Source of the DNA: Novosphingobium sp. AAP83
GTDB lineage: Bacteria; Pseudomonadota; Alphaproteobacteria; Sphingomonadales; Sphingomonadaceae
Length of the DNA stretch: 64,000 bases
Assembly (NCBI RefSeq): GCF_001295795.1
Contig: NZ_LJHY01000022.1
Coordinates: 372,001 to 436,000, forward strand
Direction: 5' to 3'
Both the position numbers and the translations under genes were made by a program. The notes beneath the pieces are model-generated. The model made no database searches and was not told the origin of the DNA. It saw nothing but the letters and a program-made list of their open reading frames with translations. Position 1 is the first letter of the stretch; each line of letters begins with the position of its first letter. Of the stretch, positions 1 to 64,000 are shown piece after piece.

Positions 1-974
1 TTGATCACATCAAACGTCTCGCCGTAAAGGCCGACGCGGGTCTGGCGGAAAAACGCCGGGCCTTTGCTATCCAGCTTTACCAAAATCGCAAACAGCACGA
101 TCACCGGCAGCGTCAAAACCAGCAAGAGCAGACTGACCGCAATATCGAACAGTCGCTTCGAGGCGCTCGATATGGCGCGACCTGATGAGAATCCGTCCGA
201 GAAAATCAGCCAGCTCGGATTGACAGTATCAAGGTCCACCCGGCCCGTCTCACGCTCCATGAAAGTCGAGAAGTCGTTAACGTGAACACCGGTGGTTTTA
301 ATCCTGAGCAAATCCTTGAGAGGCAAGGCATTGCGCCGCTCCTCCAGCGCCAGCACCACTTCGCTAACCCCGAGATTTTCAACATACCGCGTGAGATTGT
401 TGATCGCATCGCGATGGATGGCTTCAATCACGACAGGCGCCACACTGCTCATGCCGATATAGCCGACAATCGCAAACCCGGATTCAGGCTTCTCACCCAA
501 CTTGCGCAACCGTTCTGCCCGCGCCCCAGCACCAAGCACCAGCACACGGCGGCGGAACGCGGCTGTTCCCAGCAAGCCCCCCAGCAACAGCCGGATCGAC
601 ACCAGTGATCCCATGGAAAGGAACATTGCGTAAAGCAGGTTGGATCGCCACAGCGTATGTCCGGGCAACAGGAAATAAACGACTGACAGCGCGATGATTC
701 CAAGGCTTATCGCCACTAGCAATCGCGCCGTTGCATAGCGCAAAGACCGCAATGCTTCCGAGCCATAAACCCCCACCGCGATCATGGCCGTTTGCACCAA
801 TGCAGCAAAGATCAAAAGCGGAGTCATCCGTAAGGGCACAAGGCCCGGGTCCATCCCGATTTGGTGCGCCCGCACTTGCCAGCCGACTTCGCCTGCCGCC
901 ATCAGCAGGATAAAGTCCAACAGGCCCAACAGCAGGACCGAATGCGGGATGTAATGTTTGAACAAGCGGATCAT
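1..974 (-). CDS. XrtA/PEP-CTERM-type exopolysaccharide sugar transferase (5' part)
   Basis: The gene runs off the left edge, so only the first 324 codons are seen. The translation starts MIRLFKHYIPHSVLLLGLLD and shows several hydrophobic segments, then a nucleotide-binding-like fold (VLVLGAGARAERLRKLGE), and enters the C-terminal bacterial sugar-transferase domain (SKRLFDIAVSLLLLVLTLPV, then DSKGPAFFRQTRVGLYGETF) just before the edge. This arrangement is typical of polyprenyl-phosphate sugar transferases of the TIGR03013 family, which start polysaccharide repeat-unit synthesis at the inner membrane and travel with exosortase A loci. The start is the ATG at 974. It is divergent from the patatin gene. 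The rest of the polysaccharide locus presumably lies to the left. The family call rests on recognition of the N-terminal half. Confidence 0.82.
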   Translation of the reverse strand, partial: MIRLFKHYIPHSVLLLGLLDFILLMAAGEVGWQVRAHQIGMDPGLVPLRMTPLLIFAALVQTAMIAVGVYGSEALRSLRYATARLLVAISLGIIALSVVYFLLPGHTLWRSNLLYAMFLSMGSLVSIRLLLGGLLGTAAFRRRVLVLGAGARAERLRKLGEKPESGFAIVGYIGMSSVAPVVIEAIHRDAINNLTRYVENLGVSEVVLALEERRNALPLKDLLRIKTTGVHVNDFSTFMERETGRVDLDTVNPSWLIFSDGFSSGRAISSASKRLFDIAVSLLLLVLTLPVIVLFAILVKLDSKGPAFFRQTRVGLYGETFDVI

Positions 975-1211
975 TGCACCGGCGCTCGATACCCCTGCCA
1001 GACCCGGAGCGGGTCAAGTCAAGGTTTGCTCTAGGCACAAAGGGTAAAGCGTCGGTTACTCTGACAATCATAAAACGAGGGCGGTTTTAACTTTTATCAT
1101 TCGTTTACAATAATATAGTTGAAAAATCTAAATTCCGTTGTCGGGTGTTTTTACATATTTTGACGTTAAATCTCTCTGGTAGAGTGGCGCGAACCCTGCC
1201 ATGTCTCACCC

Positions 1212-3524
1212 ATGCGGCAAAAAGAATTGCGTACCGCACTCGTGTGTTTTGGCGGCATCAGCCTTGCAGTGTACATGCACGGCGTGACCAAGGAACTATG
1301 GCACGCCACCCGCGCAAGTCGGGCGTTCCATTGCCCGCAAAGCGATAATGTCCATGGTGTAGAGCAGGTGTATGTGCGCCTGTTTGAAGAAATCGCACTT
1401 AGCCGCGAACTGCGCGTGCGGCTTTTGCCCGATATCATCTCGGGCGCGAGTGCAGGCGGCATCAATGGTGTGTTCCTGGCACAAGCCATCGCTACCGGCC
1501 AAAGCCTTGAGCCTCTGACCGCGATGTGGCTTGAACGCGCAGACATAGACGTATTGCTTGATCCTGACGCCAAGCCATGGGGCCGCTTTGCCAAGTTCTG
1601 GGCGCAACCGCTAGTGTGGTTCGTGCTGAAGCGCCCCGGCAACGTCGTCAGCAGCACCGTCGCGCCGCAAACCCGCTCGGAAGTGCGGCGGAAGGTATCG
1701 AGCCTGATCCGCGCGCGCTGGTTCTCGCCACCGTTTAGCGGCATCGGCTTTTCGCGGATGATCGCCGATGCGCTTGATGCCATGGCGTCTGCCCCCGAAG
1801 GTGCGCCCTTACTGCCCGATGGCCATCCGATTGACCTGCTGGTAACTGCGACCGATTTTAACGGCCACCTTGAAGAAATCCGCCTGAACAGCCCGCCCAC
1901 GGTGGTCGAGAGCGAACACCGCCTGTCGATTGCGTTTCGGCACATGGCTGATCGCAAACACCCTGCGGGCCTTGCTGCAGCTCCCGAACTGGTACTGGCT
2001 GCGCGGTCCACTGCCAGCTTCCCCGGTGCGTTCCCGCCGCTGCTGGTCGAGGAGATCGACCAGCTGGTGCAAGAACGCGGCACGTTATGGCGGGGCCGTG
2101 ACGCCTTCCTTGAACGGATCATGCCCGGCCACTGGAAACGCGGCAGCATTGATAGCGTCGCGCTGGTTGATGGTGCAGTGCTGGTCAACCGCCCCTTTGC
2201 CCAAGCGATTGGCGTGCTGCGCGATCGCCCGGCGCGGCGCGAGGTTGATCGCCGCTTTGTTTATATCGATCCCAGCCCCGATCACATGCGGATCGCCCCG
2301 AAAGGCGGGCGCACGGTAGGCTTCTTTTCAGTTATTTTCGGCTCGCTCTCATCTATCCCGCGCGAACAACCGATCCGCGACAACCTCGAAGCACTTGAGC
2401 GCCAGTCCCGCCAGCGCGCGCGCCTGCGTCTGATCGTCGAAGCACTGCGCCCGGAGATTGAAGAAGCCGTCGAACACCTGTTCGGGCACACGTTATTCTT
2501 TGATCGCCCCTCTGCGCGCAGGCTGACCGCATGGCGCAACAAAGCGCAGCAAACCGCCGCAGAGCGGGCGGGCTTTGCCTTCCACAGTTATGCGCAAACC
2601 AAGCTATCAGGGATCATTACCAGCCTTGCCGAACTGATCTACGAGGCGGCGCCACAAGCGGCGTCGGCTGCCAAAGTCGAGACTGTTTTATGGGCGCACT
2701 TGGCGCAAAATGGAATGGATCACCTGTCAGCTCTGCGCGGTGGAGCCACCGATCAGGCGATCCTTTTCTTTCGAACACACGACATCGCCTTCCGCATTCG
2801 CCGCCTGAAGTTGCTCGCCCGTCGCTTGACGCATGAATGGGAGGCCAGCGACGATGTCAGCCCCGCCGCCCGCGAGGCTGCCCGCGATGCCGTCTACCGC
2901 GCCCAAGCACTCTATCAAGGCCGCGAGACTGCCGAAGGCTTAGGCCCGGGATTTGCAGAAACAGCAGCTGTTGCGATGGTTGATCCGGGCGCTGTGCTCT
3001 CTGCCATCGCGGCCCGCCGCGATTTGATCGGATTGGATCTGCAAGTAGACACTATCCTCATCGCCGCGCTCGACAGCATGGACAAGCCGCTGCGCCGGCG
3101 CTTCTTGCACGCCTATCTTGGCTTCCCGTTCTATGACATCGCCACGCTGCCATTGCTGCAAGGCGAAGGCATGAACGAATTCGATCCGGTAAAAGTTGAT
3201 CGTATCTCGCCTGATGACGCGACCTCGATCCGCAAAGGCGGCACCTTTGCGTGCCTGCGCGGCGTTGAGTTTTTCAACTTCGGCGCATTCTTCAGCCGCG
3301 CCTATCGGGAAAACGATTATCTGTGGGGCCGCCTGCACGGTGCCGAACGGATGATCGATCTGATCGCCTCAACCGTCGATGTGCCCTTGCCCGATAAAGC
3401 CATCCACGCATTCAAACGCGATGCCTTCCTCGCGATCCTTGAGGAAGAGGAAGGCCGCCTGATCGCTGAACCCGGTCTGATCGCCGGGATCAGGGCTGAA
3501 GTCGTGGCGGCCTTTCCGGACTAG
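1212..3524 (+). CDS. patatin-like phospholipase/lipid acyl hydrolase (TIGR03607 type)
   Basis: This is a 770-residue protein with an N-terminal patatin domain. The nucleophile elbow GASAG has its serine near residue 80, the glycine-rich oxyanion stretch CFGGISLAVYMHG lies near residues 12-24, and the catalytic Asp is in the DGA motif near residue 318. Patatins hydrolyse acyl esters of lipids with a Ser-Asp dyad. The long C-terminal region of about 400 residues has no motif I can name and is usual for the large proteobacterial patatin-related family. No signal peptide is evident, so it probably acts in the cytoplasm or at the membrane face. The ATG at 1212 has no strong Shine-Dalgarno. The stop is directly adjacent to the stop of convergent dnaJ, with no spacer. 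Confidence 0.88.
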   Translation: MRQKELRTALVCFGGISLAVYMHGVTKELWHATRASRAFHCPQSDNVHGVEQVYVRLFEEIALSRELRVRLLPDIISGASAGGINGVFLAQAIATGQSLEPLTAMWLERADIDVLLDPDAKPWGRFAKFWAQPLVWFVLKRPGNVVSSTVAPQTRSEVRRKVSSLIRARWFSPPFSGIGFSRMIADALDAMASAPEGAPLLPDGHPIDLLVTATDFNGHLEEIRLNSPPTVVESEHRLSIAFRHMADRKHPAGLAAAPELVLAARSTASFPGAFPPLLVEEIDQLVQERGTLWRGRDAFLERIMPGHWKRGSIDSVALVDGAVLVNRPFAQAIGVLRDRPARREVDRRFVYIDPSPDHMRIAPKGGRTVGFFSVIFGSLSSIPREQPIRDNLEALERQSRQRARLRLIVEALRPEIEEAVEHLFGHTLFFDRPSARRLTAWRNKAQQTAAERAGFAFHSYAQTKLSGIITSLAELIYEAAPQAASAAKVETVLWAHLAQNGMDHLSALRGGATDQAILFFRTHDIAFRIRRLKLLARRLTHEWEASDDVSPAAREAARDAVYRAQALYQGRETAEGLGPGFAETAAVAMVDPGAVLSAIAARRDLIGLDLQVDTILIAALDSMDKPLRRRFLHAYLGFPFYDIATLPLLQGEGMNEFDPVKVDRISPDDATSIRKGGTFACLRGVEFFNFGAFFSRAYRENDYLWGRLHGAERMIDLIASTVDVPLPDKAIHAFKRDAFLAILEEEEGRLIAEPGLIAGIRAEVVAAFPD

Positions 3525-4661
3525 CTATTCCGTCAAATCGGTCCAGGCATCCTTGATCCGGTCGAAGAAGCCCTTGGATTGCGGGCATTCTTCACCCGTT
3601 TCGGTAGCCTGAAACTCGCGCAGGATTTCCTTCTGGCGCGCTGTAAGCTTGCTGGGAGTCTCCACCTGGATTTCGACCACCAGATCACCCACACCGCGCC
3701 CTTGCAGCACAGGCATGCCCGCACCACGCTTGCGCAACTGCTTGCCCGATTGGATACCGGCGGGAATTTCAATCGTATGAACCCGGCCATCCATCCCCGG
3801 AATTTCTACCTCACCGCCCAAAGCGGCCTTGGTGAAGCTGATCGGGCAACGCGTCAGCAGCGTTGTGCCTTCGCGTTCAAACATCGCATGGCGTTGAACA
3901 TGCAGGAAAATGTACAAGTCACCTGACGGTGCGCCAAACGGCCCCGCCTCGCCCTTGCCGGCAAGGCGAATGCGTGTGCCATTATCGACACCTGCCGGAA
4001 TGTTGACCTGCAACTTCTGTTCGGCGTCTACTCGCCCCTCGCCCCGGCAACTCTTGCAGGGCGATTCAATAATCTCGCCGCGCCCGTGGCACGTCGGGCA
4101 TGGCCGTTCGACCATAAAGAAGCCCTGCTGCGCGCGGACTTTGCCGTGGCCCTTGCACAAGTTGCAGCGCCGCGCCGACGTACCGGGCGTAGCGCCCGAA
4201 CCGCCACATGGCGTGCAAGATTGCGATACTTCTACCGCAATTTCAGCATCTTTGCCGTGGAAAGCATCTTCCAGCGTGATTTCCATGTCATAGCGCAAAT
4301 CGGCACCACGCCGGGCTTGCTGGCGTCCGCCGCTGCTGAACCCGCCGCCAAAGATCGTTTCAAAGATATCGCCGATATCGCCGAAATCTCCGCCGCCAAA
4401 GCCGCCACCGCCGGGATTTCCGCCGCCGCCCTGCTGGAATGCAGCATGGCCATAACGGTCGTAGGCCGCGCGTTTTTGCGGATCAGACAGGCACGCATAG
4501 GCCTCGTTGATCTGCTTGAACTTCGCTTCGGCTTCAGGGTTTCCCGGATTTTTGTCCGGATGATGAATCATCGCGAGCTTGCGATAGGCGGATTTCAGCA
4601 CCTTATCGTCGGCAGTGCGCTCAACCTGGAGCAATTCGTAAAAGTCGATTTCGGTCGACAT
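3525..4661 (-). CDS. dnaJ: Chaperone protein DnaJ
   Basis: This 378-residue type I Hsp40 co-chaperone stimulates the DnaK ATPase and delivers unfolded clients. It has an N-terminal J domain with the HPD motif ([10 protein letters not shown]), a Gly/Phe-rich linker around residues 75-110, four CxxCxGxG zinc-binding repeats ([32 protein letters not shown]) and the C-terminal substrate-binding region. Length and order match the family. It lies 70 bp downstream of dnaK on the same strand, separated by a strong hairpin at 4682-4717 that may lower its expression relative to dnaK. Confidence 0.98.
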
Positions 4662-4681
4662 TGCGTTTCCCTGACAAATAA

Positions 4682-4717
4682 AGACCCGCCGCGAGCCTCA
4701 AGGCAAGCGGCGGGTCT
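4682..4717 (-). terminator. dnaK-dnaJ intergenic hairpin
   Basis: A perfect 11-bp stem (AGACCCGCCGC paired with GCGGCGGGTCT) encloses a second small stem GCCT/AGGC. There is no long T-run after it, so it is more likely a partial terminator, mRNA processing or stability element between dnaK and dnaJ than a full stop. It may reduce dnaJ relative to dnaK. Confidence 0.6.
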
Positions 4718-4731
4718 GGTTCATCGCAACA

Positions 4732-6642
<1,911 letters not shown>

Positions 6643-6731
6643 GGTTTCCCCATTTCCTTCCAATCTGGACACCGCGAGGATGGATGGTCCCCCTGCCGGG
6701 CAGACCGCCGAACGCGGCTCGATTGACGGCG

Positions 6732-6759
6732 ATATAGGTGTGGTTCCGCTTGGCACAAG
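6732..6759 (-). promoter_or_regulatory. RpoH (sigma-32) promoter of dnaK
   Basis: On the minus strand, CTTG (6759-6756) is followed by exactly 17 nt and CCTATAT (6738-6732). This fits the alphaproteobacterial heat-shock consensus CTTG-N17-CYTATNT at every defined position. It lies about 90 bp upstream of the dnaK ATG. No CIRCE element (HrcA site) is visible here, which suggests sigma-factor control of dnaK. Confidence 0.75.
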
Positions 6760-6810
6760 GCCCCAGTGCGCTTACCGCGTGAAGCAATTCAGCATGAGGA
6801 GTAGATGGTT

Positions 6811-7365
6811 ATGCGCAAGATGATGTTCGTAAGCCTTTCCGCAATGGCGCTGATCCTCGGCGGATGTGGCCAAAAAACGGACAAGCCAACCACCGACGCC
6901 AGCGAATCTTCCGCTGCATCGCCAGACAACGCGCCCGGCGTTACCGTCACTGATGCCATTGTTCGCCTCCCGGCTGTTCCGGGCGCACCCGGCGTTGCCT
7001 ATTTTGCGGTTAACCAAGGCAGTGGCCCTGCCCGCAAAATCGCAGGGGTCTATGTCGAAGGTGCAGAACGCGCCGAAATGCACGAAACCGCTACCGAAAA
7101 AGGCGTGTCATCGATGCGCGCGGTCAAGGATGTGGCACTGGAAACCGGCAAGGCTATCGCATTCAAACCCGGCGGATTGCACATCATGCTGTTCGGCGTG
7201 GCTGATACGCTCAAGGCTGGCGACACCACTGAAATCACCATCACGCTCGACAATGGCGACAAAGTCAGTGCGCCCGCCAAAATCGAAAGCATTGGCGGCG
7301 CTATGGACGGCGTAGCGGGCGATCATGATATGTCCGGAATGGATCACGACATGAGCAAGATGTGA
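6811..7365 (+). CDS. PCuAC-type periplasmic copper chaperone lipoprotein
   Basis: This 184-residue protein has a lipoprotein signal peptide ending in the lipobox LGGC. The DUF461/PCu(A)C copper site is complete: the spacing H-X10-M-X21-H-X-M is exactly met, from the H of EMHET to LHIM. Family members carry Cu(I) for cytochrome c oxidase assembly or copper homeostasis. A second Met/His-rich tail, HDMSGMDHDMSKM, probably binds copper as well. The start at 6811 is preferred over the in-frame ATG at 6805 because AGGAG at 6797 then sits 9 nt upstream instead of 3. The stop overlaps the GTG start of the next gene by 4 nt, so the two are probably co-translated. Confidence 0.88.
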   Translation: MRKMMFVSLSAMALILGGCGQKTDKPTTDASESSAASPDNAPGVTVTDAIVRLPAVPGAPGVAYFAVNQGSGPARKIAGVYVEGAERAEMHETATEKGVSSMRAVKDVALETGKAIAFKPGGLHIMLFGVADTLKAGDTTEITITLDNGDKVSAPAKIESIGGAMDGVAGDHDMSGMDHDMSKM

Positions 7366-7856
7366 GCAAGGACTGCGCTCTTTGCCCACCGGGCGCAGAA
7401 CGCCCCCTGACCCACGGCGAACGCGCGCTGGTGGCAGAAGTCTTCGGCGCGGCCATCAATCCCGATCCCGTCCGCATCCGCCGTCGCCGCTGGTTTCCTT
7501 TCCAGCCGACCGGTACGGTCATGGCTCCGATGGGCCACATCCACTTTACGCCTGCCTGCTCGCGCTATTGCGATGATTTTTCCTGCGCAACGCTGTCAGA
7601 ACAAGGGCTGTTCGTTCATGAAATGGTCCATGTCTGGCAATCCCAGCATCGCGGGCGCTGGTGGCTGCCATTCATGCGCCACCCGTTCTGCCGCTATGGC
7701 TATACTTACCACGACGGTAAACCATTCGCGCGCTATGGCATCGAACAACAGGCTGAAATCGTGCGCCACTGGTTCATCGCAAAACGGGGCCACCCGTCAC
7801 CGGAGGCCCCGCATGTAGATTTGCTGGAAGCGCTGCTTCCGTTTCGACAGGGCTAA
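7362..7856 (+). CDS. Conserved small protein with zincin-like HExxH motif
   Basis: This is a 164-residue protein starting at GTG, with a 4-nt overlap with the copper chaperone gene. It contains HEMVHVWQ (residues 86-93), an HExxHxxQ pattern like that of zinc metallopeptidase folds, and a later Glu in the helix EQQAEIVRHW that could be a third ligand. It also has several cysteines (CALC near the N terminus; CSRYC and C75 near residues 66-75). Similar proteins in sphingomonads are often labelled vgr-related without functional evidence. There is no signal peptide. The overlap with the PCuAC gene hints at a metal-related role, but that is inference. Confidence 0.72.
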   Translation: MSKDCALCPPGAERPLTHGERALVAEVFGAAINPDPVRIRRRRWFPFQPTGTVMAPMGHIHFTPACSRYCDDFSCATLSEQGLFVHEMVHVWQSQHRGRWWLPFMRHPFCRYGYTYHDGKPFARYGIEQQAEIVRHWFIAKRGHPSPEAPHVDLLEALLPFRQG

Positions 7857-7869
7857 CCGCTTTACCCCG

Positions 7870-7891
7870 GAAGCCTGATCAATCAGGCTTC
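7870..7891. repeat. 22-bp palindrome at the 3' end of grpE
   Basis: Ten-base arms GAAGCCTGAT and ATCAGGCTTC are separated by CA. It overlaps the last codons and stop of grpE and lies 14 bp after the stop of the convergent zincin-like gene. It could act as a two-way transcript end or stabiliser, but no T-run follows on either strand. Confidence 0.6.
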
Positions 7892-8439
7892 TTGGCCACT
7901 GCCACCATCGCGGGGCGCAACAGACGGTCCTTGATCATGTAACCGGCCTGCAATTCGGAAATCACCGTGCCAGGTTCAACATCGGCGGATGGCATTTCAA
8001 TCATCGCCTGATGCTGATGCGGATCAAGCGGCATGCCCATCGCTGCAATTCGGATGATACCGTGCGCTGCAAAAACCTTCTCGACCTCGCGGCCCGTGGC
8101 TTCAAGCCCTGCTACAAGGTTCTTGAACTTGTCGTCTTCGCGCAAGTCAGCGGGGATCGTTTCCAACGCGCGGGCAAGATTGTCTGCCACCGAAAGCACA
8201 TCGCGGGCAAAACCGGTTGCGGCATAGGCACGCGCGTCTGACACGTCTTTTTCCATGCGGCGGCGCACATTCTGCGTTTCGGCCTTGGCGTAGAGGATGT
8301 CCTGCTTTGCCGTTTCAAGATCTTCACGCAGCCGAGCCAGCTCTTCATTAGCCGAAGGCTGTTCGATCATATCTTCGGGCACACCCTTCAGTTCCGCTTC
8401 GATCTCTGCGTCGGTTGGGCGTGTGTCGTTATCGCTCAT
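7879..8439 (-). CDS. grpE: Protein GrpE (DnaK nucleotide exchange factor)
   Basis: This 186-residue nucleotide exchange factor for DnaK has an acidic, poorly ordered N terminus, a long coiled-coil helix (NEELARLREDLETAKQDILY) and the C-terminal beta domain with the family signature EVEKVFAAHGI...PLDPHQHQAM and ending GYMIKDRLLRPAMVAVAK. The start overlaps the hrcA stop by 4 nt (ATGA), so hrcA and grpE form an operon. Length is normal for alphaproteobacterial GrpE. Confidence 0.97.
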   Translation of the reverse strand: MSDNDTRPTDAEIEAELKGVPEDMIEQPSANEELARLREDLETAKQDILYAKAETQNVRRRMEKDVSDARAYAATGFARDVLSVADNLARALETIPADLREDDKFKNLVAGLEATGREVEKVFAAHGIIRIAAMGMPLDPHQHQAMIEMPSADVEPGTVISELQAGYMIKDRLLRPAMVAVAKKPD

Positions 8440-9503
8440 TTTCTAGAAAACCCGTCTTGTCCGATGAATTTGCCCAGTGTCTGGGCCGTGAAATCTACCA
8501 TGGGGACGACCCGCGCATAATTCAACCGAGTCGGCCCGATTACTCCCACTACGCCCACCACGCGGCCATCGCCATCGCGCCATGGTGAGGCGATGACAGA
8601 CGAGCCGGATAAAGAAAACAAACGGTTCTCGCTACCAATGAAAATCCGCGTCGCCTGCGCTTCACGTGCGGCATCCAGCACGGCCGCAATTGCCTCGGTG
8701 CTTTCCAACTCGTCCAGCAATTGGCGCACGCGTTCGATGTCATGCAACGCCGCATCATCCAACAAATTGGCTTGGCCCCGCACCACCAGCACCGGACGCT
8801 GCGCTGCATCAAAGCTCCAGACCGCAAGCCCGCGCTCAACCAGGCCCGCGCTCACCGTATCCAGCGCCGAACGCCCGCCTGCAATTTCAGCGCGTATAAC
8901 CGCCAGCGCCTCGACCAGCGTGCGCCCCATCAACCGGCTCGTCAGATAATTGCCTGCCTGCTCCAAGGCATAAGCACCCACAGGCTCGGGCAGATCAATC
9001 ACCCGGTTCTCGATCCCGCCATCTTCGCCCACCAGCACGACCAGTGCGCGTACCGGCGAAAGCGCAACGAACGAAATCTGCACGAGGCGCGGCTCGCGGC
9101 GAGGCACCATCACCACCGCGGCGCCTGCCGAAAGCTCAGACAAAGCCGAACTCGCCGCCGCCAGCGCATTTTCGATGGAACCCCCCGTCGTCAGCCCACG
9201 CTCAATCTGAGCGCGTTCAATAGCGGTAGGCTCTGCTACTTGCATGATGCCATCGACAAACAGGCGCAGCCCCACTTCGGTCGGCATTCGTCCCGCGCTG
9301 GTATGCGGCGCCGCCAGCAATCCTGCGTCCTGCAATTCCTGCAAGACCGACCGGATCGAAGCAGGCGAAAGATTCACCGAACCGCTCCCCGCCAGCGCTT
9401 TTGATCCCATTGGATGGCCGCTGGCAATATAGCCCTCCACCACAAGACGGAAAATCTCGCGGGCGCGGTCGGTCAAATCGGAGAGGGTGGGGCCATTCAT
9501 CAT
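8436..9503 (-). CDS. hrcA: Heat-inducible transcription repressor HrcA
   Basis: HrcA represses class I heat-shock genes by binding CIRCE operators. The 355-residue protein has an N-terminal winged helix ([20 protein letters not shown], then [19 protein letters not shown]) and a GAF-like ligand region ending with [20 protein letters not shown], the usual C-terminal signature. The frame is open much further upstream across rph, but ATG-ATG at 9503/9500 gives the canonical length. It is divergent from rph, with 76 bp between the starts, and is the first gene of hrcA-grpE. I found no CIRCE element in this window; its targets, usually groESL, are elsewhere. Confidence 0.96.
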
Positions 9504-9579
9504 CGCTAATCTGTTTACCGCTCTTGCAGGCGCAAGGGCAATGCGCCAGAGGCTTTTCCGAACTTTTGAGGGAAAACCC

Positions 9580-10293
9580 ATGCGACCGTCAGGACGCGCG
9601 CCGGATGAAATGCGCGCTATCACTATTGAAACCGCTTTCACCAAGCACGCTGAAGGCTCAGTCCTGATCGGCTTTGGCGATACCAAAGTGCTCGTCACCG
9701 CCTCGGTTGAAGAGCGCGTGCCGCCGTTCATGCGTGGCAAGGGCGAAGGTTGGGTCACCGCAGAGTATTCGATGCTCCCCCGCGCCACGCATACCCGTGG
9801 CAGCCGTGAAGCGGCCAAGGGCAAGCAATCAGGCCGAACGCAGGAAATCCAGCGTCTGATCGGTCGCTCGTTGCGCGCTGTCACCGACATGAAGAAGCTG
9901 GGCGAGCGCCAGATCACATTGGATTGCGATGTGATCCAGGCCGATGGCGGCACCCGCACCGCTTCTATCTCGGGCGCGTGGATTGCCCTGCGTCTTGCCG
10001 TGCAAGGCCTTATGGCCAGCGGTGCAATCAAGGAAGATCCACTCACCCGCAAGGTCGCCGCCATTTCCTGTGGCATCTACAAGGGCAACCCGGTGCTCGA
10101 CCTTGATTATATCGAAGATTCCTCGGCTGATGCCGATGCCAACTTCGTGCTGATCGAAGGCGGCCACATCGCTGAAGTACAGGCCACCGCCGAAGGCGCC
10201 ACGTACGACGAAGAAGCCCTGCTCCGCCTCCTGCGACTCTCGCGCATGGGCTGCGACCAGATCTTCGCCGCCCAAGCCAAGGCCGTGGGCTAA
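9580..10293 (+). CDS. rph: Ribonuclease PH
   Basis: RNase PH trims tRNA 3' ends phosphorolytically. The 237-residue product starts [17 protein letters not shown] and shows the family blocks [27 protein letters not shown], the phosphate/RNA-binding [16 protein letters not shown], and [20 protein letters not shown]. The ATG at 9580 is chosen over upstream in-frame starts because it gives family length and follows GAGGG at a good distance. It is followed by a palindromic element and rdgB. Confidence 0.97.
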
Positions 10294-10315
10294 AACCCGT
10301 CCATCCCGCCACCTC

Positions 10316-10351
10316 AAATCGTCATTCCTGCGAAGCCGGGAATGACGATTT
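10316..10351. repeat. Perfect 13-bp inverted repeat between rph and rdgB
   Basis: Arms AAATCGTCATTCC and GGAATGACGATTT surround a 10-nt loop containing GCGAAGCC. The GTCATTCCTGCGAAG core resembles dispersed intergenic palindromes (REP-like) seen in many GC-rich proteobacteria. It could also serve as the rph transcript end, but no T-run follows. Confidence 0.7.
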
Positions 10352-10399
10352 AAGGAGATGACGACAAACGGTTCAAGACGAATGGTTCAAGGAACTCCA

Positions 10400-11026
10400 A
10401 TGCCCCGCCTAGCCCCCGGAAAGCTTGTCATCGCCACGCACAACGCGGGTAAGCTCAAGGAAATCCAGGCCCTGCTCGCCCCTTATGGCATGGAATGCCT
10501 CTCGGCAGGCGAACTCGGGCTGGGCGAACCGGACGAGACAGGCCTGACGTTTGTCGAAAACGCGCTGATCAAGGCGCAGGCAGCGGCGGAGGCCTCGCGG
10601 CTTCCCTCGCTAGCTGATGACTCCGGCCTCTGTGTCGATGCGCTAAAGGGCTTGCCCGGCGTCTATACTGCCGATTGGGCTGAAGCTGCCATTTATGAAG
10701 GCGGCCCCCGCCGCGATTGGTACATGGCGATGGGCAAAGTCGAAGGCAAACTCGCCGAACTCGGTCCGGACGTCTCTCGCGATTGCCACTTCGCCTGCAC
10801 GCTCGCCATCGCATGGCCCGATGGCACCCACGCCGTCTATGAAGGTCGCGCCCCCGGCGCCCTCACATGGCCACCGCGCGGTACGCTGGGCTTCGGCTAT
10901 GACCCGGTCTTTGTGCCCACAGGCTATGACCGCACGTTTGCCGAACTCGATCCGGCCGAGAAACACAAAATCAGCCACCGCGCCGATGCTTTCGCAAAGC
11001 TGGTAGCGGAGCAGTTTTCAGCCTAA
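10400..11026 (+). CDS. rdgB: RdgB/HAM1 non-canonical purine NTP pyrophosphatase
   Basis: The enzyme hydrolyses ITP, dITP and XTP to monophosphates, keeping deaminated purines out of nucleic acids. The 208-residue product contains the substrate-binding signature LVIATHNAGKLKEIQALL at the N terminus, the TFVENALIKAQAAAEAS and LADDSGLCVDAL blocks, and the C-terminal GTLGFGYDPVF...KHKISHRADAF. ATG 10400 is preferred over an in-frame start 42 nt upstream because it follows AAGGA. The neighbours rph and hemW are common partners in alphaproteobacteria. Confidence 0.97.
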   Translation: MPRLAPGKLVIATHNAGKLKEIQALLAPYGMECLSAGELGLGEPDETGLTFVENALIKAQAAAEASRLPSLADDSGLCVDALKGLPGVYTADWAEAAIYEGGPRRDWYMAMGKVEGKLAELGPDVSRDCHFACTLAIAWPDGTHAVYEGRAPGALTWPPRGTLGFGYDPVFVPTGYDRTFAELDPAEKHKISHRADAFAKLVAEQFSA

Positions 11027-11036
11027 CCCTCTTGCC

Positions 11037-12188
11037 ATGGCGCTTGCACTCTACATCCACTGGCCGTTTTGCCTCGCAAAGTGCCCCTATTGCGATTTCA
11101 ACAGCCATGTCCGGGCACGCACCGACATCGAGGCTTGGGAAGCCGCACTGCTCGCAGATATGCGCCATGAAGCGGCGCTCACCGCAAACCGACCGCTCAC
11201 TTCGATCTTCTTCGGCGGCGGCACGCCCTCGCTGATGCCGCCAGCTCTGGTGGAAACGCTCTTGAACGAAGCAAAGCGGCTTTGGGGCTTTACCCCCGGC
11301 ATCGAGATTACGCTGGAGGCCAATCCCAGTTCGGTCGAAGCTGCCAATTTCGCCGCCCTCTGCACCGCAGGGATCAACCGCGTGTCGCTCGGGCTTCAGG
11401 CGCTCGATGATAACACTCTGAAATTCCTAGGCCGACTTCATGACGTCAAAGAAAGCCTTGCCGCATTGGAACTTGCGCAACGCCTGTTCTCCCGTGTCAG
11501 CTTCGATCTCATTTATGCCCGTCCCGGACACACGCCCGAAGCATGGGAAGCGGAGCTCAAGCGCGCTTTAGGTTTTGGAACCAGCCATCTTTCGCTCTAT
11601 CAATTGACCATTGAGCCCGGCACCCGCTTCGCCACGCTCGTGCGCGAAGGCAAGATTGCACCGCTGGACGATGATGCCGCCGCAGACCTCTTCACCCTCA
11701 CCCGTGAACTCACAACCGCAGGCGGTCTGCCCGCTTACGAGACCAGCAATCACGCTCGCCCCGGTGAAGAAAGCCGCCACAATCTCACTTACTGGCGCTA
11801 TCAGGACTATGTCGGCATAGGCCCGGGAGCGCACGGGCGTAGGCTTGGCATGGCTACCATCCGCCACAAGAAGCCCGAGAATTATCTGCGCGCCCATGCA
11901 GAGCGCAGGCACGGTATCGCCGAGGAACGCGCGCTCACCCCGTCCGATCAGGCCATGGAAGCCGTGCTGATGGGCCTGCGCCTCACCGAAGGCATCGAAC
12001 CCGTCAAGCTCGCCGCACGCTTCGGATTTACCGGGGCTGATCTGATCGATCCGGCCAAGCGCCAGTTTTACACCAGCATCGGCCATCTGGCTGATAACGG
12101 GGCAATCTTGCTCGTGACCGAGCAAGGCGCGCCGCTGCTCGAAGCCTTGCTGGCAGAACTTGTGCCCGACACACTCGTCAGCGCATGA
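11037..12188 (+). CDS. hemW: Heme chaperone HemW (radical SAM)
   Basis: This 383-residue radical SAM protein starts MALALYIHWPFCLAKCPYCD, with the CxxxCxxC [4Fe-4S] cysteines at residues 12, 16 and 19. It lacks the extra N-terminal region of true oxygen-independent coproporphyrinogen oxidase HemN, which places it in the HemW heme-trafficking group. Other blocks are TSIFFGGGTPSLM, RVSLGLQALDD and the C-terminal HemN_C-type region (LMGLRLTEGI). It starts 10 bp after rdgB and overlaps xerC by 4 nt. Confidence 0.93.
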   Translation: MALALYIHWPFCLAKCPYCDFNSHVRARTDIEAWEAALLADMRHEAALTANRPLTSIFFGGGTPSLMPPALVETLLNEAKRLWGFTPGIEITLEANPSSVEAANFAALCTAGINRVSLGLQALDDNTLKFLGRLHDVKESLAALELAQRLFSRVSFDLIYARPGHTPEAWEAELKRALGFGTSHLSLYQLTIEPGTRFATLVREGKIAPLDDDAAADLFTLTRELTTAGGLPAYETSNHARPGEESRHNLTYWRYQDYVGIGPGAHGRRLGMATIRHKKPENYLRAHAERRHGIAEERALTPSDQAMEAVLMGLRLTEGIEPVKLAARFGFTGADLIDPAKRQFYTSIGHLADNGAILLVTEQGAPLLEALLAELVPDTLVSA

Positions 12189-13090
12189 CCACCGCCGATA
12201 TCCTTGAGGCGTGGAACGCACATCTCAGCCAATCCCGGCGGCGCTCCCCGCACACGGTCCGCGCTTATGCCGCCACAGCGGCACGCTTGCTGCACACCCT
12301 GCCAGCACCGCAATCGTGGGAGTCCCTCGCCCGCCTTGATGCCGGAACCTTGCGCACCCATCTAGCCGAACGCCGCGCCGATGGCCTCGGCAATGTCTCT
12401 GCCGCGCGCGAGCTTTCCGCGCTCAAAACCTTCATCGCTTTCGCCCGCGAACAATCAGGCGATCATGATGGCAATGGCGATCTTGGCCGCCCCCGCCTGC
12501 GCGGCCCTCGCGTCAAAAAAGGCCTGCCCCGCCCGATTACGCCTGACGAAGCGGTAAACCTTGCAGAGACCGTCGCCGACGATGCCAGCCAGCCATGGAT
12601 CGCCGCACGCGACCGCGCCGTTCTGCTCCTGCTGTATGGCGCAGGCATGCGCATTGCCGAAGCCTTGGCGCTTCCGGCCTCGGTCCTCCCATTGGGTGAA
12701 ACCATCATGATCACCGGCAAAGGCGGACGCCAGCGCGTGTTGCCTTTGCTGCCCATCGTGCGCGCAGGGGTGGAAGATTACATCCGCCAATGCCCTTGGC
12801 CGCTTGCCAAAGATCACCCCTTGTTCCGGGGCGCGAAAGGCGGTCCTTTGGCGCAAGGTATGGTCCAGCGCGCCGTAGCCCGTGCGCGAACTTACCTTGG
12901 CCTGCCCGCAACCGCCACGCCCCACGCGCTCCGCCATTCCTTCGCCACGCACTTACTCAGCGCAGGCGCTGATTTGCGCAGCTTGCAGGAACTGCTCGGC
13001 CACGCCAGCCTGTCCTCAACGCAGATTTACACGAAAGTGGACGCTGCAATCTTGCTCGACGTCTATCGCAACGCCCACCCCCGCGCCTGA
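12185..13090 (+). CDS. xerC: Tyrosine recombinase XerC-type
   Basis: This 301-residue recombinase has an N-terminal SAM-like core-binding domain and a C-terminal catalytic domain with all expected residues: R156 (GAGMRIAEAL), K179 (GKGGRQR), H247-x-x-R250 (HALRHSFATH), H273 (LLGHASL) and the nucleophile Y282 (STQIYTKVD). With XerD it resolves chromosome dimers at dif. Its context next to hemW/rdgB and the absence of element features argue for the housekeeping XerC rather than a mobile integrase. It starts with a 4-nt overlap of hemW and is convergent with the kinase gene. Confidence 0.92.
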   Translation: MTTADILEAWNAHLSQSRRRSPHTVRAYAATAARLLHTLPAPQSWESLARLDAGTLRTHLAERRADGLGNVSAARELSALKTFIAFAREQSGDHDGNGDLGRPRLRGPRVKKGLPRPITPDEAVNLAETVADDASQPWIAARDRAVLLLLYGAGMRIAEALALPASVLPLGETIMITGKGGRQRVLPLLPIVRAGVEDYIRQCPWPLAKDHPLFRGAKGGPLAQGMVQRAVARARTYLGLPATATPHALRHSFATHLLSAGADLRSLQELLGHASLSSTQIYTKVDAAILLDVYRNAHPRA

Positions 13091-14506
13091 CTATTTGCTT
13101 TGGACAGGAGGACGCGGCAGCCGCAACACGGACAACAATCCGCCCAGATCATCGCTCTCGCGCAATTCGACACCGCCGCCATAAATCTCGGCCACATCGC
13201 GCACGATCGCTAGCCCAAGGCCCGTGCCCGGCTTGCTGGTATCCAGCCGCGCACCGCGATCAAATATCCGCACGCGCGCATCTTCGGGGATGCCCATGCC
13301 GTCATCCTCCACCCAGATTTCGCAGAATTTCGGATCGGAGGGCACTGCATCAATTGTGATAAACACCGATCCGCCGCCATACTTGGCCGCGTTCTCAATC
13401 AGGTTACCAAGCACTTCATCAAGGTCCTGCCGTTCAATCGATACTTCCGCAGCGCGGTTGCCATCCATATCCAGCCGCACTTGCGGATAGAGCCGCGTTA
13501 CCGCGCGCTCCACCGCTTCGGCGCTTTCCCACACTTGCGCGCGTGACAGGCCCACGGCTCGCCGCCCCACCGCGCGCGCGCGCGCCAAGTGGTGATCCAC
13601 CTGCCGCCGCATAACGGCAGCCTCGCGGATGACCGTATCGGAAAGGTCGTCGGCCTTGGCGGTTGCCGCGTTCATCACCACCGTCAGTGGTGTTTTCAGA
13701 GCATGGGCCAGGTTGCCCGCATGCGTCCGCGCTTCTTCGGCCTGCCGCTCGGAATGTTCGAGCAGCGCATTTAACTCCTGCACCATCGGCTGCACTTCCA
13801 GCGGCAGCGGATCGGTTACCCGGCTCGCCCCGCCTTCGCGCATCCGCGCAATCGCCAGGCGCACCCGGCGCAGCGGCCCCAAGCCGTAAAACGTCTGCAA
13901 ACCCGCCATCACGAACAGGCCAAGTCCCAGCACCAGAAACGACCATATCAGGATCGCACGAATGCGCCGGATCTGGGCGTCCAGTTCCCCACGGCTGGCC
14001 GCAACCTGAAACTCCCACAAGGTATTGGTACCCGGCAAAATCACCGAGCGCTTGATAATCCGCAGCGGCTCGCCTTCAAATTGGCCGCTGTCATCAATCT
14101 TGGGATCAATGTGGTTCTTGTCCAGATCGCTGGTCAGAGACCGGTCCCACAGCGAGCGCGAGGGGAAATCCTCATGCCCCTGTCCCGAAATTTGCCAATA
14201 GAGCCCGCTGTTCGGCTCCAGAAATCGCTGGTCACCCAAAGGCCGGTTGAAAAACACCTCGCCATCCGGGCCGATCTCTGCCGAAGCGACCATCGCGGTC
14301 AGCATGTAACCAAGCTGCTCGTCGAAATTGCGCGTCACCAGACCGGTCAGCGATTGATCCAGCGCCAAGCCGCCACCCAGCAGCAGCACCGTCACCCAGG
14401 CCGACGCGATCAGCAACATGCGACGCGCCAGCGACCCGGTGTGGGGCGCTGGCGTATCTATCGCCCGCTGTGAAGGCGCATTTCGGGCAGGCCTGCTTTC
14501 GGCCAC
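13091..14506 (-). CDS. Sensor histidine kinase (PhoQ/FeuQ-like)
   Basis: This is a 471-residue membrane kinase. It has an N-terminal TM segment near residues 30-50, a periplasmic sensor of about 150 residues, a second TM near 190-210, HAMP-like linker, and a phosphoacceptor H-box LAHALKTPLTVV with His268, then the ATPase domain (N box NLIENAAKYGG, G1 VEDDGMGIP, G2 GTGLGLAIVRDVAEIYGG). The HALKTPL H-box is typical of the PhoQ/FeuQ kinase branch. The response regulator gene ends 3 bp upstream of this gene, so they form a cognate pair. The sensed signal is unknown; by family, envelope, divalent cation or osmotic cues are possible. Confidence 0.93.
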   Translation of the reverse strand: MAESRPARNAPSQRAIDTPAPHTGSLARRMLLIASAWVTVLLLGGGLALDQSLTGLVTRNFDEQLGYMLTAMVASAEIGPDGEVFFNRPLGDQRFLEPNSGLYWQISGQGHEDFPSRSLWDRSLTSDLDKNHIDPKIDDSGQFEGEPLRIIKRSVILPGTNTLWEFQVAASRGELDAQIRRIRAILIWSFLVLGLGLFVMAGLQTFYGLGPLRRVRLAIARMREGGASRVTDPLPLEVQPMVQELNALLEHSERQAEEARTHAGNLAHALKTPLTVVMNAATAKADDLSDTVIREAAVMRRQVDHHLARARAVGRRAVGLSRAQVWESAEAVERAVTRLYPQVRLDMDGNRAAEVSIERQDLDEVLGNLIENAAKYGGGSVFITIDAVPSDPKFCEIWVEDDGMGIPEDARVRIFDRGARLDTSKPGTGLGLAIVRDVAEIYGGGVELRESDDLGGLLSVLRLPRPPVQSK

Positions 14507-14509
14507 GGT

Positions 14510-15187
14510 TTACCCCCGGCCGGGACCTGCCGGATCATCAAGGCTATAGCCAAGTCCGCGGATCGTGGTGATCACATCCGGCCCCAGCTTTTTGCGAATA
14601 CGCGTCACGAACACTTCTATCGTGTTCGAATCGCGATCAAAATCCTGATCGTAGATATGTTCGATCAATTCGGTACGGCTGACAACTTTGCCTTTGTGAT
14701 GCAACAGATAGGACAACAGCTTGTACTCTTGCGCAGTCAGCTTCACCGGCTCGCCCGCCAGTGTCACCCGGCCTGATCGCGTGTCCAGCCGCACGTCACC
14801 CGCTGTCAATTCGGACGACGAATTGCCCGAAGCGCGGCGGATCAGCGCACGCAGGCGGGCGATCAGTTCCTCGGTCTGGAACGGCTTGGCCAGATAATCA
14901 TCTGCACCTGCATCAAGGCCAGCCACTTTGTCCGACCACGAATCACGCGCTGTCAGCACCAGCACGGGAAACTTGCGGCCTTCCTTGCGCCACATGCCCA
15001 ACACGGTCAGCCCGTCAATTTCGGGCAGGCCAAGGTCGAGCACGACGGCGTCATATTCCTCGGTCGAGCCCATGAAGTGCCCGTCTTCACCATCAACCGA
15101 AAGATCAACGGCATAGCCGGTCTGTTCAAGCGTGGACTTGAGCTGTTTGCCGAGAGTGGGTTCATCCTCGACGATCAGGATGCGCAT
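14510..15187 (-). CDS. OmpR/PhoP-family response regulator
   Basis: This 225-residue regulator has an N-terminal receiver (MRILIVEDEPTLG, phosphoacceptor Asp near residue 51 in VLDLGLPEIDG, Lys in YLAKPFQ) and a C-terminal winged-helix DNA-binding domain (LTAQEYKLLSYLLHHKGKVV; EVFVTRIRKKLG). It precedes its kinase by 3 bp and follows a PepSY-domain gene by about 100 bp. Three 15-bp direct repeats upstream of the PepSY gene (15644-15688) are possible binding sites. Confidence 0.95.
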   Translation of the reverse strand: MRILIVEDEPTLGKQLKSTLEQTGYAVDLSVDGEDGHFMGSTEEYDAVVLDLGLPEIDGLTVLGMWRKEGRKFPVLVLTARDSWSDKVAGLDAGADDYLAKPFQTEELIARLRALIRRASGNSSSELTAGDVRLDTRSGRVTLAGEPVKLTAQEYKLLSYLLHHKGKVVSRTELIEHIYDQDFDRDSNTIEVFVTRIRKKLGPDVITTIRGLGYSLDDPAGPGRG

Positions 15188-15288
15188 GGAAATCTGTCCC
15201 CTGCTGAACGCGACATTCGCGCTTAACGTGAATAACTAGATGGGGCTGTAAACCTGAACGGTCAAGGAACTGCCGCGAAAGCTCTTGT

Positions 15289-15588
15289 TCAGCGAGACTC
15301 GCCAAGTATTTGCCCGGTCTTGGCATCCACATCGACAAACATAACCCGGCCATCGCGAATAAACTTCAGCCTATAGACCATTGCCGCAGGATCATATTCC
15401 GGCCCAAGATATTGCATGCCCTGTTTGGTTGGTAAAACACGGCGTTCGATATCGCGCAATGGGCGCACCGCACCCGAGCGTAAATCGCGCCGCGCCTCGT
15501 TCTGCTCGTCCGGGCGCTGTTGCGCTTGGGACGTTGCGGGCAAAGCGGTGGCCATAACGGCCGCAAGAAGAAAAGGTGCAAATCGCAT
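15289..15588 (-). CDS. Secreted PepSY-domain protein
   Basis: This 99-residue protein has a clear Sec signal peptide (MRFAPFLLAAVMATALPATSQAQ) and a PepSY-like domain in the C-terminal half (YDPAAMVYRLKFIRDGRVMF, then VDVDAKTGQILGES). PepSY domains act as inhibitors or modulators of peptidases and often sit beside PhoPQ-like systems. ATG 15588 is chosen because longer frames upstream lack a signal peptide. It lies upstream of the response regulator and kinase on the same strand, and is likely part of that regulatory unit. Confidence 0.82.
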   Translation of the reverse strand: MRFAPFLLAAVMATALPATSQAQQRPDEQNEARRDLRSGAVRPLRDIERRVLPTKQGMQYLGPEYDPAAMVYRLKFIRDGRVMFVDVDAKTGQILGESR

Positions 15589-15643
15589 GATGCCCGCATG
15601 CCTAAACGCGCACCATTGAACAAGCCGTGAATAAGCGCACCTG

Positions 15644-15688
15644 CACTCATTAAGCCTGCAATCATTCAGCCAATAATCATTCAGGCAG
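15644..15688 (-). promoter_or_regulatory. Three 15-bp direct repeats upstream of the PepSY/two-component operon
   Basis: Three contiguous 15-bp units share CATTMAGSC on the plus strand (CACTCATTAAGCCTG, CAATCATTCAGCCAA, TAATCATTCAGGCAG). They lie 56-100 bp upstream of the PepSY ATG and also just upstream of uup. A tandem binding site for the adjacent response regulator is a reasonable guess. The 15-bp period is not that of known PhoP boxes. Confidence 0.45.
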
Positions 15689-15730
15689 CGGCGTTGCGCA
15701 TTGGCGACAGCACCGCTAAGCGCAACCCCC

Positions 15731-17518
15731 ATGGCAGCAGCACCAATTCTCAGCTGGGAGGGCCTTGGCCTTATCCAAGGCAATGGCTGGCTTTTCAGCG
15801 ACCTCGACATTCACATCGGCCCGCGTGATCGCCTCGCGCTGATCGGCCGCAATGGCGCGGGCAAAACCACGCTGCTCAAACTGATCGGCGGGCAGGTCGA
15901 TGCCGATAAGGGCACCCGCTCTATCCAGCCGGGCACGCGCATTATCACGCTGGAGCAAGACCCGTTCTTCACCGGCTATGATACGCTGATGGATTTCGCG
16001 CTATCAGGCAAAGATGCCCCGCCCCGCCACGAAGTCGAGGCCATTGCTGGCCAGCTTGGCATCGATCTTTCGCGCAAGGCCGATAGCGCCAGCGGGGGCG
16101 AACGCCGCCGTGCCGCCCTTGCACGCGCGCTTGCCAGCGAGCCCGACTTGCTCCTGCTCGATGAGCCAACCAACCACCTCGATCTTGCCGCCATCGATTG
16201 GCTGGAAGACTGGCTGATGCGCTACAAGGGCGCGTTCGTGGTGATCAGCCATGATCGCACCTTCCTCGAACGCCTGACCAAAGCGACACTGTGGCTCGAC
16301 CGTGGATCGCTGCGCCGCAAGGACATCGGCTTTGGCAGCTACGAAGCGTGGATGGAAACCGTCTATGCCGAAGAAGCCCGCGCCGCCGACAAACTTGACG
16401 CCAAGCTCAAGATCGAAGCGCATTGGCTGGAACGTGGCGTCACCGCGCGGCGCAAACGCAACCAGGGCCGCCTTGAAAAGCTGTGGGAGATGCGCGCCCA
16501 GCGTGCTGCGATGCTCACCCCGCAAGGCACCGCAAAACTCGCGATCGCCAGCGATGATGCCAAGAGCAAAGCCGTTATCGTCGCCGATCACGCCACCAAG
16601 TCTTTCGGTGACCGCCCGATTATCAAGGACTTCACCCTGCGCATCACGCGCAAGGACCGCATCGGCGTCGTCGGCTCGAACGGTGCAGGCAAGACCACGC
16701 TGCTCAAGCTGCTCACCGGCGAACTCGAACCCGATAGCGGCAAGATTACGCTGGCCAAGACGCTGCAAGGCATCATGATTGATCAGCAGCGCAGCCTGAT
16801 GTCGCCCGAAAAGCGCGTCCGCGATGTGCTGGCCGATGGCAGTGACTGGATTGATGTGCGCGGCGTGCGCAAACACATCCACGGCTATCTCAAAGACTTC
16901 CTTTTCGATCCCAACCTTGTCGAAGCGCGCATCGGCACGCTCTCGGGCGGCGAACGCTCACGGCTCCTGCTCGCCCGTGAATTCGCGCGTTTCTCGAACC
17001 TTCTGGTGCTTGATGAGCCGACCAACGATCTCGATCTGGAAACGCTCGATCTGTTGCAGGAAGTCATCTCGGACTATGATGGCACCGTGCTGATCGTCAG
17101 CCATGACCGCGATTTCCTTGATCGCACAGTCACGATCACGCTCGGCATGGATGGCTCTGGCCGTGTCGATATCGTGGCAGGCGGCTATGCCGATTGGGAA
17201 AAGATGCGCAAAACCCGCAATGCGGCAGGCGCAAAGGCTGCTGCAAAGCAGGCTCCCTCACCCGTCATCGCACCGCTGCCGCCCAAGAAGGGCAAGCTGT
17301 CCTACAAAGACCAGCGCGATTACGAAATCTTGCCCAAGCGGATCGAAGAACTCGACGCCGCCATCGCGCGCGGCGAAACCCAGTTGGCAGACCCGGACCT
17401 CTACAGCAAAGATCCCAAGAAGTTCGATGCCCTGATGCAGGCTCTCGCCAAAGTCCGTGCTGAAAAAGACACCGCCGAAGAACGCTGGTTGGAACTGGCC
17501 GAAATGGTCGAAGGTTAA
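15731..17518 (+). CDS. uup: ABC-F ATPase, Uup type
   Basis: This soluble protein has two ABC ATPase domains and no membrane segment. Walker A motifs are GRNGAGKTTLLKL and GSNGAGKTTLLKL, signature motifs are SGGERRRAAL and SGGERSRLLL, and Walker B/D-loops read LLLLDEPTNHLDL and LLVLDEPTNDLDL. The C-terminal region of about 80 residues (KLSYKDQRDYEILPKRIEEL onwards) is the coiled-coil DNA-binding domain of Uup. Uup-type ABC-F proteins act on ribosomes and affect transposon precise excision. The ATG at 15731 is used; an in-frame TTG at 15701 would add 10 residues. A bidirectional hairpin follows the stop. Confidence 0.93.
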   Translation: MAAAPILSWEGLGLIQGNGWLFSDLDIHIGPRDRLALIGRNGAGKTTLLKLIGGQVDADKGTRSIQPGTRIITLEQDPFFTGYDTLMDFALSGKDAPPRHEVEAIAGQLGIDLSRKADSASGGERRRAALARALASEPDLLLLDEPTNHLDLAAIDWLEDWLMRYKGAFVVISHDRTFLERLTKATLWLDRGSLRRKDIGFGSYEAWMETVYAEEARAADKLDAKLKIEAHWLERGVTARRKRNQGRLEKLWEMRAQRAAMLTPQGTAKLAIASDDAKSKAVIVADHATKSFGDRPIIKDFTLRITRKDRIGVVGSNGAGKTTLLKLLTGELEPDSGKITLAKTLQGIMIDQQRSLMSPEKRVRDVLADGSDWIDVRGVRKHIHGYLKDFLFDPNLVEARIGTLSGGERSRLLLAREFARFSNLLVLDEPTNDLDLETLDLLQEVISDYDGTVLIVSHDRDFLDRTVTITLGMDGSGRVDIVAGGYADWEKMRKTRNAAGAKAAAKQAPSPVIAPLPPKKGKLSYKDQRDYEILPKRIEELDAAIARGETQLADPDLYSKDPKKFDALMQALAKVRAEKDTAEERWLELAEMVEG

Positions 17519-17554
17519 AGCCTGCGCGCCCACAAAAGTGGAGGCGCAGGCTTT
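17517..17554. terminator. Bidirectional terminator between uup and the DUF885 gene
   Basis: Arms AAAGCCTGCGC and GCGCAGGCTTT surround a 16-nt loop. It lies between two convergent genes, directly at the uup stop, with short A/T ends on both sides. Confidence 0.7.
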
Positions 17555-17558
17555 GCGG

Positions 17559-19388
17559 TTACGCCTTCAACGCCGCCGCCGTGCGTTCCTCAATGCGCTT
17601 TTCGAGGATTGACAGCGGCATGGCGCCTTCCAGCAGCACTTCATGGAACTGCTTGATATCAAACTTCGCGCCCAGCGCCTTCTGCGCCTTTTCCCGCGCG
17701 CGCGTCCAAGCGATGTGGCCGATCTTGTAGCTGCAAGCCTGCCCGATCATCGTGCAATAACGCTCGACTTCGCGCAGCGTGCGCGGGCGGGTAAAGCCGG
17801 TCGTCGCCACCATATAGTCGGTCGCCTTCTCGCGGCTCCAGCGCTTGGAGTGAATGCCGGTGTCGACAACGAGCCTTGTCGCGCGGAACAGGAATGACTG
17901 GAGATAGCCAGCTTTCTCGATGCCGTCATAAGCGCCCAGTTCATCGGCCACTTGCTCGGAATAGAGCGCCCAACCTTCGGAATAGGCAGAAAAGCCCCCG
18001 GTCTTGCGGATCAACGGGATGCTGTCCGACCTTTGCGCCAGACTGATTTGCAAGTGATGGCCCGGCGTCCCTTCGTGATAGGTGAGCGAGGGCAGCGTAT
18101 ATTTCGGCCAATCCGACACTTCCTTGAGGTTGATCCAGTAAATCGCCGGACGGCTGCCATCGAGCGACGCCGAATAATAATACCCGTTTGCAGCCCCATC
18201 CTGAATTTCCACCGGCACCGCGCGGATATCCAGCGGCTGATCGGGCAGGGTCGCGAAAGCACGCGGAAGCAGCGCATTCATCTTCTTCACACCGGCGTTC
18301 AGGCTGGCGATCAGTTCCGCACGGCTCTCAGGCGTATTGGCATAGAGCTGCTCTGGCAGGGTGTTTAGCGCGGCGAGGCGTTCACCCACCGTGCCCTTGG
18401 TATATCCTGCCGCCTTGAGCACAACATCAAGCTGCGCGGTCAATTCGGCCACCTGTTCCAACCCGATCTGGTGAACTTCTTCAGGCGTAAAATTCGTCGT
18501 CGTCGCTTGGGCCAGCGCGGCAGCATAGATTTCGTCGCCACGCGGAATGCGCCAAGCGCCATCGCCTGCTACGGTCGTCGGCTTAAGCTGTTCAAGCAAG
18601 GCAATCTGACGGTCAATCGCGGGGTAAATTGCGTCGCGCACGATGGTTTCTGCACGCTGCTGCCACTGACCGGAAATCCCCTTTGTCGCGGTGCGGCGGA
18701 CAATCGACTTCACCATCGAGGATTCGCCCGGCGCAGGTTCGCGCAGCTTGGCCAACTGGCCCAGCGCAAGATCAAGCGTCCATGCCGGGGCAAGAATCCC
18801 GCGTCCAGCCTGTTCACGCTGTTCTGCAATGTCGTCGTCAATCGCTGTGGCAAGCTGCGCAAGACGGGCAAGATAGGCCTCTGCATCCTCGACCGAATTC
18901 ATCGGATGGGTTGAATCGAGGAAATCCGGCACGTTGAACGCCGAACAAAACCGCTGGGTAATGCGATAGGGCGATTGCGGATTGTCGATGCCGAAACGCG
19001 GGCCATCAAGGCGGCGCTCAAGCTGGTAGCGCACCACATCAAGGTTGACCTTCATCGCATCCGACAGCGCCTTGTCATTGATCTTTGCCAGATCGGCCAG
19101 CGATGCACGGGTTTGCGCAACCGAGGCCGCGCGCCCTGCGGCGCTATCATCGCCCAGCTTTGAGCGCAGACCGGCCATTACGCCCTTATCAAGCCCAAGC
19201 GAGGTGGCCTGCTCGGGCGCAAGCAGAAGCTGGTCATTGAAAATGCGGGTAAACAAGGCATCAAGCTTTGCATCCTCACCGCCAAGCGCAGCCGCGAATG
19301 ACAAACCGGGGCGGAAGGCAAGCACCGTCGCAGCACTGGCGGATGCTACGAAAGAACGGCGGCTGAAACGAAAGGTCATCGGCATCAT
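17559..19388 (-). CDS. DUF885 family putative metallopeptidase, Tat-exported
   Basis: This 609-residue protein has an N-terminal twin-arginine signal (FSRRSFVASASAATVLAF), so it is probably folded before export to the periplasm. The DUF885 signature YHEGTPGHHLQ lies near residue 434. This HExxxHH-type sequence is the zinc site expected for this peptidase-like family, whose substrates are mostly unknown. The C terminus ends in a helix of the usual type (LEKRIEERTAAAL). Several sphingomonad genomes encode multiple paralogues. It stands alone, convergent with uup and divergent from the XRE regulator gene. Confidence 0.88.
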   Translation of the reverse strand: MMPMTFRFSRRSFVASASAATVLAFRPGLSFAAALGGEDAKLDALFTRIFNDQLLLAPEQATSLGLDKGVMAGLRSKLGDDSAAGRAASVAQTRASLADLAKINDKALSDAMKVNLDVVRYQLERRLDGPRFGIDNPQSPYRITQRFCSAFNVPDFLDSTHPMNSVEDAEAYLARLAQLATAIDDDIAEQREQAGRGILAPAWTLDLALGQLAKLREPAPGESSMVKSIVRRTATKGISGQWQQRAETIVRDAIYPAIDRQIALLEQLKPTTVAGDGAWRIPRGDEIYAAALAQATTTNFTPEEVHQIGLEQVAELTAQLDVVLKAAGYTKGTVGERLAALNTLPEQLYANTPESRAELIASLNAGVKKMNALLPRAFATLPDQPLDIRAVPVEIQDGAANGYYYSASLDGSRPAIYWINLKEVSDWPKYTLPSLTYHEGTPGHHLQISLAQRSDSIPLIRKTGGFSAYSEGWALYSEQVADELGAYDGIEKAGYLQSFLFRATRLVVDTGIHSKRWSREKATDYMVATTGFTRPRTLREVERYCTMIGQACSYKIGHIAWTRAREKAQKALGAKFDIKQFHEVLLEGAMPLSILEKRIEERTAAALKA

Positions 19389-19619
19389 CTCCGGTTATCA
19401 ATATCTTACAGGCCGGTGCCACAGCCGGAGTGCGGTTTAAAGGTATTTTTGTTACAGAAGATACTTTCCGCTGCTGCCGATGCGGCAAATCCGCAACGCA
19501 GCAAACCTTGCAGGCAAATCCCAAACCTCTTCGAACATTCCCCGAACACGCAAAACTCTTGCCTCTCTGTGCGGTTTATAGGAGAACAAAAAACACCGTT
19601 CCGGTTAATGGGCCGCACC

Positions 19620-20192
19620 ATGATCAATCGAATTCGCGACATTCGCCGCCAAAAGGGCCTCACATTGGCAGATGTCGCCGCGCGCTGCGACCCGCCAACA
19701 ACAGCGCAAACCATCGGCCGGCTTGAAACCGGCATGCGCAGTTTGTCGCTCGTATGGATGAACCGGATCGGTGCCGCGCTCGGCGTCGAACCGCAATTGC
19801 TGCTCAAACCGGATGAGGAATCCCCGGCCCGGTTTGTCGCACGCCTTACTGTCCACGGTGCCGAAGCGCTGGCCAAACCGATGGATGCCATCCTCCCTGT
19901 GGCGCTCGATGGCTCGGCTCGCCTGATGGCTATGGCGGTCGATGCAAGCGCGGGAGAGTACCGCGCAGGCGATCAGGTGTGGATCCGCCAGATTGAGCCT
20001 GACGACTTTGCACGCGCTTTCAACCGCGATGTCCTCGCGCCTCGCCCCGGTGGCCGCTTTACCTTTGGTCGCTTGATCGATCATCGCGATGGCCGCATCG
20101 CCCTGCTGCCTCCCGGCGCAGGCCAGCGTCAGGTCATCATAGACCGGCCATTCTGGCTGGGCCTTGCCGAAATGCTGGTGCGGAAACTCTGA
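19620..20192 (+). CDS. XRE-family helix-turn-helix regulator
   Basis: This is a 190-residue protein. Residues 1-60 are an XRE HTH (MINRIRDIRRQKGLTLADVA with recognition region TTAQTIGRLETG and WMNRIGAALGV). The C-terminal region of about 120 residues (DAILPVALDGSARLMAMAVD, then AGDQVWIRQIEPDDFARAFN) resembles the peptidase-S24/sensor-like domains of some XRE repressors, though no catalytic Ser/Lys pair can be assigned. ATG 19620 is chosen as the first Met that gives a compact HTH; ATG 19608 is possible. It ends 1 bp before the GTG of the glycosyltransferase gene, so the pair is probably one transcription unit. Confidence 0.85.
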   Translation: MINRIRDIRRQKGLTLADVAARCDPPTTAQTIGRLETGMRSLSLVWMNRIGAALGVEPQLLLKPDEESPARFVARLTVHGAEALAKPMDAILPVALDGSARLMAMAVDASAGEYRAGDQVWIRQIEPDDFARAFNRDVLAPRPGGRFTFGRLIDHRDGRIALLPPGAGQRQVIIDRPFWLGLAEMLVRKL

Positions 20193-20193
20193 C

Positions 20194-21381
20194 GTGTTGC
20201 GCCTGCTTTCCATTTCAACACTCTATCCCGCACCCGGACGCACCGGCTTTGGCCGCTTTGTCGCCCGGCAGATGGAGGCGCTCGCCGCGCGGGGGGATTG
20301 GCAGGTCACCGTGATCAACCCTATCGGTCTGCCGCCCCTCCCCTTGAAGCGTTACGCCCCCTTGCGCGCGATCCCGCCGGTGGAAAACCAAGGTGCCGTG
20401 ACGGTCCACCACCCCCGTTTCACACTGATCCCCGCCATCTCGGGTCCGTTCAATCCCGCCCTCATCGCCAACGCCGTCCTGCCTATGGCCCAGCGCCTGC
20501 ATAAGCAAACACCGTTCGATATGGTCGATGCCCAGTTCTTTTATCCGGATGGCCCAGCTGCCGCCAGAATTGCCCGCGCGCTCGGCTTGCCGCTGGCCAT
20601 CAAAGCACGCGGATCAGACATTCATTTGTGGGGCAAAAGCGCCCTCGCCCGCTGTCAGATGCTCACCGCCGCGCATCAGGCCAAAGCCCTCTTGTCCGTA
20701 TCACAGGGTCTGGCCCAAGACATGGCGGCCCTGGGTATGCCCGAAGACAACACCCATGTTCATTACACCGGACTTGACCGTGACCGCTTCCAACCACTTG
20801 ACCGTAAAGCCTCGCGGCAAAGGATTTCGGGCATCCCGGGCCTTGACGTCCCGCCCGACGGCCCGCTTCTGCTGAGTGTCGGCGCGCTCGTCCCCATCAA
20901 GGGCCAAGCCATCGCAATCCGTGCGCTTTCGCATTTGCCCGATGATGTGCAGTTGGTCATCGCAGGCACCGGACCCGAGGACGCCGCGCTCAAAGCCCTT
21001 GCCAGCGAATTGGGCTTTGCAGCGCGCGTACACTTTCCCGGCGCGGTTGAGCATGACGTGCTCCCGCACTTGCTATGCGCCGCCGATGCCATGGTGCTAC
21101 CCTCTGAACGCGAAGGCCTCGCCAATGCGTGGATCGAAGCCATTGCTTGCGGCACCCCCGTCATCATCCCCGACATAGGCGGCGCACGCGAAGTCGTGCT
21201 GGACGATAGCGCAGGCCGCATCGTTGAACGCACGCCTGAAGCCATCGCCCAAGCCGTAATCGAAGTGCTCGCCAACCCGCCCGGTCAGAATTCCGTCGCC
21301 GCCAATGCCGAACGCTTCAGTTGGTCCGCCAACGCAGCAGCGCTTTCCGAAATCTACGAAAAAGCGGCGGCAAAGCCCTGA
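20194..21381 (+). CDS. Glycosyltransferase family 4 protein
   Basis: This 395-residue GT-B enzyme starts at GTG 20194 (MLRLLSISTLYPAPGRTGFG), directly after the XRE gene stop. The N-terminal glycosyltransferase 4-like domain is followed by a C-terminal nucleotide-sugar domain with LLSVGALVPIKGQ, LVIAGTGPEDAALKALA and the donor-binding E-x7-E motif in REGLANAWIEAIACGTPVI. Such enzymes add sugars from NDP donors to lipid or polysaccharide acceptors. The specific product is not predictable from sequence. The acceptor could be an envelope glycan. Confidence 0.9.
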   Translation: MLRLLSISTLYPAPGRTGFGRFVARQMEALAARGDWQVTVINPIGLPPLPLKRYAPLRAIPPVENQGAVTVHHPRFTLIPAISGPFNPALIANAVLPMAQRLHKQTPFDMVDAQFFYPDGPAAARIARALGLPLAIKARGSDIHLWGKSALARCQMLTAAHQAKALLSVSQGLAQDMAALGMPEDNTHVHYTGLDRDRFQPLDRKASRQRISGIPGLDVPPDGPLLLSVGALVPIKGQAIAIRALSHLPDDVQLVIAGTGPEDAALKALASELGFAARVHFPGAVEHDVLPHLLCAADAMVLPSEREGLANAWIEAIACGTPVIIPDIGGAREVVLDDSAGRIVERTPEAIAQAVIEVLANPPGQNSVAANAERFSWSANAAALSEIYEKAAAKP

Positions 21382-21420
21382 AGCCCACCGCCGCAAATTT
21401 TAAATAGTCTGGCTTGGGAG

Positions 21421-22398
21421 TTACACGCCTTCGCGCGCCAGCCGCTCTTGCTTGTCCAGCGCGGTTTCGGTCGGCACAAAGCTGTTCGGATTGACTTTCA
21501 GCCAGATCAGAATCGGCGCGGCCATATAGATCGAGCTATATGTACCCACGAAAATCCCCAGCGTGATCGCAGCGGTAAATCCGAAGATCACATCAGGCCC
21601 CAGCAAAAGCAGCGCCGCCAGCGTGATCAGGATCGAGAGCGACGTCACAATCGTGCGCGCCAGTGTTTCGTTCACCGAAAGGTCAAGCAATTCGGGCATC
21701 GGCATCTTGCGGAACTTCTTCATGTTCTCGCGGATGCGGTCGTAAACCACGATCGTATCGTTCAGCGAATAACCGATCAGCGTCAGCAATGCCGCCACGA
21801 TATTCAGATCGAACTCCATGCCGGTAATCGCAAACAGCCCCAGCGTCAGCGAAACGTCATGGAACAGCGCAAACAGCGCGCCAACGCCGAACTGCCACTC
21901 GAACCGGATCCAGATATAGGCTGCCACGGCCAGCGCCGCAAAGCCGAGTGCCTTGAACGCATCCCAGCCCAGCTCCTTGGAAACCTTGCCCGATACGGAA
22001 TCGACCCCGTCAATCCGCGCATCGGCGTGGTTCTTTTTGATGTCTGCGGTGATCGTGCGCGCCATCTTGTCAGACAGTGCTGCATCGCTGTCCGCGCCTT
22101 CGGGCAGCTTCATCCGGATCGAAATCTCGTTGGGCTTACCGTAACGCTGGATGATCGGCTCGCCATAGCCAAGCTTGTCCACCTGGCTGCGCAGTTCCAC
22201 CACCGGCGCTTCCGGGCTGCGCTCGAACGTCACGCGGATCATCTGCCCGCCAACGAAATCCACGCCGAAGTTGAGGCCCTTGGTCAGGACCAGTCCCCAC
22301 GAAGCCGCGATCAGGATCATGCTGACGATGTAAAACGGCAGACGCCACTTGAGGAAGTGGATGTTGGTATCGTCAGGAACGAGTTTGAGGAGTTTCAT
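21421..22398 (-). CDS. secF: Protein translocase subunit SecF
   Basis: This 325-residue inner-membrane protein works with SecD to drive protein translocation using proton-motive force. It has one N-terminal TM, the periplasmic loop with NFGVDFVGGQMIRVTF, and five C-terminal TM helices including the conserved LTLIGYSLNDTIVVYDRIREN block. It lies 15 bp downstream of secD on the same strand. The order yajC-secD-secF is standard. Confidence 0.98.
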   Translation of the reverse strand: MKLLKLVPDDTNIHFLKWRLPFYIVSMILIAASWGLVLTKGLNFGVDFVGGQMIRVTFERSPEAPVVELRSQVDKLGYGEPIIQRYGKPNEISIRMKLPEGADSDAALSDKMARTITADIKKNHADARIDGVDSVSGKVSKELGWDAFKALGFAALAVAAYIWIRFEWQFGVGALFALFHDVSLTLGLFAITGMEFDLNIVAALLTLIGYSLNDTIVVYDRIRENMKKFRKMPMPELLDLSVNETLARTIVTSLSILITLAALLLLGPDVIFGFTAAITLGIFVGTYSSIYMAAPILIWLKVNPNSFVPTETALDKQERLAREGV

Positions 22399-22413
22399 GG
22401 TTCCGGTCTCCCC

Positions 22414-24021
22414 TTACAAATTCAGGTCGGCAGGGCGCGCGCGGCGCAGCCACTGCATAACCCAAAGCCGCGTTAGCGTCACCGCCGTGAACACCGATGT
22501 GACGATGCCGATCATTAGAACGATGGCAAAGCCCTTCACCGGCCCCGATCCGAAGGCGAACATCAGCACCGCTGCAATAACGTTGGTGATATTGGCATCG
22601 AAGATCGCACGACTGGCTTCCTTGTAGCCCATCTCGACCGCCGCGACGACCTTGCGCCCGCGATGCCGCTCTTCGCGTATACGCTCGTTGATCAGCACGT
22701 TGGCATCAACCGCCGCACCAATCGTCAAAACAAAGCCCGCGATGCCCGGCAGCGTTAGCGTGGTGTTGATCACCGCCATGATCCCGAGGATCATCACCAC
22801 GTTGATAATCAGTGCCACGTTGGCATAAACGCCAAACCGGCCATAGGTCACGAAGATGAACACCATCAACGCCAGCGTGCCAACGCCCATCGCAATCATT
22901 CCGCGACGGATCGAGTCAGCCCCTAGATCAGGCCCGACGGTGCGCTCTTCCACCACCTTGAGATCCACCGGCAGCGCGCCAGACCGCAGCGAAATCGCCA
23001 GCGAGTTTGCGCTTTCCGCCGTGAACCGGCCCGAGATAATCGCGCTGCCGCCAAGAATCGGCTCGTTGATGGTCGGAGCCGACAGCACTTTGCCATCAAG
23101 GATGATGGCAAACTGCTTGCCGGTATTCTGCGTGGTCAACTTGGCAAACTTGGCCCCACCTTCGGTATTGAAGGTAATGTTGACGACGGGCTCGTTGGTT
23201 TGCTGGTTGTTGGTCTGTTGCGCATTGGTCAATTGATCGCCGCGAATACCGCCCAGCCGCTTCACTGCGATGGCAGGCATTCCGCCACCCTCGGCAGGAC
23301 TGATGAACGGCACAATTTCGCTGCCCGCAGGCGCAATCCCTTGCGCCACATCCGAAGGTAGCGCAGCCGTATCGACTAGCTTGAACTCCAGCTTGGCTGT
23401 CTGCCCCAACAGGTTCTTCAAGGCCTGCGGGTCTTGCAAGCCCGGAACCTGAACCACGATGCGTGTGGGGCCGGAACGGATGATCGTCGGCTCTTTGGTG
23501 CCCAGCGCGTCAATGCGTTTGCGCACCACCTCCACCGCTGTGTCCATCGCTTGGCTCACCGCCTGATCGACACCTGCATTGGTGGGCTTCAGGATAAAGC
23601 GGTTGCCATCGCTGACATTGATATCCCAATCGCGCTGGCCGGTCAGGCCCGCACCATTGGTCAGCGGCAAGATAGCCTCGCGCACGGCATCGACTTGCGC
23701 TGGGTTGGCCACCACAAACGTAAGCGCGCCATCGCGATTGGAAATGTCGCTGATGCGGATGTTCTTGCCATCCTGCCGCAGCTTGGTGCGCACAGACTCT
23801 TCCATGCCCTCGATGCGCTGCTGGCGCACCTGGGTCGGATCGGCTTCCAGCAGGATGTGGCTACCACCTGCCAGATCGAGCCCGAGGTTGACCTTGGGTT
23901 CGGGCAGTGTGGATGGCCACGAAAGGCCCATGGTGGAAGTGAGCGAGGGGATCGCGGCAATCACGCAAGCCAGCGTGATGAACCAGAGCCAGATCACCTT
24001 CCAGCGCGGAAATTCGAGCAT
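22414..24021 (-). CDS. secD: Protein translocase subunit SecD
   Basis: This 535-residue SecD has the N-terminal TM, the P1 head region beginning NLGLDLAGGSHILLEAD, a large periplasmic domain, and six TM helices with TIGAAVDANVLINERIREE containing the conserved Asp-Asn pair. It acts with SecF and YajC in the holotranslocon. It sits between yajC (25 bp) and secF (15 bp). Confidence 0.98.
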   Translation of the reverse strand: MLEFPRWKVIWLWFITLACVIAAIPSLTSTMGLSWPSTLPEPKVNLGLDLAGGSHILLEADPTQVRQQRIEGMEESVRTKLRQDGKNIRISDISNRDGALTFVVANPAQVDAVREAILPLTNGAGLTGQRDWDINVSDGNRFILKPTNAGVDQAVSQAMDTAVEVVRKRIDALGTKEPTIIRSGPTRIVVQVPGLQDPQALKNLLGQTAKLEFKLVDTAALPSDVAQGIAPAGSEIVPFISPAEGGGMPAIAVKRLGGIRGDQLTNAQQTNNQQTNEPVVNITFNTEGGAKFAKLTTQNTGKQFAIILDGKVLSAPTINEPILGGSAIISGRFTAESANSLAISLRSGALPVDLKVVEERTVGPDLGADSIRRGMIAMGVGTLALMVFIFVTYGRFGVYANVALIINVVMILGIMAVINTTLTLPGIAGFVLTIGAAVDANVLINERIREERHRGRKVVAAVEMGYKEASRAIFDANITNVIAAVLMFAFGSGPVKGFAIVLMIGIVTSVFTAVTLTRLWVMQWLRRARPADLNL

Positions 24022-24046
24022 GGGCGGTCAGCTTTCGAAAACAGGA

Positions 24047-24376
24047 TCAGTCGTTTGCAGGGGTCGCGCCGGCAGGTGGGATAATGTCACCCAGCGTTGA
24101 ACGCACGGCCTTCACCTTCACATTAGGGCCAAGCTCCAGCTCGACGTAATGATCATCAAGCTTGATAACTTTGCCGATCAATCCGCCAGCCGTCACGACC
24201 ATGTCATTCTTTTTGAGCGCGGCAATCTTGGCCTTATGCTCTTTCTGCTGGCGCATTTGCGGGCGCAAGATCAGGAACCAGAAGATAAAGCCCATCGCCA
24301 CAAGTGGCAAAAAGCTCATCCAAGCAGGCGGTTCACCAGTGGAAGAGGCGGCAGCGGCAAGGATCGTCAACATCAT
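24047..24376 (-). CDS. yajC: Sec translocon accessory protein YajC
   Basis: This protein of about 109 residues has one TM (MSFLPLVAMGFIFWFLILRP) followed by the family signature QMRQQKEHKAKIAALKKNDM and a small beta domain. It is a subunit of the SecDF-YajC complex and the first gene of that operon. The start at 24376 or 24373 (adjacent ATGs) is preferred over an upstream in-frame start. Confidence 0.95.
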   Translation of the reverse strand: MMLTILAAAASSTGEPPAWMSFLPLVAMGFIFWFLILRPQMRQQKEHKAKIAALKKNDMVVTAGGLIGKVIKLDDHYVELELGPNVKVKAVRSTLGDIIPPAGATPAND

Positions 24377-24607
24377 AAGTCCATTTCTGGGATCGCGTGT
24401 CCGGTATTGCAACAGCGCACGACTTGCAATTTAATTGCAAGCTGCGCCGAACAAGGCTTGGCGGCGCGGTTAGCAGCTTGGAAACGGCAAAGCAATCGAA
24501 CGCCCTTGCACCTTCAAAACGTAAAGCTTCATCATGCCAAACACACCATTTCGCCAAACCGGCGCTTGCCAAGGCGCAAGGCGCCGCTTATAGGCCCGCT
24601 CCAAGGT

Positions 24608-24684
24608 CGGGACGTAGCGCAGCCTGGTAGCGCATCACACTGGGGGTGTGGGGGTCGGAGGTTCGAATCCTCTCGTCCCGACCA
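24608..24684 (+). tRNA. tRNA-Pro (anticodon GGG)
   Basis: A complete 77-nt cloverleaf with encoded CCA is visible. The acceptor is CGGGACG/CGTCCCG, the D arm carries AGCCTGGTA, and the anticodon stem TCACA/TGTGG has one G-T pair and the loop CTGGGGG. The T arm is GGAGG-TTCGAAT-CCTCT. The 3' part from 24640 is the left copy of the 46-bp repeat that bounds the integrated element, so the element preserves a functional tRNA on integration. Confidence 0.96.
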
Positions 24685-24685
24685 A
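24640..24685 (+). repeat. attL core (left 46-bp direct repeat)
   Basis: This is identical base for base to 42367-42412. It starts at the anticodon loop of the tRNA and runs through the T arm, acceptor and CCA plus one base. The flanking base differs on each side, so 46 bp is the exact identity length. Confidence 0.93.
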
Positions 24686-24739
24686 TATTTCAAGTACTTA
24701 GCGGCATTTTCTCGAAAGCGTACTAACCCCATTTTGCTC

Positions 24740-24759
24740 TGGTGGTGCGCTGGTGGTGC
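24740..24759 (+). promoter_or_regulatory. Left-end TGGTGGTGC direct repeats, candidate integrase arm sites
   Basis: TGGTGGTGC occurs twice, at 24740-24748 and 24751-24759, about 55 bp inside attL. The same 9-mer is the core of the inverted repeat near the right end (42217-42288). Shared short repeats just inside both ends fit arm-type binding sites of the integrase; the role is inferred. Confidence 0.5.
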
Positions 24760-24873
24760 AGATAATGCTTGAATGTTCTCATCGCGACGCATCCCAACGC
24801 ATCGAATGTGAACATTTTCGTCCGCGTTTACGAATTGAACGCGACCCCGATTCCCTGTATTTTTCGAACACGG

Positions 24874-25779
24874 ATGCAAGAGCAGTTGCCTCTTCGCCCC
24901 GCCGAGTTCGTCAAAATGCGGGACGGCTTCATTGCGTTTCTCAAGCAACCTGCTGGGACACCCTTCGAGCTCATCATCCCGCAGACAGTTCTCGATGTGA
25001 TGGCATCGGCAGCCCGTCGCGGACGGGCGCGGCAGCGTGCTCTGGACGCCTTGCGCGTTGTTTCTTTGCTAACGGCCATGGTGGGCGCTGTGCTTGCCGT
25101 ATTCATGCACCCCGGCATCATCGGCACTGGAATTCTTCTGGCCGGTGGAGGGGCATTCATCTGGGCGCATAACAGGAGCAAGGTCCGCCGCGAGCCTGAA
25201 AACGACGAACTCGTGACTGAACCAAACAGTGCCTTGGAACGCAATCTCAGAGCGCTCGACGACCTGAAGCATCTCATCGCGAGCGGTGACGTGATTTGCG
25301 AAGAGCGGTTGCCGGACGGAACGCTTAAGCCGTTGTCGCCAAGGGCGCGGGCCGCTTTCCTCGCGGACCACGGGTCACTCCTTGTCGTCAGCCGCGATCA
25401 ATCTCTGTGGCAATGCATTCCGCACCGGCCAATTCCCATGAGCGCTTTATGGATCAGGCTCGGCGGACGCGTTGCGCCAGCCTTTTTCACGTCGCGCACG
25501 TTGCTTGACGAGAAGGATGACAAACTGTTCGACAAGCGCGTCGCATGGCTGCTGTCTCAGGCCGATAAGGCTGGCGTGAAAGCGAAGTCATTTCGTGAAG
25601 CGATGCAGATCGTCATCGCCCTCAAGCGCCCGGAATTCGAGAACATCACGTTCGAGGAGAAGAAGGAAAGGCTACGCGCCGAGGGGTTGGCCGATAGCCG
25701 CATGGAAAAGATCAACGCTGGTATATACCCGCCGTTCAACAATTTTCTGCGTACTTTGCCCATGCATGAATTACCGTGA
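24874..25779 (+). CDS. Uncharacterised membrane protein of the element
   Basis: This protein has about 301 residues from ATG 24874; an in-frame TTG at 24769 would add 35. One hydrophobic hairpin ([20 protein letters not shown] and [19 protein letters not shown]) near residues 60-100 suggests two TM segments, followed by a soluble C-terminal region of about 200 residues rich in charged residues. I do not recognise the family. It is the first gene of the island, just inside attL and ahead of the AlpA-type regulator. The start is uncertain because neither candidate has a good ribosome binding site. Confidence 0.6.
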
Positions 25780-25855
25780 ATGCGGAACTGAATTCACGCT
25801 GACGCCCCGTTTTGCCACGTCCTGCACTCCACCTAACGGATGAAAGGACCACGCA

Positions 25856-26053
25856 ATGCCTCCGAACCGAGAACAGCTTCTCACTGTCACTGACGTGCTC
25901 AACGTGACGGGCTTCAAATCACGCACGACACTGTATCGCCGTGCACGCAGCGGGGCATTTCCATGCCCTTGCCACATCGGCGCGGGCAAAATCCGGTGGC
26001 GTTCTGGCGACATCGAGGATTGGCTCAGCAGCCTGCAAACCCGTCGCTACTGA
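25856..26053 (+). CDS. AlpA/excisionase-like helix-turn-helix protein
   Basis: This 65-residue protein has the AlpA-family layout: LLTVTDVLNVTGFKSRTTLY, a basic recognition stretch YRRARSGAFP, then KIRWRSGDIEDWLSS. AlpA-like proteins regulate integrase expression and often act as excisionases in tRNA-integrated islands. A good AAAGGA precedes the ATG. Here the gene is at the opposite end from the integrase. Confidence 0.88.
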   Translation: MPPNREQLLTVTDVLNVTGFKSRTTLYRRARSGAFPCPCHIGAGKIRWRSGDIEDWLSSLQTRRY

Positions 26054-26064
26054 CCGTTGCAAGG

Positions 26065-26100
26065 CCCGCGCCACGTCCGAGCGAGATCGCTTGGCGCGGG
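26065..26100. promoter_or_regulatory. Stem-loop upstream of the mobilization block (oriT candidate)
   Basis: Perfect 9-bp outer arms CCCGCGCCA and TGGCGCGGG enclose an inner 5-bp stem AGCGA/TCGCT with a 2-nt loop, and a 6-nt bulge on the left side. It lies 12 bp after the AlpA stop and 57 bp before the next gene. It could be a terminator of the AlpA gene, an mRNA leader structure or part of the transfer origin. No nic site is recognised. Confidence 0.35.
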
Positions 26101-26156
26101 ATACTGCCTTCACCTCCACAGCCAACCGCAATCGTGATTTCACGAAAGGATGCCCC

Positions 26157-26762
26157 ATGTCCATTTTCCGCAGCGCCATGGATCGGCTCGCCGATTTCAT
26201 CTGGACTGGCCGCAAGGTCAATCTGCGCTTCACCGCCGAGTATCGCACAGCCTGTTTCACCGCGCCGCTCATCGCCAAGTTGCTGGCCGAGGATGCTGAC
26301 GGCCATGCCTATCGCAGCGCCATAGTCCCTTGGCATCGAGCCGAGCGCCCACCGCTCGACATCTATCAAGGCCACACATCATTCTGCCGGATCGACGGCC
26401 CGCTTCAATGGGTCGGAAATAAGTCTTTCGCGTTGGGCGGGTTGATCCTGTCCCCCGGCGTTACCGCTCACCTCAATCCCTTCGAAGCAGACGAACTGCG
26501 CGACCATATGCAGCAGGCAATTGAAGCAGCCATCGTTGCGTGGGTCCGGGATCATGACCTTTACACCCGGCCACCCGTCCCGGTGAAGTTCGACCGTGCC
26601 AAGGCAGATCGCAAGGCCAAGACGATGATTGCCACATGGGCTGCGAACGAAATGGCCAAAGAGGAGGCCAGTCCCAGCCCGGATAACGGGTATTACTGCT
26701 GCGCCGCCCCCATCGAGATTACCCCCAGCAACGCTTTCCAGAAAGGGCTGGACGATGGCTGA
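26157..26762 (+). CDS. Uncharacterised protein at the head of the mobilization operon
   Basis: This 201-residue soluble protein starts at ATG 26157 after AAGGA. The frame is open upstream, but only this start has a ribosome binding site. The N terminus is MSIFRSAMDRLADFIWTG. No known domain or TM segment is seen. It overlaps the next small gene by 8 nt and leads a chain of overlapping genes ending in the relaxase, so a role in DNA mobilization or its regulation is plausible but unproven. Confidence 0.65.
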   Translation: MSIFRSAMDRLADFIWTGRKVNLRFTAEYRTACFTAPLIAKLLAEDADGHAYRSAIVPWHRAERPPLDIYQGHTSFCRIDGPLQWVGNKSFALGGLILSPGVTAHLNPFEADELRDHMQQAIEAAIVAWVRDHDLYTRPPVPVKFDRAKADRKAKTMIATWAANEMAKEEASPSPDNGYYCCAAPIEITPSNAFQKGLDDG

Positions 26763-26973
26763 CCTTACAAGCCTGAAGGCAAGGTTGAGGGGCTGCGATG
26801 CTACGCATCGAGCCAGCAAATCAGATACACACCGGACGCACGGGTGCATCCAGCCGTTCTGCGGGTTTGACGGGATGCTGATAGCATCCCGTGAAGCGCA
26901 AAGGTACGAGAACGGCACATTTCAGCCATTGCGCGCGATGGCGAATAGCATCTCGACGAGTGTTGGACGATGA
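26755..26973 (+). CDS. Small uncharacterised protein coupled to the mobilization operon
   Basis: This is a 72-residue reading frame from ATG 26755 (MADLTSLKARLRGCDATHRA). Its start overlaps the end of the upstream gene by 8 nt and its stop overlaps the ATG of the next gene (ATGA). The translational coupling on both sides is the main argument that it is translated. Codon use looks unusual, and the DNA holds two hairpins (26796-26810 and 26870-26892). It may be a coding filler between coupled genes or a short regulatory peptide. No family is recognised. Confidence 0.45.
   Translation: MADLTSLKARLRGCDATHRASKSDTHRTHGCIQPFCGFDGMLIASREAQRYENGTFQPLRAMANSISTSVGR
26870..26892 (+). repeat. 10-bp stem-loop inside the small coupled gene
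   Basis: ACGGGATGCT and AGCATCCCGT pair perfectly around GAT. A smaller stem-loop CGATGC/GCATCG lies at 26796-26810. Both sit about 80-170 bp upstream of the next coding start and share the GATGC core. Confidence 0.5.
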
Positions 26974-27341
26974 GCGCCCGCGCCCAGACCGTGCGGCTCA
27001 CCCCCGCCCGTCATCGCGTGCTTGCAGGGTTCGCCAAGAGCCACGGATTGAGCGAATATGCGATGCTTGCTCGTGTCGTGGACGCGGGCCTTACTGCCCT
27101 CGATCACAGGGCAAGCGAGGACATCGACACCCGCGAGATGCTCGCCGAACTGGCATCGGTCAGCACCCGCATGGTCGATGTCGAGCGGATGCTTGACCGC
27201 GCACTGTTCACCGCCTGCGCAGCCTATTGTTATGCGCGCCATGCGGCGTTGGGTGCGCGAACATCTGATGAGGCCGTCACCGCCGAGATCAACGCAGCCT
27301 ATGACCGCCAGCGGCGGCGCGCGCAGGAGGGCCGGGAATGA
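26970..27341 (+). CDS. Putative mobilization accessory DNA-binding protein
   Basis: This is a 123-residue basic protein. The N terminus SARAQTVRLTPARHRVLAGFAK followed by SHGLSEYAMLARVVDAGL is consistent with a ribbon-helix-helix fold (a beta strand, then two helices). The rest is helical with a very basic end (DRQRRRAQEGRE). In MobF systems such as R388 the small RHH protein TrwA binds oriT and stimulates the coupling protein TrwB. The gene order here (this gene, coupling protein, relaxase) matches trwA-trwB-trwC. It overlaps both neighbours by 4 nt. Confidence 0.6.
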   Translation: MSARAQTVRLTPARHRVLAGFAKSHGLSEYAMLARVVDAGLTALDHRASEDIDTREMLAELASVSTRMVDVERMLDRALFTACAAYCYARHAALGARTSDEAVTAEINAAYDRQRRRAQEGRE

Positions 27342-29170
27342 ACCAGTCTCACGACAGGCGCGCCCATGCTGATGCCTTACGCCGCCACAACCGCAACAAT
27401 CAGGCCGCGCGCTTCCGGCGGCAGGCCAATGCCCTGCTTGCATCCATAGCAATGGGCGCTGTCGCAACGCCCTATGTCATGTTGGATCAGCAGGCGTTGC
27501 AAGCAGCGGGCACATTCGCTGTCGCCAAGGCAAAGCTGTGGTTTGCCCAAGGCACTGTGGTCGAACCGGCCATAACGATCAGCCAGGACGGCCAAGCCTA
27601 CGCCGTTCCGGCCCGCGCAGTTGCCGCGCACCCCTATTACGGCAGCGCTGCGCACAGCGTATGGGCCTACGGGATATTCGGCAGTTCGCTGGGCTTTGCC
27701 GGATGGCTGGCGTGCCTGCTGCTGTTGCGCGGAGCCATCGCCCAGCGACGCGACCGCGCTTTGCAAGACCGGGTGATTGCCGGAACTTTGGTGACGACCG
27801 AGGCGGCGCTGGCAAAGCTGACCTCTACTGAAGCCGACACCCGAGCGCTCACCATCGGCACGGTCCCCCTACCCGGCAGGCTGGAAACCCGGCACATGGC
27901 AATGATCGGCACGACCGGCAGCGGCAAGACCACCGCCTTGCGCCAAATGCTCGACGGCATCGAAGCGCGCGGCGAAGCTGCCTTGGTCTATGACACGAGC
28001 GGCGAGTTCGTCGCACATTACTACCGGCCCGAGCGCGGCGACGTGATCTTGAACCCGTTCGATGCCCGGTGCGCATATTGGTCGCCCTTTGCCGAGATTG
28101 CCCACCCCGCCGACGCCGACCGCATCGCTCGCCAGCTCATCACCGAGACCGGGCAAGATGACAGCGACGTGTGGCTGGACACCAGCCGCATCCTTGTCGC
28201 CAACATGATCAGGGCGCTCTGGCGCGAAGGCAACTCCACCTTGCCCGCTTTGCTCCACGCCTTGCAGGACCGGACCAAGGACGATCTGAAAACATGGCTG
28301 GCAGGCAGTTCTTCGGCGCGCACCTTTGCCGACGACGCCGACCGGGCCACGGCCAGCGTGCTGTTCATGCTCGCCAAGGCCGCTGACCTTGTCCAGTTTT
28401 TGCGGGTTGATGGCAGCGGAGGCACGCCCTTCGCTTTCCGGGATTTCATCCACGGGCTGGACAAGCGGAAGGGCGCAAAGCCTTGGATATTCGTGCCCCG
28501 TAAGGAGGATTATTTCGAGGCGTCAAAACCCTTGCTCGCCTGTTGGCTGGAATGCGCGGCTAGCGCCGTACTTGGCCTTCCCCCGTCGCCCGACCGGCGC
28601 ATCTGGTTTGTGCTCGACGAGCTGGCTGACTTGCCGCACGTCGATAATCTGGCGCGATTGCTCCCCGAAGGCCGCAAGTTTGGCGCGGCGGTGATTCTGA
28701 CGTTTCAGGCGCTGGGCCAGATGCAGCACCGCTATGGCCCGAAGATCGCCGAAGCCATGCTGGGCTGCTGCAACACCAAGCTGTTCTTGCAAACCGTCGA
28801 CAGCGAAACGCGCCAGTGGGCCAGTCAGACCATTGGCGAATGCGAGGTCGAAATCCAGACCATGACCGACGCTCTGGCCGACGACGATGACAAGCCCCGC
28901 ACCACGCTTGGCAAAATACGCAAAATGCGGCCCGCTATTCTCGAAAGCGAACTGCGGCTGCCCAAGTTCGAGGGTTATCTGTTGCTTCCCGATGGATTGC
29001 CGGTGGCGCGGATCAGGCTCACCGCCGATCAAATCGCGCGGCACGGCCCTGCCCGCCAACCGGGGTTTGTGGCGGGAGACGTCAAAACCACGCATTGGAA
29101 ACAGCCATCGGCTACCCCGCCAGCGGATGCACCAGTCCCGCGATCACTCGCCAGCGAGGGACCAATATAA
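27338..29170 (+). CDS. Type IV coupling protein (TrwB/TraD family)
   Basis: This 610-residue inner-membrane ATPase links relaxosomes to a type IV secretion channel. Two N-terminal TM segments lie near residues 30-47 and 108-133. Walker A is GTTGSGKTTAL near residue 190 and Walker B is IWFVLDELADLP near residue 424. The conserved block GRKFGAAVILTFQALGQMQ follows, and the C-terminal region is typical of TraD/TrwB DNA-binding domains. It overlaps the upstream gene by 4 nt, and its TAA overlaps the relaxase ATG by 1 nt. No cognate secretion channel genes are present in the element. Confidence 0.92.
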   Translation: MNQSHDRRAHADALRRHNRNNQAARFRRQANALLASIAMGAVATPYVMLDQQALQAAGTFAVAKAKLWFAQGTVVEPAITISQDGQAYAVPARAVAAHPYYGSAAHSVWAYGIFGSSLGFAGWLACLLLLRGAIAQRRDRALQDRVIAGTLVTTEAALAKLTSTEADTRALTIGTVPLPGRLETRHMAMIGTTGSGKTTALRQMLDGIEARGEAALVYDTSGEFVAHYYRPERGDVILNPFDARCAYWSPFAEIAHPADADRIARQLITETGQDDSDVWLDTSRILVANMIRALWREGNSTLPALLHALQDRTKDDLKTWLAGSSSARTFADDADRATASVLFMLAKAADLVQFLRVDGSGGTPFAFRDFIHGLDKRKGAKPWIFVPRKEDYFEASKPLLACWLECAASAVLGLPPSPDRRIWFVLDELADLPHVDNLARLLPEGRKFGAAVILTFQALGQMQHRYGPKIAEAMLGCCNTKLFLQTVDSETRQWASQTIGECEVEIQTMTDALADDDDKPRTTLGKIRKMRPAILESELRLPKFEGYLLLPDGLPVARIRLTADQIARHGPARQPGFVAGDVKTTHWKQPSATPPADAPVPRSLASEGPI

Positions 29171-31935
29171 TGGTTGCGTCCGTTTCCGCGCTGACAAGTT
29201 CAGGCCAAGCCGCCAGCTACTATGAATCCGCAGGCGAATATTATGCAGACGGAGGTCAGTCTCCATCGGAATGGCAAGGCAAAGGTGCAGAGGCGCTGGG
29301 TCTTTCAGGCGATGTGAACCGGGACAAATTTCGCGACTTGCTGGACGGCAAAGTTGCCGACCAGCAGTTGGGCACGACCCGCGACGGCAAACTGGAGCAT
29401 CGTCCCGGTTGGGATGTGACCTTGAGCGCGCCAAAGTCCGTCTCGATCATGGCCGAAGTTGCGGGCGACCGGCGATTGGTTGCAGCGCACGGAGCAGCGG
29501 TAAGAACCGCGCTTGCCCATGTCGAACAGAACATGGCCGCTACCCGCATCCGCGACGGCGGCATAGTGAATCGTGAGGCGACCGGGAATCTTGTGGTCGC
29601 CAGCTTTCAGCATAGCACCAGCCGAGCCCAAGACCCGCAGTTGCACACTCACAATGTCGTTCTCAATGCCACCAAGGGTGAGGACGGTACATGGCGCAGC
29701 CTTGAACCGCGCGCGATCTACCAACTGCAAAAGCAGATTGGTGCGATCTACCGGCAGGAGCTGGCCTTGAAGGTCCGAGAACTGGGCTATGAGATCGAAG
29801 TGGGCAAAGGCTCTATGTTCGAGATCAAAGGCGTTTCTCCTGAGGTCGTGGCCGCGTTCAGCACCCGCAGCGCGGAGATTGAAGCGGCGCTTGAGGAGCG
29901 CGGCACATCGCGCAACGAGGCCAGCGCCGCCGAAAAACAAGTTGCCGCGCTGGATACGCGGCAGGCCAAAGTTGCCGCCGATCCGAAAACGCTTGTGGCG
30001 GAGTGGCGGGATACCGCCAGCGCAGCCGGGTTCGGGCCAGAGGCAAGGCTGGCCATGATCAAACAGGCTGAAGCCATTGCTGCCGGTAAAGATCATAGCG
30101 CCACGATGGAATTGCAGGGCGACAGCGCCGCGAACCGCGCCGTCGCCTTTGCCGCCGACAAACTAGGCGAACGGCAATCGGTGTTCTCCGTCGCTGCCTT
30201 GCATGTGGAAGCCGGGCGCGTCGGGCTTGGCAAAGTCAGCTATGCACAGATCGGGGAGGCCATTGCGGCAGCAACCAAGCAAGGCGAACTGATAGACCGC
30301 ACCCATATCGACCGGCGGGGGGCTGAATTTGCCGGATTCACCACCCGCACCAATGTTAAGACCGAGGCCAAGTTGTTGCGGATCGAGACGGAAGGGCGCG
30401 GTTCATTATCGGCCATCGCATCGCCGTTGGCCGCTGCCAAAGCTGTCGCCAGTGCATCAGCGAAGGCCGAGCGGACCGGCCATGGCTGGAATACCGACCA
30501 ACGCACAGCCACGCAGCAGCTCTTGACCAGCCGTAACCGCATTACCGCGTTGCAAGGCTACGCTGGCACCGCGAAGACAACCACCGTTCTGGCAACCTTC
30601 GCCCGCGAGGCCGAAGCGCTTGGTGTGCGCGTTGTTGCGCTCGCGCCAACCGCATCGGCGGCGATGGTGCTGGGCGAGGCGCTTGGCGCGCGCAGCGATA
30701 CCGTTGCACGGCATCTGTTATCCCCAGAGCGCCCAAATCAGGGCCAGCCCGCTGCATGGATTGTGGACGAGGCATCGCTGTTGTCGGCGCGCGATACGGC
30801 CAAACTGTTCGACCTGGCGGAGAAGCAGAACGCCCGCGTTATTCTTGTGGGCGACGTGAAGCAGCTTGGCTCGGTCGAGGCAGGCGAGGCCTTTGCGCAA
30901 TTGCAGGGCGCAGGCATGGAAACCGCAAATCTAAGCGAGATCGTCCGGCAAACCAGCATCGCGGCGAAGGAGGCCGTGCTGGCATCCATCGAAGGAGACG
31001 CCAGAAAGGTTCTTGCCGCACTCGACCGGGGAGGAGGCAAAATCGTGGAGAATACCGACCGTAGCGCGCGCTTCGCGGCCATCGCCAAGGACTATGCCGC
31101 GCTCGACAAGGCCAGCCGCGCCAGAACCCTTGTCATTGAGCCATCGCGCGAAGGGCGCGACACCCTGACCGCCGACATTCGCGATGCACTCACAAAATCG
31201 GGGACGCTAACCGGCCCCGCCGTCACCATGCAAAGCCTTGCCAACAAGGGGCTGACCCGTGCCGAGGCTCGTGACCCGTTGAGCTATGACAAAGGCGATG
31301 TCGTCCGGTTCACCCGTGATTACGCAGACAAAGGCGTGACGCGCGGCGCAGCCTACCGCGTCGATAGCATCGACCCTGCGAAATCCACCATCACCTTGAA
31401 ATCAGAAGACGGGCGCGAGGTGGATTGGCGCTTGCGGCAATGGGGCGCTGGCAACAGCCAGACGTTCGCGCCGCAAACACTCGAACTCAAAACCGGCGAT
31501 AACATCCGGTTCACCCGCAATGACCGGGAAGCGGGGCGGATCAACGGCGCGCGCGGCGAAGTGACCGTGATTGATGTGCAGGCCCGCACGGCGGAATTCC
31601 GAAACCCGCGTGGGCAGACCCAGACCTTGAGCCTTGATGCGGCACGAGATCAGCACATTGCTCATGCCTATGTCGAAACCGTCTTTGCCGCCCAAGGCCG
31701 CACCGCAGATCACGTCATCATCCACGCCGACAGCAAGGCCACCAACCTGATCGACCAGAAGTCATTCTACGTCGGGATTTCCCGTGCAAAGGAGACGGTC
31801 GCGATCTTCACCAATGACCGGGCCAAACTGGTATCTGCGATCAGCGAACGGGCCGGACTGGCGCAAACGGCAATCCCGCAGGCGGCTATGCAAACGCCAA
31901 CAGCAAAGAAGGTTATGGAGGCCGGGTTAGGTTAA
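29170..31935 (+). CDS. MobF-family relaxase-helicase (TrwC/TraI type)
   Basis: This 921-residue bifunctional conjugation enzyme nicks oriT and unwinds the plasmid strand. The N-terminal relaxase domain has the catalytic tyrosine pairs (ASYYESAGEYY, Y17/Y18 and Y24/Y25) and the HUH metal site FQHSTSRAQDPQLHTHN (H148, H159, H161). The C-terminal SF1 helicase has Walker A GYAGTAKTT near residue 463 (Ala where Gly is usual before Lys) and Walker B WIVDEASLL. The final motif AHAYVETVFAAQGRTADHVI is also conserved. The start at 29170 is set by GAGGGA and the 1-nt overlap with the coupling protein gene; the frame is open for 25 codons upstream. Confidence 0.95.
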   Translation: MVASVSALTSSGQAASYYESAGEYYADGGQSPSEWQGKGAEALGLSGDVNRDKFRDLLDGKVADQQLGTTRDGKLEHRPGWDVTLSAPKSVSIMAEVAGDRRLVAAHGAAVRTALAHVEQNMAATRIRDGGIVNREATGNLVVASFQHSTSRAQDPQLHTHNVVLNATKGEDGTWRSLEPRAIYQLQKQIGAIYRQELALKVRELGYEIEVGKGSMFEIKGVSPEVVAAFSTRSAEIEAALEERGTSRNEASAAEKQVAALDTRQAKVAADPKTLVAEWRDTASAAGFGPEARLAMIKQAEAIAAGKDHSATMELQGDSAANRAVAFAADKLGERQSVFSVAALHVEAGRVGLGKVSYAQIGEAIAAATKQGELIDRTHIDRRGAEFAGFTTRTNVKTEAKLLRIETEGRGSLSAIASPLAAAKAVASASAKAERTGHGWNTDQRTATQQLLTSRNRITALQGYAGTAKTTTVLATFAREAEALGVRVVALAPTASAAMVLGEALGARSDTVARHLLSPERPNQGQPAAWIVDEASLLSARDTAKLFDLAEKQNARVILVGDVKQLGSVEAGEAFAQLQGAGMETANLSEIVRQTSIAAKEAVLASIEGDARKVLAALDRGGGKIVENTDRSARFAAIAKDYAALDKASRARTLVIEPSREGRDTLTADIRDALTKSGTLTGPAVTMQSLANKGLTRAEARDPLSYDKGDVVRFTRDYADKGVTRGAAYRVDSIDPAKSTITLKSEDGREVDWRLRQWGAGNSQTFAPQTLELKTGDNIRFTRNDREAGRINGARGEVTVIDVQARTAEFRNPRGQTQTLSLDAARDQHIAHAYVETVFAAQGRTADHVIIHADSKATNLIDQKSFYVGISRAKETVAIFTNDRAKLVSAISERAGLAQTAIPQAAMQTPTAKKVMEAGLG

Positions 31936-32008
31936 TCCGGCATGTCGGGTCACCGCAGACCGTATGGCGTCACTTGACACCGTACGAATTGTCGGAGTAG
32001 GAACGTCC

Positions 32009-32299
32009 ATGAAGATCAGAAACGTGGTCCACAAGGGATTGCGGCGATTCATCGAAGTTGACGATGAAAGCGGCCTTCAACCCGCCGTTGTCGCCAAGGT
32101 CCGGCGTATCGTATCCTTCCTCCAAGATATGGAACGAGAGGATGAATTGCGCACCGTAGCAAGCTGGAAGGCCCATATGCTGACCGGCGACCGCAAGGGG
32201 ACATGGAGCCTATTCGTCACCAAGAATTGGCGGATGACGTTTCGGATCGACCGTGACGAGATCGAAATCATCGACCTCGACTATGAAGATTACCACTAG
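32009..32299 (+). CDS. higB: HigB-type mRNA interferase toxin
   Basis: This 96-residue RelE-superfamily toxin matches HigB: a compact alpha/beta protein ending NWRMTFRIDRDEIEIIDLDYEDYH, with the HKGLRRFIE and SWKAHMLTGDRKGTW blocks. HigB cleaves ribosome-bound mRNA. The ATG at 32009 follows GGAG at a good distance; an in-frame upstream ATG at 31964 is less likely. The toxin gene comes first and is followed 9 bp later by the antitoxin, the standard higBA order. Confidence 0.93.
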   Translation: MKIRNVVHKGLRRFIEVDDESGLQPAVVAKVRRIVSFLQDMEREDELRTVASWKAHMLTGDRKGTWSLFVTKNWRMTFRIDRDEIEIIDLDYEDYH

Positions 32300-32308
32300 G
32301 AGGTGGGC

Positions 32309-32638
32309 ATGAGTGCGATTGCAGGCATACGCTTGATGAACCCGGCCCACCCCGGCAGCTTCATCAAGCATGACATCATTGAACCGCTGGGCCTTTCGGT
32401 CACGGCGGCGGCGGACGTGCTGGGCGTGACGCGCGCTACGCTATCGACCTTGCTCAACGAGCGCGCGCACCTATCGCCGGAAATGGCGCTTCGGCTCGAA
32501 AAGGCGTTCGGCGTGTCGATGGACACCCTCATGCGGATGCAGAACAGCTACGACATCGCGCAGACCCGCAAACGCGCAGATGAGATCAAGGTCATGCCGT
32601 TCAGGGGCAAGCCGATTGAACCACAGGCAGCGGCCTGA
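32309..32638 (+). CDS. higA: HigA antitoxin
   Basis: This 109-residue XRE-family antitoxin has the HigA signature NPAHPGSFIKHDIIEPLGLS, then VTAAADVLGVTRATLSTLLN, and ends in the conserved RALRL-type helix (MALRLEKAFGVSMDTLMRMQ). It neutralises HigB and represses the operon. A strong AGGAGG precedes the ATG at 32309. Confidence 0.95.
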   Translation: MSAIAGIRLMNPAHPGSFIKHDIIEPLGLSVTAAADVLGVTRATLSTLLNERAHLSPEMALRLEKAFGVSMDTLMRMQNSYDIAQTRKRADEIKVMPFRGKPIEPQAAA

Positions 32639-32669
32639 TCGAACCGGCTAGCGAAATGGAATGCCTTGA

Positions 32670-33872
32670 ATGAACGCCGTTGAAATCGAAGAAGCCGTAT
32701 CCAACCTGGCAGAGCAGCCGTTTGATGTTCAGGAGTTCCCGTTCGCGTTCCTCGAAGCCTTTGGCAACAAAGCGACCACCATCAAGCGGCTGCGCAGTGG
32801 CGCATCGAACAAATCAGACGTTGGCGGCGTCTTGCAGGTCAACAACATTCATCTTGCGGTAGCCGAGCCCGGCACGGTGACGCAGACGCTTACGGCTCTG
32901 AAGGCTAGCCCACAAACTGCCAAGGGGAAGGCGAAGTTCGTACTTGCGACCGATGGCGACCTGTTCGAGGCCGAGGACCTTGATTCTGGCGAAACCTTGG
33001 CTTGTGAATTCGCCAGCTTCGCCGAGCGCTTTGACTTTTTCCTGCCCTTGGCTGGAATTTCCTACGTCAAAGAGCTGAAAGAAACGGCAATCGACAGAGG
33101 CGCAGCGCGGCGTCTCAACCGGCTCTACGTTGAATTGCTAAAGGACAATCCGGACTGGGGCAGCGAAGCGCGCCGCCGGGACATGAACCATCTTATGGCT
33201 AGGCTGATTTTCTGCTTCTACGCAGAGGACACCGGTATCTTCCATCCCAGCTATCCCTTCACGGGGACCATCGAGAAGATGAGCGAGCGCGATAGCTCCA
33301 ACACGCATGACGTGATCGGTGAGCTGTTCCGCGCCATGAACACAAATAAGGCAGATCACGAGGCGGCAGACATTCGCAACTGGGCGCGCCCCTTTCCTTA
33401 TGTGAATGGCGGCCTTTTTAGCGGCAATCTGGACGTGCCGCGCTTCAGCCGAATTGCGCGGTCATACCTGCTGCATATCGGCAGTCTCGATTGGACGAAG
33501 ATCAACCCGGATATCTTTGGATCAATGATCCAGGCGGTCGCTGACGGGGAGGCCCGTGGCGCGCTGGGGATGCATTACACCAGCGTTCCCAATATCCTGA
33601 AAGTGCTGAACCCGCTGTTCCTCGATGAGCTGCGGGAAAAACTGACGGAAGCGGGCGACAACCCGCGCAAGCTGGCCAATCTTCGCAGCCGTATGGCGAA
33701 AATCCGGGTGTTCGATCCCGCCTGTGGGAGCGGCAATTTCCTTGTCATTGCCTACAAGCAGATGCGCGAAATCGAGGCCGAGGTAAACCGAAGGCGCGGT
33801 GAGGCAAGCCGTGCCAACCGACATTCCTCTGACCAATTTTCGGGGGATTGCTCGTATCGCCATCGGCGATGA
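32670..33872 (+). pseudogene. MmeI-like class I SAM DNA methyltransferase, 5' part (frameshifted and truncated)
   Basis: The 400-residue frame holds the N-terminal and spacer regions of the large MmeI/type IIG-like methyltransferase family and the SAM-binding motif I, FDPACGSGNFLVIAYKQMRE, near residue 350. After EVNRRRGE the frame turns into non-homologous sequence and stops at 33872. The expected continuation (an IPLTNFRGI block) is found in another frame just downstream, so there is a frameshift. The catalytic NPPY motif and the target recognition region are missing. The product could not methylate DNA. It opens a decayed restriction-type locus that continues in the next two entries. Confidence 0.8.
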
Positions 33873-34224
33873 CAGCCAGCCCAGCGCCAACACCGCGCTG
33901 ATCGACGGCGTCCGCAAATTCGCGATGGACGTGCGCGAACTCGACATCGACCTGATCGACTTCATTAATCCTTTCGGCGAAGCCTATTCCATACTTGCCA
34001 AAACCATGAGCGAAGAAAGCTTGAAGCAGGTCGCGGCAGCAATTGCCGCCAAGCGCACCAGCCTGACGCCCGAGGAGGCGAAAGAACTGGCCGTGCGCGC
34101 CGTGCGCTTCAAGAAAGAACGCGGGCGTTTGCCGTCGATCAGTTCGACCGATGCCTGGGAAAAGCGAATGGCCGAAGGCGCAGCCGCATTCGTGCGCTTC
34201 AAGGATGAGGGCCGCTATGAGTGA
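33799..34224 (+). pseudogene. Fusion remnant: methyltransferase fragment joined to a helicase C-terminal end
   Basis: This frame starts at GTG. Its first 17 residues include DIPLTNFRGI, which fits the methyltransferase region that should follow motif I. After that the sequence switches to a helical region (LDIDLIDFINPFGEAYSILA, then KELAVRAVRFKKERGRLPSI and TDAWEKRMAEG) that resembles the C-terminal tail of DEAD/DEAH helicases encoded beside such methyltransferases. A deletion that removed the rest of the methyltransferase and most of the helicase would produce exactly this join. It overlaps the GIY-YIG gene by 8 nt. The helicase assignment is from memory of gene neighbourhoods and is moderately sure. 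Confidence 0.6.
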
Positions 34225-35428
34225 CCTCGACCTTGACGACCTTCGCAGCGAGCTGGCCGAATTTGCCCAGCCGGAAAAGAAGATCGGGCGTTCTCCACGC
34301 GACGAGCGCATCATCGCTGGATTTGAAGAGATCCAGCGATTTGTGGAGCAGCATGGCCGCGCCCCGCTGCACGGCGAAGACCGGGACATCTTTGAGCGCC
34401 TATATGCCGTGCGCCTAGACCGGCTTCGTGCTCAGGATGATTGCCGCGAGTTGCTGGCATCGCTGGACCATCAAGGGCTGTTGGCCGGAGATGGTTCCTT
34501 CGCCGCTGCAACAGTTGAGACGATGGATGAAGACGAGCTTTTGGCCGTGTTGGAAGGCATAGCCGGCGATGCTGACATTACCCAGCTCCGCCATGTCCGG
34601 CCAAGCGCAGAAAAGCGCGCCGCCGAGGAAATTGCCAACCGCGAGCCATGCCCGGACTTTGACAACTTCAAGCCCCTTTTCGCGCAGGTCCAGCGTGATC
34701 TTGATTCCGGTGTTCGGTCCACCCGCCGGTTCGTGAAGGACGCGGGTTTTCTGAAAGCGGACATCACGGACGGGCAGTTCTTCATTCTGGGCGGCCAGAC
34801 CGCCTATGTCGCCGAAGTCGGGGAGCCCATCAAAGCCCCGAATGGCGAATTGGATGCACGCTTACGCCTGATCTACTCCAACGGCACCGAGAGCAATCTG
34901 CTGCGCCGCTCACTCCAGCGGGCATTGTACAAGGATGAAGCAGGGCGACGGATAACGGAGCCAACCGCCGGACCCCTATTTGCCAGTGAAAACGACGATG
35001 ACGATCAGGCCAGCGGCACCATATATGTGCTGCGCAGCAAGTCGGATCATCCCCTCGTCGCGGCCAATCGGGAAGTCTTGCACAAGATCGGCGTGACCGG
35101 CGGAGACGTGGTGCGGCGCGTCGCCAATGCCAAACTGGACCCGACATTCCTTATGGCCGACGTCGAAATCGTCGCAACCTACACCCTGTTCAATATCAAC
35201 CGGACCAAGTTGGAAAACCTGATCCACCGCATATTCGATCCTGCGCGGCTCGAAATCGAGGTCAAGGACCGTTTCGGCAATCCGGTGGTCCCGCGTGAAT
35301 GGTTTCTCGTGCCGCGTTTCGTCGTGGATGATGCGGTGGAGAAGATCAGGAGCGGCGCGATCACACATTATCTATACGACCCGAAATCGGCCCGACTCAT
35401 ATCGCACGATGATAACGGGAATGTTTAG
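34217..35428 (+). CDS. GIY-YIG nuclease family protein (T5orf172-like)
   Basis: This 403-residue protein starts at ATG 34217. The N-terminal half is helical, with a helicase-associated-like segment (IQRFVEQHGRAPLHGEDRDI). The C-terminal part from about residue 268 has a GIY-YIG-type core: GTIYVLRSKSD, LHKIGVTGGDVVRRVA, and ENLIHRIFDPARLEIEV with a candidate catalytic Glu. Such proteins accompany a methyltransferase and a helicase in restriction-type defence loci, where they are likely the nuclease. Here both partners are broken while this gene looks intact. Confidence 0.8.
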   Translation: MSDLDLDDLRSELAEFAQPEKKIGRSPRDERIIAGFEEIQRFVEQHGRAPLHGEDRDIFERLYAVRLDRLRAQDDCRELLASLDHQGLLAGDGSFAAATVETMDEDELLAVLEGIAGDADITQLRHVRPSAEKRAAEEIANREPCPDFDNFKPLFAQVQRDLDSGVRSTRRFVKDAGFLKADITDGQFFILGGQTAYVAEVGEPIKAPNGELDARLRLIYSNGTESNLLRRSLQRALYKDEAGRRITEPTAGPLFASENDDDDQASGTIYVLRSKSDHPLVAANREVLHKIGVTGGDVVRRVANAKLDPTFLMADVEIVATYTLFNINRTKLENLIHRIFDPARLEIEVKDRFGNPVVPREWFLVPRFVVDDAVEKIRSGAITHYLYDPKSARLISHDDNGNV

Positions 35429-35431
35429 TCG

Positions 35432-37516
35432 GTGAGCGACCTCGAAGCTGTATTCAATCTGAATAATTTGCGGCGAGCTTACCAGTGGGTGATGTCCAAC
35501 CCAGACGCGCAGTATAAGTCTTACTTTCGCGATTCATACGATGCATTCGCAATCGCGTCGGACACCCATCTCAAATGGATACGCCAAGAAGGATTGAAGG
35601 AGCGTTATCAGGTTTCCCATGCGTCCAAACTCCTCCTGCCAAAGCCATCTGGCACATTACGCCCGATCACTCTCCTGACGGTTGAAGATCAAATCGTCTA
35701 TCAGGCATGTGTCAACCTGATTGCGGACATACTCAAACGAAAGACCCGTCAGCGTTACGAAAAGCGCGTTTTTGCCCATCTGTATGCTGGGAAATCGTCA
35801 CCGTTCTTTTACTTTCAGTGGCAGCGTAGTTATCGAAAGTTCGGCCGTAGGATCGAGCAGGCATTTAACGACGGATACCACTACGTCGCCAATTTCGACT
35901 TGGCCGCATTTTACGATTCTATCGACCATCATGTGCTGCGGCATTTTCTTGCCACCCTCAGCATAGATGAGGACACGGTCGATCTCCTGCTTCGATGCCT
36001 GAAAGTTTGGACATCGAGCACTTGGAGTAACGGGCAGGCGAATATTTATCACGAGCATGGAATCCCGCAGGGACCCCTTGCGTCCGGAATGCTCTCCGAA
36101 GCAGTGTTGCAGCATATTGACGCTGCGGGCGAGCGGGGTTGAAAAACCGTCTATTTTCGCTATGTCGATGACATCAAGATTCTTGCAAAAAGCGAAGATG
36201 AACTGCCGCGCAAGCTCATTGACCTCGACATTGCTTCGAAAGAGATCGGTCTTTTCCCGCAGACGGCCAAAATCAATATCCGGAAAATTGCCGATCCGCG
36301 TGACGAGGTAAAATCGATCAGTCGTCCGCCCGAGCCTTCCATCAAGCCGACCGTAAATCAGAAGAAACTCGTCTCCCGGCTTCTCGAATTGACTCGCAAC
36401 GGCAGAGTTCCGCCGGAAAGCGTGACGCGTTTCAAATATCTTTTAGCACACGCCACGCCAACCCACAGGCTCAATTCCCGCTTGATGAAGGTGCTACATC
36501 GGCATCCTGAACACGCGCCCGGAATTTGCCGATACATCGCCTCCTATCCCAAGATTCCCGACGTTCTTGCCAAAGAGATCGAAAGCTTCGTTTCGATCAA
36601 CGAGTTGTATCATGCCGTTAACGCGCAATTGCTCCGATCATGCCTGGACAGATGCCCTGCCGTTGTCACGGCTTCGTTGGGAAAGATTTGTGCGGATCGA
36701 CTGCTGCGCCCCAAGCCCGGCGTCATTCAGTTGCAGCCGAGCTACAAAGAAGCCTTGATCGGCTGGGCTTTGAGCGCAAATGCGATAAACTTCGCGGAAT
36801 TCGATGGCATTGTGTCCAACGAACCAGATTGGTGGGTCAAAAAATGTGCTTTCCGTGAACTGACGCCCGGCCTATTTGGTGCAGCGACTTATGCAGACTT
36901 CCTTAATCGCCAAATGCGGGACGCCGAATCTGAGGTGGCGCGCATTGCCGCCGGTAGATTAATTGACGGAAATCTAAAGTTGGCAAGGCCATATGGTGAT
37001 GTTGAAACGACTGCCAAGCATAGCTTGAAAGCCGCGAGGATCATCCGCTCAGTTGGCCAGCCGGGTGGCCGTATCAACGAGATCCTAGCGTATATCCTGA
37101 AACGGCAACAGACTGCCTATGATTGGAAGGCGTTCTTCGGTGCCGCGCACGGCCATGCCGAGCGTATGTCGATCTTCCTCAAGAGGAATCGCGAGTCGAA
37201 CATCGATGCCTTTTTGGTGCAGCTCGATAGCTGGTGCGACGAGGTTTTTTCCCATCTTTATACGCGCCTGAAGCCGAACCGACAGCGCCCCAACTACGGG
37301 GCTGCCTTGAGGGACCAAACGCTACTAGCTCACTTGCCCCAACTAATGCCCTGTTTTCTAAGGCTTCATGATCTGCGACTGGATTCCACTACGGCACATC
37401 CACGTAGTCAAAGGTCTGGCACCGCTACGCGTAGATTAAAACATAGGGATTTCCGTGCGATACGAAATGACCTAATCCATGCGTTTGACGAGTTAGAAGC
37501 CAACATCGTCCCTTAA
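35432..37516 (+). pseudogene. AbiA-like reverse transcriptase with C-terminal HEPN-like motif, interrupted by one in-frame TGA
   Basis: The frame is continuous over 695 codons except for TGA at 36140-36142 (codon 237). Before it lie RT motif A (FDLAAFYDSID, near residue 154) and motif B (GIPQGPLASG, near residue 210). Right after it, in the same frame, comes motif C (YFRYVDDI, YVDD at 244-247). A region of about 400 residues of helical repeat character follows (LVSRLLELTRNGRVPPESV onwards), and the end carries RNDLIH, an R-x4-H HEPN nuclease-like motif. RT, helical repeats, then HEPN is the layout of AbiA-type phage-defence RTs. As read, translation would stop before the catalytic aspartates, so it is either a fresh nonsense mutant, a readthrough gene or a sequencing error. 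The start is GTG 35432. Confidence 0.8.
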
Positions 37517-37535
37517 CGTGTTCAATACTGAGCGG

Positions 37536-37661
37536 ATGAACGCGGCGTTGTTTGCGTTTCTAGGTTATAACGAAGCCTCGTTGCGCTATAACGGAATCGA
37601 CAGCCACAAGGGGCTTACCCACTACGGCCTCTACGACACGGTCGTGGCGAAAGAAGGCTAA
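37536..37661 (+). CDS. Small uncharacterised reading frame after the RT gene
   Basis: This is a 41-codon frame starting MNAALFAFLGYNEASLRYNG and ending TVVAKEG, 19 bp after the RT stop. The composition is protein-like, with repeated YN motifs. It may be the remnant of a larger gene or a short peptide. No ribosome binding site is clear, and no family is recognised. Confidence 0.3.
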   Translation: MNAALFAFLGYNEASLRYNGIDSHKGLTHYGLYDTVVAKEG

Positions 37662-37669
37662 ACGTCGTT

Positions 37670-38911
37670 TTAGGCTTTTCCTTGTAATGTTAAAGTGCGC
37701 TCACGAACAACATTACAAACAGACTTAACACCGACCAGTATCGGAAATTTTTCCGAGAACTTGCTATCAATCGCGGTAAGAACCGCATCACCCAATTGCC
37801 GAACCCGCGCTCGCACGAACGGCGCACCGAGCTGCGCATCGGCGGCGAACCGATCCCAATGGCGGGCTTCTATATCGTCAAGCACGGCCTTGCCCCCAAT
37901 CTTCATCGCCAGCTTTGGCGACAATTCTGGGTAGAGCACAGTGGAAAGCAGATCATAGAGCGGTGCGAGCGTGATTGCGCCTTGCTTGTGCAACAGGCTG
38001 AAATTCTTGGCATGAGCATCGGCGTTGCCAATGATCAGGTTGAAGATGGCAGCGTCGAGCAGCCGCAGAATGTCGCGCGGCGGGCGGGTTGCCGCGCGGC
38101 GCAGCAGGGCAAAGCAATCTGGGAAGTTAGGCCCACCCTCACTGGCATATTTGCGGTGCGACGGGACGCCGAGGGCTTGTGCAAAATCCTCCTGATGGAG
38201 CCGTGCCACTTCACCCTCTGGACCGATGGCGCGGTCATAGCGGGTGATCAGCAGGAAAGACCGGCCTTGGACTGTGCGCATTTCGACCGGGGCAACATCC
38301 AGCCCAACCGCGCGCGCCAGCGACATGCAGAAATATTCGTTTTCCGTGGTGCCCGCGAACCGGGCAATGGGCGGCTTGAGGATATGGCTGGTTGGCTGTC
38401 CCGGTGCTGGCAGGGCGATCTGACCGTCGATCACCAGCACCGGCAGCTTGGATTGTGCGCCTGCCAGTGAAAGCCGCAGCCCATCTTCGCCCGCCAGCAT
38501 CGGGCGCATCGGCAGATGGTCGAGCAGTCGCACGAGATCGTCATCATTGAGCAATTTCGGGGCGGCGGCGCTGGGCGGCGTAGGTAATTCGCCTTCCGGT
38601 AAAAGTGTCAGCGCGCCCGCAACTTCACCGCCCAGATATTCGAGCAGCCTGAATTCATTGTCAGCCGAGACGCCGAGCGCGCGGGCAATCGCGGTCCGCT
38701 GGCCTTCCTCTGGCAAGATGCCCCCGAAAAAGGGCTGGCAGGCACGGCGGTTGAACGGTTCGGCTTGTTTGGGCAGGGAAAAGGACAAGGCGGGTAAAGT
38801 CGCATCCGCCAGCCACGCCGCGTCATAGGCGAATTGCGTGTCGCCATCGGGGCCGAGGTAGAGACAGCCGGTGACGCGCCCGTCCCACCAGACTGTCAGC
38901 CGGTTGGTCAT
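37670..38911 (-). CDS. hipA: HipA-family serine/threonine kinase toxin
   Basis: This is a 413-residue kinase of the HipA family. It has an N-terminal HipA subdomain (LTVWWDGRVTGCLYL), the nucleotide-binding loop LSLAGAQSKLPVLV, the catalytic loop IIGNADAHAKNFSLL and the metal-binding LAPLYDLLST. HipA kinases phosphorylate targets such as glutamyl-tRNA synthetase and induce dormancy. The start at 38911 overlaps the hipB stop by 4 nt. The C terminus ends in a short, poorly conserved tail. Confidence 0.92.
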   Translation of the reverse strand: MTNRLTVWWDGRVTGCLYLGPDGDTQFAYDAAWLADATLPALSFSLPKQAEPFNRRACQPFFGGILPEEGQRTAIARALGVSADNEFRLLEYLGGEVAGALTLLPEGELPTPPSAAAPKLLNDDDLVRLLDHLPMRPMLAGEDGLRLSLAGAQSKLPVLVIDGQIALPAPGQPTSHILKPPIARFAGTTENEYFCMSLARAVGLDVAPVEMRTVQGRSFLLITRYDRAIGPEGEVARLHQEDFAQALGVPSHRKYASEGGPNFPDCFALLRRAATRPPRDILRLLDAAIFNLIIGNADAHAKNFSLLHKQGAITLAPLYDLLSTVLYPELSPKLAMKIGGKAVLDDIEARHWDRFAADAQLGAPFVRARVRQLGDAVLTAIDSKFSEKFPILVGVKSVCNVVRERTLTLQGKA

Positions 38912-39120
38912 GCGCCGCCCGTAGGTGGCGTTATGGTAATGTCGCACCCAAGTGTCGTGATGACGCGCAGCACCTTTTCAAGCTGAAGCGTTGGCTTGCC
39001 AGCTTCAAGATCGACGATGAAGCGAATGCCAACGCCACTCACTGCCGCAAGCTCTGCCTGCTTCAGTTTCTGCGCTTTGCGTTCGCTGCGCACGATGAGT
39101 CCAAGTGAGGTGCTGTCCAT
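38908..39120 (-). CDS. hipB: HipB antitoxin
   Basis: This 70-residue XRE protein (LGLIVRSERKAQKLKQAELA, then VGIRFIVDLEAGKPTLQLEK) is typical of HipB, which binds HipA and represses the operon. ATG 39120 is chosen; an in-frame TTG at 39162 would add 14 residues but would place one of the two operator-like repeats inside the gene. The overlapping ATGA with hipA indicates coupled translation. Confidence 0.9.
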   Translation of the reverse strand: MDSTSLGLIVRSERKAQKLKQAELAAVSGVGIRFIVDLEAGKPTLQLEKVLRVITTLGCDITITPPTGGA

Positions 39121-39186
39121 ATTACCGAGCGGGACATTGCCGTAAAGAAGGGCAGCTTGCAAGCCTTGTTTTACCGAGCGGTAAAA
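39121..39186 (-). promoter_or_regulatory. hipBA operator region
   Basis: A palindrome TTTTACC-GAGC-GGTAAAA occupies 39169-39186. Its core TTACCGAGCGG recurs in direct orientation at 39122-39132, directly upstream of the hipB ATG. Two related sites 49 bp apart fit autoregulation by HipB, whose known operators are short palindromes. Confidence 0.65.
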
Positions 39187-39420
39187 TTAAGAGGATTTGT
39201 GGCTAACTGATCTGCGATATTCCCGTTCAGGAAAATAATCTCACCTTTGTAACGAGCGCCGCCAACGGCGCACCCTTCCCCTGTTTCGCGGAAGAAAGAG
39301 GCGCTGCCTCTCTCTCCCAGCAAGGTGCCGCTTTGGGGCCGTGGCTCACTGCGTTGCGCCCGCACCACCCCCGGCACCGGACCTTGCCCCCACTCTCTCC
39401 GCCCCTTGCCGGGTCGGCAG

Positions 39421-39441
39421 GGGTCATGCGCGGCATGACCC
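39421..39441 (+). repeat. Hairpin in the ardC leader
   Basis: Nine-base arms GGGTCATGC and GCATGACCC pair around GCG. The element lies 30 bp upstream of the ardC ATG, before its ribosome binding site, and could be a repressor site or an mRNA structure. Confidence 0.5.
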
Positions 39442-39470
39442 GCTGCGCGGATTGGAAGGGAGCAAGTACC

Positions 39471-40373
39471 ATGAACAAGCAAGACCCGCATAGCCGGATC
39501 ACCGACCGCATTCTGGCCGAACTGGAACAAGGCACCCGTCCATGGCTGAAGCCTTGGAGTGGTGGCGATTTAGCGACAAGCGGCAGAGTGCGGCCACTAC
39601 GCGCAACCGGCCAGCCCTATCGCGGGATCAATGTTCTACTCTTGTGGATTGAGGCGCAGGCGTCCGGCTTTGTCAGCCCGTCATGGATGACCTACCGGCA
39701 GGCGCAGGCATTGGGCGCACAGGTCCGCAAGGGTGAAAGCGGCGCAGCGATTGTCTATTACGGCGACAGCAACAAGACCGTTCGCGACGAAACCAGCGGC
39801 GAAGACAAGGCTCAGTCGTTCCGCTTTCTGAAAACCTACACCGTTTTCAATGTGGCGCAGATCGACGGACTTCCCGAGCGCTTCCATATCATACCCGAAC
39901 CAGCGCCCGAGGCGGAACGCATCGAGACCGCCGAGGCATTCTTTGCCAGCATTCCTGCAACCGTGAACCATGGCGGCGACAAGGCTTATTACATGCCATC
40001 AGCCGACCGCATTCAGCTTCCACCCTTTGCGGCTTTCCATGACGCCCAGAGCTACTACGCGACCCGAGGCCATGAAACCTTGCACTGGACAAGCCACAAG
40101 AGCCGCCTTGATCGCAGCTTTGGCCGCGAGAAATGGGGCGATGAGGGATACGCCCGCGAAGAATTGTGTGCGGAACTTGGTGCAGCGTTCCTAGCCGCCG
40201 ACCTTGGCATTGCGCTTGAGCCGCGCCCTGATCATGCCAGCTATATCGCGAGCTGGATAAAGGTCCTTCAGAACGACTCCCGCGCCATTGTCCAGGCTGC
40301 TGCCCATGCCGAGCGCGGCGTAGCCTACCTGCACCAATTGGCTCGCACCGAGGACGTGAAAGAGGCGGCATAG
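39471..40373 (+). CDS. ardC: ArdC-type antirestriction protein
   Basis: This 300-residue protein has an N-terminal ssDNA-binding ArdC-N domain (ITDRILAELEQGTRPWLKPW, then NVLLLWIEAQASGFVSPSWM and ARKG-like region QVRKGESGAAIVYYG) and a C-terminal zincin-like domain with HETLH (H201, E202, H205) and ELCAELGAAFLA. ArdC proteins enter recipients with conjugating DNA and protect it from restriction. The ATG at 39471 follows AAGGGAG; a longer frame upstream is not supported. Its presence fits a mobilizable element. Confidence 0.92.
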   Translation: MNKQDPHSRITDRILAELEQGTRPWLKPWSGGDLATSGRVRPLRATGQPYRGINVLLLWIEAQASGFVSPSWMTYRQAQALGAQVRKGESGAAIVYYGDSNKTVRDETSGEDKAQSFRFLKTYTVFNVAQIDGLPERFHIIPEPAPEAERIETAEAFFASIPATVNHGGDKAYYMPSADRIQLPPFAAFHDAQSYYATRGHETLHWTSHKSRLDRSFGREKWGDEGYAREELCAELGAAFLAADLGIALEPRPDHASYIASWIKVLQNDSRAIVQAAAHAERGVAYLHQLARTEDVKEAA

Positions 40374-40387
40374 CCGCCGATGATCGA

Positions 40388-40410
40388 GGCCGCCCCGAGC
40401 AAGGGCGGCC
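40388..40410 (+). terminator. Hairpin after ardC
   Basis: Eight-base arms GGCCGCCC and GGGCGGCC with a 7-nt loop begin 15 bp after the ardC stop. Only a weak T-containing tract (AGTTCATTTG) follows, so termination is likely but not certain. Confidence 0.5.
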
Positions 40411-40524
40411 AGTTCATTTGACCCGCACCACCCACCCCGAGGTTTTGGCCGCTCCCTTTGGTCGCGGCCATATACAGCCTTGCACCGCGTGAGAGACCGT
40501 CCAGCTAAGGCGTTGCCAAGCGCG

Positions 40525-40866
40525 TCAGGCTGCCAGTGAAGTTGGCGTCCGCTTTGCTGGACCCGTGCGCGGCGCTACGTAAATCTTTACGTGAACATCC
40601 CGATTGAGCCGGTCGAGGATACGCATCAGCCGGTCGATAGTGAAGCGGTCGAGCTTGACCTGACGGATGCGGGAAAAATCAGCCGCCGCAATACCGGTGC
40701 GCGCCTCAGCATCTCCTACGGTCAGCCCTTCGTTATCGAGTGCCTTGACGATTTCTGCAGCGAGGACCGCACGGAGCTGGCGAAGATTTGCATCAGGCGC
40801 GTCGAAATCGGCAAAGACATTGCCGCAACCACGGATCAGCTCGAAATCGTCATCTTGGCCAGCCAT
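40525..40866 (-). CDS. XRE-like antitoxin-type regulator (HigA2/COG5606 type), no toxin beside it
   Basis: This 113-residue protein has the block DANLRQLRAVLAAEIVKALD, then LTVGDAEARTGIAAADFSRI and DRFTIDRLMRILDRL, typical of the COG5606 antitoxin family that usually pairs with a Gp49-like HigB2 toxin. No toxin frame is adjacent: ardC lies on one side and the integrase on the other. AGGAG precedes the ATG at 40866. It may be a solitary regulator of the integrase, which lies upstream on the same strand. Confidence 0.75.
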   Translation of the reverse strand: MAGQDDDFELIRGCGNVFADFDAPDANLRQLRAVLAAEIVKALDNEGLTVGDAEARTGIAAADFSRIRQVKLDRFTIDRLMRILDRLNRDVHVKIYVAPRTGPAKRTPTSLAA

Positions 40867-40916
40867 CGAGCATCTCCTTCCATCACCTGACCCGGTCGCG
40901 CCCAAGGTCGTTGCCG

Positions 40917-42179
40917 TCAACCAACCAGCGAAATAATCTTGGCCCCGCCCATCGTTGCCTCACGAGCCTGATCGAGTACTTCGACGGCCTTGAGCTTGAA
41001 CTCGGGCGCGAGGTGCGCGTAGCGCAGTGTCATCGTGTAGTCGCTATGGCCGAGCAATTCACGGATGGTGTTGAGATCAACCCCGCCCATTGCCAGACGC
41101 GAAGCGAAGTGGTGGCGCATGTCGTGCCAACGGAAGTCGGTAATCTGCGCCTGCTTGAGCAAACCCCGCCACGACGAATTGGCCCGGTCAAACCGTTCCC
41201 CCTGCTCGTTGACGAACACCAGCCCCGTGCTGTCTTCGCTTTGCGCGCGCCAGTTGAGCAACACCGATGTTGCCTCGCGGTTGAGCGGGATATGGCGCGT
41301 ACGCCGCGATTTGGCGGTTGCGCCGGTAACCGTGAGGATGCGCCGGTCCAGATTGACGTTCGACCACGTCAGATCGAACAGCTCTCCCCGGCGGCACCCT
41401 GTATTGATCGACAGCAGGATAAGCGGTTTGACGTGGTCGATGAAGACCACGTCCCGCAGGCTGGGAAGCAACACATACCCGCGCTCGGCCCGCCACTGGT
41501 TGGCCGTGTCGCGTTCGGCGCGGCGGCGTTCTTCCCGATCATCAATCGCTGTGCGCAGGCGAACTTCCTCGGCCTCGCTGAGATAGCGAACCTTGACACA
41601 GTCATCGACCCGCGCCTTCCTGACCCTGGCAAGAGGATTGGCGGGGAGAATGCCCCAGTCGACCGCGCGATTGAAACAGGCCTTTATCGAGGCGATGTCC
41701 CGATTGATCGTCTGATTGCTGAGGCCGCGTTCGACCTCTTTGCCGCGCCAGCGCTCGACATCGAGCGCCGTGATCTTGTCGAGCGACTTTTTCAGCAGCG
41801 GTTTGAATGCGGTCTTGAGGCGGTTGAGGTTCTGCCCATAGGCCTTCTGGCTGAACTTTGCCCAAGCTGTATAATCGCCATCGAGAAATGCGCCGAATGT
41901 TGGCATCTCTGCTTTTGGCTTGCGCGCCTCAATCGGATCGATGCCTTGGAAGACTTCGGCAAGAATGCCGCGCGCGCTTTCGCGCGCCTCGCTGACACCC
42001 AGAACATCGGCGCGACCCAGCCAGACGCGCTTGCCACGTGCGAACTCACAATACCATGACTTCGCGCCGCCCGGTGTCACCCGCAAAACGAGACCCTTGA
42101 GCCGCGTGTCGCGATGCTCGACAGGACGTTTCGTTGGCACGATCTTATCGACAACCACTTGGGTCAATGCAGAGCGCAT
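40917..42179 (-). CDS. int: Site-specific tyrosine integrase of the element
   Basis: This 420-residue phage-type integrase has a short N-terminal arm-binding domain (LKGLVLRVTPGGAKSWYCEF), a core-binding domain, and a catalytic domain with R264 (GCRRGEL), K290, H352-x-x-R355 (HDMRHHFA), H378 (LLGHSD) and nucleophile Y387 (TLRYAHL). It lies about 190 bp inside attR and points inward, as expected for integrases that recombine at tRNA 3' ends. An 18-bp inverted repeat lies directly upstream of its start. Confidence 0.95.
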   Translation of the reverse strand: MRSALTQVVVDKIVPTKRPVEHRDTRLKGLVLRVTPGGAKSWYCEFARGKRVWLGRADVLGVSEARESARGILAEVFQGIDPIEARKPKAEMPTFGAFLDGDYTAWAKFSQKAYGQNLNRLKTAFKPLLKKSLDKITALDVERWRGKEVERGLSNQTINRDIASIKACFNRAVDWGILPANPLARVRKARVDDCVKVRYLSEAEEVRLRTAIDDREERRRAERDTANQWRAERGYVLLPSLRDVVFIDHVKPLILLSINTGCRRGELFDLTWSNVNLDRRILTVTGATAKSRRTRHIPLNREATSVLLNWRAQSEDSTGLVFVNEQGERFDRANSSWRGLLKQAQITDFRWHDMRHHFASRLAMGGVDLNTIRELLGHSDYTMTLRYAHLAPEFKLKAVEVLDQAREATMGGAKIISLVG

Positions 42180-42216
42180 AGATTGGCCTCACCGGTTTGC
42201 AGAACGTGAAATCCCG

Positions 42217-42288
42217 TGGTGCTGTGGTGGTGCAAATTGATGAAACGGGGCGGAACAAAACGGAACAATCTGCACCACCACAGCACCA
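42217..42288. promoter_or_regulatory. 18-bp inverted repeat upstream of the integrase gene
   Basis: TGGTGCTGTGGTGGTGCA (42217-42234) is repeated in perfect inverted form at 42271-42288, with a 36-bp AT-rich spacer between. The core TGGTGGTGC also occurs twice inside the left end (24740-24759). It could be the integrase arm sites, an operator over the integrase promoter, or both. Confidence 0.6.
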
Positions 42289-42366
42289 TGGAGATACCCC
42301 ATAATGCCCGAAAAATCAAGGTTTTCTGTTTAATTCTGGTGTGTTAGCGCCCATCCAAAAATGGGG

Positions 42367-42412
42367 CTGGGGGTGTGGGGGTCGGAGGTTCGAATCCTCT
42401 CGTCCCGACCAA
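42367..42412 (+). repeat. attR core (right 46-bp direct repeat, tRNA-Pro 3' fragment)
   Basis: This is identical to 24640-24685. It contains the anticodon loop, T arm and acceptor end but no 5' half, so it is not a functional tRNA gene. It marks the right junction of the island. Confidence 0.93.
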
Positions 42413-42450
42413 GCTAGCATCATCGGCAAAAGGCCGGATGCTGCGCAAAA

Positions 42451-42840
42451 TCAATCAAGCATCATGTCATCGTCTGCTGCGCCCACCATGGCGCGGCCTA
42501 TGGCGTCGATCAGGGCATTCAGCGCAACCGGCTTCATGATCACATCGCTGGCCCCTGCGGCGAAGCAGCGGTCTTTCAGATCCGGCGCGGTATCGGCGGT
42601 CACCACAATGATCGGAATTTGCGCCTGGTATTCGGCGGCGCGTTGATGAGCAATCGCTGTCAATCCGTCCATGCCGGGCATGCGCAAGTCCATCAGCACA
42701 AGGTCATAGGGGTCTTGGGAAAGCATTTTCAATCCGGTAGGCCCGTCTTCTGCTTCAGCCATTTCCACGCCGATCACGCTCAGCATGTCCTGTACGACAC
42801 GCCGGTTCAGAGCATCGTCTTCAACGAAGATCACGTGCAT
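42451..42840 (-). CDS. Single-domain (CheY-like) response regulator
   Basis: This 129-residue receiver has acidic pocket residues in MHVIFVEDDALNRRVV, phosphoacceptor Asp in DLVLMDLRMPGMDG, Thr in IIVVTADTAPD, and Lys in VIMKPVAL. There is no output domain. It follows the hybrid kinase gene by 39 bp on the same strand and probably takes phosphate from it directly or through a phosphotransfer protein. Confidence 0.93.
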   Translation of the reverse strand: MHVIFVEDDALNRRVVQDMLSVIGVEMAEAEDGPTGLKMLSQDPYDLVLMDLRMPGMDGLTAIAHQRAAEYQAQIPIIVVTADTAPDLKDRCFAAGASDVIMKPVALNALIDAIGRAMVGAADDDMMLD

Positions 42841-42879
42841 GAATTCATGTTCCTAAACGCACTGCTCATCACGGACACA

Positions 42880-45324
42880 CTAGGCAACTTCTTTGTGCAA
42901 ATCGCTGTTTTTAAATACTTTCGCCAACTCAGCAATCAAGTATGCCGGTTTAAGCGGTTTTTGCAGGACAATATCGGCATTTTTGTTTGGCACCATAACT
43001 GTCTGCCCGTCTACAGCAGGTGCTAGCAAGAGAAAAGTTACAACGTCATACAATTTTGACTTGGCCAGAACTTGCTCAAGCTGTTCTGATCTACTTTCCT
43101 CCTCGGGCATGGCGGAAGTGTCGATAATCATCACGCCAACATTGCCAAGCTGCAACAGACCCTCGGCCTGTTCGAGCGTCCTTGCGCCGATAACACCGTC
43201 CACATGTGGCGCGATCACCGCCTTCACTTTGGCCTGCCGCAGTTCGTTATAATCAACCATAAGCGTCAGGCGCCGGGTGGCCGGTGCGGCGACTTCCGCC
43301 ATCTCCGTCACGGCTGCAACATCTGGCGCTCCGGCAACGGGCAAAACAATGCGGAAGGTCGATCCCGCGCCATGCTGGCTCGTCGCACTGATCTCGCCGC
43401 CCAAGGCCGTCAGAATGTTGCGGCAAATCGAAAGGCCAAGCCCGGTCCCGCCAAAATCGCGCGACATGCCGTTGTTCACCTGATGGAACGGCTCGAAGAT
43501 CAATTGCAATTGATCTGCGGGAATGCCGATACCACTGTCTGTAATGCAGATTTCAAGGTTCTGCGCATCGATCATCACCGCGCGCAGCGATACCTTGCCC
43601 TCAAGGGTGAATTTGATGGCATTGGCCAGCAGATTGAAGACCACCTGCCGCAAGCGCCCGCCGTCGGTGTAGCTGACAGGTGGCACGTCGGCGGCATCCA
43701 GCACCAGTTCGATGCCTTTGCCTTGCGCTTCGCCCTGCCACAACTGGCAGCTTTCCGACAGAATCTTGCCAATATCGCAAGCCTGCTTGTTCACCGTGAT
43801 CTCGCCACCTTCCGCTTTGGCGGTGTCCAGCAAGTCATCGACCAACGCCTGCATCGTCTGCCCGGCACCCAGCACCAGACTGACGCGTTCGCGTGTGTTC
43901 TTGTCGATGCTGTCATCGGCAAGAATGATCTGCGTCATCCCCATAATGCCGTTCAACGGTGTGCGGATTTCATGGCTGGTCATCGCGAGGAAGTCTGTCT
44001 TGGCGCGCAACGCGGTTTCCAGCCGTGCGTTCACATCGGTCAGGATCGTATTGGCATCGCGCACTTCATTGCGGCTTTTCCGAATGGAAAGGAACGCCAG
44101 ACCGGTCACCACAATCAACGCCAAGGCAGCGATCAACAGCCCGGTGGCAATCGTGCCCCTCTGGCGCGCAATCTCGACATCGCGCTGCAATTGCCCCTGT
44201 TTCAGTTCGGCAATGCGCGTTTTCTGGTTGGCCGAGGTAAACTGGGCTTCCAGCAGTTGTGAACTGGTGGACGTGATCAAGTTGCGCACTTCCCCGTCCA
44301 AACGCTGAAACGCTTGCAGGTGGCGCAGCGCCCGTTCTGGCTGGCCCATGCGAGAATAGAAATCCGCCGCGATTTTGTGCAATTCGCGATAGGAAAGATC
44401 GGTTCGCTCCAGATCAATCCCGGCAAACAACCGGTCCAGCAGTGCCGCGCCTTCTTGATCCCGGCCCTGCTGGATCGCAATCATCGCTTGCACGCCATAA
44501 ACAAACGGCAGCCAATCGCGCGCTTCGGGGTTGCGCCCCAGCCGTTCGGCAAGCTTGGCATTTTGCGCTGCTTTGCCCAACTGGCCCATTTCAATCTGCA
44601 CTTGCGCCAGATTGCTTAATACCCGCATTTCCAGCATCGGACTTTCAAGCGCTCGCGCATTGGCAAGCGCCGCACTATAAGCCTTTTCCGCTTCCGCCCA
44701 GCGCCGCAAAGCGCGATAGGCCTCACCGCGAGTGTTATTGGCGCTCAGAGCAATGCCGGGATCGTCATTGTAGATTTCCTGCGCCTGATCGAAATAGGAC
44801 AGCATGCGTTGATAATCGCCTGCTTCCCAATAGATCTGGCCGATATCTTGGAGTGCCAGTGCTTGAGATCGCTTCTCGCCAGCCTTGCTGAAAATGCGGT
44901 GCGCCTCAAGATAGCTCATCAGCGCTTCAGATGCTTTACCCATGATACCTGCCACAGCACCTTGTGACCGCATGATATCGCCGTGGAGCTTCGTTTCGGG
45001 AGCTGCGGCTTTGACCAGCCCGATTGCTTCCCCCAGACCGTCTTGCGCAGCCTCCAGCCGGTTCAAGCCGATGTTGGACTCAATTTTGAGCCATAGCGCC
45101 GTCGCTCGGGCGATTTGCTGCTCTTTGCCGGTAAACTTGTCTGTGATTGCAAGTGCTTTGTCCGAATCCCGCAGCGCTGCGGCGGGGTCTGCCATCATAT
45201 CAGCTTTTGCACCCGCAATCGCCTTGTCAAAGGCGGCTGTATCAGACGACGCAGCCCACGCGAACGTGGGCTGCGAACACAGATACAAAAGGGCTATCAA
45301 CACAACGTGGAGAAAGTGGCGCAT
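42880..45324 (-). CDS. TPR-containing hybrid sensor histidine kinase
   Basis: This is an 814-residue protein with a signal peptide (LHVVLIALLYLCSQPTFAWA), a periplasmic TPR array over about residues 40-350, one TM near residue 395-415 (GLLIAALALIVVTGLAFLSI), then HisKA with the H-box FLAMTSHEIRTPLNGIMGM (His near 450) and HATPase (NLLANAIKFT, ITDSGIGIP, FGGTGLGLSICRNIL). The C-terminal region of about 120 residues is a divergent receiver: the Asp in VMIIDTSAMPEE and the Lys in VLQKPLKP are present, but the acidic pair reads VDYNE. TPRs suggest it senses a protein or peptide partner. It neighbours a secreted protease autotransporter gene. Confidence 0.92.
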   Translation of the reverse strand: MRHFLHVVLIALLYLCSQPTFAWAASSDTAAFDKAIAGAKADMMADPAAALRDSDKALAITDKFTGKEQQIARATALWLKIESNIGLNRLEAAQDGLGEAIGLVKAAAPETKLHGDIMRSQGAVAGIMGKASEALMSYLEAHRIFSKAGEKRSQALALQDIGQIYWEAGDYQRMLSYFDQAQEIYNDDPGIALSANNTRGEAYRALRRWAEAEKAYSAALANARALESPMLEMRVLSNLAQVQIEMGQLGKAAQNAKLAERLGRNPEARDWLPFVYGVQAMIAIQQGRDQEGAALLDRLFAGIDLERTDLSYRELHKIAADFYSRMGQPERALRHLQAFQRLDGEVRNLITSTSSQLLEAQFTSANQKTRIAELKQGQLQRDVEIARQRGTIATGLLIAALALIVVTGLAFLSIRKSRNEVRDANTILTDVNARLETALRAKTDFLAMTSHEIRTPLNGIMGMTQIILADDSIDKNTRERVSLVLGAGQTMQALVDDLLDTAKAEGGEITVNKQACDIGKILSESCQLWQGEAQGKGIELVLDAADVPPVSYTDGGRLRQVVFNLLANAIKFTLEGKVSLRAVMIDAQNLEICITDSGIGIPADQLQLIFEPFHQVNNGMSRDFGGTGLGLSICRNILTALGGEISATSQHGAGSTFRIVLPVAGAPDVAAVTEMAEVAAPATRRLTLMVDYNELRQAKVKAVIAPHVDGVIGARTLEQAEGLLQLGNVGVMIIDTSAMPEEESRSEQLEQVLAKSKLYDVVTFLLLAPAVDGQTVMVPNKNADIVLQKPLKPAYLIAELAKVFKNSDLHKEVA

Positions 45325-45413
45325 GCAAGTAGATTAACCGCAATGGGTTAAAACTCAAATAAACGCCCGAATTCTCAATTCATCTCCAGGTCTCTTTCAA
45401 AGTGCGCCGCCCC

Positions 45414-48400
45414 TCAGAAGCGCGTTCTAAACTGGCCACCCACTGTCCACCGTGCAATATCCTGGCGTACGTTGCGGGTTTCCATACTGCTGAAGATCGC
45501 AAGGTTGGTCTTCCCGTCAGCCATCGAAGCACCATAGTGCGCTTCGGCGCGGATGCGGCGGCGGGCGGGATCGGCGATGTCAAAGCGCTGCGTAATAGCC
45601 CCGCGCTCACCCGTTTCACGATCTACCACCCCGATCGAGGTGAATTCGACCTGGCCTGCTTCCACTTGTAGCGGCTGTGCGACCGTAAAGCGCAGATTGT
45701 CGTTCGACCCCAGCAGATTGGATTTGGCAAAGCCCACTTGCCATGCGGTGCTGGTCATCTTGGCCAACCGGAAGCTGGCGTTGCGATCAGAGCTTGTGCG
45801 GGCAACCGTGGCCGATCCAAAAACCTGCAAGGTATCACCGATCATTGTATCGGATGACAGAGTGGCGCTGCGCGATACCGTGCCATTGCCAAAGTCATCC
45901 GACGAAAGCGAACGAACACCCAGCATCGCGCGTGCTTCATGCAATTGCGTAAGTGCGATGTTGACATTGGTCCGCAGCCCGAACGAGCGTTCAAACCGGA
46001 CGTTCAGCGCCGTGGCATTATAATCCCCAAGCAAACGCTGCTGCTGGAACAGGTCGCTTGACGCTGGCGTGTTGCGGAAATCATCTTCAATATCGCGCCG
46101 GTTGTTGGTCACACCAAAGTTGATTCGCAGATTTGGCGCAACTTTCACCCGCGCGGCCATATGGGCATCGCCCGAAGCAAAGCCGAGCAGTGGGTCATTA
46201 CCGCCAGTCAACGGATTGAAATCCGATGAAAGCTGCATTGCGCCATTGCCTGCGATTGACAGCGCGCCGTCGCCTGAACCCGCCGCAAACGAAGCCACAC
46301 CTTCAGGTGCCGTAATTTCGAACGACGACGCAAAACCGGGCTGCAAACCGAACCGCGTTTCACGGGTCATGAACCGTCCCTTCATCGCATAGCTCCAGCC
46401 GTTGCCGCTCTCGCCAATACCCGCTTTGCCATTGTCGGTCAGGCTGGCAAACCGTGGCTTGCTTGGCATCAAGCCATAGCCCCCTTCGCGGATACCTGCA
46501 TCGCCGCTCACCCAGGACATGAACAGATCATACATGTATGTCTGGAACGCCTGCCCGTTCACCGATTGATCAAACAACCGGGTCGACAGCGGGATAAGGA
46601 AGTCACGCTCGGATTCATCCAGTTCTTCGAATGCGGTGAAGTAAGCCGTACTTCCTGCCCAGCTCGCCTGCACACCTCTGGCAAGCAGGGACTTGGCATT
46701 GACTTCCTTGCCGTTTTTCTTGTTTTTCGAAGCGCCGTCGAAAGAATAGTATTTCAACTTGTTAAAATCGAGCGCGGATTGCGCGGCCTGAATATCCAGA
46801 AGGCCATGGCCATAGACCGGATCAACCCCTGGTGCGCCCAGATCCTGCGCACTTTCAAGGATGATCTTGGCCACATCGCGCGGATACTTTTTCAACCACG
46901 GCCAACGATCCTGGATCAAGGCAATCGCGCCTGAAACCAGCGGAGCCGCAAACGACGTGCCCGACATGCGGGTAACCCCACCCGCTCCGTCCGAAACCAG
47001 CAGCATTTCGCCCGGCGCCACAAGGAAGCGGTTCATCAGCAACCCGCTTTCCTTAAGGTAGTCTGAAGTTATAAACTTGTCATTTTTGGCGTTATAGACT
47101 GCGGTATTCTCGCACTTGCCCGAAACCGTGATGCACGCTGTGCCCGGACGGTTGGAGAATGCGGAAATACGGCCCAACGGATCAACCGATCCAACCACAA
47201 GGAACGTGCTGTCCAGCGCGCCGGTCATGTCGATATTGCTGGTTTGGACTGATCCGTCGTTGCCAGCAGCAATCACATAGATCGTCTTGTCTTTGAAAGT
47301 GCTGATCGACGATTGGGTGAATACATCGCGCCATTCGGATGGCAGGGTAAATCCTTCCACGCCCAGCGACAGGTTGATGACCGAGGCGCCCTTTTTGCCG
47401 ACATGCTCGATCCCGGCGCGGACATCAGCCCAGCTTGCGGTAAGAGTGCTGTCAAAGGGATTGAACGCTGCCACTTTCGCGCGTGGCGCAATGCCCATCA
47501 CACCCCTGCCGTCATGTGAAGCTACGATAAGGCTCCCGACTGCGGCACCGTGGGCATTGTTGACCCCCTCATAGCCGCCTTTGTAAACAACCTTCGAGCG
47601 AACATCGGGGTCGTTATCGGCGAAGAAATCGACCAAGCCAATCACCGCATCGCTACCACCGCCCTGAGCCTGGGTGATTGTGGGCGTCCATTTTACCGCA
47701 TTCATCCAGTGGTCGTAACGGTCCATCCCCGAATAGTTCATGACGGTGTCATACCAGTCGAGCAGGAAGTACTGGCGGTCAAACAGGTCCCAACCAGCCA
47801 GCGTCTTCGGATCGTTGAGCTGAACTTTCCATTTGTTCAGGAACGGCTGCTGGACGGCTGTTTGGAAATCCTTGTTCGTGCTTTGCAGCACTTGGGCTTG
47901 CCACTGGGTCTGGGAAGTTGCCAACATGCCGTTCAGCAAAGACGCCACTTGCGTGTAGTCTCTCGTTTGTTCGGCCAGTGTCCAGGCTGCGGCAATTTGG
48001 CTGCTCGATGGAACGAAACTGTCGGTAAAGGCGCGGATACGGCCCATTTTCGGATCGAGTTCACCAGCAACCGGGCTCAGGTTACCCCAAAATGCGCGGA
48101 TCAGGCCGCGATAAGGATCAATATCGCCTTCGAAAGCACGGATGCGCCCGTACAGCGGGTCGATCCCGCCTTCAAACGCACGGATACGCCCCATGAACGG
48201 GTCAAGGTTGCCCTCAAACGCGCGGATCAAACCTCTCATCGGGTCGACACTGCTGCTGTAGGAACCAACCGGGCCGCCCATCGCGGTTACTGGACGATCC
48301 TCTGTTGCTTGAGCCGTTGCCTGTTCAGCCGCCTGCACACGGGTGCCATCACCTGTTTCAGCCGCCGTCTGTGCCAATACAGATTGCGAAGCAATTAAAG

Positions 48401-48461
48401 CACATCCGGCAAGCGCTATTGCGCTCCCTCCACTCAGCCATTTGCTTGGAACAGTCATCAC
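45414..48461 (-). CDS. S8 subtilisin-like autotransporter with N-terminal RIRAF repeats
   Basis: This 1015-residue protein has a signal peptide (GGSAIALAGCALIASQSVLA), six tandem repeat units at residues 72-148 and a subtilase domain with catalytic D278 (VIGLVDFF), H304 (NNAHGAAVG), oxyanion N401 (AAGNDG) and S503 (SGTSFAAP). A C-terminal region of about 300 residues has alternating hydrophobicity and ends in FRTRF, as expected for an autotransporter beta-barrel. It is therefore probably displayed on or released from the outer membrane. The substrate is unknown. It lies upstream of the TPR hybrid kinase on the same strand (gap 89 bp), which invites a signalling link. Confidence 0.9.
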   Translation of the reverse strand: MMTVPSKWLSGGSAIALAGCALIASQSVLAQTAAETGDGTRVQAAEQATAQATEDRPVTAMGGPVGSYSSSVDPMRGLIRAFEGNLDPFMGRIRAFEGGIDPLYGRIRAFEGDIDPYRGLIRAFWGNLSPVAGELDPKMGRIRAFTDSFVPSSSQIAAAWTLAEQTRDYTQVASLLNGMLATSQTQWQAQVLQSTNKDFQTAVQQPFLNKWKVQLNDPKTLAGWDLFDRQYFLLDWYDTVMNYSGMDRYDHWMNAVKWTPTITQAQGGGSDAVIGLVDFFADNDPDVRSKVVYKGGYEGVNNAHGAAVGSLIVASHDGRGVMGIAPRAKVAAFNPFDSTLTASWADVRAGIEHVGKKGASVINLSLGVEGFTLPSEWRDVFTQSSISTFKDKTIYVIAAGNDGSVQTSNIDMTGALDSTFLVVGSVDPLGRISAFSNRPGTACITVSGKCENTAVYNAKNDKFITSDYLKESGLLMNRFLVAPGEMLLVSDGAGGVTRMSGTSFAAPLVSGAIALIQDRWPWLKKYPRDVAKIILESAQDLGAPGVDPVYGHGLLDIQAAQSALDFNKLKYYSFDGASKNKKNGKEVNAKSLLARGVQASWAGSTAYFTAFEELDESERDFLIPLSTRLFDQSVNGQAFQTYMYDLFMSWVSGDAGIREGGYGLMPSKPRFASLTDNGKAGIGESGNGWSYAMKGRFMTRETRFGLQPGFASSFEITAPEGVASFAAGSGDGALSIAGNGAMQLSSDFNPLTGGNDPLLGFASGDAHMAARVKVAPNLRINFGVTNNRRDIEDDFRNTPASSDLFQQQRLLGDYNATALNVRFERSFGLRTNVNIALTQLHEARAMLGVRSLSSDDFGNGTVSRSATLSSDTMIGDTLQVFGSATVARTSSDRNASFRLAKMTSTAWQVGFAKSNLLGSNDNLRFTVAQPLQVEAGQVEFTSIGVVDRETGERGAITQRFDIADPARRRIRAEAHYGASMADGKTNLAIFSSMETRNVRQDIARWTVGGQFRTRF
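48021..48248 (-). repeat. Coding tandem repeats of a 14-residue unit in the S8 autotransporter
   Basis: Units follow the pattern (V/L/I)DPxxG(R/L)IRAF(E/W)Gx: residues 72-85, 86-99, 100-113, 114-127, a 7-residue partial unit at 128-134, and 135-148. The core IRAF is invariant in the five full units. The DNA repeats are diverged, so the protein motif is under selection. Confidence 0.88.
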
Positions 48462-48685
48462 GTCACCCCGGCAAAAAACAATTGCTAACGTGATCCTACA
48501 TAGGGGGTGCTTGTGAACTGCTACCTAAAGCTTCAGGTTAAAAAGAGGTAAATCGAAAGCTTTTTGGATTTACGTAATCCTTCTCTGGGGCCGCATCAGG
48601 CAATATTGAACATAATGCGATGACCCAAGACTATCTAAGGACCGAAATTTACCGCATATTCAGATACTGAGGTCATAAAGCCTTT

Positions 48686-50011
48686 ATGCAAGGCACTAGC
48701 TCCTTACAGTCAATTATAATCGCGGCCCTTATGGGCATGGCGTTAATTGGCGCTTGGGTTATGCTGCAATTTATCAAAAAAACGCGGTTAAACAAAAATA
48801 TAAAGCCCGAAGATGGGCTGCGTCACGCTTATTACCAGATCGATATCAGGCAGCTTGAACGAATCCGCACACTGCTGGGATTATCCGTGGCCAAAGCCGC
48901 TCTGGATTATCTTGCGCAACAAATTCACGAAGTCGCAGCCTCGCCCGTATCAGTTCTGGTCGGGGAAATGTCTTTGCAACTTGTCGTATCGCAAGATGCA
49001 GATGCGCCAATAGATCAAGCCATCGATGCGATCCTGGCGGCACTACCGCAAAGTATAACGGTTTCGGGCATGACATTGGCCGTAACTGTCAAGGCCCGCT
49101 TGCTATTCGATACTGTCAACGACGCCAATAGCCCTACCGAACGCGCCCACCTGACCAGCGGCTTTCTGCAATCCCATGATGGCGTACAAGTGCGGCGCAA
49201 TATTGCCTTGCTCAAAGATTTTTCAGAAGCGTTGGAGCGTGGCAAGCTTACACTTGCCTACCAGCCCAAGCTTGATCTGCGCAGCGATACGATCCCCTCG
49301 GTCGAAGCTTTGTTGCGCTGGACCCGCGATGACGGGAGCGAAACCAACATCGCCGATCTCATTGCACTGCTGGAAGATACCGGCAGCATCGGTCCGCTCA
49401 CGTTCTGGGCACTGCGCCGGGCGATTTGCGACACGACCGCCATGCATGAAGCTGGCTACAAAATCCGCACTTATGTCAATGTTTCCGGCAGCCTGCTTTC
49501 ATCGCCGGATCTTGCCGAATCGATCATTGCTGCCATTGGCAATCATGCCGATAAAGTGGGGATTGAAATCACCGAAACAGCGGTGATTGCCGATCCGGAT
49601 CAGGCTTTGCGCAGTCTCGAATCCATTTCGGCGGCAGGTATCTCGGTTGCCATTGACGATTTCGGTGCCGGGGTGTGTTCTCTGGAATATCTCCAAAGAC
49701 TGCCAGCCAACGAGCTCAAGATCGATCGCAACTTCATTGGCAGCTTAAGCACCAGCCACCGCAATCCTCTCATCGTTAAAGCCACCATCGATCTTGCCCA
49801 CGCGCTTGAAATGAAGGTCATTGCCGAAGGCGTAGAAGACCAGCTCAGCATGGCGCTGCTACGCGTGATGGGCTGTGATATGGTCCAAGGCTATCTGATT
49901 GCACGCCCGATACCTTTGGCAGACTTGCTGAAGTTCCTCGAAAAGCATGGCAGCGCTGACATCACTTTTGCCAAACCGGCCCTGAACTTTAAGGCATCGG
50001 CTAAGCGCTAA
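48686..50011 (+). CDS. EAL-domain cyclic-di-GMP phosphodiesterase
   Basis: This 441-residue protein has an N-terminal TM (SIIIAALMGMALIGAWVML), a linker domain of about 130 residues without GGDEF motifs, and an EAL domain from about residue 180. Catalytic elements are present: VEALLRW near residue 206, VNVSGSLL, IEITETAV, AIDDFGAGVCSLEYL, LKIDRNFI and VIAEGVED. It should hydrolyse c-di-GMP and lower its level. It is divergent from the protease gene. No strong promoter motif is seen in the 224-bp gap. Confidence 0.92.
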   Translation: MQGTSSLQSIIIAALMGMALIGAWVMLQFIKKTRLNKNIKPEDGLRHAYYQIDIRQLERIRTLLGLSVAKAALDYLAQQIHEVAASPVSVLVGEMSLQLVVSQDADAPIDQAIDAILAALPQSITVSGMTLAVTVKARLLFDTVNDANSPTERAHLTSGFLQSHDGVQVRRNIALLKDFSEALERGKLTLAYQPKLDLRSDTIPSVEALLRWTRDDGSETNIADLIALLEDTGSIGPLTFWALRRAICDTTAMHEAGYKIRTYVNVSGSLLSSPDLAESIIAAIGNHADKVGIEITETAVIADPDQALRSLESISAAGISVAIDDFGAGVCSLEYLQRLPANELKIDRNFIGSLSTSHRNPLIVKATIDLAHALEMKVIAEGVEDQLSMALLRVMGCDMVQGYLIARPIPLADLLKFLEKHGSADITFAKPALNFKASAKR

Positions 50012-50124
50012 AGGCCCGCGTTATCGGCAAAGCCGAACCTTGCACGCTTTGGCAAAAGTGTTTTCCTACACGAACCTATATGGTTATTTAAGGGTGCGTC
50101 TCCAACAGGAAGGACGCCCGTCAA

Positions 50125-50538
50125 ATGTCATTTTTTGAAGCCTTGATCTCACCGGTCACCAAAATCCTCGACAAAGTCATCCCCGACAAGGAAGCGCGCG
50201 ACCGCGCCAAGCTTGAACTGCTCAAGCTTGAAGGCACGCAAGAGCTGGAACACTTGCGCACCCGGATGTCGGCCATTGTCGCCGAAGCCCACTCCTCCGA
50301 TCCTTGGACAAGCCGCGCGCGCCCGGGTTTTCTTTATGTGATGTATGCCATGATCCTGTGGGCCTTGCCGATGGGCATCATCGCTGCATTCCGGCCCGAA
50401 GCCGCCCAGTCCATTGCCAGCGGCATCAATGCCTATCTCAATGGCTTGCCCGAACCGCTCTATGCTTTGTTCGGCACCGGCTACCTTGGCTACACCGCCG
50501 CACGCCAGTGGGGCAAGCTCAAAGGCTCGGACCGCTAA
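50125..50538 (+). CDS. Holin family protein (3TM, GTA-type)
   Basis: This 137-residue membrane protein starts FEALISPVTKILDKVIPDKE, has an amphipathic helix (ARDRAKLELLKLEG), the conserved SSDPWTSRARPGFLYVMYA motif and two to three TM segments, ending YTAARQWGKLKG. This is the holin family linked to alphaproteobacterial gene transfer agents. No other GTA gene is in the window, so it is either a detached GTA release gene or a prophage relic kept for another role. Confidence 0.85.
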   Translation: MSFFEALISPVTKILDKVIPDKEARDRAKLELLKLEGTQELEHLRTRMSAIVAEAHSSDPWTSRARPGFLYVMYAMILWALPMGIIAAFRPEAAQSIASGINAYLNGLPEPLYALFGTGYLGYTAARQWGKLKGSDR

Positions 50539-50618
50539 AAATTCCAAAAAGTGTGGTTAGCTTCTGGTAACCTTCCGTTGCTATTGCCTGAATAGCACAT
50601 GTTCAGGCCAAAACGACC

Positions 50619-50984
50619 ATGCATAACCAGATTAAAGCCACCACTGCACTTCATACCGGCGTCAAACCGCGCCGCGCTCACCTTATGCTGTTGCCCGCCC
50701 TTCTGCTTGCAGGGTGTGGCAGCAGCCCTTCCCCCAATGCCGATCTGGAAGCTCGCCTTGCTGCCGTCGAGGCCAAGGCCGAGCAAGCCGAGCAGCGCTC
50801 CAAAGAGGCACTTTCGCTGGCCGCTTCAGGCAGTTCGTCTTCCAGCGGGGGGTTCTCGGAGCCTGAAGAAATGCCGGAAGAAACCGGGTCTCAGGAAGAA
50901 GGTTTCGGCGATAGTCCATCACCCCCCACGCAGATGATCGGCCCGCCATCACCGGGTCAGGGCGGACCTCCAGGACAGTTTTGA
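50619..50984 (+). CDS. Small acidic lipoprotein with coiled coil
   Basis: This 121-residue protein has an N-terminal lipoprotein signal ending in LLAGC. A short coiled coil (LEARLAAVEAKAEQAEQRSK) is followed by a low-complexity Ser/Glu/Pro/Gly-rich tail. The start is uncertain: ATG 50619 or ATG 50685, the latter giving a very short signal. The family is not recognised. It sits between the holin gene and aroQ, with the same direction as both. Confidence 0.65.
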   Translation: MHNQIKATTALHTGVKPRRAHLMLLPALLLAGCGSSPSPNADLEARLAAVEAKAEQAEQRSKEALSLAASGSSSSSGGFSEPEEMPEETGSQEEGFGDSPSPPTQMIGPPSPGQGGPPGQF

Positions 50985-51093
50985 CACCTCTTCCATAACC
51001 GGTACAGTCCAACGGCACTGTGCCGCAACCGCTTGCTTGTCTGCGGGCACAAGCTATCAGGTTCTGCAACTGCCACCTTCCCAGGGATTTGCC

Positions 51094-51561
51094 ATGACCG
51101 AGCCCGCCCTTTCCGACGCATCAGGGGCCAGCACGACCGTTTTCGTGCTTAACGGACCCAACCTCAACATGCTCGGCCTGCGTGAACCCGAGATTTACGG
51201 CTCTGATACGCTCGATGATATCGCAGGTATGCTGGAGGACCGCGCGCAAGAGCTCGGCCTTGAGGTTGATGTGCGCCAGTCAAACCACGAAGGCCACCTT
51301 GTCGATTGGCTGCACGAAGCCCACGCCAGTGGCGTAAAAGCGGTCTTGCTCAACGCAGGCGCATATACCCACACCTCCGTCGCCATTCACGATGCCATCA
51401 AATCGATCACCGTGCCCGTGATCGAAGTGCACTTGTCAAACCCTTATAAGCGCGAGGAATTCCGCCACAAATCCCTCGTCGGCATGGCCGCCAAGGGCTC
51501 CGTCGCTGGCTTCGGTGCCAATAGCTATGTCGTCGCGCTAGAGGCTGCTGCGCGGCTCTAG
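51094..51561 (+). CDS. aroQ: 3-dehydroquinate dehydratase, type II
   Basis: This 155-residue enzyme dehydrates 3-dehydroquinate in the shikimate pathway. It shows the type II signature [20 protein letters not shown] with the catalytic Tyr, [28 protein letters not shown] and [20 protein letters not shown] 51094 follows AGGGA; the longer frame upstream is not needed. The order aroQ-accB-accC is a common arrangement in proteobacteria. Confidence 0.97.
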
Positions 51562-51661
51562 GCCCAAGCTTTTCCACGCGCAGAATACACAACCTCTTGC
51601 CAGCAGCACGGCATGCGGGCATGGCACCAAGCTTGTGACAATACCCGCGAGGAACAAAAAA

Positions 51662-52147
51662 ATGGGGCACGACCGCGGCGAAAAGGCCGAAAATATGGCA
51701 ATCGACGGCAAGCTGGTGCGAGAACTGGCTGAACTTCTTGCCGAAACCGGATTGTCCGAAATTGAAGTTGAAGACGGTGACCGCAAAATCCGCGTCGCCC
51801 GTCAATTGACCGCAGCACCTGTGCAGCACTTTGCCGCCGCCGCACCGGCACCTGTCGCCGCGCCTGCTGCCGCCGCTCCAGCAGCCGCGCCCGTGGCCGC
51901 ACCTGTGGTTGATGCAAACGCCGTCAAATCACCAATGGTCGGCACATGCTACCTCGCGGGTGAACCCGGCGTTCCCAATTTCGTCTCGGTCGGACAGACG
52001 GTAAAGGCAGGCGATACGCTGCTGATCATCGAAGCGATGAAGGTGATGAACCCGATTGTTGCGCCAAACGCTGGGACCGTTACTGCGATTCTCGTAGAGA
52101 ACGCGCAGCCGGTCGAATTTGACCAACCCCTCGTCGTAATCGCATAA
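51662..52147 (+). CDS. accB: Biotin carboxyl carrier protein of acetyl-CoA carboxylase
   Basis: This 161-residue BCCP has an N-terminal acidic domain ([20 protein letters not shown]), an Ala/Pro-rich flexible linker and a C-terminal biotinyl domain with the target lysine in [10 protein letters not shown]. It carries carboxybiotin between the biotin carboxylase and the carboxyltransferase. The start at 51662 is preferred because GAGGAA lies at a good distance; ATG 51695 is an alternative. It precedes accC by 10 bp. Confidence 0.96.
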
Positions 52148-52157
52148 AGGGCCGCAA

Positions 52158-53507
52158 ATGGCCATCAAACGCATCCTCATCGCCAATCGCGGCGAAATCG
52201 CGCTGCGCATCCATCGCGCCGCGCACGAAATGGGCATTGAAACAGTCGCGGTTCACTCCACCGCCGATGCAGATGCCATGCACGTGCGGCTTGCCGATCA
52301 TGCCGTCTGCATTGGCCCGCCTGCGGCCAAAGACAGCTACCTCAATGTCGCCGCAATCATCTCGGCTGCCGAGATTACCCACGCTGACGCGATCCATCCG
52401 GGCTACGGCTTCCTTTCAGAGAACGCCAAGTTCGCCGAAATCGTCGAAGCCCACGGCATCACGTGGATCGGTCCCAAGCCCGAACATATCCGTACCATGG
52501 GCGACAAGATCGAGGCCAAGCGAACCGCTGGCGCCCTTGGCCTTCCGCTTGTTCCCGGATCGGACGGCGCGGTTTCCGATCTGGCCGAAGCCAAGGAAAT
52601 TGCCGAAAAGGCCGGCTATCCGGTAATCATCAAGGCCGCATCGGGCGGCGGCGGTCGCGGCATGAAGGTGTGCAACGGCCCGGACGAACTGGAAACGCTG
52701 ATCCAGCAAGCCGGTAGCGAGGCTAAGGCCGCGTTCGGCGATGCCACAGTCTATATCGAAAAGTACCTCGGCAACCCGCGCCACATCGAATTCCAGATAT
52801 TCGGCGATGGAAATGGCAATGCGATCCATCTGGGTGAACGCGATTGTTCACTCCAGCGCCGCCACCAGAAAGTGCTTGAAGAAGCGCCCTCACCCGTCAT
52901 CACGCCGGAAGAGCGTGATCGTATGGGCGGAATCGTCGCCAGCGCCATGGCCGATATGGGCTATCGCGGTGCCGGAACGATTGAATTCCTTTGGGAAAAC
53001 GGTGAATTCTATTTCATCGAAATGAACACCCGCCTTCAGGTGGAGCATCCGGTGACGGAGGCCATCACCGGCGTAGATCTCGTGCGAGAACAAATCCGCA
53101 TTGCCGATGGCAAGTCGCTGTCGGTCAAGCAGGAAGAGATCGAGTTCAAAGGCCACGCGATTGAATGCCGCATCAACGCGGAAGATCCGTTCACATTTGC
53201 GCCATCGCCGGGCCTGGTAAGGGGCTATCACGCGGCAGGTGGCATGCATGTCCGCGTAGATTCAGGGCTCTATGCTGGCTACAAAATACCGCCGTACTAT
53301 GATTCCATGATCGCAAAGCTGATCGTGTATGGCCGCACGCGCGAAGGCTGCATCATGCGGTTGAGGCGTGCACTCAAGGAAATGGTCATCGAAGGCCCTA
53401 AAACCTCGATCCCGCTGCACCAGCGTTTGCTGGATCAACCAGACTTCCTCAGCGGTGATTACACAATCAAATGGCTGGAAGAATGGTTGGCGAAGGACGC
53501 CAAATAA
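52158..53507 (+). CDS. accC: Biotin carboxylase subunit of acetyl-CoA carboxylase
   Basis: This 449-residue ATP-grasp enzyme carboxylates biotin on AccB, the first step of fatty acid synthesis. Signatures are [31 protein letters not shown], the glycine-rich loop [26 protein letters not shown] and the catalytic [16 protein letters not shown]. Length is standard. It is followed by a strong terminator. Confidence 0.98.
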
Positions 53508-53521
53508 CCAAATACACAGAA

Positions 53522-53552
53522 AAAAGGCCCCCGCGCAAAACGGGGGCCTTTT
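53522..53552. terminator. Bidirectional rho-independent terminator after accC
   Basis: A perfect 12-bp stem AAAAGGCCCCCG/CGGGGGCCTTTT has a 7-nt loop, A-rich on the left and T-rich on the right. It ends accC on the plus strand and the small gene at 53562 on the minus strand. Confidence 0.93.
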
Positions 53553-53561
53553 CTGTTGCTG

Positions 53562-53789
53562 CTATTCCGGTTGGCCTGAATCAGGCAACCGGGCGCGGAT
53601 CGCGCGCCATGGCGGATCACTGCGATCATTGCGCACCATAATCGCTTCCACTTCTTCAAACTCTTCCAACTCTAGCGCTTCGGTAACGCTCAAAGGGAAA
53701 TAGACGTTCTCGTCATTATCCATTCTCACCGCAATCGCACCACGCCCTTCTTCACTGCGCGTTACGATGCACACTGCTTTCACTGCCAT
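53562..53789 (-). CDS. Small conserved hypothetical protein
   Basis: This is a 75-residue protein from ATG 53789 (MAVKAVCIVTRSEEGRGAIA), preceded by AAAGG. It is acidic in the middle (EALELEEFEEVEAI) and basic at the end. The family is not recognised. A longer frame to 53831 has no ribosome binding site. It stands alone between two terminator/gene boundaries. Confidence 0.6.
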   Translation of the reverse strand: MAVKAVCIVTRSEEGRGAIAVRMDNDENVYFPLSVTEALELEEFEEVEAIMVRNDRSDPPWRAIRARLPDSGQPE

Positions 53790-53870
53790 AACTGATACCT
53801 TTAATTCTAATAAATCTGCTAACCCCGCCAATTACGGGTAAAGATGTCTATGGCTGTTAAACTCGATTTT

Positions 53871-54476
53871 TCAAGCTTTCGTGCGCGGCTTCCACATAAA
53901 TACGCGCCAGATATAGACCATCGCCACAATCCCGATCGTTGCAAAGGCCACTGGCCCGGTAAATTTCTCCAAATCGTCAAAGTTGCGACCAAGATAATAG
54001 CCGGCCCCTGCCAGAATGGCGTTCCAGATAGCTGCGCCTGCAAACGTGAACACCAGAAACCACCGGTGGCCCATCCGCATAAGGCCCGCAGGCAGCGAAA
54101 TCATCGTGCGCATGAGCGGCGCAAACCGCACCGCAAACACCACCCATTGGCCATGCCGCTGGAAAAAGCGGACGATATACTCAACGTCCTCCCATTCCAC
54201 CGTCAGCCAGCGCCCGAAACGGTCCACAAACGGCTTCAACCGCTCATACCCCAGGCTGCGCCCCAGCAGATACCAGCAATAGTTGCCCAGCGTTGATCCC
54301 ACCGTGCCTGCCAGCATCAGCGGCCAAAACTCCATCCGCCCGCGCGCCACCGCGATCCCGCCAAGCCCCATAATCAGTTCCGAAGGGATCGGCGGAAACA
54401 CGTTCTCGATCACCATCAGGAACGCAATGCCCCAATAGCCACCGCCCTCGATCAATTGGACAATCCAGTCATTCAT
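53871..54476 (-). CDS. DedA family membrane protein
   Basis: This 201-residue inner-membrane protein has the DedA/SNARE-associated signature: FLMVIENVFPPIPSELIMGL, then GSTLGNYCWYLLGRSLGYER, FAVRFAPLMRTMISLPAGLM and GAAIWNAILAGAGYYLGR. DedA proteins are undecaprenyl-phosphate or phospholipid flippases. The tail is basic (FMWKPRTKA). The ATG is at 54476. Confidence 0.93.
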   Translation of the reverse strand: MNDWIVQLIEGGGYWGIAFLMVIENVFPPIPSELIMGLGGIAVARGRMEFWPLMLAGTVGSTLGNYCWYLLGRSLGYERLKPFVDRFGRWLTVEWEDVEYIVRFFQRHGQWVVFAVRFAPLMRTMISLPAGLMRMGHRWFLVFTFAGAAIWNAILAGAGYYLGRNFDDLEKFTGPVAFATIGIVAMVYIWRVFMWKPRTKA

Positions 54477-54521
54477 ACCGGGGGCAACGCATTTTCCGCA
54501 AAGTGGTTCAATAAAAAAAGC

Positions 54522-54543
54522 CCCCTCCTCTTCAGAGGAGGGG
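54522..54543. terminator. 22-bp palindrome, terminator of gshB (copy 1)
   Basis: Ten-base arms CCCCTCCTCT and AGAGGAGGGG lie around TC. On the minus strand the stem is followed by CTTTTTTTAT, giving a good intrinsic terminator for gshB. An identical 22-bp palindrome lies at 63720-63741. Confidence 0.82.
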
Positions 54544-54587
54544 AGTGGGGGTAGTGGCGTCCAGGTGGTGACGTCCGAGCAAAGCCC

Positions 54588-55535
54588 CTAAATCCGCGCC
54601 GCAATAGCGTCCCAGATCATCCCTGCGGTGTCGGTGCCGTTGAACTTGTCAATCGCCACAATCCCGGTCGGCGATGTCACGTTGATCTCGGTCAGCCATT
54701 TGCCGCCAATCACATCAATGCCCACAAAGATTAGCCCGAGCCGCTTCAATTCCGGCCCCAAGGCGGCGCAAATCTCGCGCTCTTGCTCGGTCAATTCCGT
54801 CTTCTCGGCATAACCGCCGACGGCCAGGTTGGACCGGAACTCTCCCTCACCCGGACGGCGGTTAATCGCGCCTGCAATCTCGCCATCTACCAGCACGATG
54901 CGCTTGTCGCCCAATGCCACCTCGGGCAGGAACGCCTGCACCATGTGCGGTTCGGGCCAAGTCTGGTTGAACACCTCGAACAGCGCACCCAGATTTTCGC
55001 CCTCCTCCGAAACGCGAAAGATCGCCTTGCCGCCATTGCCGTGGATCGGCTTGATCACAATCGCGCCGTGCTTTTTTTGGAACGTGCGCACTTCATCCAC
55101 CGAGCGTGTCACCAGCGTTGGCGGCATGAACCGGCGGTAATCCAGCACCATCACCTTTTCCGGCGCATTGCGCACGCTGCGCGGGTTGTTCACCACCAGC
55201 GTTTCGCCCTCGATCCGCTCCAGCAGATGCGTCGCGGTGATATAGCCCATGTCAAACGGCGGGTCCTGCCGCATCAGCACCACATCGATGTCGCGCCCAA
55301 GGTCCAACCGGCGCTTGTCCCCCGCCTTGTAATGATCACCCAACACCGCCTGCACGGTCACAGGGGTCACATGTGCAATCAGCCGATCATCCTCATCCAG
55401 CGAAAGCGAGCCAACATCATAGTGAAACACCTCATGCCCGCGCTCTTGCGCAGCCAGCATCAGCGCAAAGCTCGAATCTCCGACGATATTGATCGAATGG
55501 AGTGGGTCCATCTGGACAGCAACGCGCAGTGTCAT
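54588..55535 (-). CDS. gshB: Glutathione synthetase
   Basis: This 315-residue ATP-grasp ligase joins gamma-glutamylcysteine and glycine. Signatures are AVQMDPLHSINIVGDSSFAL, DVVLMRQDPPFDMGYITATH, HGAIVIKPIHGNGGKAIFRV and FVGIDVIGGKWLTEINVTSP. Length and ends match the family. It is followed by a palindromic terminator. Confidence 0.97.
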   Translation of the reverse strand: MTLRVAVQMDPLHSINIVGDSSFALMLAAQERGHEVFHYDVGSLSLDEDDRLIAHVTPVTVQAVLGDHYKAGDKRRLDLGRDIDVVLMRQDPPFDMGYITATHLLERIEGETLVVNNPRSVRNAPEKVMVLDYRRFMPPTLVTRSVDEVRTFQKKHGAIVIKPIHGNGGKAIFRVSEEGENLGALFEVFNQTWPEPHMVQAFLPEVALGDKRIVLVDGEIAGAINRRPGEGEFRSNLAVGGYAEKTELTEQEREICAALGPELKRLGLIFVGIDVIGGKWLTEINVTSPTGIVAIDKFNGTDTAGMIWDAIAARI

Positions 55536-55657
55536 GGCTTACCTATACCTCAGGGGTTTATCTCACCCGCGCCTTAAGGCCGATTTATGTCCTGTGCGAC
55601 CATTTTAACGCCAGCGCTGAACCGGCGCTCCATGAAATTCACGATAAGGAAGTCCCG

Positions 55658-55846
55658 ATGCGCAAATTGATCACTGCCGCCGCCGCTGCTGTTGCCGTTC
55701 TCGGCTGGTCGGGCATGGCCGTTGCCAATCCTGATCCTCACCCCGCACCTGCTCCAAAGGACGGTGAGCACAAGAAGGACGAGCACGCCGGAGATCACAA
55801 GGATGATCACAAAAAGGATGATCACCACACTCCGCCAGCCCACTAA
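55658..55846 (+). CDS. Small secreted His/Asp/Lys-rich protein
   Basis: This is a 62-residue protein with a Sec signal peptide (KLITAAAAAVAVLGWSGMAV-ANP). The mature part is short and made of repeats of the type HKKDEHAGDHKDD. The His/Asp clusters suggest binding of divalent metals. AAGGA precedes the ATG at 55658. The family is not recognised beyond composition. Confidence 0.65.
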   Translation: MRKLITAAAAAVAVLGWSGMAVANPDPHPAPAPKDGEHKKDEHAGDHKDDHKKDDHHTPPAH

Positions 55847-55856
55847 GTCTTTCAGG

Positions 55857-56213
55857 TCACGCGCCGGGTTGCCAGGCATTGGCGATCCGGTGCGGCCAGC
55901 GTCCGGGCGCAATCAAGATCACGTCAATCTGCATTGAATCGCCTGCCCGCACAAATTTGGGCGCAATCGCCTCGGCGGCCCGCGCCACGCGCCGCAAACG
56001 GTAGGCATCGATAGATCCGGCCAACGCCGCCCCGTCGCGCCGCCACTTTACCTCGACAAAGGCCACTGTCCGCCCCCGCCGCGCGACAAGGTCCACCTCG
56101 CCCACCGGCAATTTGACCCGCTGCGCCAGAATGCGCCACCCGGTTAGCCGCAACCACCACGCCGCCAGCGTCTCACCCTTGCGTCCGCGCTTCTCGGCTT
56201 CGGCACGGCTCAC
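55857..56213 (-). CDS. yraN: UPF0102/YraN family nuclease-fold protein
   Basis: This 118-residue protein has the PD-(D/E)xK-like fold of the UPF0102 family: GRKGETLAAWWLRLTGWRIL, then GEVDLVARRGRTVAFVEVKW containing the ExK pair. Its function is not established; it usually follows rsmI, as here. The start overlaps the rsmI stop by 4 nt. Confidence 0.93.
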   Translation of the reverse strand: MSRAEAEKRGRKGETLAAWWLRLTGWRILAQRVKLPVGEVDLVARRGRTVAFVEVKWRRDGAALAGSIDAYRLRRVARAAEAIAPKFVRAGDSMQIDVILIAPGRWPHRIANAWQPGA

Positions 56214-57046
56214 GATTTAAACGTCATCGCCAAGGCATAAAGCGCTTTGCGGTCCAGCCCGTGCGCCTTGGCCACTTTGCCCGCAGCTTGCGATGTCGAC
56301 ATTTCCGCCAAAGCCGCGCGCAATTCAGCCTCGATCACGTCCTCGGCAGGAGCCTCTTGCGCCAAAGGCGGCCCGACCAGCAGCACAATCTCCCCCCTCG
56401 GCGGATTTGCTGTGTAATGCGCCACCAGTTCCTCCGGTCTGCCACTGCGGCATTCCTCATGCAGCTTGGTCAATTCCCGCGCAACAGCCACCTCGCGCCC
56501 CGGCAGCTTCAGCGCCAATGCCTGCAACGATGCCACCAAACGCGGCCCCGTTTCGTAAAACACCAGCGTCGCAGGCACGCTCGCCAGTTCCGCCAGCACA
56601 TCGCCGCGCGCCTTGTCCTTGGCTGGCAGGAACCCGCCAAACATGAACCGGTCCGTCGGCAAGCCCGCCATCGATAGCGCCACCACCAGCGCGCTCGGCC
56701 CCGGCACCGATGTCACTGCTATCCCGCGCGCCCGCGCCTCGCGCACCAGCTTGTAACCAGGATCGGAAATCAGCGGCGTGCCAGCATCAGAAACCAATGC
56801 CACAGGAGTTTGCGCCATTTCGGACAAGAGAGCCTCACGCGCGCCATCGCTCGCATGATCGTCATAACGCCGCATAACTTTGTGCAGGCCCAACAGGTTA
56901 AGCAACTTTCCCGTCACCCGCGTATCTTCGCACGCAATCACGCCGCAGCGCTCAAGCGTTTCAATCGCGCGACGACTCACGTCTCCAAGATTGCCAATAG
57001 GGGTTGCTACAATGTAGAGGCCGGGCTCAAGCGGTGGGTTTTCCAT
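56210..57046 (-). CDS. rsmI: 16S rRNA (cytidine-1402-2'-O)-methyltransferase
   Basis: This 278-residue tetrapyrrole-methylase-fold enzyme modifies C1402 of 16S rRNA. Signatures are LYIVATPIGNLGDVSRRAIE, IACEDTRVTGKLL, ALVSDAGTPLISDPGYKLV and FYETGPRLVASL. ATG 57046 is chosen; the upstream in-frame starts lack family support. It is divergent from the PBP activator gene by 51 bp, a standard gene pair. Confidence 0.96.
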   Translation of the reverse strand: MENPPLEPGLYIVATPIGNLGDVSRRAIETLERCGVIACEDTRVTGKLLNLLGLHKVMRRYDDHASDGAREALLSEMAQTPVALVSDAGTPLISDPGYKLVREARARGIAVTSVPGPSALVVALSMAGLPTDRFMFGGFLPAKDKARGDVLAELASVPATLVFYETGPRLVASLQALALKLPGREVAVARELTKLHEECRSGRPEELVAHYTANPPRGEIVLLVGPPLAQEAPAEDVIEAELRAALAEMSTSQAAGKVAKAHGLDRKALYALAMTFKS

Positions 57047-57097
57047 GCAGTATGTCATGGACCGAGCAGCAATGTGCGACAAGAGGGTGAGCCGGTA

Positions 57098-58279
57098 ATG
57101 ATGAACACGCACAAAGGCGATTTGCGCAATTCTGCCGCAATGCCATCACGGCGCTGGATCGTGAAAGGCATCACCGCAAGCTCTCTGGCTCTGCTAGCCG
57201 GGTGTGCCGTCATTCCCAAAGGCGGCATTGCCCCCACCCCAGAACCCACTGAAAAAGCGCCCGACGCCAATGTCTTGCCCACCGATGCCGGACGTCACCG
57301 CATCGCCCTGCTCATCCCGATGAGCGGTGCCAGCGGCGCTGTCGGACAATCCATCGCCAATGCCGCCACGATGGCCTTGCTTGATACCAATGCGGCAAAC
57401 TTGCGCATCACCACCTATGATACTGCCGCCGGCGCAGGCATCGCTGCCACCAAAGCCATTGCCGATGGCAACAAGCTGATTCTCGGCCCGCTGCTGTCCG
57501 AAGACGTGGTGCTTGTGGCCGATGCCGCACGCGCCGCCAAAGTGCCGATGATCACCTATTCCAACGATAGCGCCGTGGCCTCGCGCGATGTCTTCGTGAT
57601 GGGTCAGGCCCCCGGCCAATCCATCGCCCGCGTGCTCGGCTTCGCCAAATCCAGCGGCGTGAACACTGTCGCCGCAATCATCCCCACCGGTGATTACGGC
57701 CAGCGCGCCACCGCAGGGCTCGTCGCTGCGGCCAGCGCCAATGGCGTCACCGTCACCGCGATCGAAACCTATGATCGCGGCAACACCTCCGTCGCCAGCG
57801 CTGTCCGCCGCGCCAAAGACAAAGGCAGGTTCGACGCGCTGCTCATCGCCGATGGCAGCCGCATCGCGCTTCAGGCGGCCACCGCTGCGGGCAAAGGCGT
57901 AAAGCTGCTCGGCACCGAATTGTGGAGCGGCGACGCCACCATCGCCACTTCGCCCGCCATGCGCGGCGCGTGGTTCGCCGCTGTGTCTGACGGGCGCTTC
58001 GGCAAATTCGAAATGTCCTACCGTAGCCGCTTCGGCGCGATCCCGTCGCGGCTGGCCACTTTGGGTTACGATAGCGTGCTGCTAACGCTTAACGTGGCAC
58101 GTACGTGGAAACCCGGCACCACCTTCCCCACCGGCAAGCTCTATGACCCGCAAGGCTTCATCGGCCTCGACGGCGTCTTCCGCTTCAGCGCATCAGGCAT
58201 GGCCGAACGCGCGATGGAAGTCCGCCAAGTGTCGGCGGGCACGTTCACAACCGTCAGCCCGGCACCGACGAAGTTTTAA
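57098..58279 (+). CDS. Penicillin-binding protein activator (LpoA-like lipoprotein)
   Basis: This 393-residue lipoprotein has lipobox LLAGC after a signal with RRWIVKGITASSLALLAGC. It has a periplasmic binding protein type I fold (HRIALLIPMSGASGAVGQSI, then ILGPLLSEDVVLVADAARAA and VAAIIPTGDYGQRATAGLVA). This family stimulates peptidoglycan synthases from the outer membrane or binds small ligands. Starts at 57098 and 57101 are equally possible after GAGGGTGAG. Its pairing with rsmI-yraN is conserved in proteobacteria. Confidence 0.9.
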   Translation: MMNTHKGDLRNSAAMPSRRWIVKGITASSLALLAGCAVIPKGGIAPTPEPTEKAPDANVLPTDAGRHRIALLIPMSGASGAVGQSIANAATMALLDTNAANLRITTYDTAAGAGIAATKAIADGNKLILGPLLSEDVVLVADAARAAKVPMITYSNDSAVASRDVFVMGQAPGQSIARVLGFAKSSGVNTVAAIIPTGDYGQRATAGLVAAASANGVTVTAIETYDRGNTSVASAVRRAKDKGRFDALLIADGSRIALQAATAAGKGVKLLGTELWSGDATIATSPAMRGAWFAAVSDGRFGKFEMSYRSRFGAIPSRLATLGYDSVLLTLNVARTWKPGTTFPTGKLYDPQGFIGLDGVFRFSASGMAERAMEVRQVSAGTFTTVSPAPTKF

Positions 58280-58285
58280 GTTTGT

Positions 58286-58436
58286 TTCGCGCAGAGGCGC
58301 AGAGGAAAAAGAGAGCGCGAAGATGCGGCGCTATCGGCGCAGCCGCAACTCGCTTCACATATCGTGCCATGCAAACAAGCCTGCGGCTTGGCGCAACACC
58401 TCAGCGGTCTCTTTTTCCTCTGCGCCTCTGCGCGAA
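58286..58436. repeat. 151-bp element with perfect 29-bp terminal inverted repeats
   Basis: The arms 58286-58314 and 58408-58436 are exact reverse complements (core CGCAGAGGCGCAGAGGAAAA). The 93 bp between hold no gene. The element starts 7 bp after the stop of the PBP activator. It has the look of a miniature inverted-repeat or palindromic intergenic element and can fold into a long hairpin. Confidence 0.8.
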
Positions 58437-58556
58437 CCATTCTTCTCTTGTGCCTCGGTGCAAAACCCTCCCAACAACGCCAATTCCACGAAAAGCACCG
58501 GATAAGCACACTGCAACGCTTGCACACGGATTCACCCGTGTTCTATACCCGTTCGC

Positions 58557-60569
58557 ATGTCCGATGATCTCTTCGACAAACTCCCCGCCACCACCGCTGG
58601 CGAAACCTATGACGGCTCTGCAATCGAGGTTCTCGAAGGCCTCGAACCTGTCCGCCGCCGCCCCGGCATGTATATCGGCGGCACCGATGAACGCGCGCTC
58701 CACCACCTCGCGGCCGAAGTGCTCGACAATGCGATGGACGAAGCCGTCGCAGGCCACGCCAACCGCATCGAAGTGTACCTTGAAGAAGAGCCCGGCAGCG
58801 CAGGCCGCCTGACCATATCGGATAACGGTCGCGGTATTCCGGTCGATGAACACCCGAAATACCCCGGCAAATCCGCGCTCGAAGTAATCCTCACCACGCT
58901 GCACTCTGGCGGCAAGTTCTCAGGGAAAGCCTATGCCACCAGCGGGGGCCTCCATGGCGTCGGCGTGTCGGTCGTCAACGCGCTGTCCTCGCTCACCCGC
59001 ATCGAAGTGGCGCGAAACAAAGAGCTTTATGCGCAGGAATTCTCGCGCGGGCTTCCCACCACCAAGCTGCAAAAAATCGGCAACGCCCCCAACCGGCGCG
59101 GCACGCAAGTCACCTTCGTGCCCGATACCGAAATCTTCGGCAGCGATGCCAAGTTCAAACCCGCTCGCCTGTTCCGGCTGGTGCGTTCGAAGGCATACCT
59201 CTTCGCAGGCGTTGAAATCCGCTGGAAATGCGCGCCCGGCCTCGTTTCGGATGATGTCCCCGCCGAAGCCGTGTTCCAATTCCCCGGTGGCTTGGCCGAT
59301 CACTTGGCCGAACAAGTCTCGGGCCGCGAATGCGTCACCACGCTGCCGTTCTCGGGCACGCAAGACTTTCCTGCTGGCCCTGAGGGCCAAGAAATGGGCC
59401 GCGTCGAATGGGCTATCGCTTGGCCGCTGTGGTCCGATGGATCGTACTCATGGTACTGCAACACCATCCCCACGCCTGATGGCGGCACCCATGAACAAGG
59501 CCTGCGCGCCGCGCTGACGAAGGGCATTCGCGCTTTCGCCGATCTGATCGGCCAGAAAAAAGCCAAAGACATCGCGCCTGAAGACATGATCACCGGCAGC
59601 GAAATCATGCTCTCGGTCTTCGTCCGCGATCCCCAGTTCCAAAGCCAGACCAAAGACCGCCTGACTTCGCCTGAAGCCGCGCGCATGGTCGAAGCTGCCG
59701 TGCGCGATCACTTCGATCACTTCCTCACCGACAATATGGAGCGCGGCAAAGCCCTGCTCGGCGCGGTGATGGAACGCATGGACGAGCGGCTCCGTCGTAA
59801 AGCGGAACGTGAGGTCAAACGCAAAACCGCCACCAGCGCCCGCAAGCTGCGCCTTCCCGGCAAGCTGACGGATTGCACAGGCGAAGGCAGCGGCGAAACC
59901 GAACTGTTCATCGTCGAAGGCGATTCCGCAGGCGGCAGCGCCAAGATGGCGCGCGACCGCAAAACGCAGGCGATCCTGCCCATTCGCGGTAAAATCCTTA
60001 ATGTCGCCAGCGCATCTGCCGATAAAATCCGTGGCAATCAGGAAATCGCCGATCTCGCCTTGGCGCTGGGCTGCGGCATGCGCAAAGACTGCAACCCCGA
60101 TGCGCTGCGCTATGACCGCGTGATCATCATGACCGACGCCGATGTCGATGGCGCGCACATCGCAACCCTGCTGATGACGTTCTTCTTCCAGGAAATGCCC
60201 GAACTCGTCCGGCGCGGCCACCTCTACCTTGCCCAACCCCCGCTCTACCGCATCACGCACGGCAGCACCTCGGCCTATGCCAAGGACGAAGCCCACCGCA
60301 TCCTGCTGGAAACCACCAAGTTCAAAGGCAAAAAGGTCGATGTGGGCCGCTTCAAGGGCCTCGGCGAAATGAATCCCAACCAGTTGCGCGAAACCACCAT
60401 GGCCCCCGGCACCCGCAGCCTCATCCGCATCACCCTACCCCCCGAATACGAAGGCCGCGCGGCGGTGAAGGACCTCGTCGACCGCCTTATGGGCCGCGAT
60501 CCCGCGCAAAGGTTCATGTTCATCCAGAACAGGGCGGGCGAACTGGACCCTGATCTGATTGATGCGTGA
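58557..60569 (+). CDS. parE: DNA topoisomerase IV subunit B
   Basis: This 670-residue GHKL ATPase subunit decatenates chromosomes with ParC. N-terminal ATPase motifs are EVLEGLEPVRRRPGMYIGG, EVLDNAMDEAVAGHA, ISDNGRGIPVDEHP and TSGGLHGVGVSVVNALS. The TOPRIM region has LFIVEGDSAGGSAKMARDR and IIMTDADVDGAHIATLLMTF. It lacks the insertion seen in GyrB of some groups, and its N terminus is ParE-like. Start ATG 58557 has no clear Shine-Dalgarno. Confidence 0.95.
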   Translation: MSDDLFDKLPATTAGETYDGSAIEVLEGLEPVRRRPGMYIGGTDERALHHLAAEVLDNAMDEAVAGHANRIEVYLEEEPGSAGRLTISDNGRGIPVDEHPKYPGKSALEVILTTLHSGGKFSGKAYATSGGLHGVGVSVVNALSSLTRIEVARNKELYAQEFSRGLPTTKLQKIGNAPNRRGTQVTFVPDTEIFGSDAKFKPARLFRLVRSKAYLFAGVEIRWKCAPGLVSDDVPAEAVFQFPGGLADHLAEQVSGRECVTTLPFSGTQDFPAGPEGQEMGRVEWAIAWPLWSDGSYSWYCNTIPTPDGGTHEQGLRAALTKGIRAFADLIGQKKAKDIAPEDMITGSEIMLSVFVRDPQFQSQTKDRLTSPEAARMVEAAVRDHFDHFLTDNMERGKALLGAVMERMDERLRRKAEREVKRKTATSARKLRLPGKLTDCTGEGSGETELFIVEGDSAGGSAKMARDRKTQAILPIRGKILNVASASADKIRGNQEIADLALALGCGMRKDCNPDALRYDRVIIMTDADVDGAHIATLLMTFFFQEMPELVRRGHLYLAQPPLYRITHGSTSAYAKDEAHRILLETTKFKGKKVDVGRFKGLGEMNPNQLRETTMAPGTRSLIRITLPPEYEGRAAVKDLVDRLMGRDPAQRFMFIQNRAGELDPDLIDA

Positions 60570-60613
60570 CGGCACCTGTTCGCAAATAGGTCTGATAAAT
60601 GCAGGGAATTGCA

Positions 60614-61531
60614 ATGACCCAATTAAAAGGCCCAAAGTTCGTTCAATACTTTCAGCCGGTATTGAGCGCACTCAAGGCATTGGGTTCATCTGCCACGCCA
60701 AAGGAAGTCTTCGAGTGGATTGAGAGCAGCATCCAAGTTCCCAAATCCGAAATCGAGGAGATCAATAAAAGCGGTCAGTCGAAGTTTGAAAATAAGGTTC
60801 ATTGGGCCAGATTCTATCTTGCGAAAGCCGGATATATTGAAACCGAGAAAAGAGGCATTTGGGTCCTTACCGACATGGGTCGGAAGGCAAATCTAACCCA
60901 CAGCGACGCGTTAAAGATTTTTCATAACGTAAGACTTGAAGGTAATTGGAATAAAGAAGAACAGTCTGAAACGTCAACTTCGGACACCGATAGCGCTCAG
61001 GCTTCACCGGCATCGAATTTGGTCGATGAGAATGCTTCTCCAGACGATGATCTTTATATAAACCAAAAAGATATTCAGGATCAGCTTTTCGGAATCCTTC
61101 AAAATCTTGATGACAAAGGCTTTGAGGAACTTAGCGCGAGATTGCTCCGCCACCTCGGATTTGAAAGCGTAAACGTCACAGGTCGCACCGGTGACGAAGG
61201 GATTGATGGAGAGGGCTATCTTCGGCTCAACCGGTTTGTCCGAACCAAAGTCATGTTCCAATGTAAGCGCTACACGGCGCCAGTCGGCCCCGGTGCCATT
61301 CGTGATTTTCGGGGAGCAATTCAGGGACGAGCTGAGCGTGGGATCTTTCTCACAACAGCAAACTTTACGCGCGCTGCGAAAGAAGCAGCAGCGCGGGAGA
61401 ACGCGACCCCAATCGAACTGGTTGAAATCGACGACATCATCACGCTGCTGATTGAAGAGCGCCTTGGTGTTTCTGAAACCAAAGCACTGAAACTCGATCT
61501 CAGCTTTTTCAGGCCTTACAGCCGTTCATAG
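60614..61531 (+). CDS. mrr: Mrr-type restriction endonuclease
   Basis: This 305-residue protein has an N-terminal Mrr_N winged helix (VQYFQPVLSALKALGSSATP, VHWARFYLAKAGYIETEKRG) and a C-terminal Mrr catalytic domain of PD-(D/E)xK type: ELSARLLRHLGFESVNVTGR, the catalytic GDEGIDGEG and QCKRY, and FLTTANFTRAAKEAA. Type IV enzymes of this family cut foreign modified DNA. The gene is visibly AT-richer than its neighbours and uses different codons, a sign of transfer. ATG 60614 follows AGGGA; ATG 60599 is possible. Confidence 0.93.
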   Translation: MTQLKGPKFVQYFQPVLSALKALGSSATPKEVFEWIESSIQVPKSEIEEINKSGQSKFENKVHWARFYLAKAGYIETEKRGIWVLTDMGRKANLTHSDALKIFHNVRLEGNWNKEEQSETSTSDTDSAQASPASNLVDENASPDDDLYINQKDIQDQLFGILQNLDDKGFEELSARLLRHLGFESVNVTGRTGDEGIDGEGYLRLNRFVRTKVMFQCKRYTAPVGPGAIRDFRGAIQGRAERGIFLTTANFTRAAKEAAARENATPIELVEIDDIITLLIEERLGVSETKALKLDLSFFRPYSRS

Positions 61532-61555
61532 ATAAGTTTTATAGGTTGGCTGAGT

Positions 61556-61807
61556 TCAACCTTCACCACGCTCCTGTAACTGCTCCTGCGTCTGCGAGAT
61601 TATGTCTTCGATTGAACGGGAACTGATCCCGGACGCACGGCCTTTCGCAATCTCGGCCCGCAAATGCTCCAGTCGCGCAGCCTCACGCTGATCCTGCCGC
61701 ACCAGATCGCGCACATAATCGCTGCTGCTGGCAAACGAACCATCAGCCACGCGGCCTTCGATCCATTCTTTTAGCTTGTCGGGCAGAGATATGTTCATTT
61801 GTGCCAT
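61556..61807 (-). CDS. ParD-like antitoxin without adjacent toxin
   Basis: This 83-residue protein has an N-terminal ribbon-helix-helix (MAQMNISLPDKLKEWIEGRV) and the ParD motif SFASSSDYVRDLVRQDQREA, and a C-terminal toxin-binding tail. In parDE operons the toxin gene starts at the antitoxin stop; here the sequence runs into the 3' end of mrr on the other strand and no ParE frame exists. It is therefore an orphan, perhaps left after the Mrr gene was inserted. Confidence 0.85.
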   Translation of the reverse strand: MAQMNISLPDKLKEWIEGRVADGSFASSSDYVRDLVRQDQREAARLEHLRAEIAKGRASGISSRSIEDIISQTQEQLQERGEG

Positions 61808-61850
61808 GCACATGAAATACAAATCCGTGCGCTTATTGTCAAACGGTGCC

Positions 61851-62615
61851 CTAACCCGCCCCCTCAACCTTCGTTCGCGTAAAATCAAAACGTATCCGCA
61901 CCCATTCGCCAACCTGCGCTTTTCCATTCACGCGCGGTGGCCGCACGAGGAATTGCCACGAGGCTTGGCGCAGCGCCCGCGCCAGTCCTGAACCCACCGG
62001 AGATTCGCCCATCTCCTGACAGTCCTCGACGTGATACTTCTCGATGGTGCGGCAGGCGATCACCGCCCACGCTCCCGGCGGGCGGTTGTTTGGCATATAG
62101 GGCGCGATCTCGGCGTCGGTTGGTTCGCGATACCATTGCGCGTTGTGCAGCCGCACCCCGCCCGGCCCGTCGCCCTTGCCCTCTGCGCCCGCACTTCCGC
62201 CGCCCGCGCCTGCTTGCCCGCCCCCTTCGGCGCGCTTCATCTTGCGGATATCGCTGGCGGCATAGTCCTGCCGCGAAAGCTCGATAAAGCCCTCGGGCCA
62301 CTGCACTTTGCCGGGAATGGGCACTGGCGGCGGCAAAACCGGCGTCACCTCCACCGGCACATCGGCGCTATCGGCCTGCTCTTGCGCCTTCTCCGGCTCA
62401 GGGCTGTCCTTCTCGCCCTTGTCGGGTTCGGTCCCCAGATCAATCGCGATCAGGCTATCGCCGCCCGGTTCGCCGAACTTGGTCACCCCGCCCATCTGCA
62501 CGATCACGATGAACACCATCGCGCAAATCAGCAGCGCCGCCACAAACGAAACCGCCCGCTCGCGCGGTGAGGTGCCATAGCCCCTGGCATCATGTGATCG
62601 TTGGGTGAAAAGCAT
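61851..62615 (-). CDS. TonB-like energy transducer protein
   Basis: This 254-residue protein has a cytoplasmic basic N terminus, one TM (AVSFVAALLICAMVFIVIVQ), an acidic and Pro-rich periplasmic linker (PEPEKAQEQADSADVPVEVT), a Gly-rich segment, and a C-terminal domain of about 90 residues ending QVGEWVRIRFDFTRTKVEGA, similar to TonB C-terminal domains. It has no ExbB/ExbD next to it. Such single TonB-like proteins are frequent in sphingomonads. A role in outer membrane transport is inferred. Confidence 0.75.
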   Translation of the reverse strand: MLFTQRSHDARGYGTSPRERAVSFVAALLICAMVFIVIVQMGGVTKFGEPGGDSLIAIDLGTEPDKGEKDSPEPEKAQEQADSADVPVEVTPVLPPPVPIPGKVQWPEGFIELSRQDYAASDIRKMKRAEGGGQAGAGGGSAGAEGKGDGPGGVRLHNAQWYREPTDAEIAPYMPNNRPPGAWAVIACRTIEKYHVEDCQEMGESPVGSGLARALRQASWQFLVRPPRVNGKAQVGEWVRIRFDFTRTKVEGAG

Positions 62616-62708
62616 TGCGCGCGGGGCCTACACTGCCCGCTGGTATCGGGCAATCGCAGGCTTCGACAAAGGACTTCCAGACAACACTTTGACACAGCAC
62701 CACGTTAC

Positions 62709-62755
62709 TGACGCTTGCGTCACATAAGCTGCCCGCGTAACTGACGCTCACGTCA
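62709..62755. promoter_or_regulatory. Two TGACGC-type palindromes upstream of moxR
   Basis: TGACGCTTGCGTCA (62709-62722, perfect 6-bp arms) and TGACGCTCACGTCA (62742-62755, 5-bp arms) lie 33 bp apart, three helical turns, and both are preceded by (T/A)AC. This resembles operators of dimeric TetR-type repressors. They lie between the divergent TonB-like gene and moxR. Confidence 0.6.
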
Positions 62756-62862
62756 TCTACCAACACCTTTTCTGACACAGAAGTCAGGAACGCCATCCCC
62801 TTGCGTTCGAAAGCCCTGCAATCTAACGCCTAACCGAACGATTAATCAGACAGGATTCGCCG

Positions 62863-63708
62863 ATGCGCTTTGAAGGCACCAGCAATTACGTTGCAACCGA
62901 TGATCTGAAGGTTGCGGTCAATGCAGCAGTTTTGCTCCGCCGCCCGCTGCTGGTCAAGGGTGAACCCGGCACTGGCAAGACCGTGCTGGCGCATGAAATT
63001 GCCAAGGCCGTCGGCGCGCCGCTGATCGAATGGAATGTCAAATCCACCACCAAGGCCCAGCAAGGCCTCTATGAATACGATGCCGTCGCCCGTCTGCGCG
63101 ATGGCCAGTTGGGTGATGAGCGCGTCCACGATATTTCGAACTACATCAAAAAGGGCAAACTCTGGGAAGCCTTCACCGCGCCCAAGCTGCCCGTGCTGCT
63201 GATCGACGAAATCGACAAGGCTGATATCGAATTCCCCAACGATCTTTTGCAGGAACTCGACCGGATGAGCTTCGACGTCTATGAGACTCAAGAGCGCGTC
63301 ACCGCCGTTGAACGGCCCATCGTTGTCATCACCTCGAACAACGAAAAGGACCTGCCCGACGCGTTCCTGCGCCGCTGCTTCTTCCACTACATCAAGTTCC
63401 CCGATCGCCAGACCATGCAGGCGATCATCGATGTCCACTTCCCCGGCATCCAGAAGACCCTCGTCAAAAAGGCGATGGAGATCTTCTATGAAGTCCGCGA
63501 AGTCCCCGGCCTCAAAAAGAAGCCCTCCACCAGCGAACTGCTCGACTGGCTAAAGCTTCTCCTCAACGAAGACATGCCTTTGGACGTCCTGCAAAACCGC
63601 GATCCCACCAAAGCGATCCCGCCCTTGCACGGCGCGCTGCTCAAGAACGAACAAGACATCATGCTCTTCGAACGCCTCGCCTTCATGGCCCGCCGCCCGG
63701 GGAATTGA
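62863..63708 (+). CDS. MoxR-family AAA+ ATPase
   Basis: This 281-residue AAA+ protein has Walker A GEPGTGKTVLA (residues 34-44), Walker B VLLIDEIDKADIEF, sensor 1 PIVVITSNNEKDLPDAFLRR, and a C-terminal helical region. MoxR proteins act as chaperones in the maturation of metalloenzymes, mostly together with a von Willebrand A-domain partner encoded next door. No such partner follows here before the glutathione S-transferase gene. CAGGA precedes the ATG at 62863. Confidence 0.9.
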   Translation: MRFEGTSNYVATDDLKVAVNAAVLLRRPLLVKGEPGTGKTVLAHEIAKAVGAPLIEWNVKSTTKAQQGLYEYDAVARLRDGQLGDERVHDISNYIKKGKLWEAFTAPKLPVLLIDEIDKADIEFPNDLLQELDRMSFDVYETQERVTAVERPIVVITSNNEKDLPDAFLRRCFFHYIKFPDRQTMQAIIDVHFPGIQKTLVKKAMEIFYEVREVPGLKKKPSTSELLDWLKLLLNEDMPLDVLQNRDPTKAIPPLHGALLKNEQDIMLFERLAFMARRPGN

Positions 63709-63719
63709 TCCCCCCTTCC

Positions 63720-63741
63720 CCCCTCCTCTTCAGAGGAGGGG
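63720..63741. repeat. 22-bp palindrome (copy 2)
   Basis: This is identical to 54522-54543, with arms CCCCTCCTCT/AGAGGAGGGG around TC. It lies 12 bp after the moxR stop, between convergent genes. It has no T-run of its own here, which supports a dispersed repeat rather than a terminator only. Confidence 0.8.
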
Positions 63742-63784
63742 CCGGGGATGGTGGCCCTGTCTATTAACGTGCTTAATCGTGCGC

Positions 63785-64000
63785 CTATTCACGCGGCCCC
63801 AACTTCTCCAATTCGACCTGCGCAAACATCGCCTGCACCGCAGGCCGTGCGTTGATCTGCTCGATCCAGCGCAGCAGATGCGGCGTCGCTTCTTTATTCA
63901 CAAGGTCCGCAAACCCGAACTGCATGCCGTTGGCGATGGCAAAGTTGCAGATGTCGGCAAGGCTGAACATATTGCCCACCAGCCATTCGTTATCGGCCAG
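63785..64000 (-). CDS. Glutathione S-transferase family protein (3' end)
   Basis: Only the last 71 residues are visible; the frame continues off the right edge. The sequence NEWLVGNMFSLADICNFAIA followed by HLLRWIEQINARPAVQAMFA is a typical GST C-terminal helical domain (N-capping box SLADI and the final RPAV motif). The substrate is unknown. It is convergent with moxR, with the 22-bp palindrome between them. Confidence 0.88.
   Translation of the reverse strand: MADNEWLVGNMFSLADICNFAIANGMQFGFADLVNKEATPHLLRWIEQINARPAVQAMFAQVELEKLGPRE

Follow-up and report, generated by a model that had tools for sequence, protein, structure and literature searches.

TPR receptors that mediate signalling by linear peptides have been described mostly in Firmicutes and their phages, and the yeast alpha-factor provides an example of identical short peptides that are repeated in one precursor and matured by the subtilase-type kexin. 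In the PlcR-PapR system, the PapR heptapeptide ADLPFEF is bound by a TPR domain (PMC5007282). The RRNPPA receptor is described as cytoplasmic and the pheromone of Bacillales as encoded immediately downstream (PMC9765709). Histidine kinases with a periplasmic TPR-like plus a PAS-like domain are represented by VbrK and VxrA, which have been linked to the response to beta-lactams (PMC8534201).

The genes considered here, a subtilase and an adjacent TPR sensor, lie in a window of 64,000 nucleotides from Novosphingobium sp. AAP83. This predicted pair resembles the RRNPPA systems (i.e., Rap, NprR, PlcR-PapR, PrgX, Rgg and AimR) in its short peptides, their group-specific types and a TPR domain, but differs in that a membrane sensor (N-terminal hydrophobic segment, one TM) carries the TPR domain and that the peptides, referred to below as words, occur in multiple copies inside a protease. 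Thus, a TPR domain was found, but the receptors of that group are cytoplasmic and have a DNA-binding or Rap-type output, features that are lacking here. The window sensor shares with VbrK and VxrA a predicted periplasmic TPR-like domain on a histidine kinase; unlike in them, this domain spans about 350 residues with Pfam TPRs, there is a dedicated protease partner, and the output in other members of the sensor family can be GGDEF-EAL. The likeness to alpha-factor is limited to the repetition of identical short peptides in one protein, as precursor and protease are here a single protein from which release is putative. The top solved folds for the catalytic domain were the cyanobactin S8 proteases PatA and PagA (Z 18.4 and 18.3; 27% and 24% identity), tied in Z value with ordinary subtilisins (17–18), and the top PDB sequence match was 4h6w. 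In contrast with the cyanobactin proteases, no core-peptide precursor gene was seen, the protease being the protein that contains the repeats. PatA-type membership was rejected, the NCBIfam PatA/PatG model scoring 46.4 bits against a cut-off of 421.05, which indicates general subtilase likeness only.

The subtilase ORF (45414–48461, minus strand, 1015 aa) has a GTG start followed by an ATG at 48458; its parts and neighbours are listed in Table 1. Its identification as a subtilase in the original prediction was borne out by a PF00082 match of 109 bits (Pfam cut-off 21.8, E 2.6e-31), by matches of the predicted S8 domain to subtilase folds at Z 17–18 and by a catalytic triad (Asp D277, His H303 and Ser S502, ATG numbering) and oxyanion Asn (N400, in the AAGN motif) that were invariant in 23/23 alignment rows. 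The accompanying description of a surface autotransporter was not confirmed. Among C-terminal domains, 0/22 matched an autotransporter family of Pfam, including the 12-strand PF03797 translocator barrel (one weak Adeno_shaft match, E 0.0072), and a comparison with PDB sequences returned no solved barrel (one weak unrelated match, E 0.0027). This domain is kept within the family, aligns with distant marine subtilases and had pLDDT below 50 in the AlphaFold model. For the linker, no Pfam family reached its cut-off and PDB yielded nothing under E 0.5 (best E 0.68), and block means of pLDDT for its residues 151–240 were 62–86. Mean pLDDT was 28 for the full protein with three sequences and 37 with 11 distant marine subtilases added, a model covering only the linker and part of S8, so that fold searches inform on S8 alone. 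The region contained fewer promoter- and terminator-like sites than the mean of shuffled sequences.

Table 1. Features of the subtilase gene and its neighbours (positions in the window).
Feature	Coordinates	Strand	Basis or remark
Sensor histidine kinase next to subtilase: signal peptide-like start, TPRs, one TM (about 390–420), HisKA, HATPase_c	42880..45324	(-)	
TPR sensor region used in alignment A5	44143..45192	(-)	
C-terminal domain, ends in Phe, fold unproven	45417..46763	(-)	family conservation
Subtilase S8 domain	46764..47711	(-)	PF00082 and invariant catalytic columns
Family-specific linker domain in propeptide position, predicted helical bundle	47712..48020	(-)	pLDDT
Array of five IRAF words with their spacers (residues 72–147, approximately)	48021..48248	(-)	
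Word 5, MGRIRAF, reached by 21-residue step	48027..48047	(-)	heptad coordinates
Word 4, RGLIRAF	48090..48110	(-)	heptad coordinates
Word 3, YGRIRAF	48132..48152	(-)	heptad coordinates
Word 2, MGRIRAF	48174..48194	(-)	heptad coordinates
Word 1, RGLIRAF	48216..48236	(-)	heptad coordinates
Putative signal peptide-like start (residues 1–31)	48369..48461	(-)	hydrophobic run ending ...ASQSVLAQ
EAL-domain protein, divergent here	48686..50011	(+)	PF00563

Five complete 14-residue units had been predicted for the window protein. Five copies of IRAF were indeed present (residues 79, 93, 107, 121 and 142), but at uneven steps of 14, 14, 14 and 21 residues. Periodicity at lag 14 amounted to 31/63 matches, a value reached by 0/100,000 shuffles (shuffle maximum 16). 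Similarly, the predicted joint G-I-x-D-P was inexact, the sequences found (SVDP, NLDP, GIDP, DIDP and (NLSP..)ELDP) having the form [VLI]-[DS]-P with no intervening x. Because the codons of the copies differ (GCG, GCG, GCT, GCA and GCC for the Ala of successive IRAF copies), no DNA-level tandem repeat was listed in the array by Tandem Repeats Finder. The array matched nothing in Pfam or NCBIfam and nothing in PDB below E 1, and hence no characterised prodomain or repeat family, the finding that the prediction had named as its refutation; a fold is still conceivable where such matches are lacking.

An N-terminal array of 7-residue words with the rough consensus G-x-I-x-[P/A]-F-[Y/W] was found in 50/50 readable members of this sphingomonad subtilase family, i.e., 51 distinct genes keyed on 60 linker residues less one (L015) at a contig end. 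Arrays contained several copies, up to 25, rich in aromatics and Gly, and the best lag was 7, 14 or 21 in 48/50 genes. Of 485 heptads with the core G-x-I-x-x-F, 254 had P and 176 had A as the penultimate core residue, this position having been left free in a search that fixed motif positions 1, 3 and 6 by choice. Heptad number varied among near relatives (12 vs 10 in L060/L061, 11 vs 10 in L022/L058). Marine subtilases L072–L081, the N-termini of which were inspected, had neither array nor linker; plasmids yielded no homolog at E 1e-20, and viral contigs yielded distant marine subtilases only, with no linker homolog. An antisense match to the array query in G387 and an order-level match in G416 (E 1e-3), located in a stop-containing frame of 131 codons, were taken as chance.

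Association of the subtilase with the TPR sensor was evident from gene order and distribution. The sensor gene lay near the subtilase gene in 37/38 loci, directly downstream and on the same strand in 32, and in 11/18 gene maps the gene immediately upstream, in the same orientation, was an EAL homolog. In genus g42, the 14/61 genomes with the subtilase were the same 14/61 that carried the sensor, and three genomes with two subtilase copies also held two sensor copies, two of the second copies being short frames, one of 359 residues that contains a stop and one of 378. A divergent sensor unaccompanied by a subtilase occurs in G355. Outputs of the sensors scanned (the window and ten others) were HisKA/HATPase in 5 and GGDEF+EAL in 6, and the preceding TPR part of about 350 residues comprised PF13424 and other TPR families of Pfam, with a hydrophobic segment near residue 390–420 and, in most members, another at the N-terminus. 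The sensor profile matched TPR structures including LGN/PINS, kinesin light chain, RapF and Rap105, designed TPRs and LGN outscoring RapF and Rap105. Of these, LGN and kinesin light chain are peptide-binding proteins.

Concerted change of the words within a protein was noted in the IRxF clade, in which all counted copies were identical from positions -6 to 0 (0 being Phe) in 7/12 proteins while positions -7 and +1 were among the least uniform (means 0.11 and 0.16). The fraction of copy pairs with the same residue at x of IRxF was 0.83 compared with 0.39 after shuffling (0/20,000), this count including two matches upstream of the array (L038 and L009) that are absent from the positional count. 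Words were switched between close relatives, with TGYIRAF seven times in L007 and TGFIRAF seven times in L008 (85% identity outside the array) and KGRLRAF three times in L003 and KGRIRIF three times in L005 (91% identity). Spacer identity between L007 and L008 was 0.71 for the same slot and 0.35 for other slots and thus, spacers follow normal descent while words switch. Identical codons were used in 0.594 of 6,074 same-residue pairs (3,045 of them from L027 alone) compared with 0.571 expected from codon usage, which argues, with exceptions, for selection on the peptide. Silent-codon identity among copies in L007 and L008 (0.56 and 0.52) was below the ortholog level of 0.71. Copies were close in DNA in some genes (L017, 0.82 vs 0.54; likewise L006, L047, L056 and L057), and duplication therefore contributes. 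The patterns used for the codon, spacer and, in part, positional-uniformity counts name the word, which biases these counts to uniform copies, and slots 2 and 5 of L003, L005 and L030, which hold no word, were uncounted in the same comparisons. Less uniform arrays included that of the window protein, in which word positions -6 and -4 vary (0.20 and 0.40), that of L064 (x of IRxF being S, T, S, T, A, S and T), that of L009 with one odd copy and those of YGDI-type genes, which mix several words. Whatever the mechanism, separate copies that change in concert while diverging silently are clearly an instance of selection for self-likeness within one protein.

Pairs with switched words could not be told from those with the same word by the sensor-versus-output identity of individual pairs, nor was the sensor of word-switched pairs clearly faster-evolving than the output, and covariation of word and sensor was therefore assessed over all pairs by partial Mantel tests on distances, which can be too generous. 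These included 34/37 sensors (merged-frame L106 and L109 excluded, the L101 sensor not included). For the 19 kinase-type pairs, partial r between word and sensor was 0.57 or 0.47, depending on the word definition (0/2,000 permutations each), whereas values for the word against its own kinase output were -0.09/-0.07, against the subtilase C-terminus -0.20/-0.15 and against S8 0.27/0.17; 0/241 comparably variable 6-residue subtilase segments reached the word-sensor value. The signal was weak or absent for the 15 GGDEF-EAL pairs (0.14, 260/2,000 permutations, and 0.32, 30/2,000). With consensus words, the linker (0.30, 8/2,000) and S8 (0.31, 7/2,000) did better than the sensor in these pairs, and a segment-control run gave -0.35 and 0.48, with 19/255 control segments as high. 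For all 34 pairs, the word-sensor value with consensus words was equalled by 12/247 control segments, and correlation of word with S8 was 0.20 (25/2,000) with consensus words and -0.03 with word profiles.

Judged from sequence, the chance that the words are ligands of the neighbouring TPR sensor, with the subtilase fused to the array as the likely switch, is just short of even. Each protein would present a 7-residue peptide peculiar to its species several times over, and the periplasmic TPR domain of the neighbouring gene product would take the word as its ligand, a binding step for which we put the chances at about equal. The subtilase may itself cut after the Phe of each word, thereby freeing (or destroying) the peptide, and the sensor would relay the resulting state via histidine kinase or GGDEF-EAL domains to a phosphorelay or c-di-GMP. 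Excision of the word by its own subtilase is rather doubtful. The word is preceded in several arrays by K, Q or H, none a usual subtilisin P1, and it is therefore not obvious that a heptapeptide would be cut out cleanly at both ends. Somewhat more doubtful is the full scheme of a new design of Gram-negative communication, in which a protease would be its own pheromone precursor and heptapeptides peculiar to each species, cut free from its N-terminus, would be read by a co-inherited periplasmic TPR sensor that steers a phosphorelay or c-di-GMP. If this were true, word switches between close species would be pherotypes, TPR-linear-peptide signalling would extend to Gram-negative bacteria and the 34 aligned pairs would be a natural ligand-receptor set with repeated word switches. 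Of the roles originally proposed for the repeats, a binding module appears to fit best, given a bounded, concerted 7-residue word and a dedicated TPR sensor. A literature search that covered few subscription papers, and is weak evidence of absence, found no description of the repeats or gene pair.

The pairing, word and covariation evidence would also fit if the array stayed on the protease and was read there directly by the TPR sensor, which would report export or cutting in the periplasm with no diffusible peptide. An N-terminal array beside a periplasmic sensor and the frequent lack of a usual P1 residue before the word agree with such a tether, but the C-terminal domain has no confirmed barrel and a tether alone leaves up to 25 kept copies unexplained; overall, we consider it unlikely. 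The words might instead form a ladder of substrates or pseudo-substrates that fit, or are cut by, the active site of their own protease, changing together to fit its pockets while the sensor responds to the protease or another cue. Subtilisins prefer Phe in the P1 position, Pro or a small residue in P2 and a hydrophobic one in P4. The heptad I-x-[P/A]-F resembles Ala-Pro-Phe, a known subtilisin ligand according to the title of PDB 1bh6, and with most heptads ending in [P/A]-F, the inhibitory role that was originally suggested, exerted in cis, or a substrate-like one, is possible. The ladder also agrees with the propeptide position of array and helical linker and with covariation of S8 and consensus words in all pairs and in GGDEF-EAL pairs. 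Against it, S8 domains of L003 and L005 (L086) are 97% identical while their words are switched, the sensor signal exceeds that of S8 in kinase-type pairs under both word definitions and the all-pair S8 signal disappears with word profiles. As the main explanation, the ladder is thus quite unlikely.

Uniformity of the words might also arise from stacking or composition in a structural module, such as a stalk, a sticky aromatic repeat or the beta-solenoid of the original prediction. Lags of 7, 14 or 21 and heptads rich in aromatics and Gly are as expected of such a module, but a stack predicts neither a bounded 7-residue word beside free spacers nor linkage to and covariation with a sensor. AlphaFold gave no fold for the array (pLDDT 21–29), a weak test with only three sequences covering it, and the solenoid is thus unsupported and a structural module improbable. 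Neutral homogenisation of the copies, by gene conversion or unequal crossing-over, accords with the differing heptad numbers of L060/L061 and L022/L058 and with DNA-similar copies in a few genes, yet is very improbable given that silent codons among copies are near random overall and, in L007/L008, below the ortholog level. Moreover, copy-specific spacers persist across word switches, and conversion tracts would therefore need to be about 21 bases or less.

Within the window array (residues 71-147), identity at a lag of 14 was noted in 31 of 63 residue pairs, as opposed to a maximum of 16 matches in 100,000 shuffles. No tandem repeat was detected in this array at the DNA level, since the Ala codons of its five IRAF copies differ (GCG, GCG, GCT, GCA and GCC). 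The array gave no match in Pfam or NCBIfam and none at E < 1 among PDB sequences, and a search of its own genome returned one occurrence. Among 51 distinct family genes, less one truncated by a contig end, the stretch preceding the linker domain exceeded each of 500 shuffles in periodicity in 50 of 50 readable genes; an array is present in every readable family member found. The best lag was 14 in 31 arrays, 7 in 16, 21 in one, 15 in gene L009 and 36 in gene L027, the units of which are nevertheless 14 residues long by eye. The common form of 485 heptads was G-x-I-x-[P/A]-F-[Y/W], and IRAF represents a single dialect within this broader motif. Words, i.e., the seven-residue repeats, included IRAF, IRTF, IRIF, IRVF and LRAF types, YRNIGAF, YGIIRPF, WGSVSPF, YGNINAF, YGNIGPF, SGSIDPF, YKNISTF, YGDIDAF together with YGDINPF, and, by the heptad-search criterion, YGFIIPV (25 copies).

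Features of the window, with nucleotide positions except where residues are stated
Feature	Position	Strand	Details
T5orf172/MUG113 protein	34067-35425	+	
Reverse transcriptase like PADLOC RT_UG19	35429-37513	+	E 7e-103 and 8e-65
HipA-like kinase	37673-38977	-	
ArdC-like antirestriction protein	39207-40370	+	
Sensor kinase downstream of subtilase	42880-45324	-	hydrophobic N-terminus, TPRs, TM ~390-420, HisKA, HATPase_c
Subtilase reading frame	45414-48461	-	1015 residues encoded
IRAF copies in subtilase	residues 79, 93, 107, 121, 142		steps 14, 14, 14, 21
Three-TM holin, gene-transfer-agent type	50092-50535	+	PF11351, E 2.9e-32

Among the 12 proteins of the IRxF clade, copy pairs within a protein agreed at x in 0.83 of cases compared with 0.39 after shuffling copies between proteins; for the residue preceding I the corresponding values were 0.80 and 0.22. 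Neither level of agreement was attained in 20,000 shuffles. All seven residues up to Phe were uniform among copies in 7 of these 12 proteins, and few positions were less uniform than -7 and +1, which flank the word (means 0.11 and 0.16). Exceptions to uniformity were the window protein and L002, variable at -6 and -4, L064, whose x residues read S,T,S,T,A,S,T, L009, with one odd copy, and the YGDI-type arrays, which are mixed in words. Words differed between close relatives; L007 carries TGYIRAF seven times whereas L008, 85% identical outside the array, carries TGFIRAF seven times, and L003 carries KGRLRAF three times whereas L005 carries KGRIRIF three times in proteins that are 91% identical. 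The spacers between words act in the opposite way, with agreement of 0.71 in the same slot and 0.35 in other slots for L007/L008 and of 0.86 and 0.36 for L003/L005. Same-slot agreement indicates that the slots are old and that the word was altered in every word-bearing slot.

Same-residue codon pairs among copies were identical in 0.594 of 6,074 (33 genes, half of the pairs coming from L027) versus 0.571 expected from the codon usage of each gene, and copies within L007 and L008 shared 0.56 and 0.52 of codons, below the 0.71 shared gene-wide by these orthologs. Recent conversion or duplication explains these words poorly; word uniformity is apparently kept by selection on residues. Copies in L006, L017, L047, L056 and L057 were clearly nearer in DNA than expected, which indicates that duplication contributes to some arrays.

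A TPR-sensor partner was sought at 38 loci, comprising the window, its relatives Novosphingobium sp. 32-60-15 (85%) and a named Sphingomonadales MAG (62%), and 35 others, and a homolog was found immediately downstream on the same strand at 32. The sensor was 875 nt downstream on the opposite strand at L094, divergent to the subtilase at L100 and L106, and upstream on the same strand at L101 and L102; none was found at L111, where the contig ends within the subtilase. Aligned sensor parts from 32 loci were 33-89% identical to the window sensor, the outputs of eleven that were scanned were HisKA/HATPase (five) or GGDEF plus EAL (six), and in 8 of 18 gene maps the genes ran EAL, subtilase, TPR kinase, receiver protein.

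Distribution of the subtilase family is narrow and patchy. Whole-protein homologs (E 1e-30) occurred in 24 of 298 genomes of family f1, and the linker-domain query was positive in 15 of 296 genomes at order level, every one in f1, and in 2 of 289 at class level, both f1. By genus, this query was positive in 5 of 5 genomes of g46, 6 of 61 of g78, 14 of 61 of g42 and 4 of 195 of the window's own genus. The sensor was present in the identical 14 genomes of g42, three of which (G041, G992 and G1031) hold two copies of each gene, the second sensor copies being short in G041 and G1031 (359 residues with a stop, and 378). Each of the G041 contigs C1 and C2 (L142-L145) ends at or inside a subtilase copy and starts with a TPR sensor; two module copies probably broke this assembly. 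In the own genus the sensor occurred in 6 of 195 genomes, and the four with subtilase were the four with a sensor at E < 1e-120. G355 carries a divergent lone sensor, and in G369 (L138, G369:C73), where the linker-domain search found no subtilase of the array family, a 116-residue TPR-sensor fragment adjoins a receiver gene, perhaps a decayed module. Distant marine subtilases from IMG/VR contigs (L072-L081) have S8 and an alignable C-terminal domain in common with the family but lack both array and linker, their sequences beginning with the catalytic domain.

Covariation of word and sensor distances was expressed as partial r, controlling linker, S8 and C-terminal distances. Over all 34 pairs, consensus words gave an r of 0.27 and word profiles one of 0.48, and 0 of 2,000 permutations were as high under either definition; S8 gave 0.20 and -0.03, respectively, and, as counter-evidence, 12 of 247 control segments equaled the word when consensus words were used. 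For the 19 kinase-type pairs r was 0.57 (consensus words) and 0.47 (word profiles), with -0.09 and -0.07 for the sensor's own kinase part, -0.20 and -0.15 for the subtilase C-terminus, and 0 of 241 comparably variable 6-residue subtilase segments matching the word. As further counter-evidence, the 15 GGDEF-EAL pairs gave 0.14 (consensus words; linker 0.30, S8 0.31) and 0.32 (word profiles), or -0.35 and 0.48, respectively, with the output term omitted, the 0.48 being reached by 19 of 255 control segments. We count the kinase-type covariation as real support for a word-sensor link, the GGDEF-EAL pairs giving no clear covariation.

A repeated, bounded seven-residue word, commonly uniform inside one protein and differing from protein to protein, would be expected if the TPR sensor reads the word, and the bounded word, residue-level selection and dedicated sensor together fit such a putative reading. 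Solved TPR proteins matched by the sensor profile included LGN/PINS, kinesin light chains, RapF and Rap105, several of which are known peptide binders. The [P/A]-F ending of most words is similar to the subtilisin ligand Ala-Pro-Phe (1bh6 title); given also the fusion of array to protease, it is attractive to suppose that the subtilase would release words from its own array. The proposed pair is similar in outline to RRNPPA systems but is not one of them, as tests on the location of the receptor and on its output showed a difference in each. The nearest rival, in which the array stays on the protease and the sensor reads it there without a diffusible peptide, has most of the evidence in common with the word-ligand reading; we consider it rather unlikely.

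Neither the array (pLDDT 21-29 in the later run) nor the C-terminal domain acquired a fold in two AlphaFold runs; the linker was modelled as a helical bundle (pLDDT blocks of 62-86). In a fold search with the S8 model, PatA was first (Z 18.4, rmsd 4.0, 235 aligned) and PagA (Z 18.3) stood at the top with it, ordinary subtilisins being tied.

Elsewhere in the window, the RT_UG19-like gene looks interrupted, judging from its split over two adjacent reading frames that match successive parts of the model. The T5orf172/MUG113, HipA-like and ArdC-like genes cluster with it, perhaps as a defence or mobile island. The holin gene lies close to the EAL gene and was found in L002 too.
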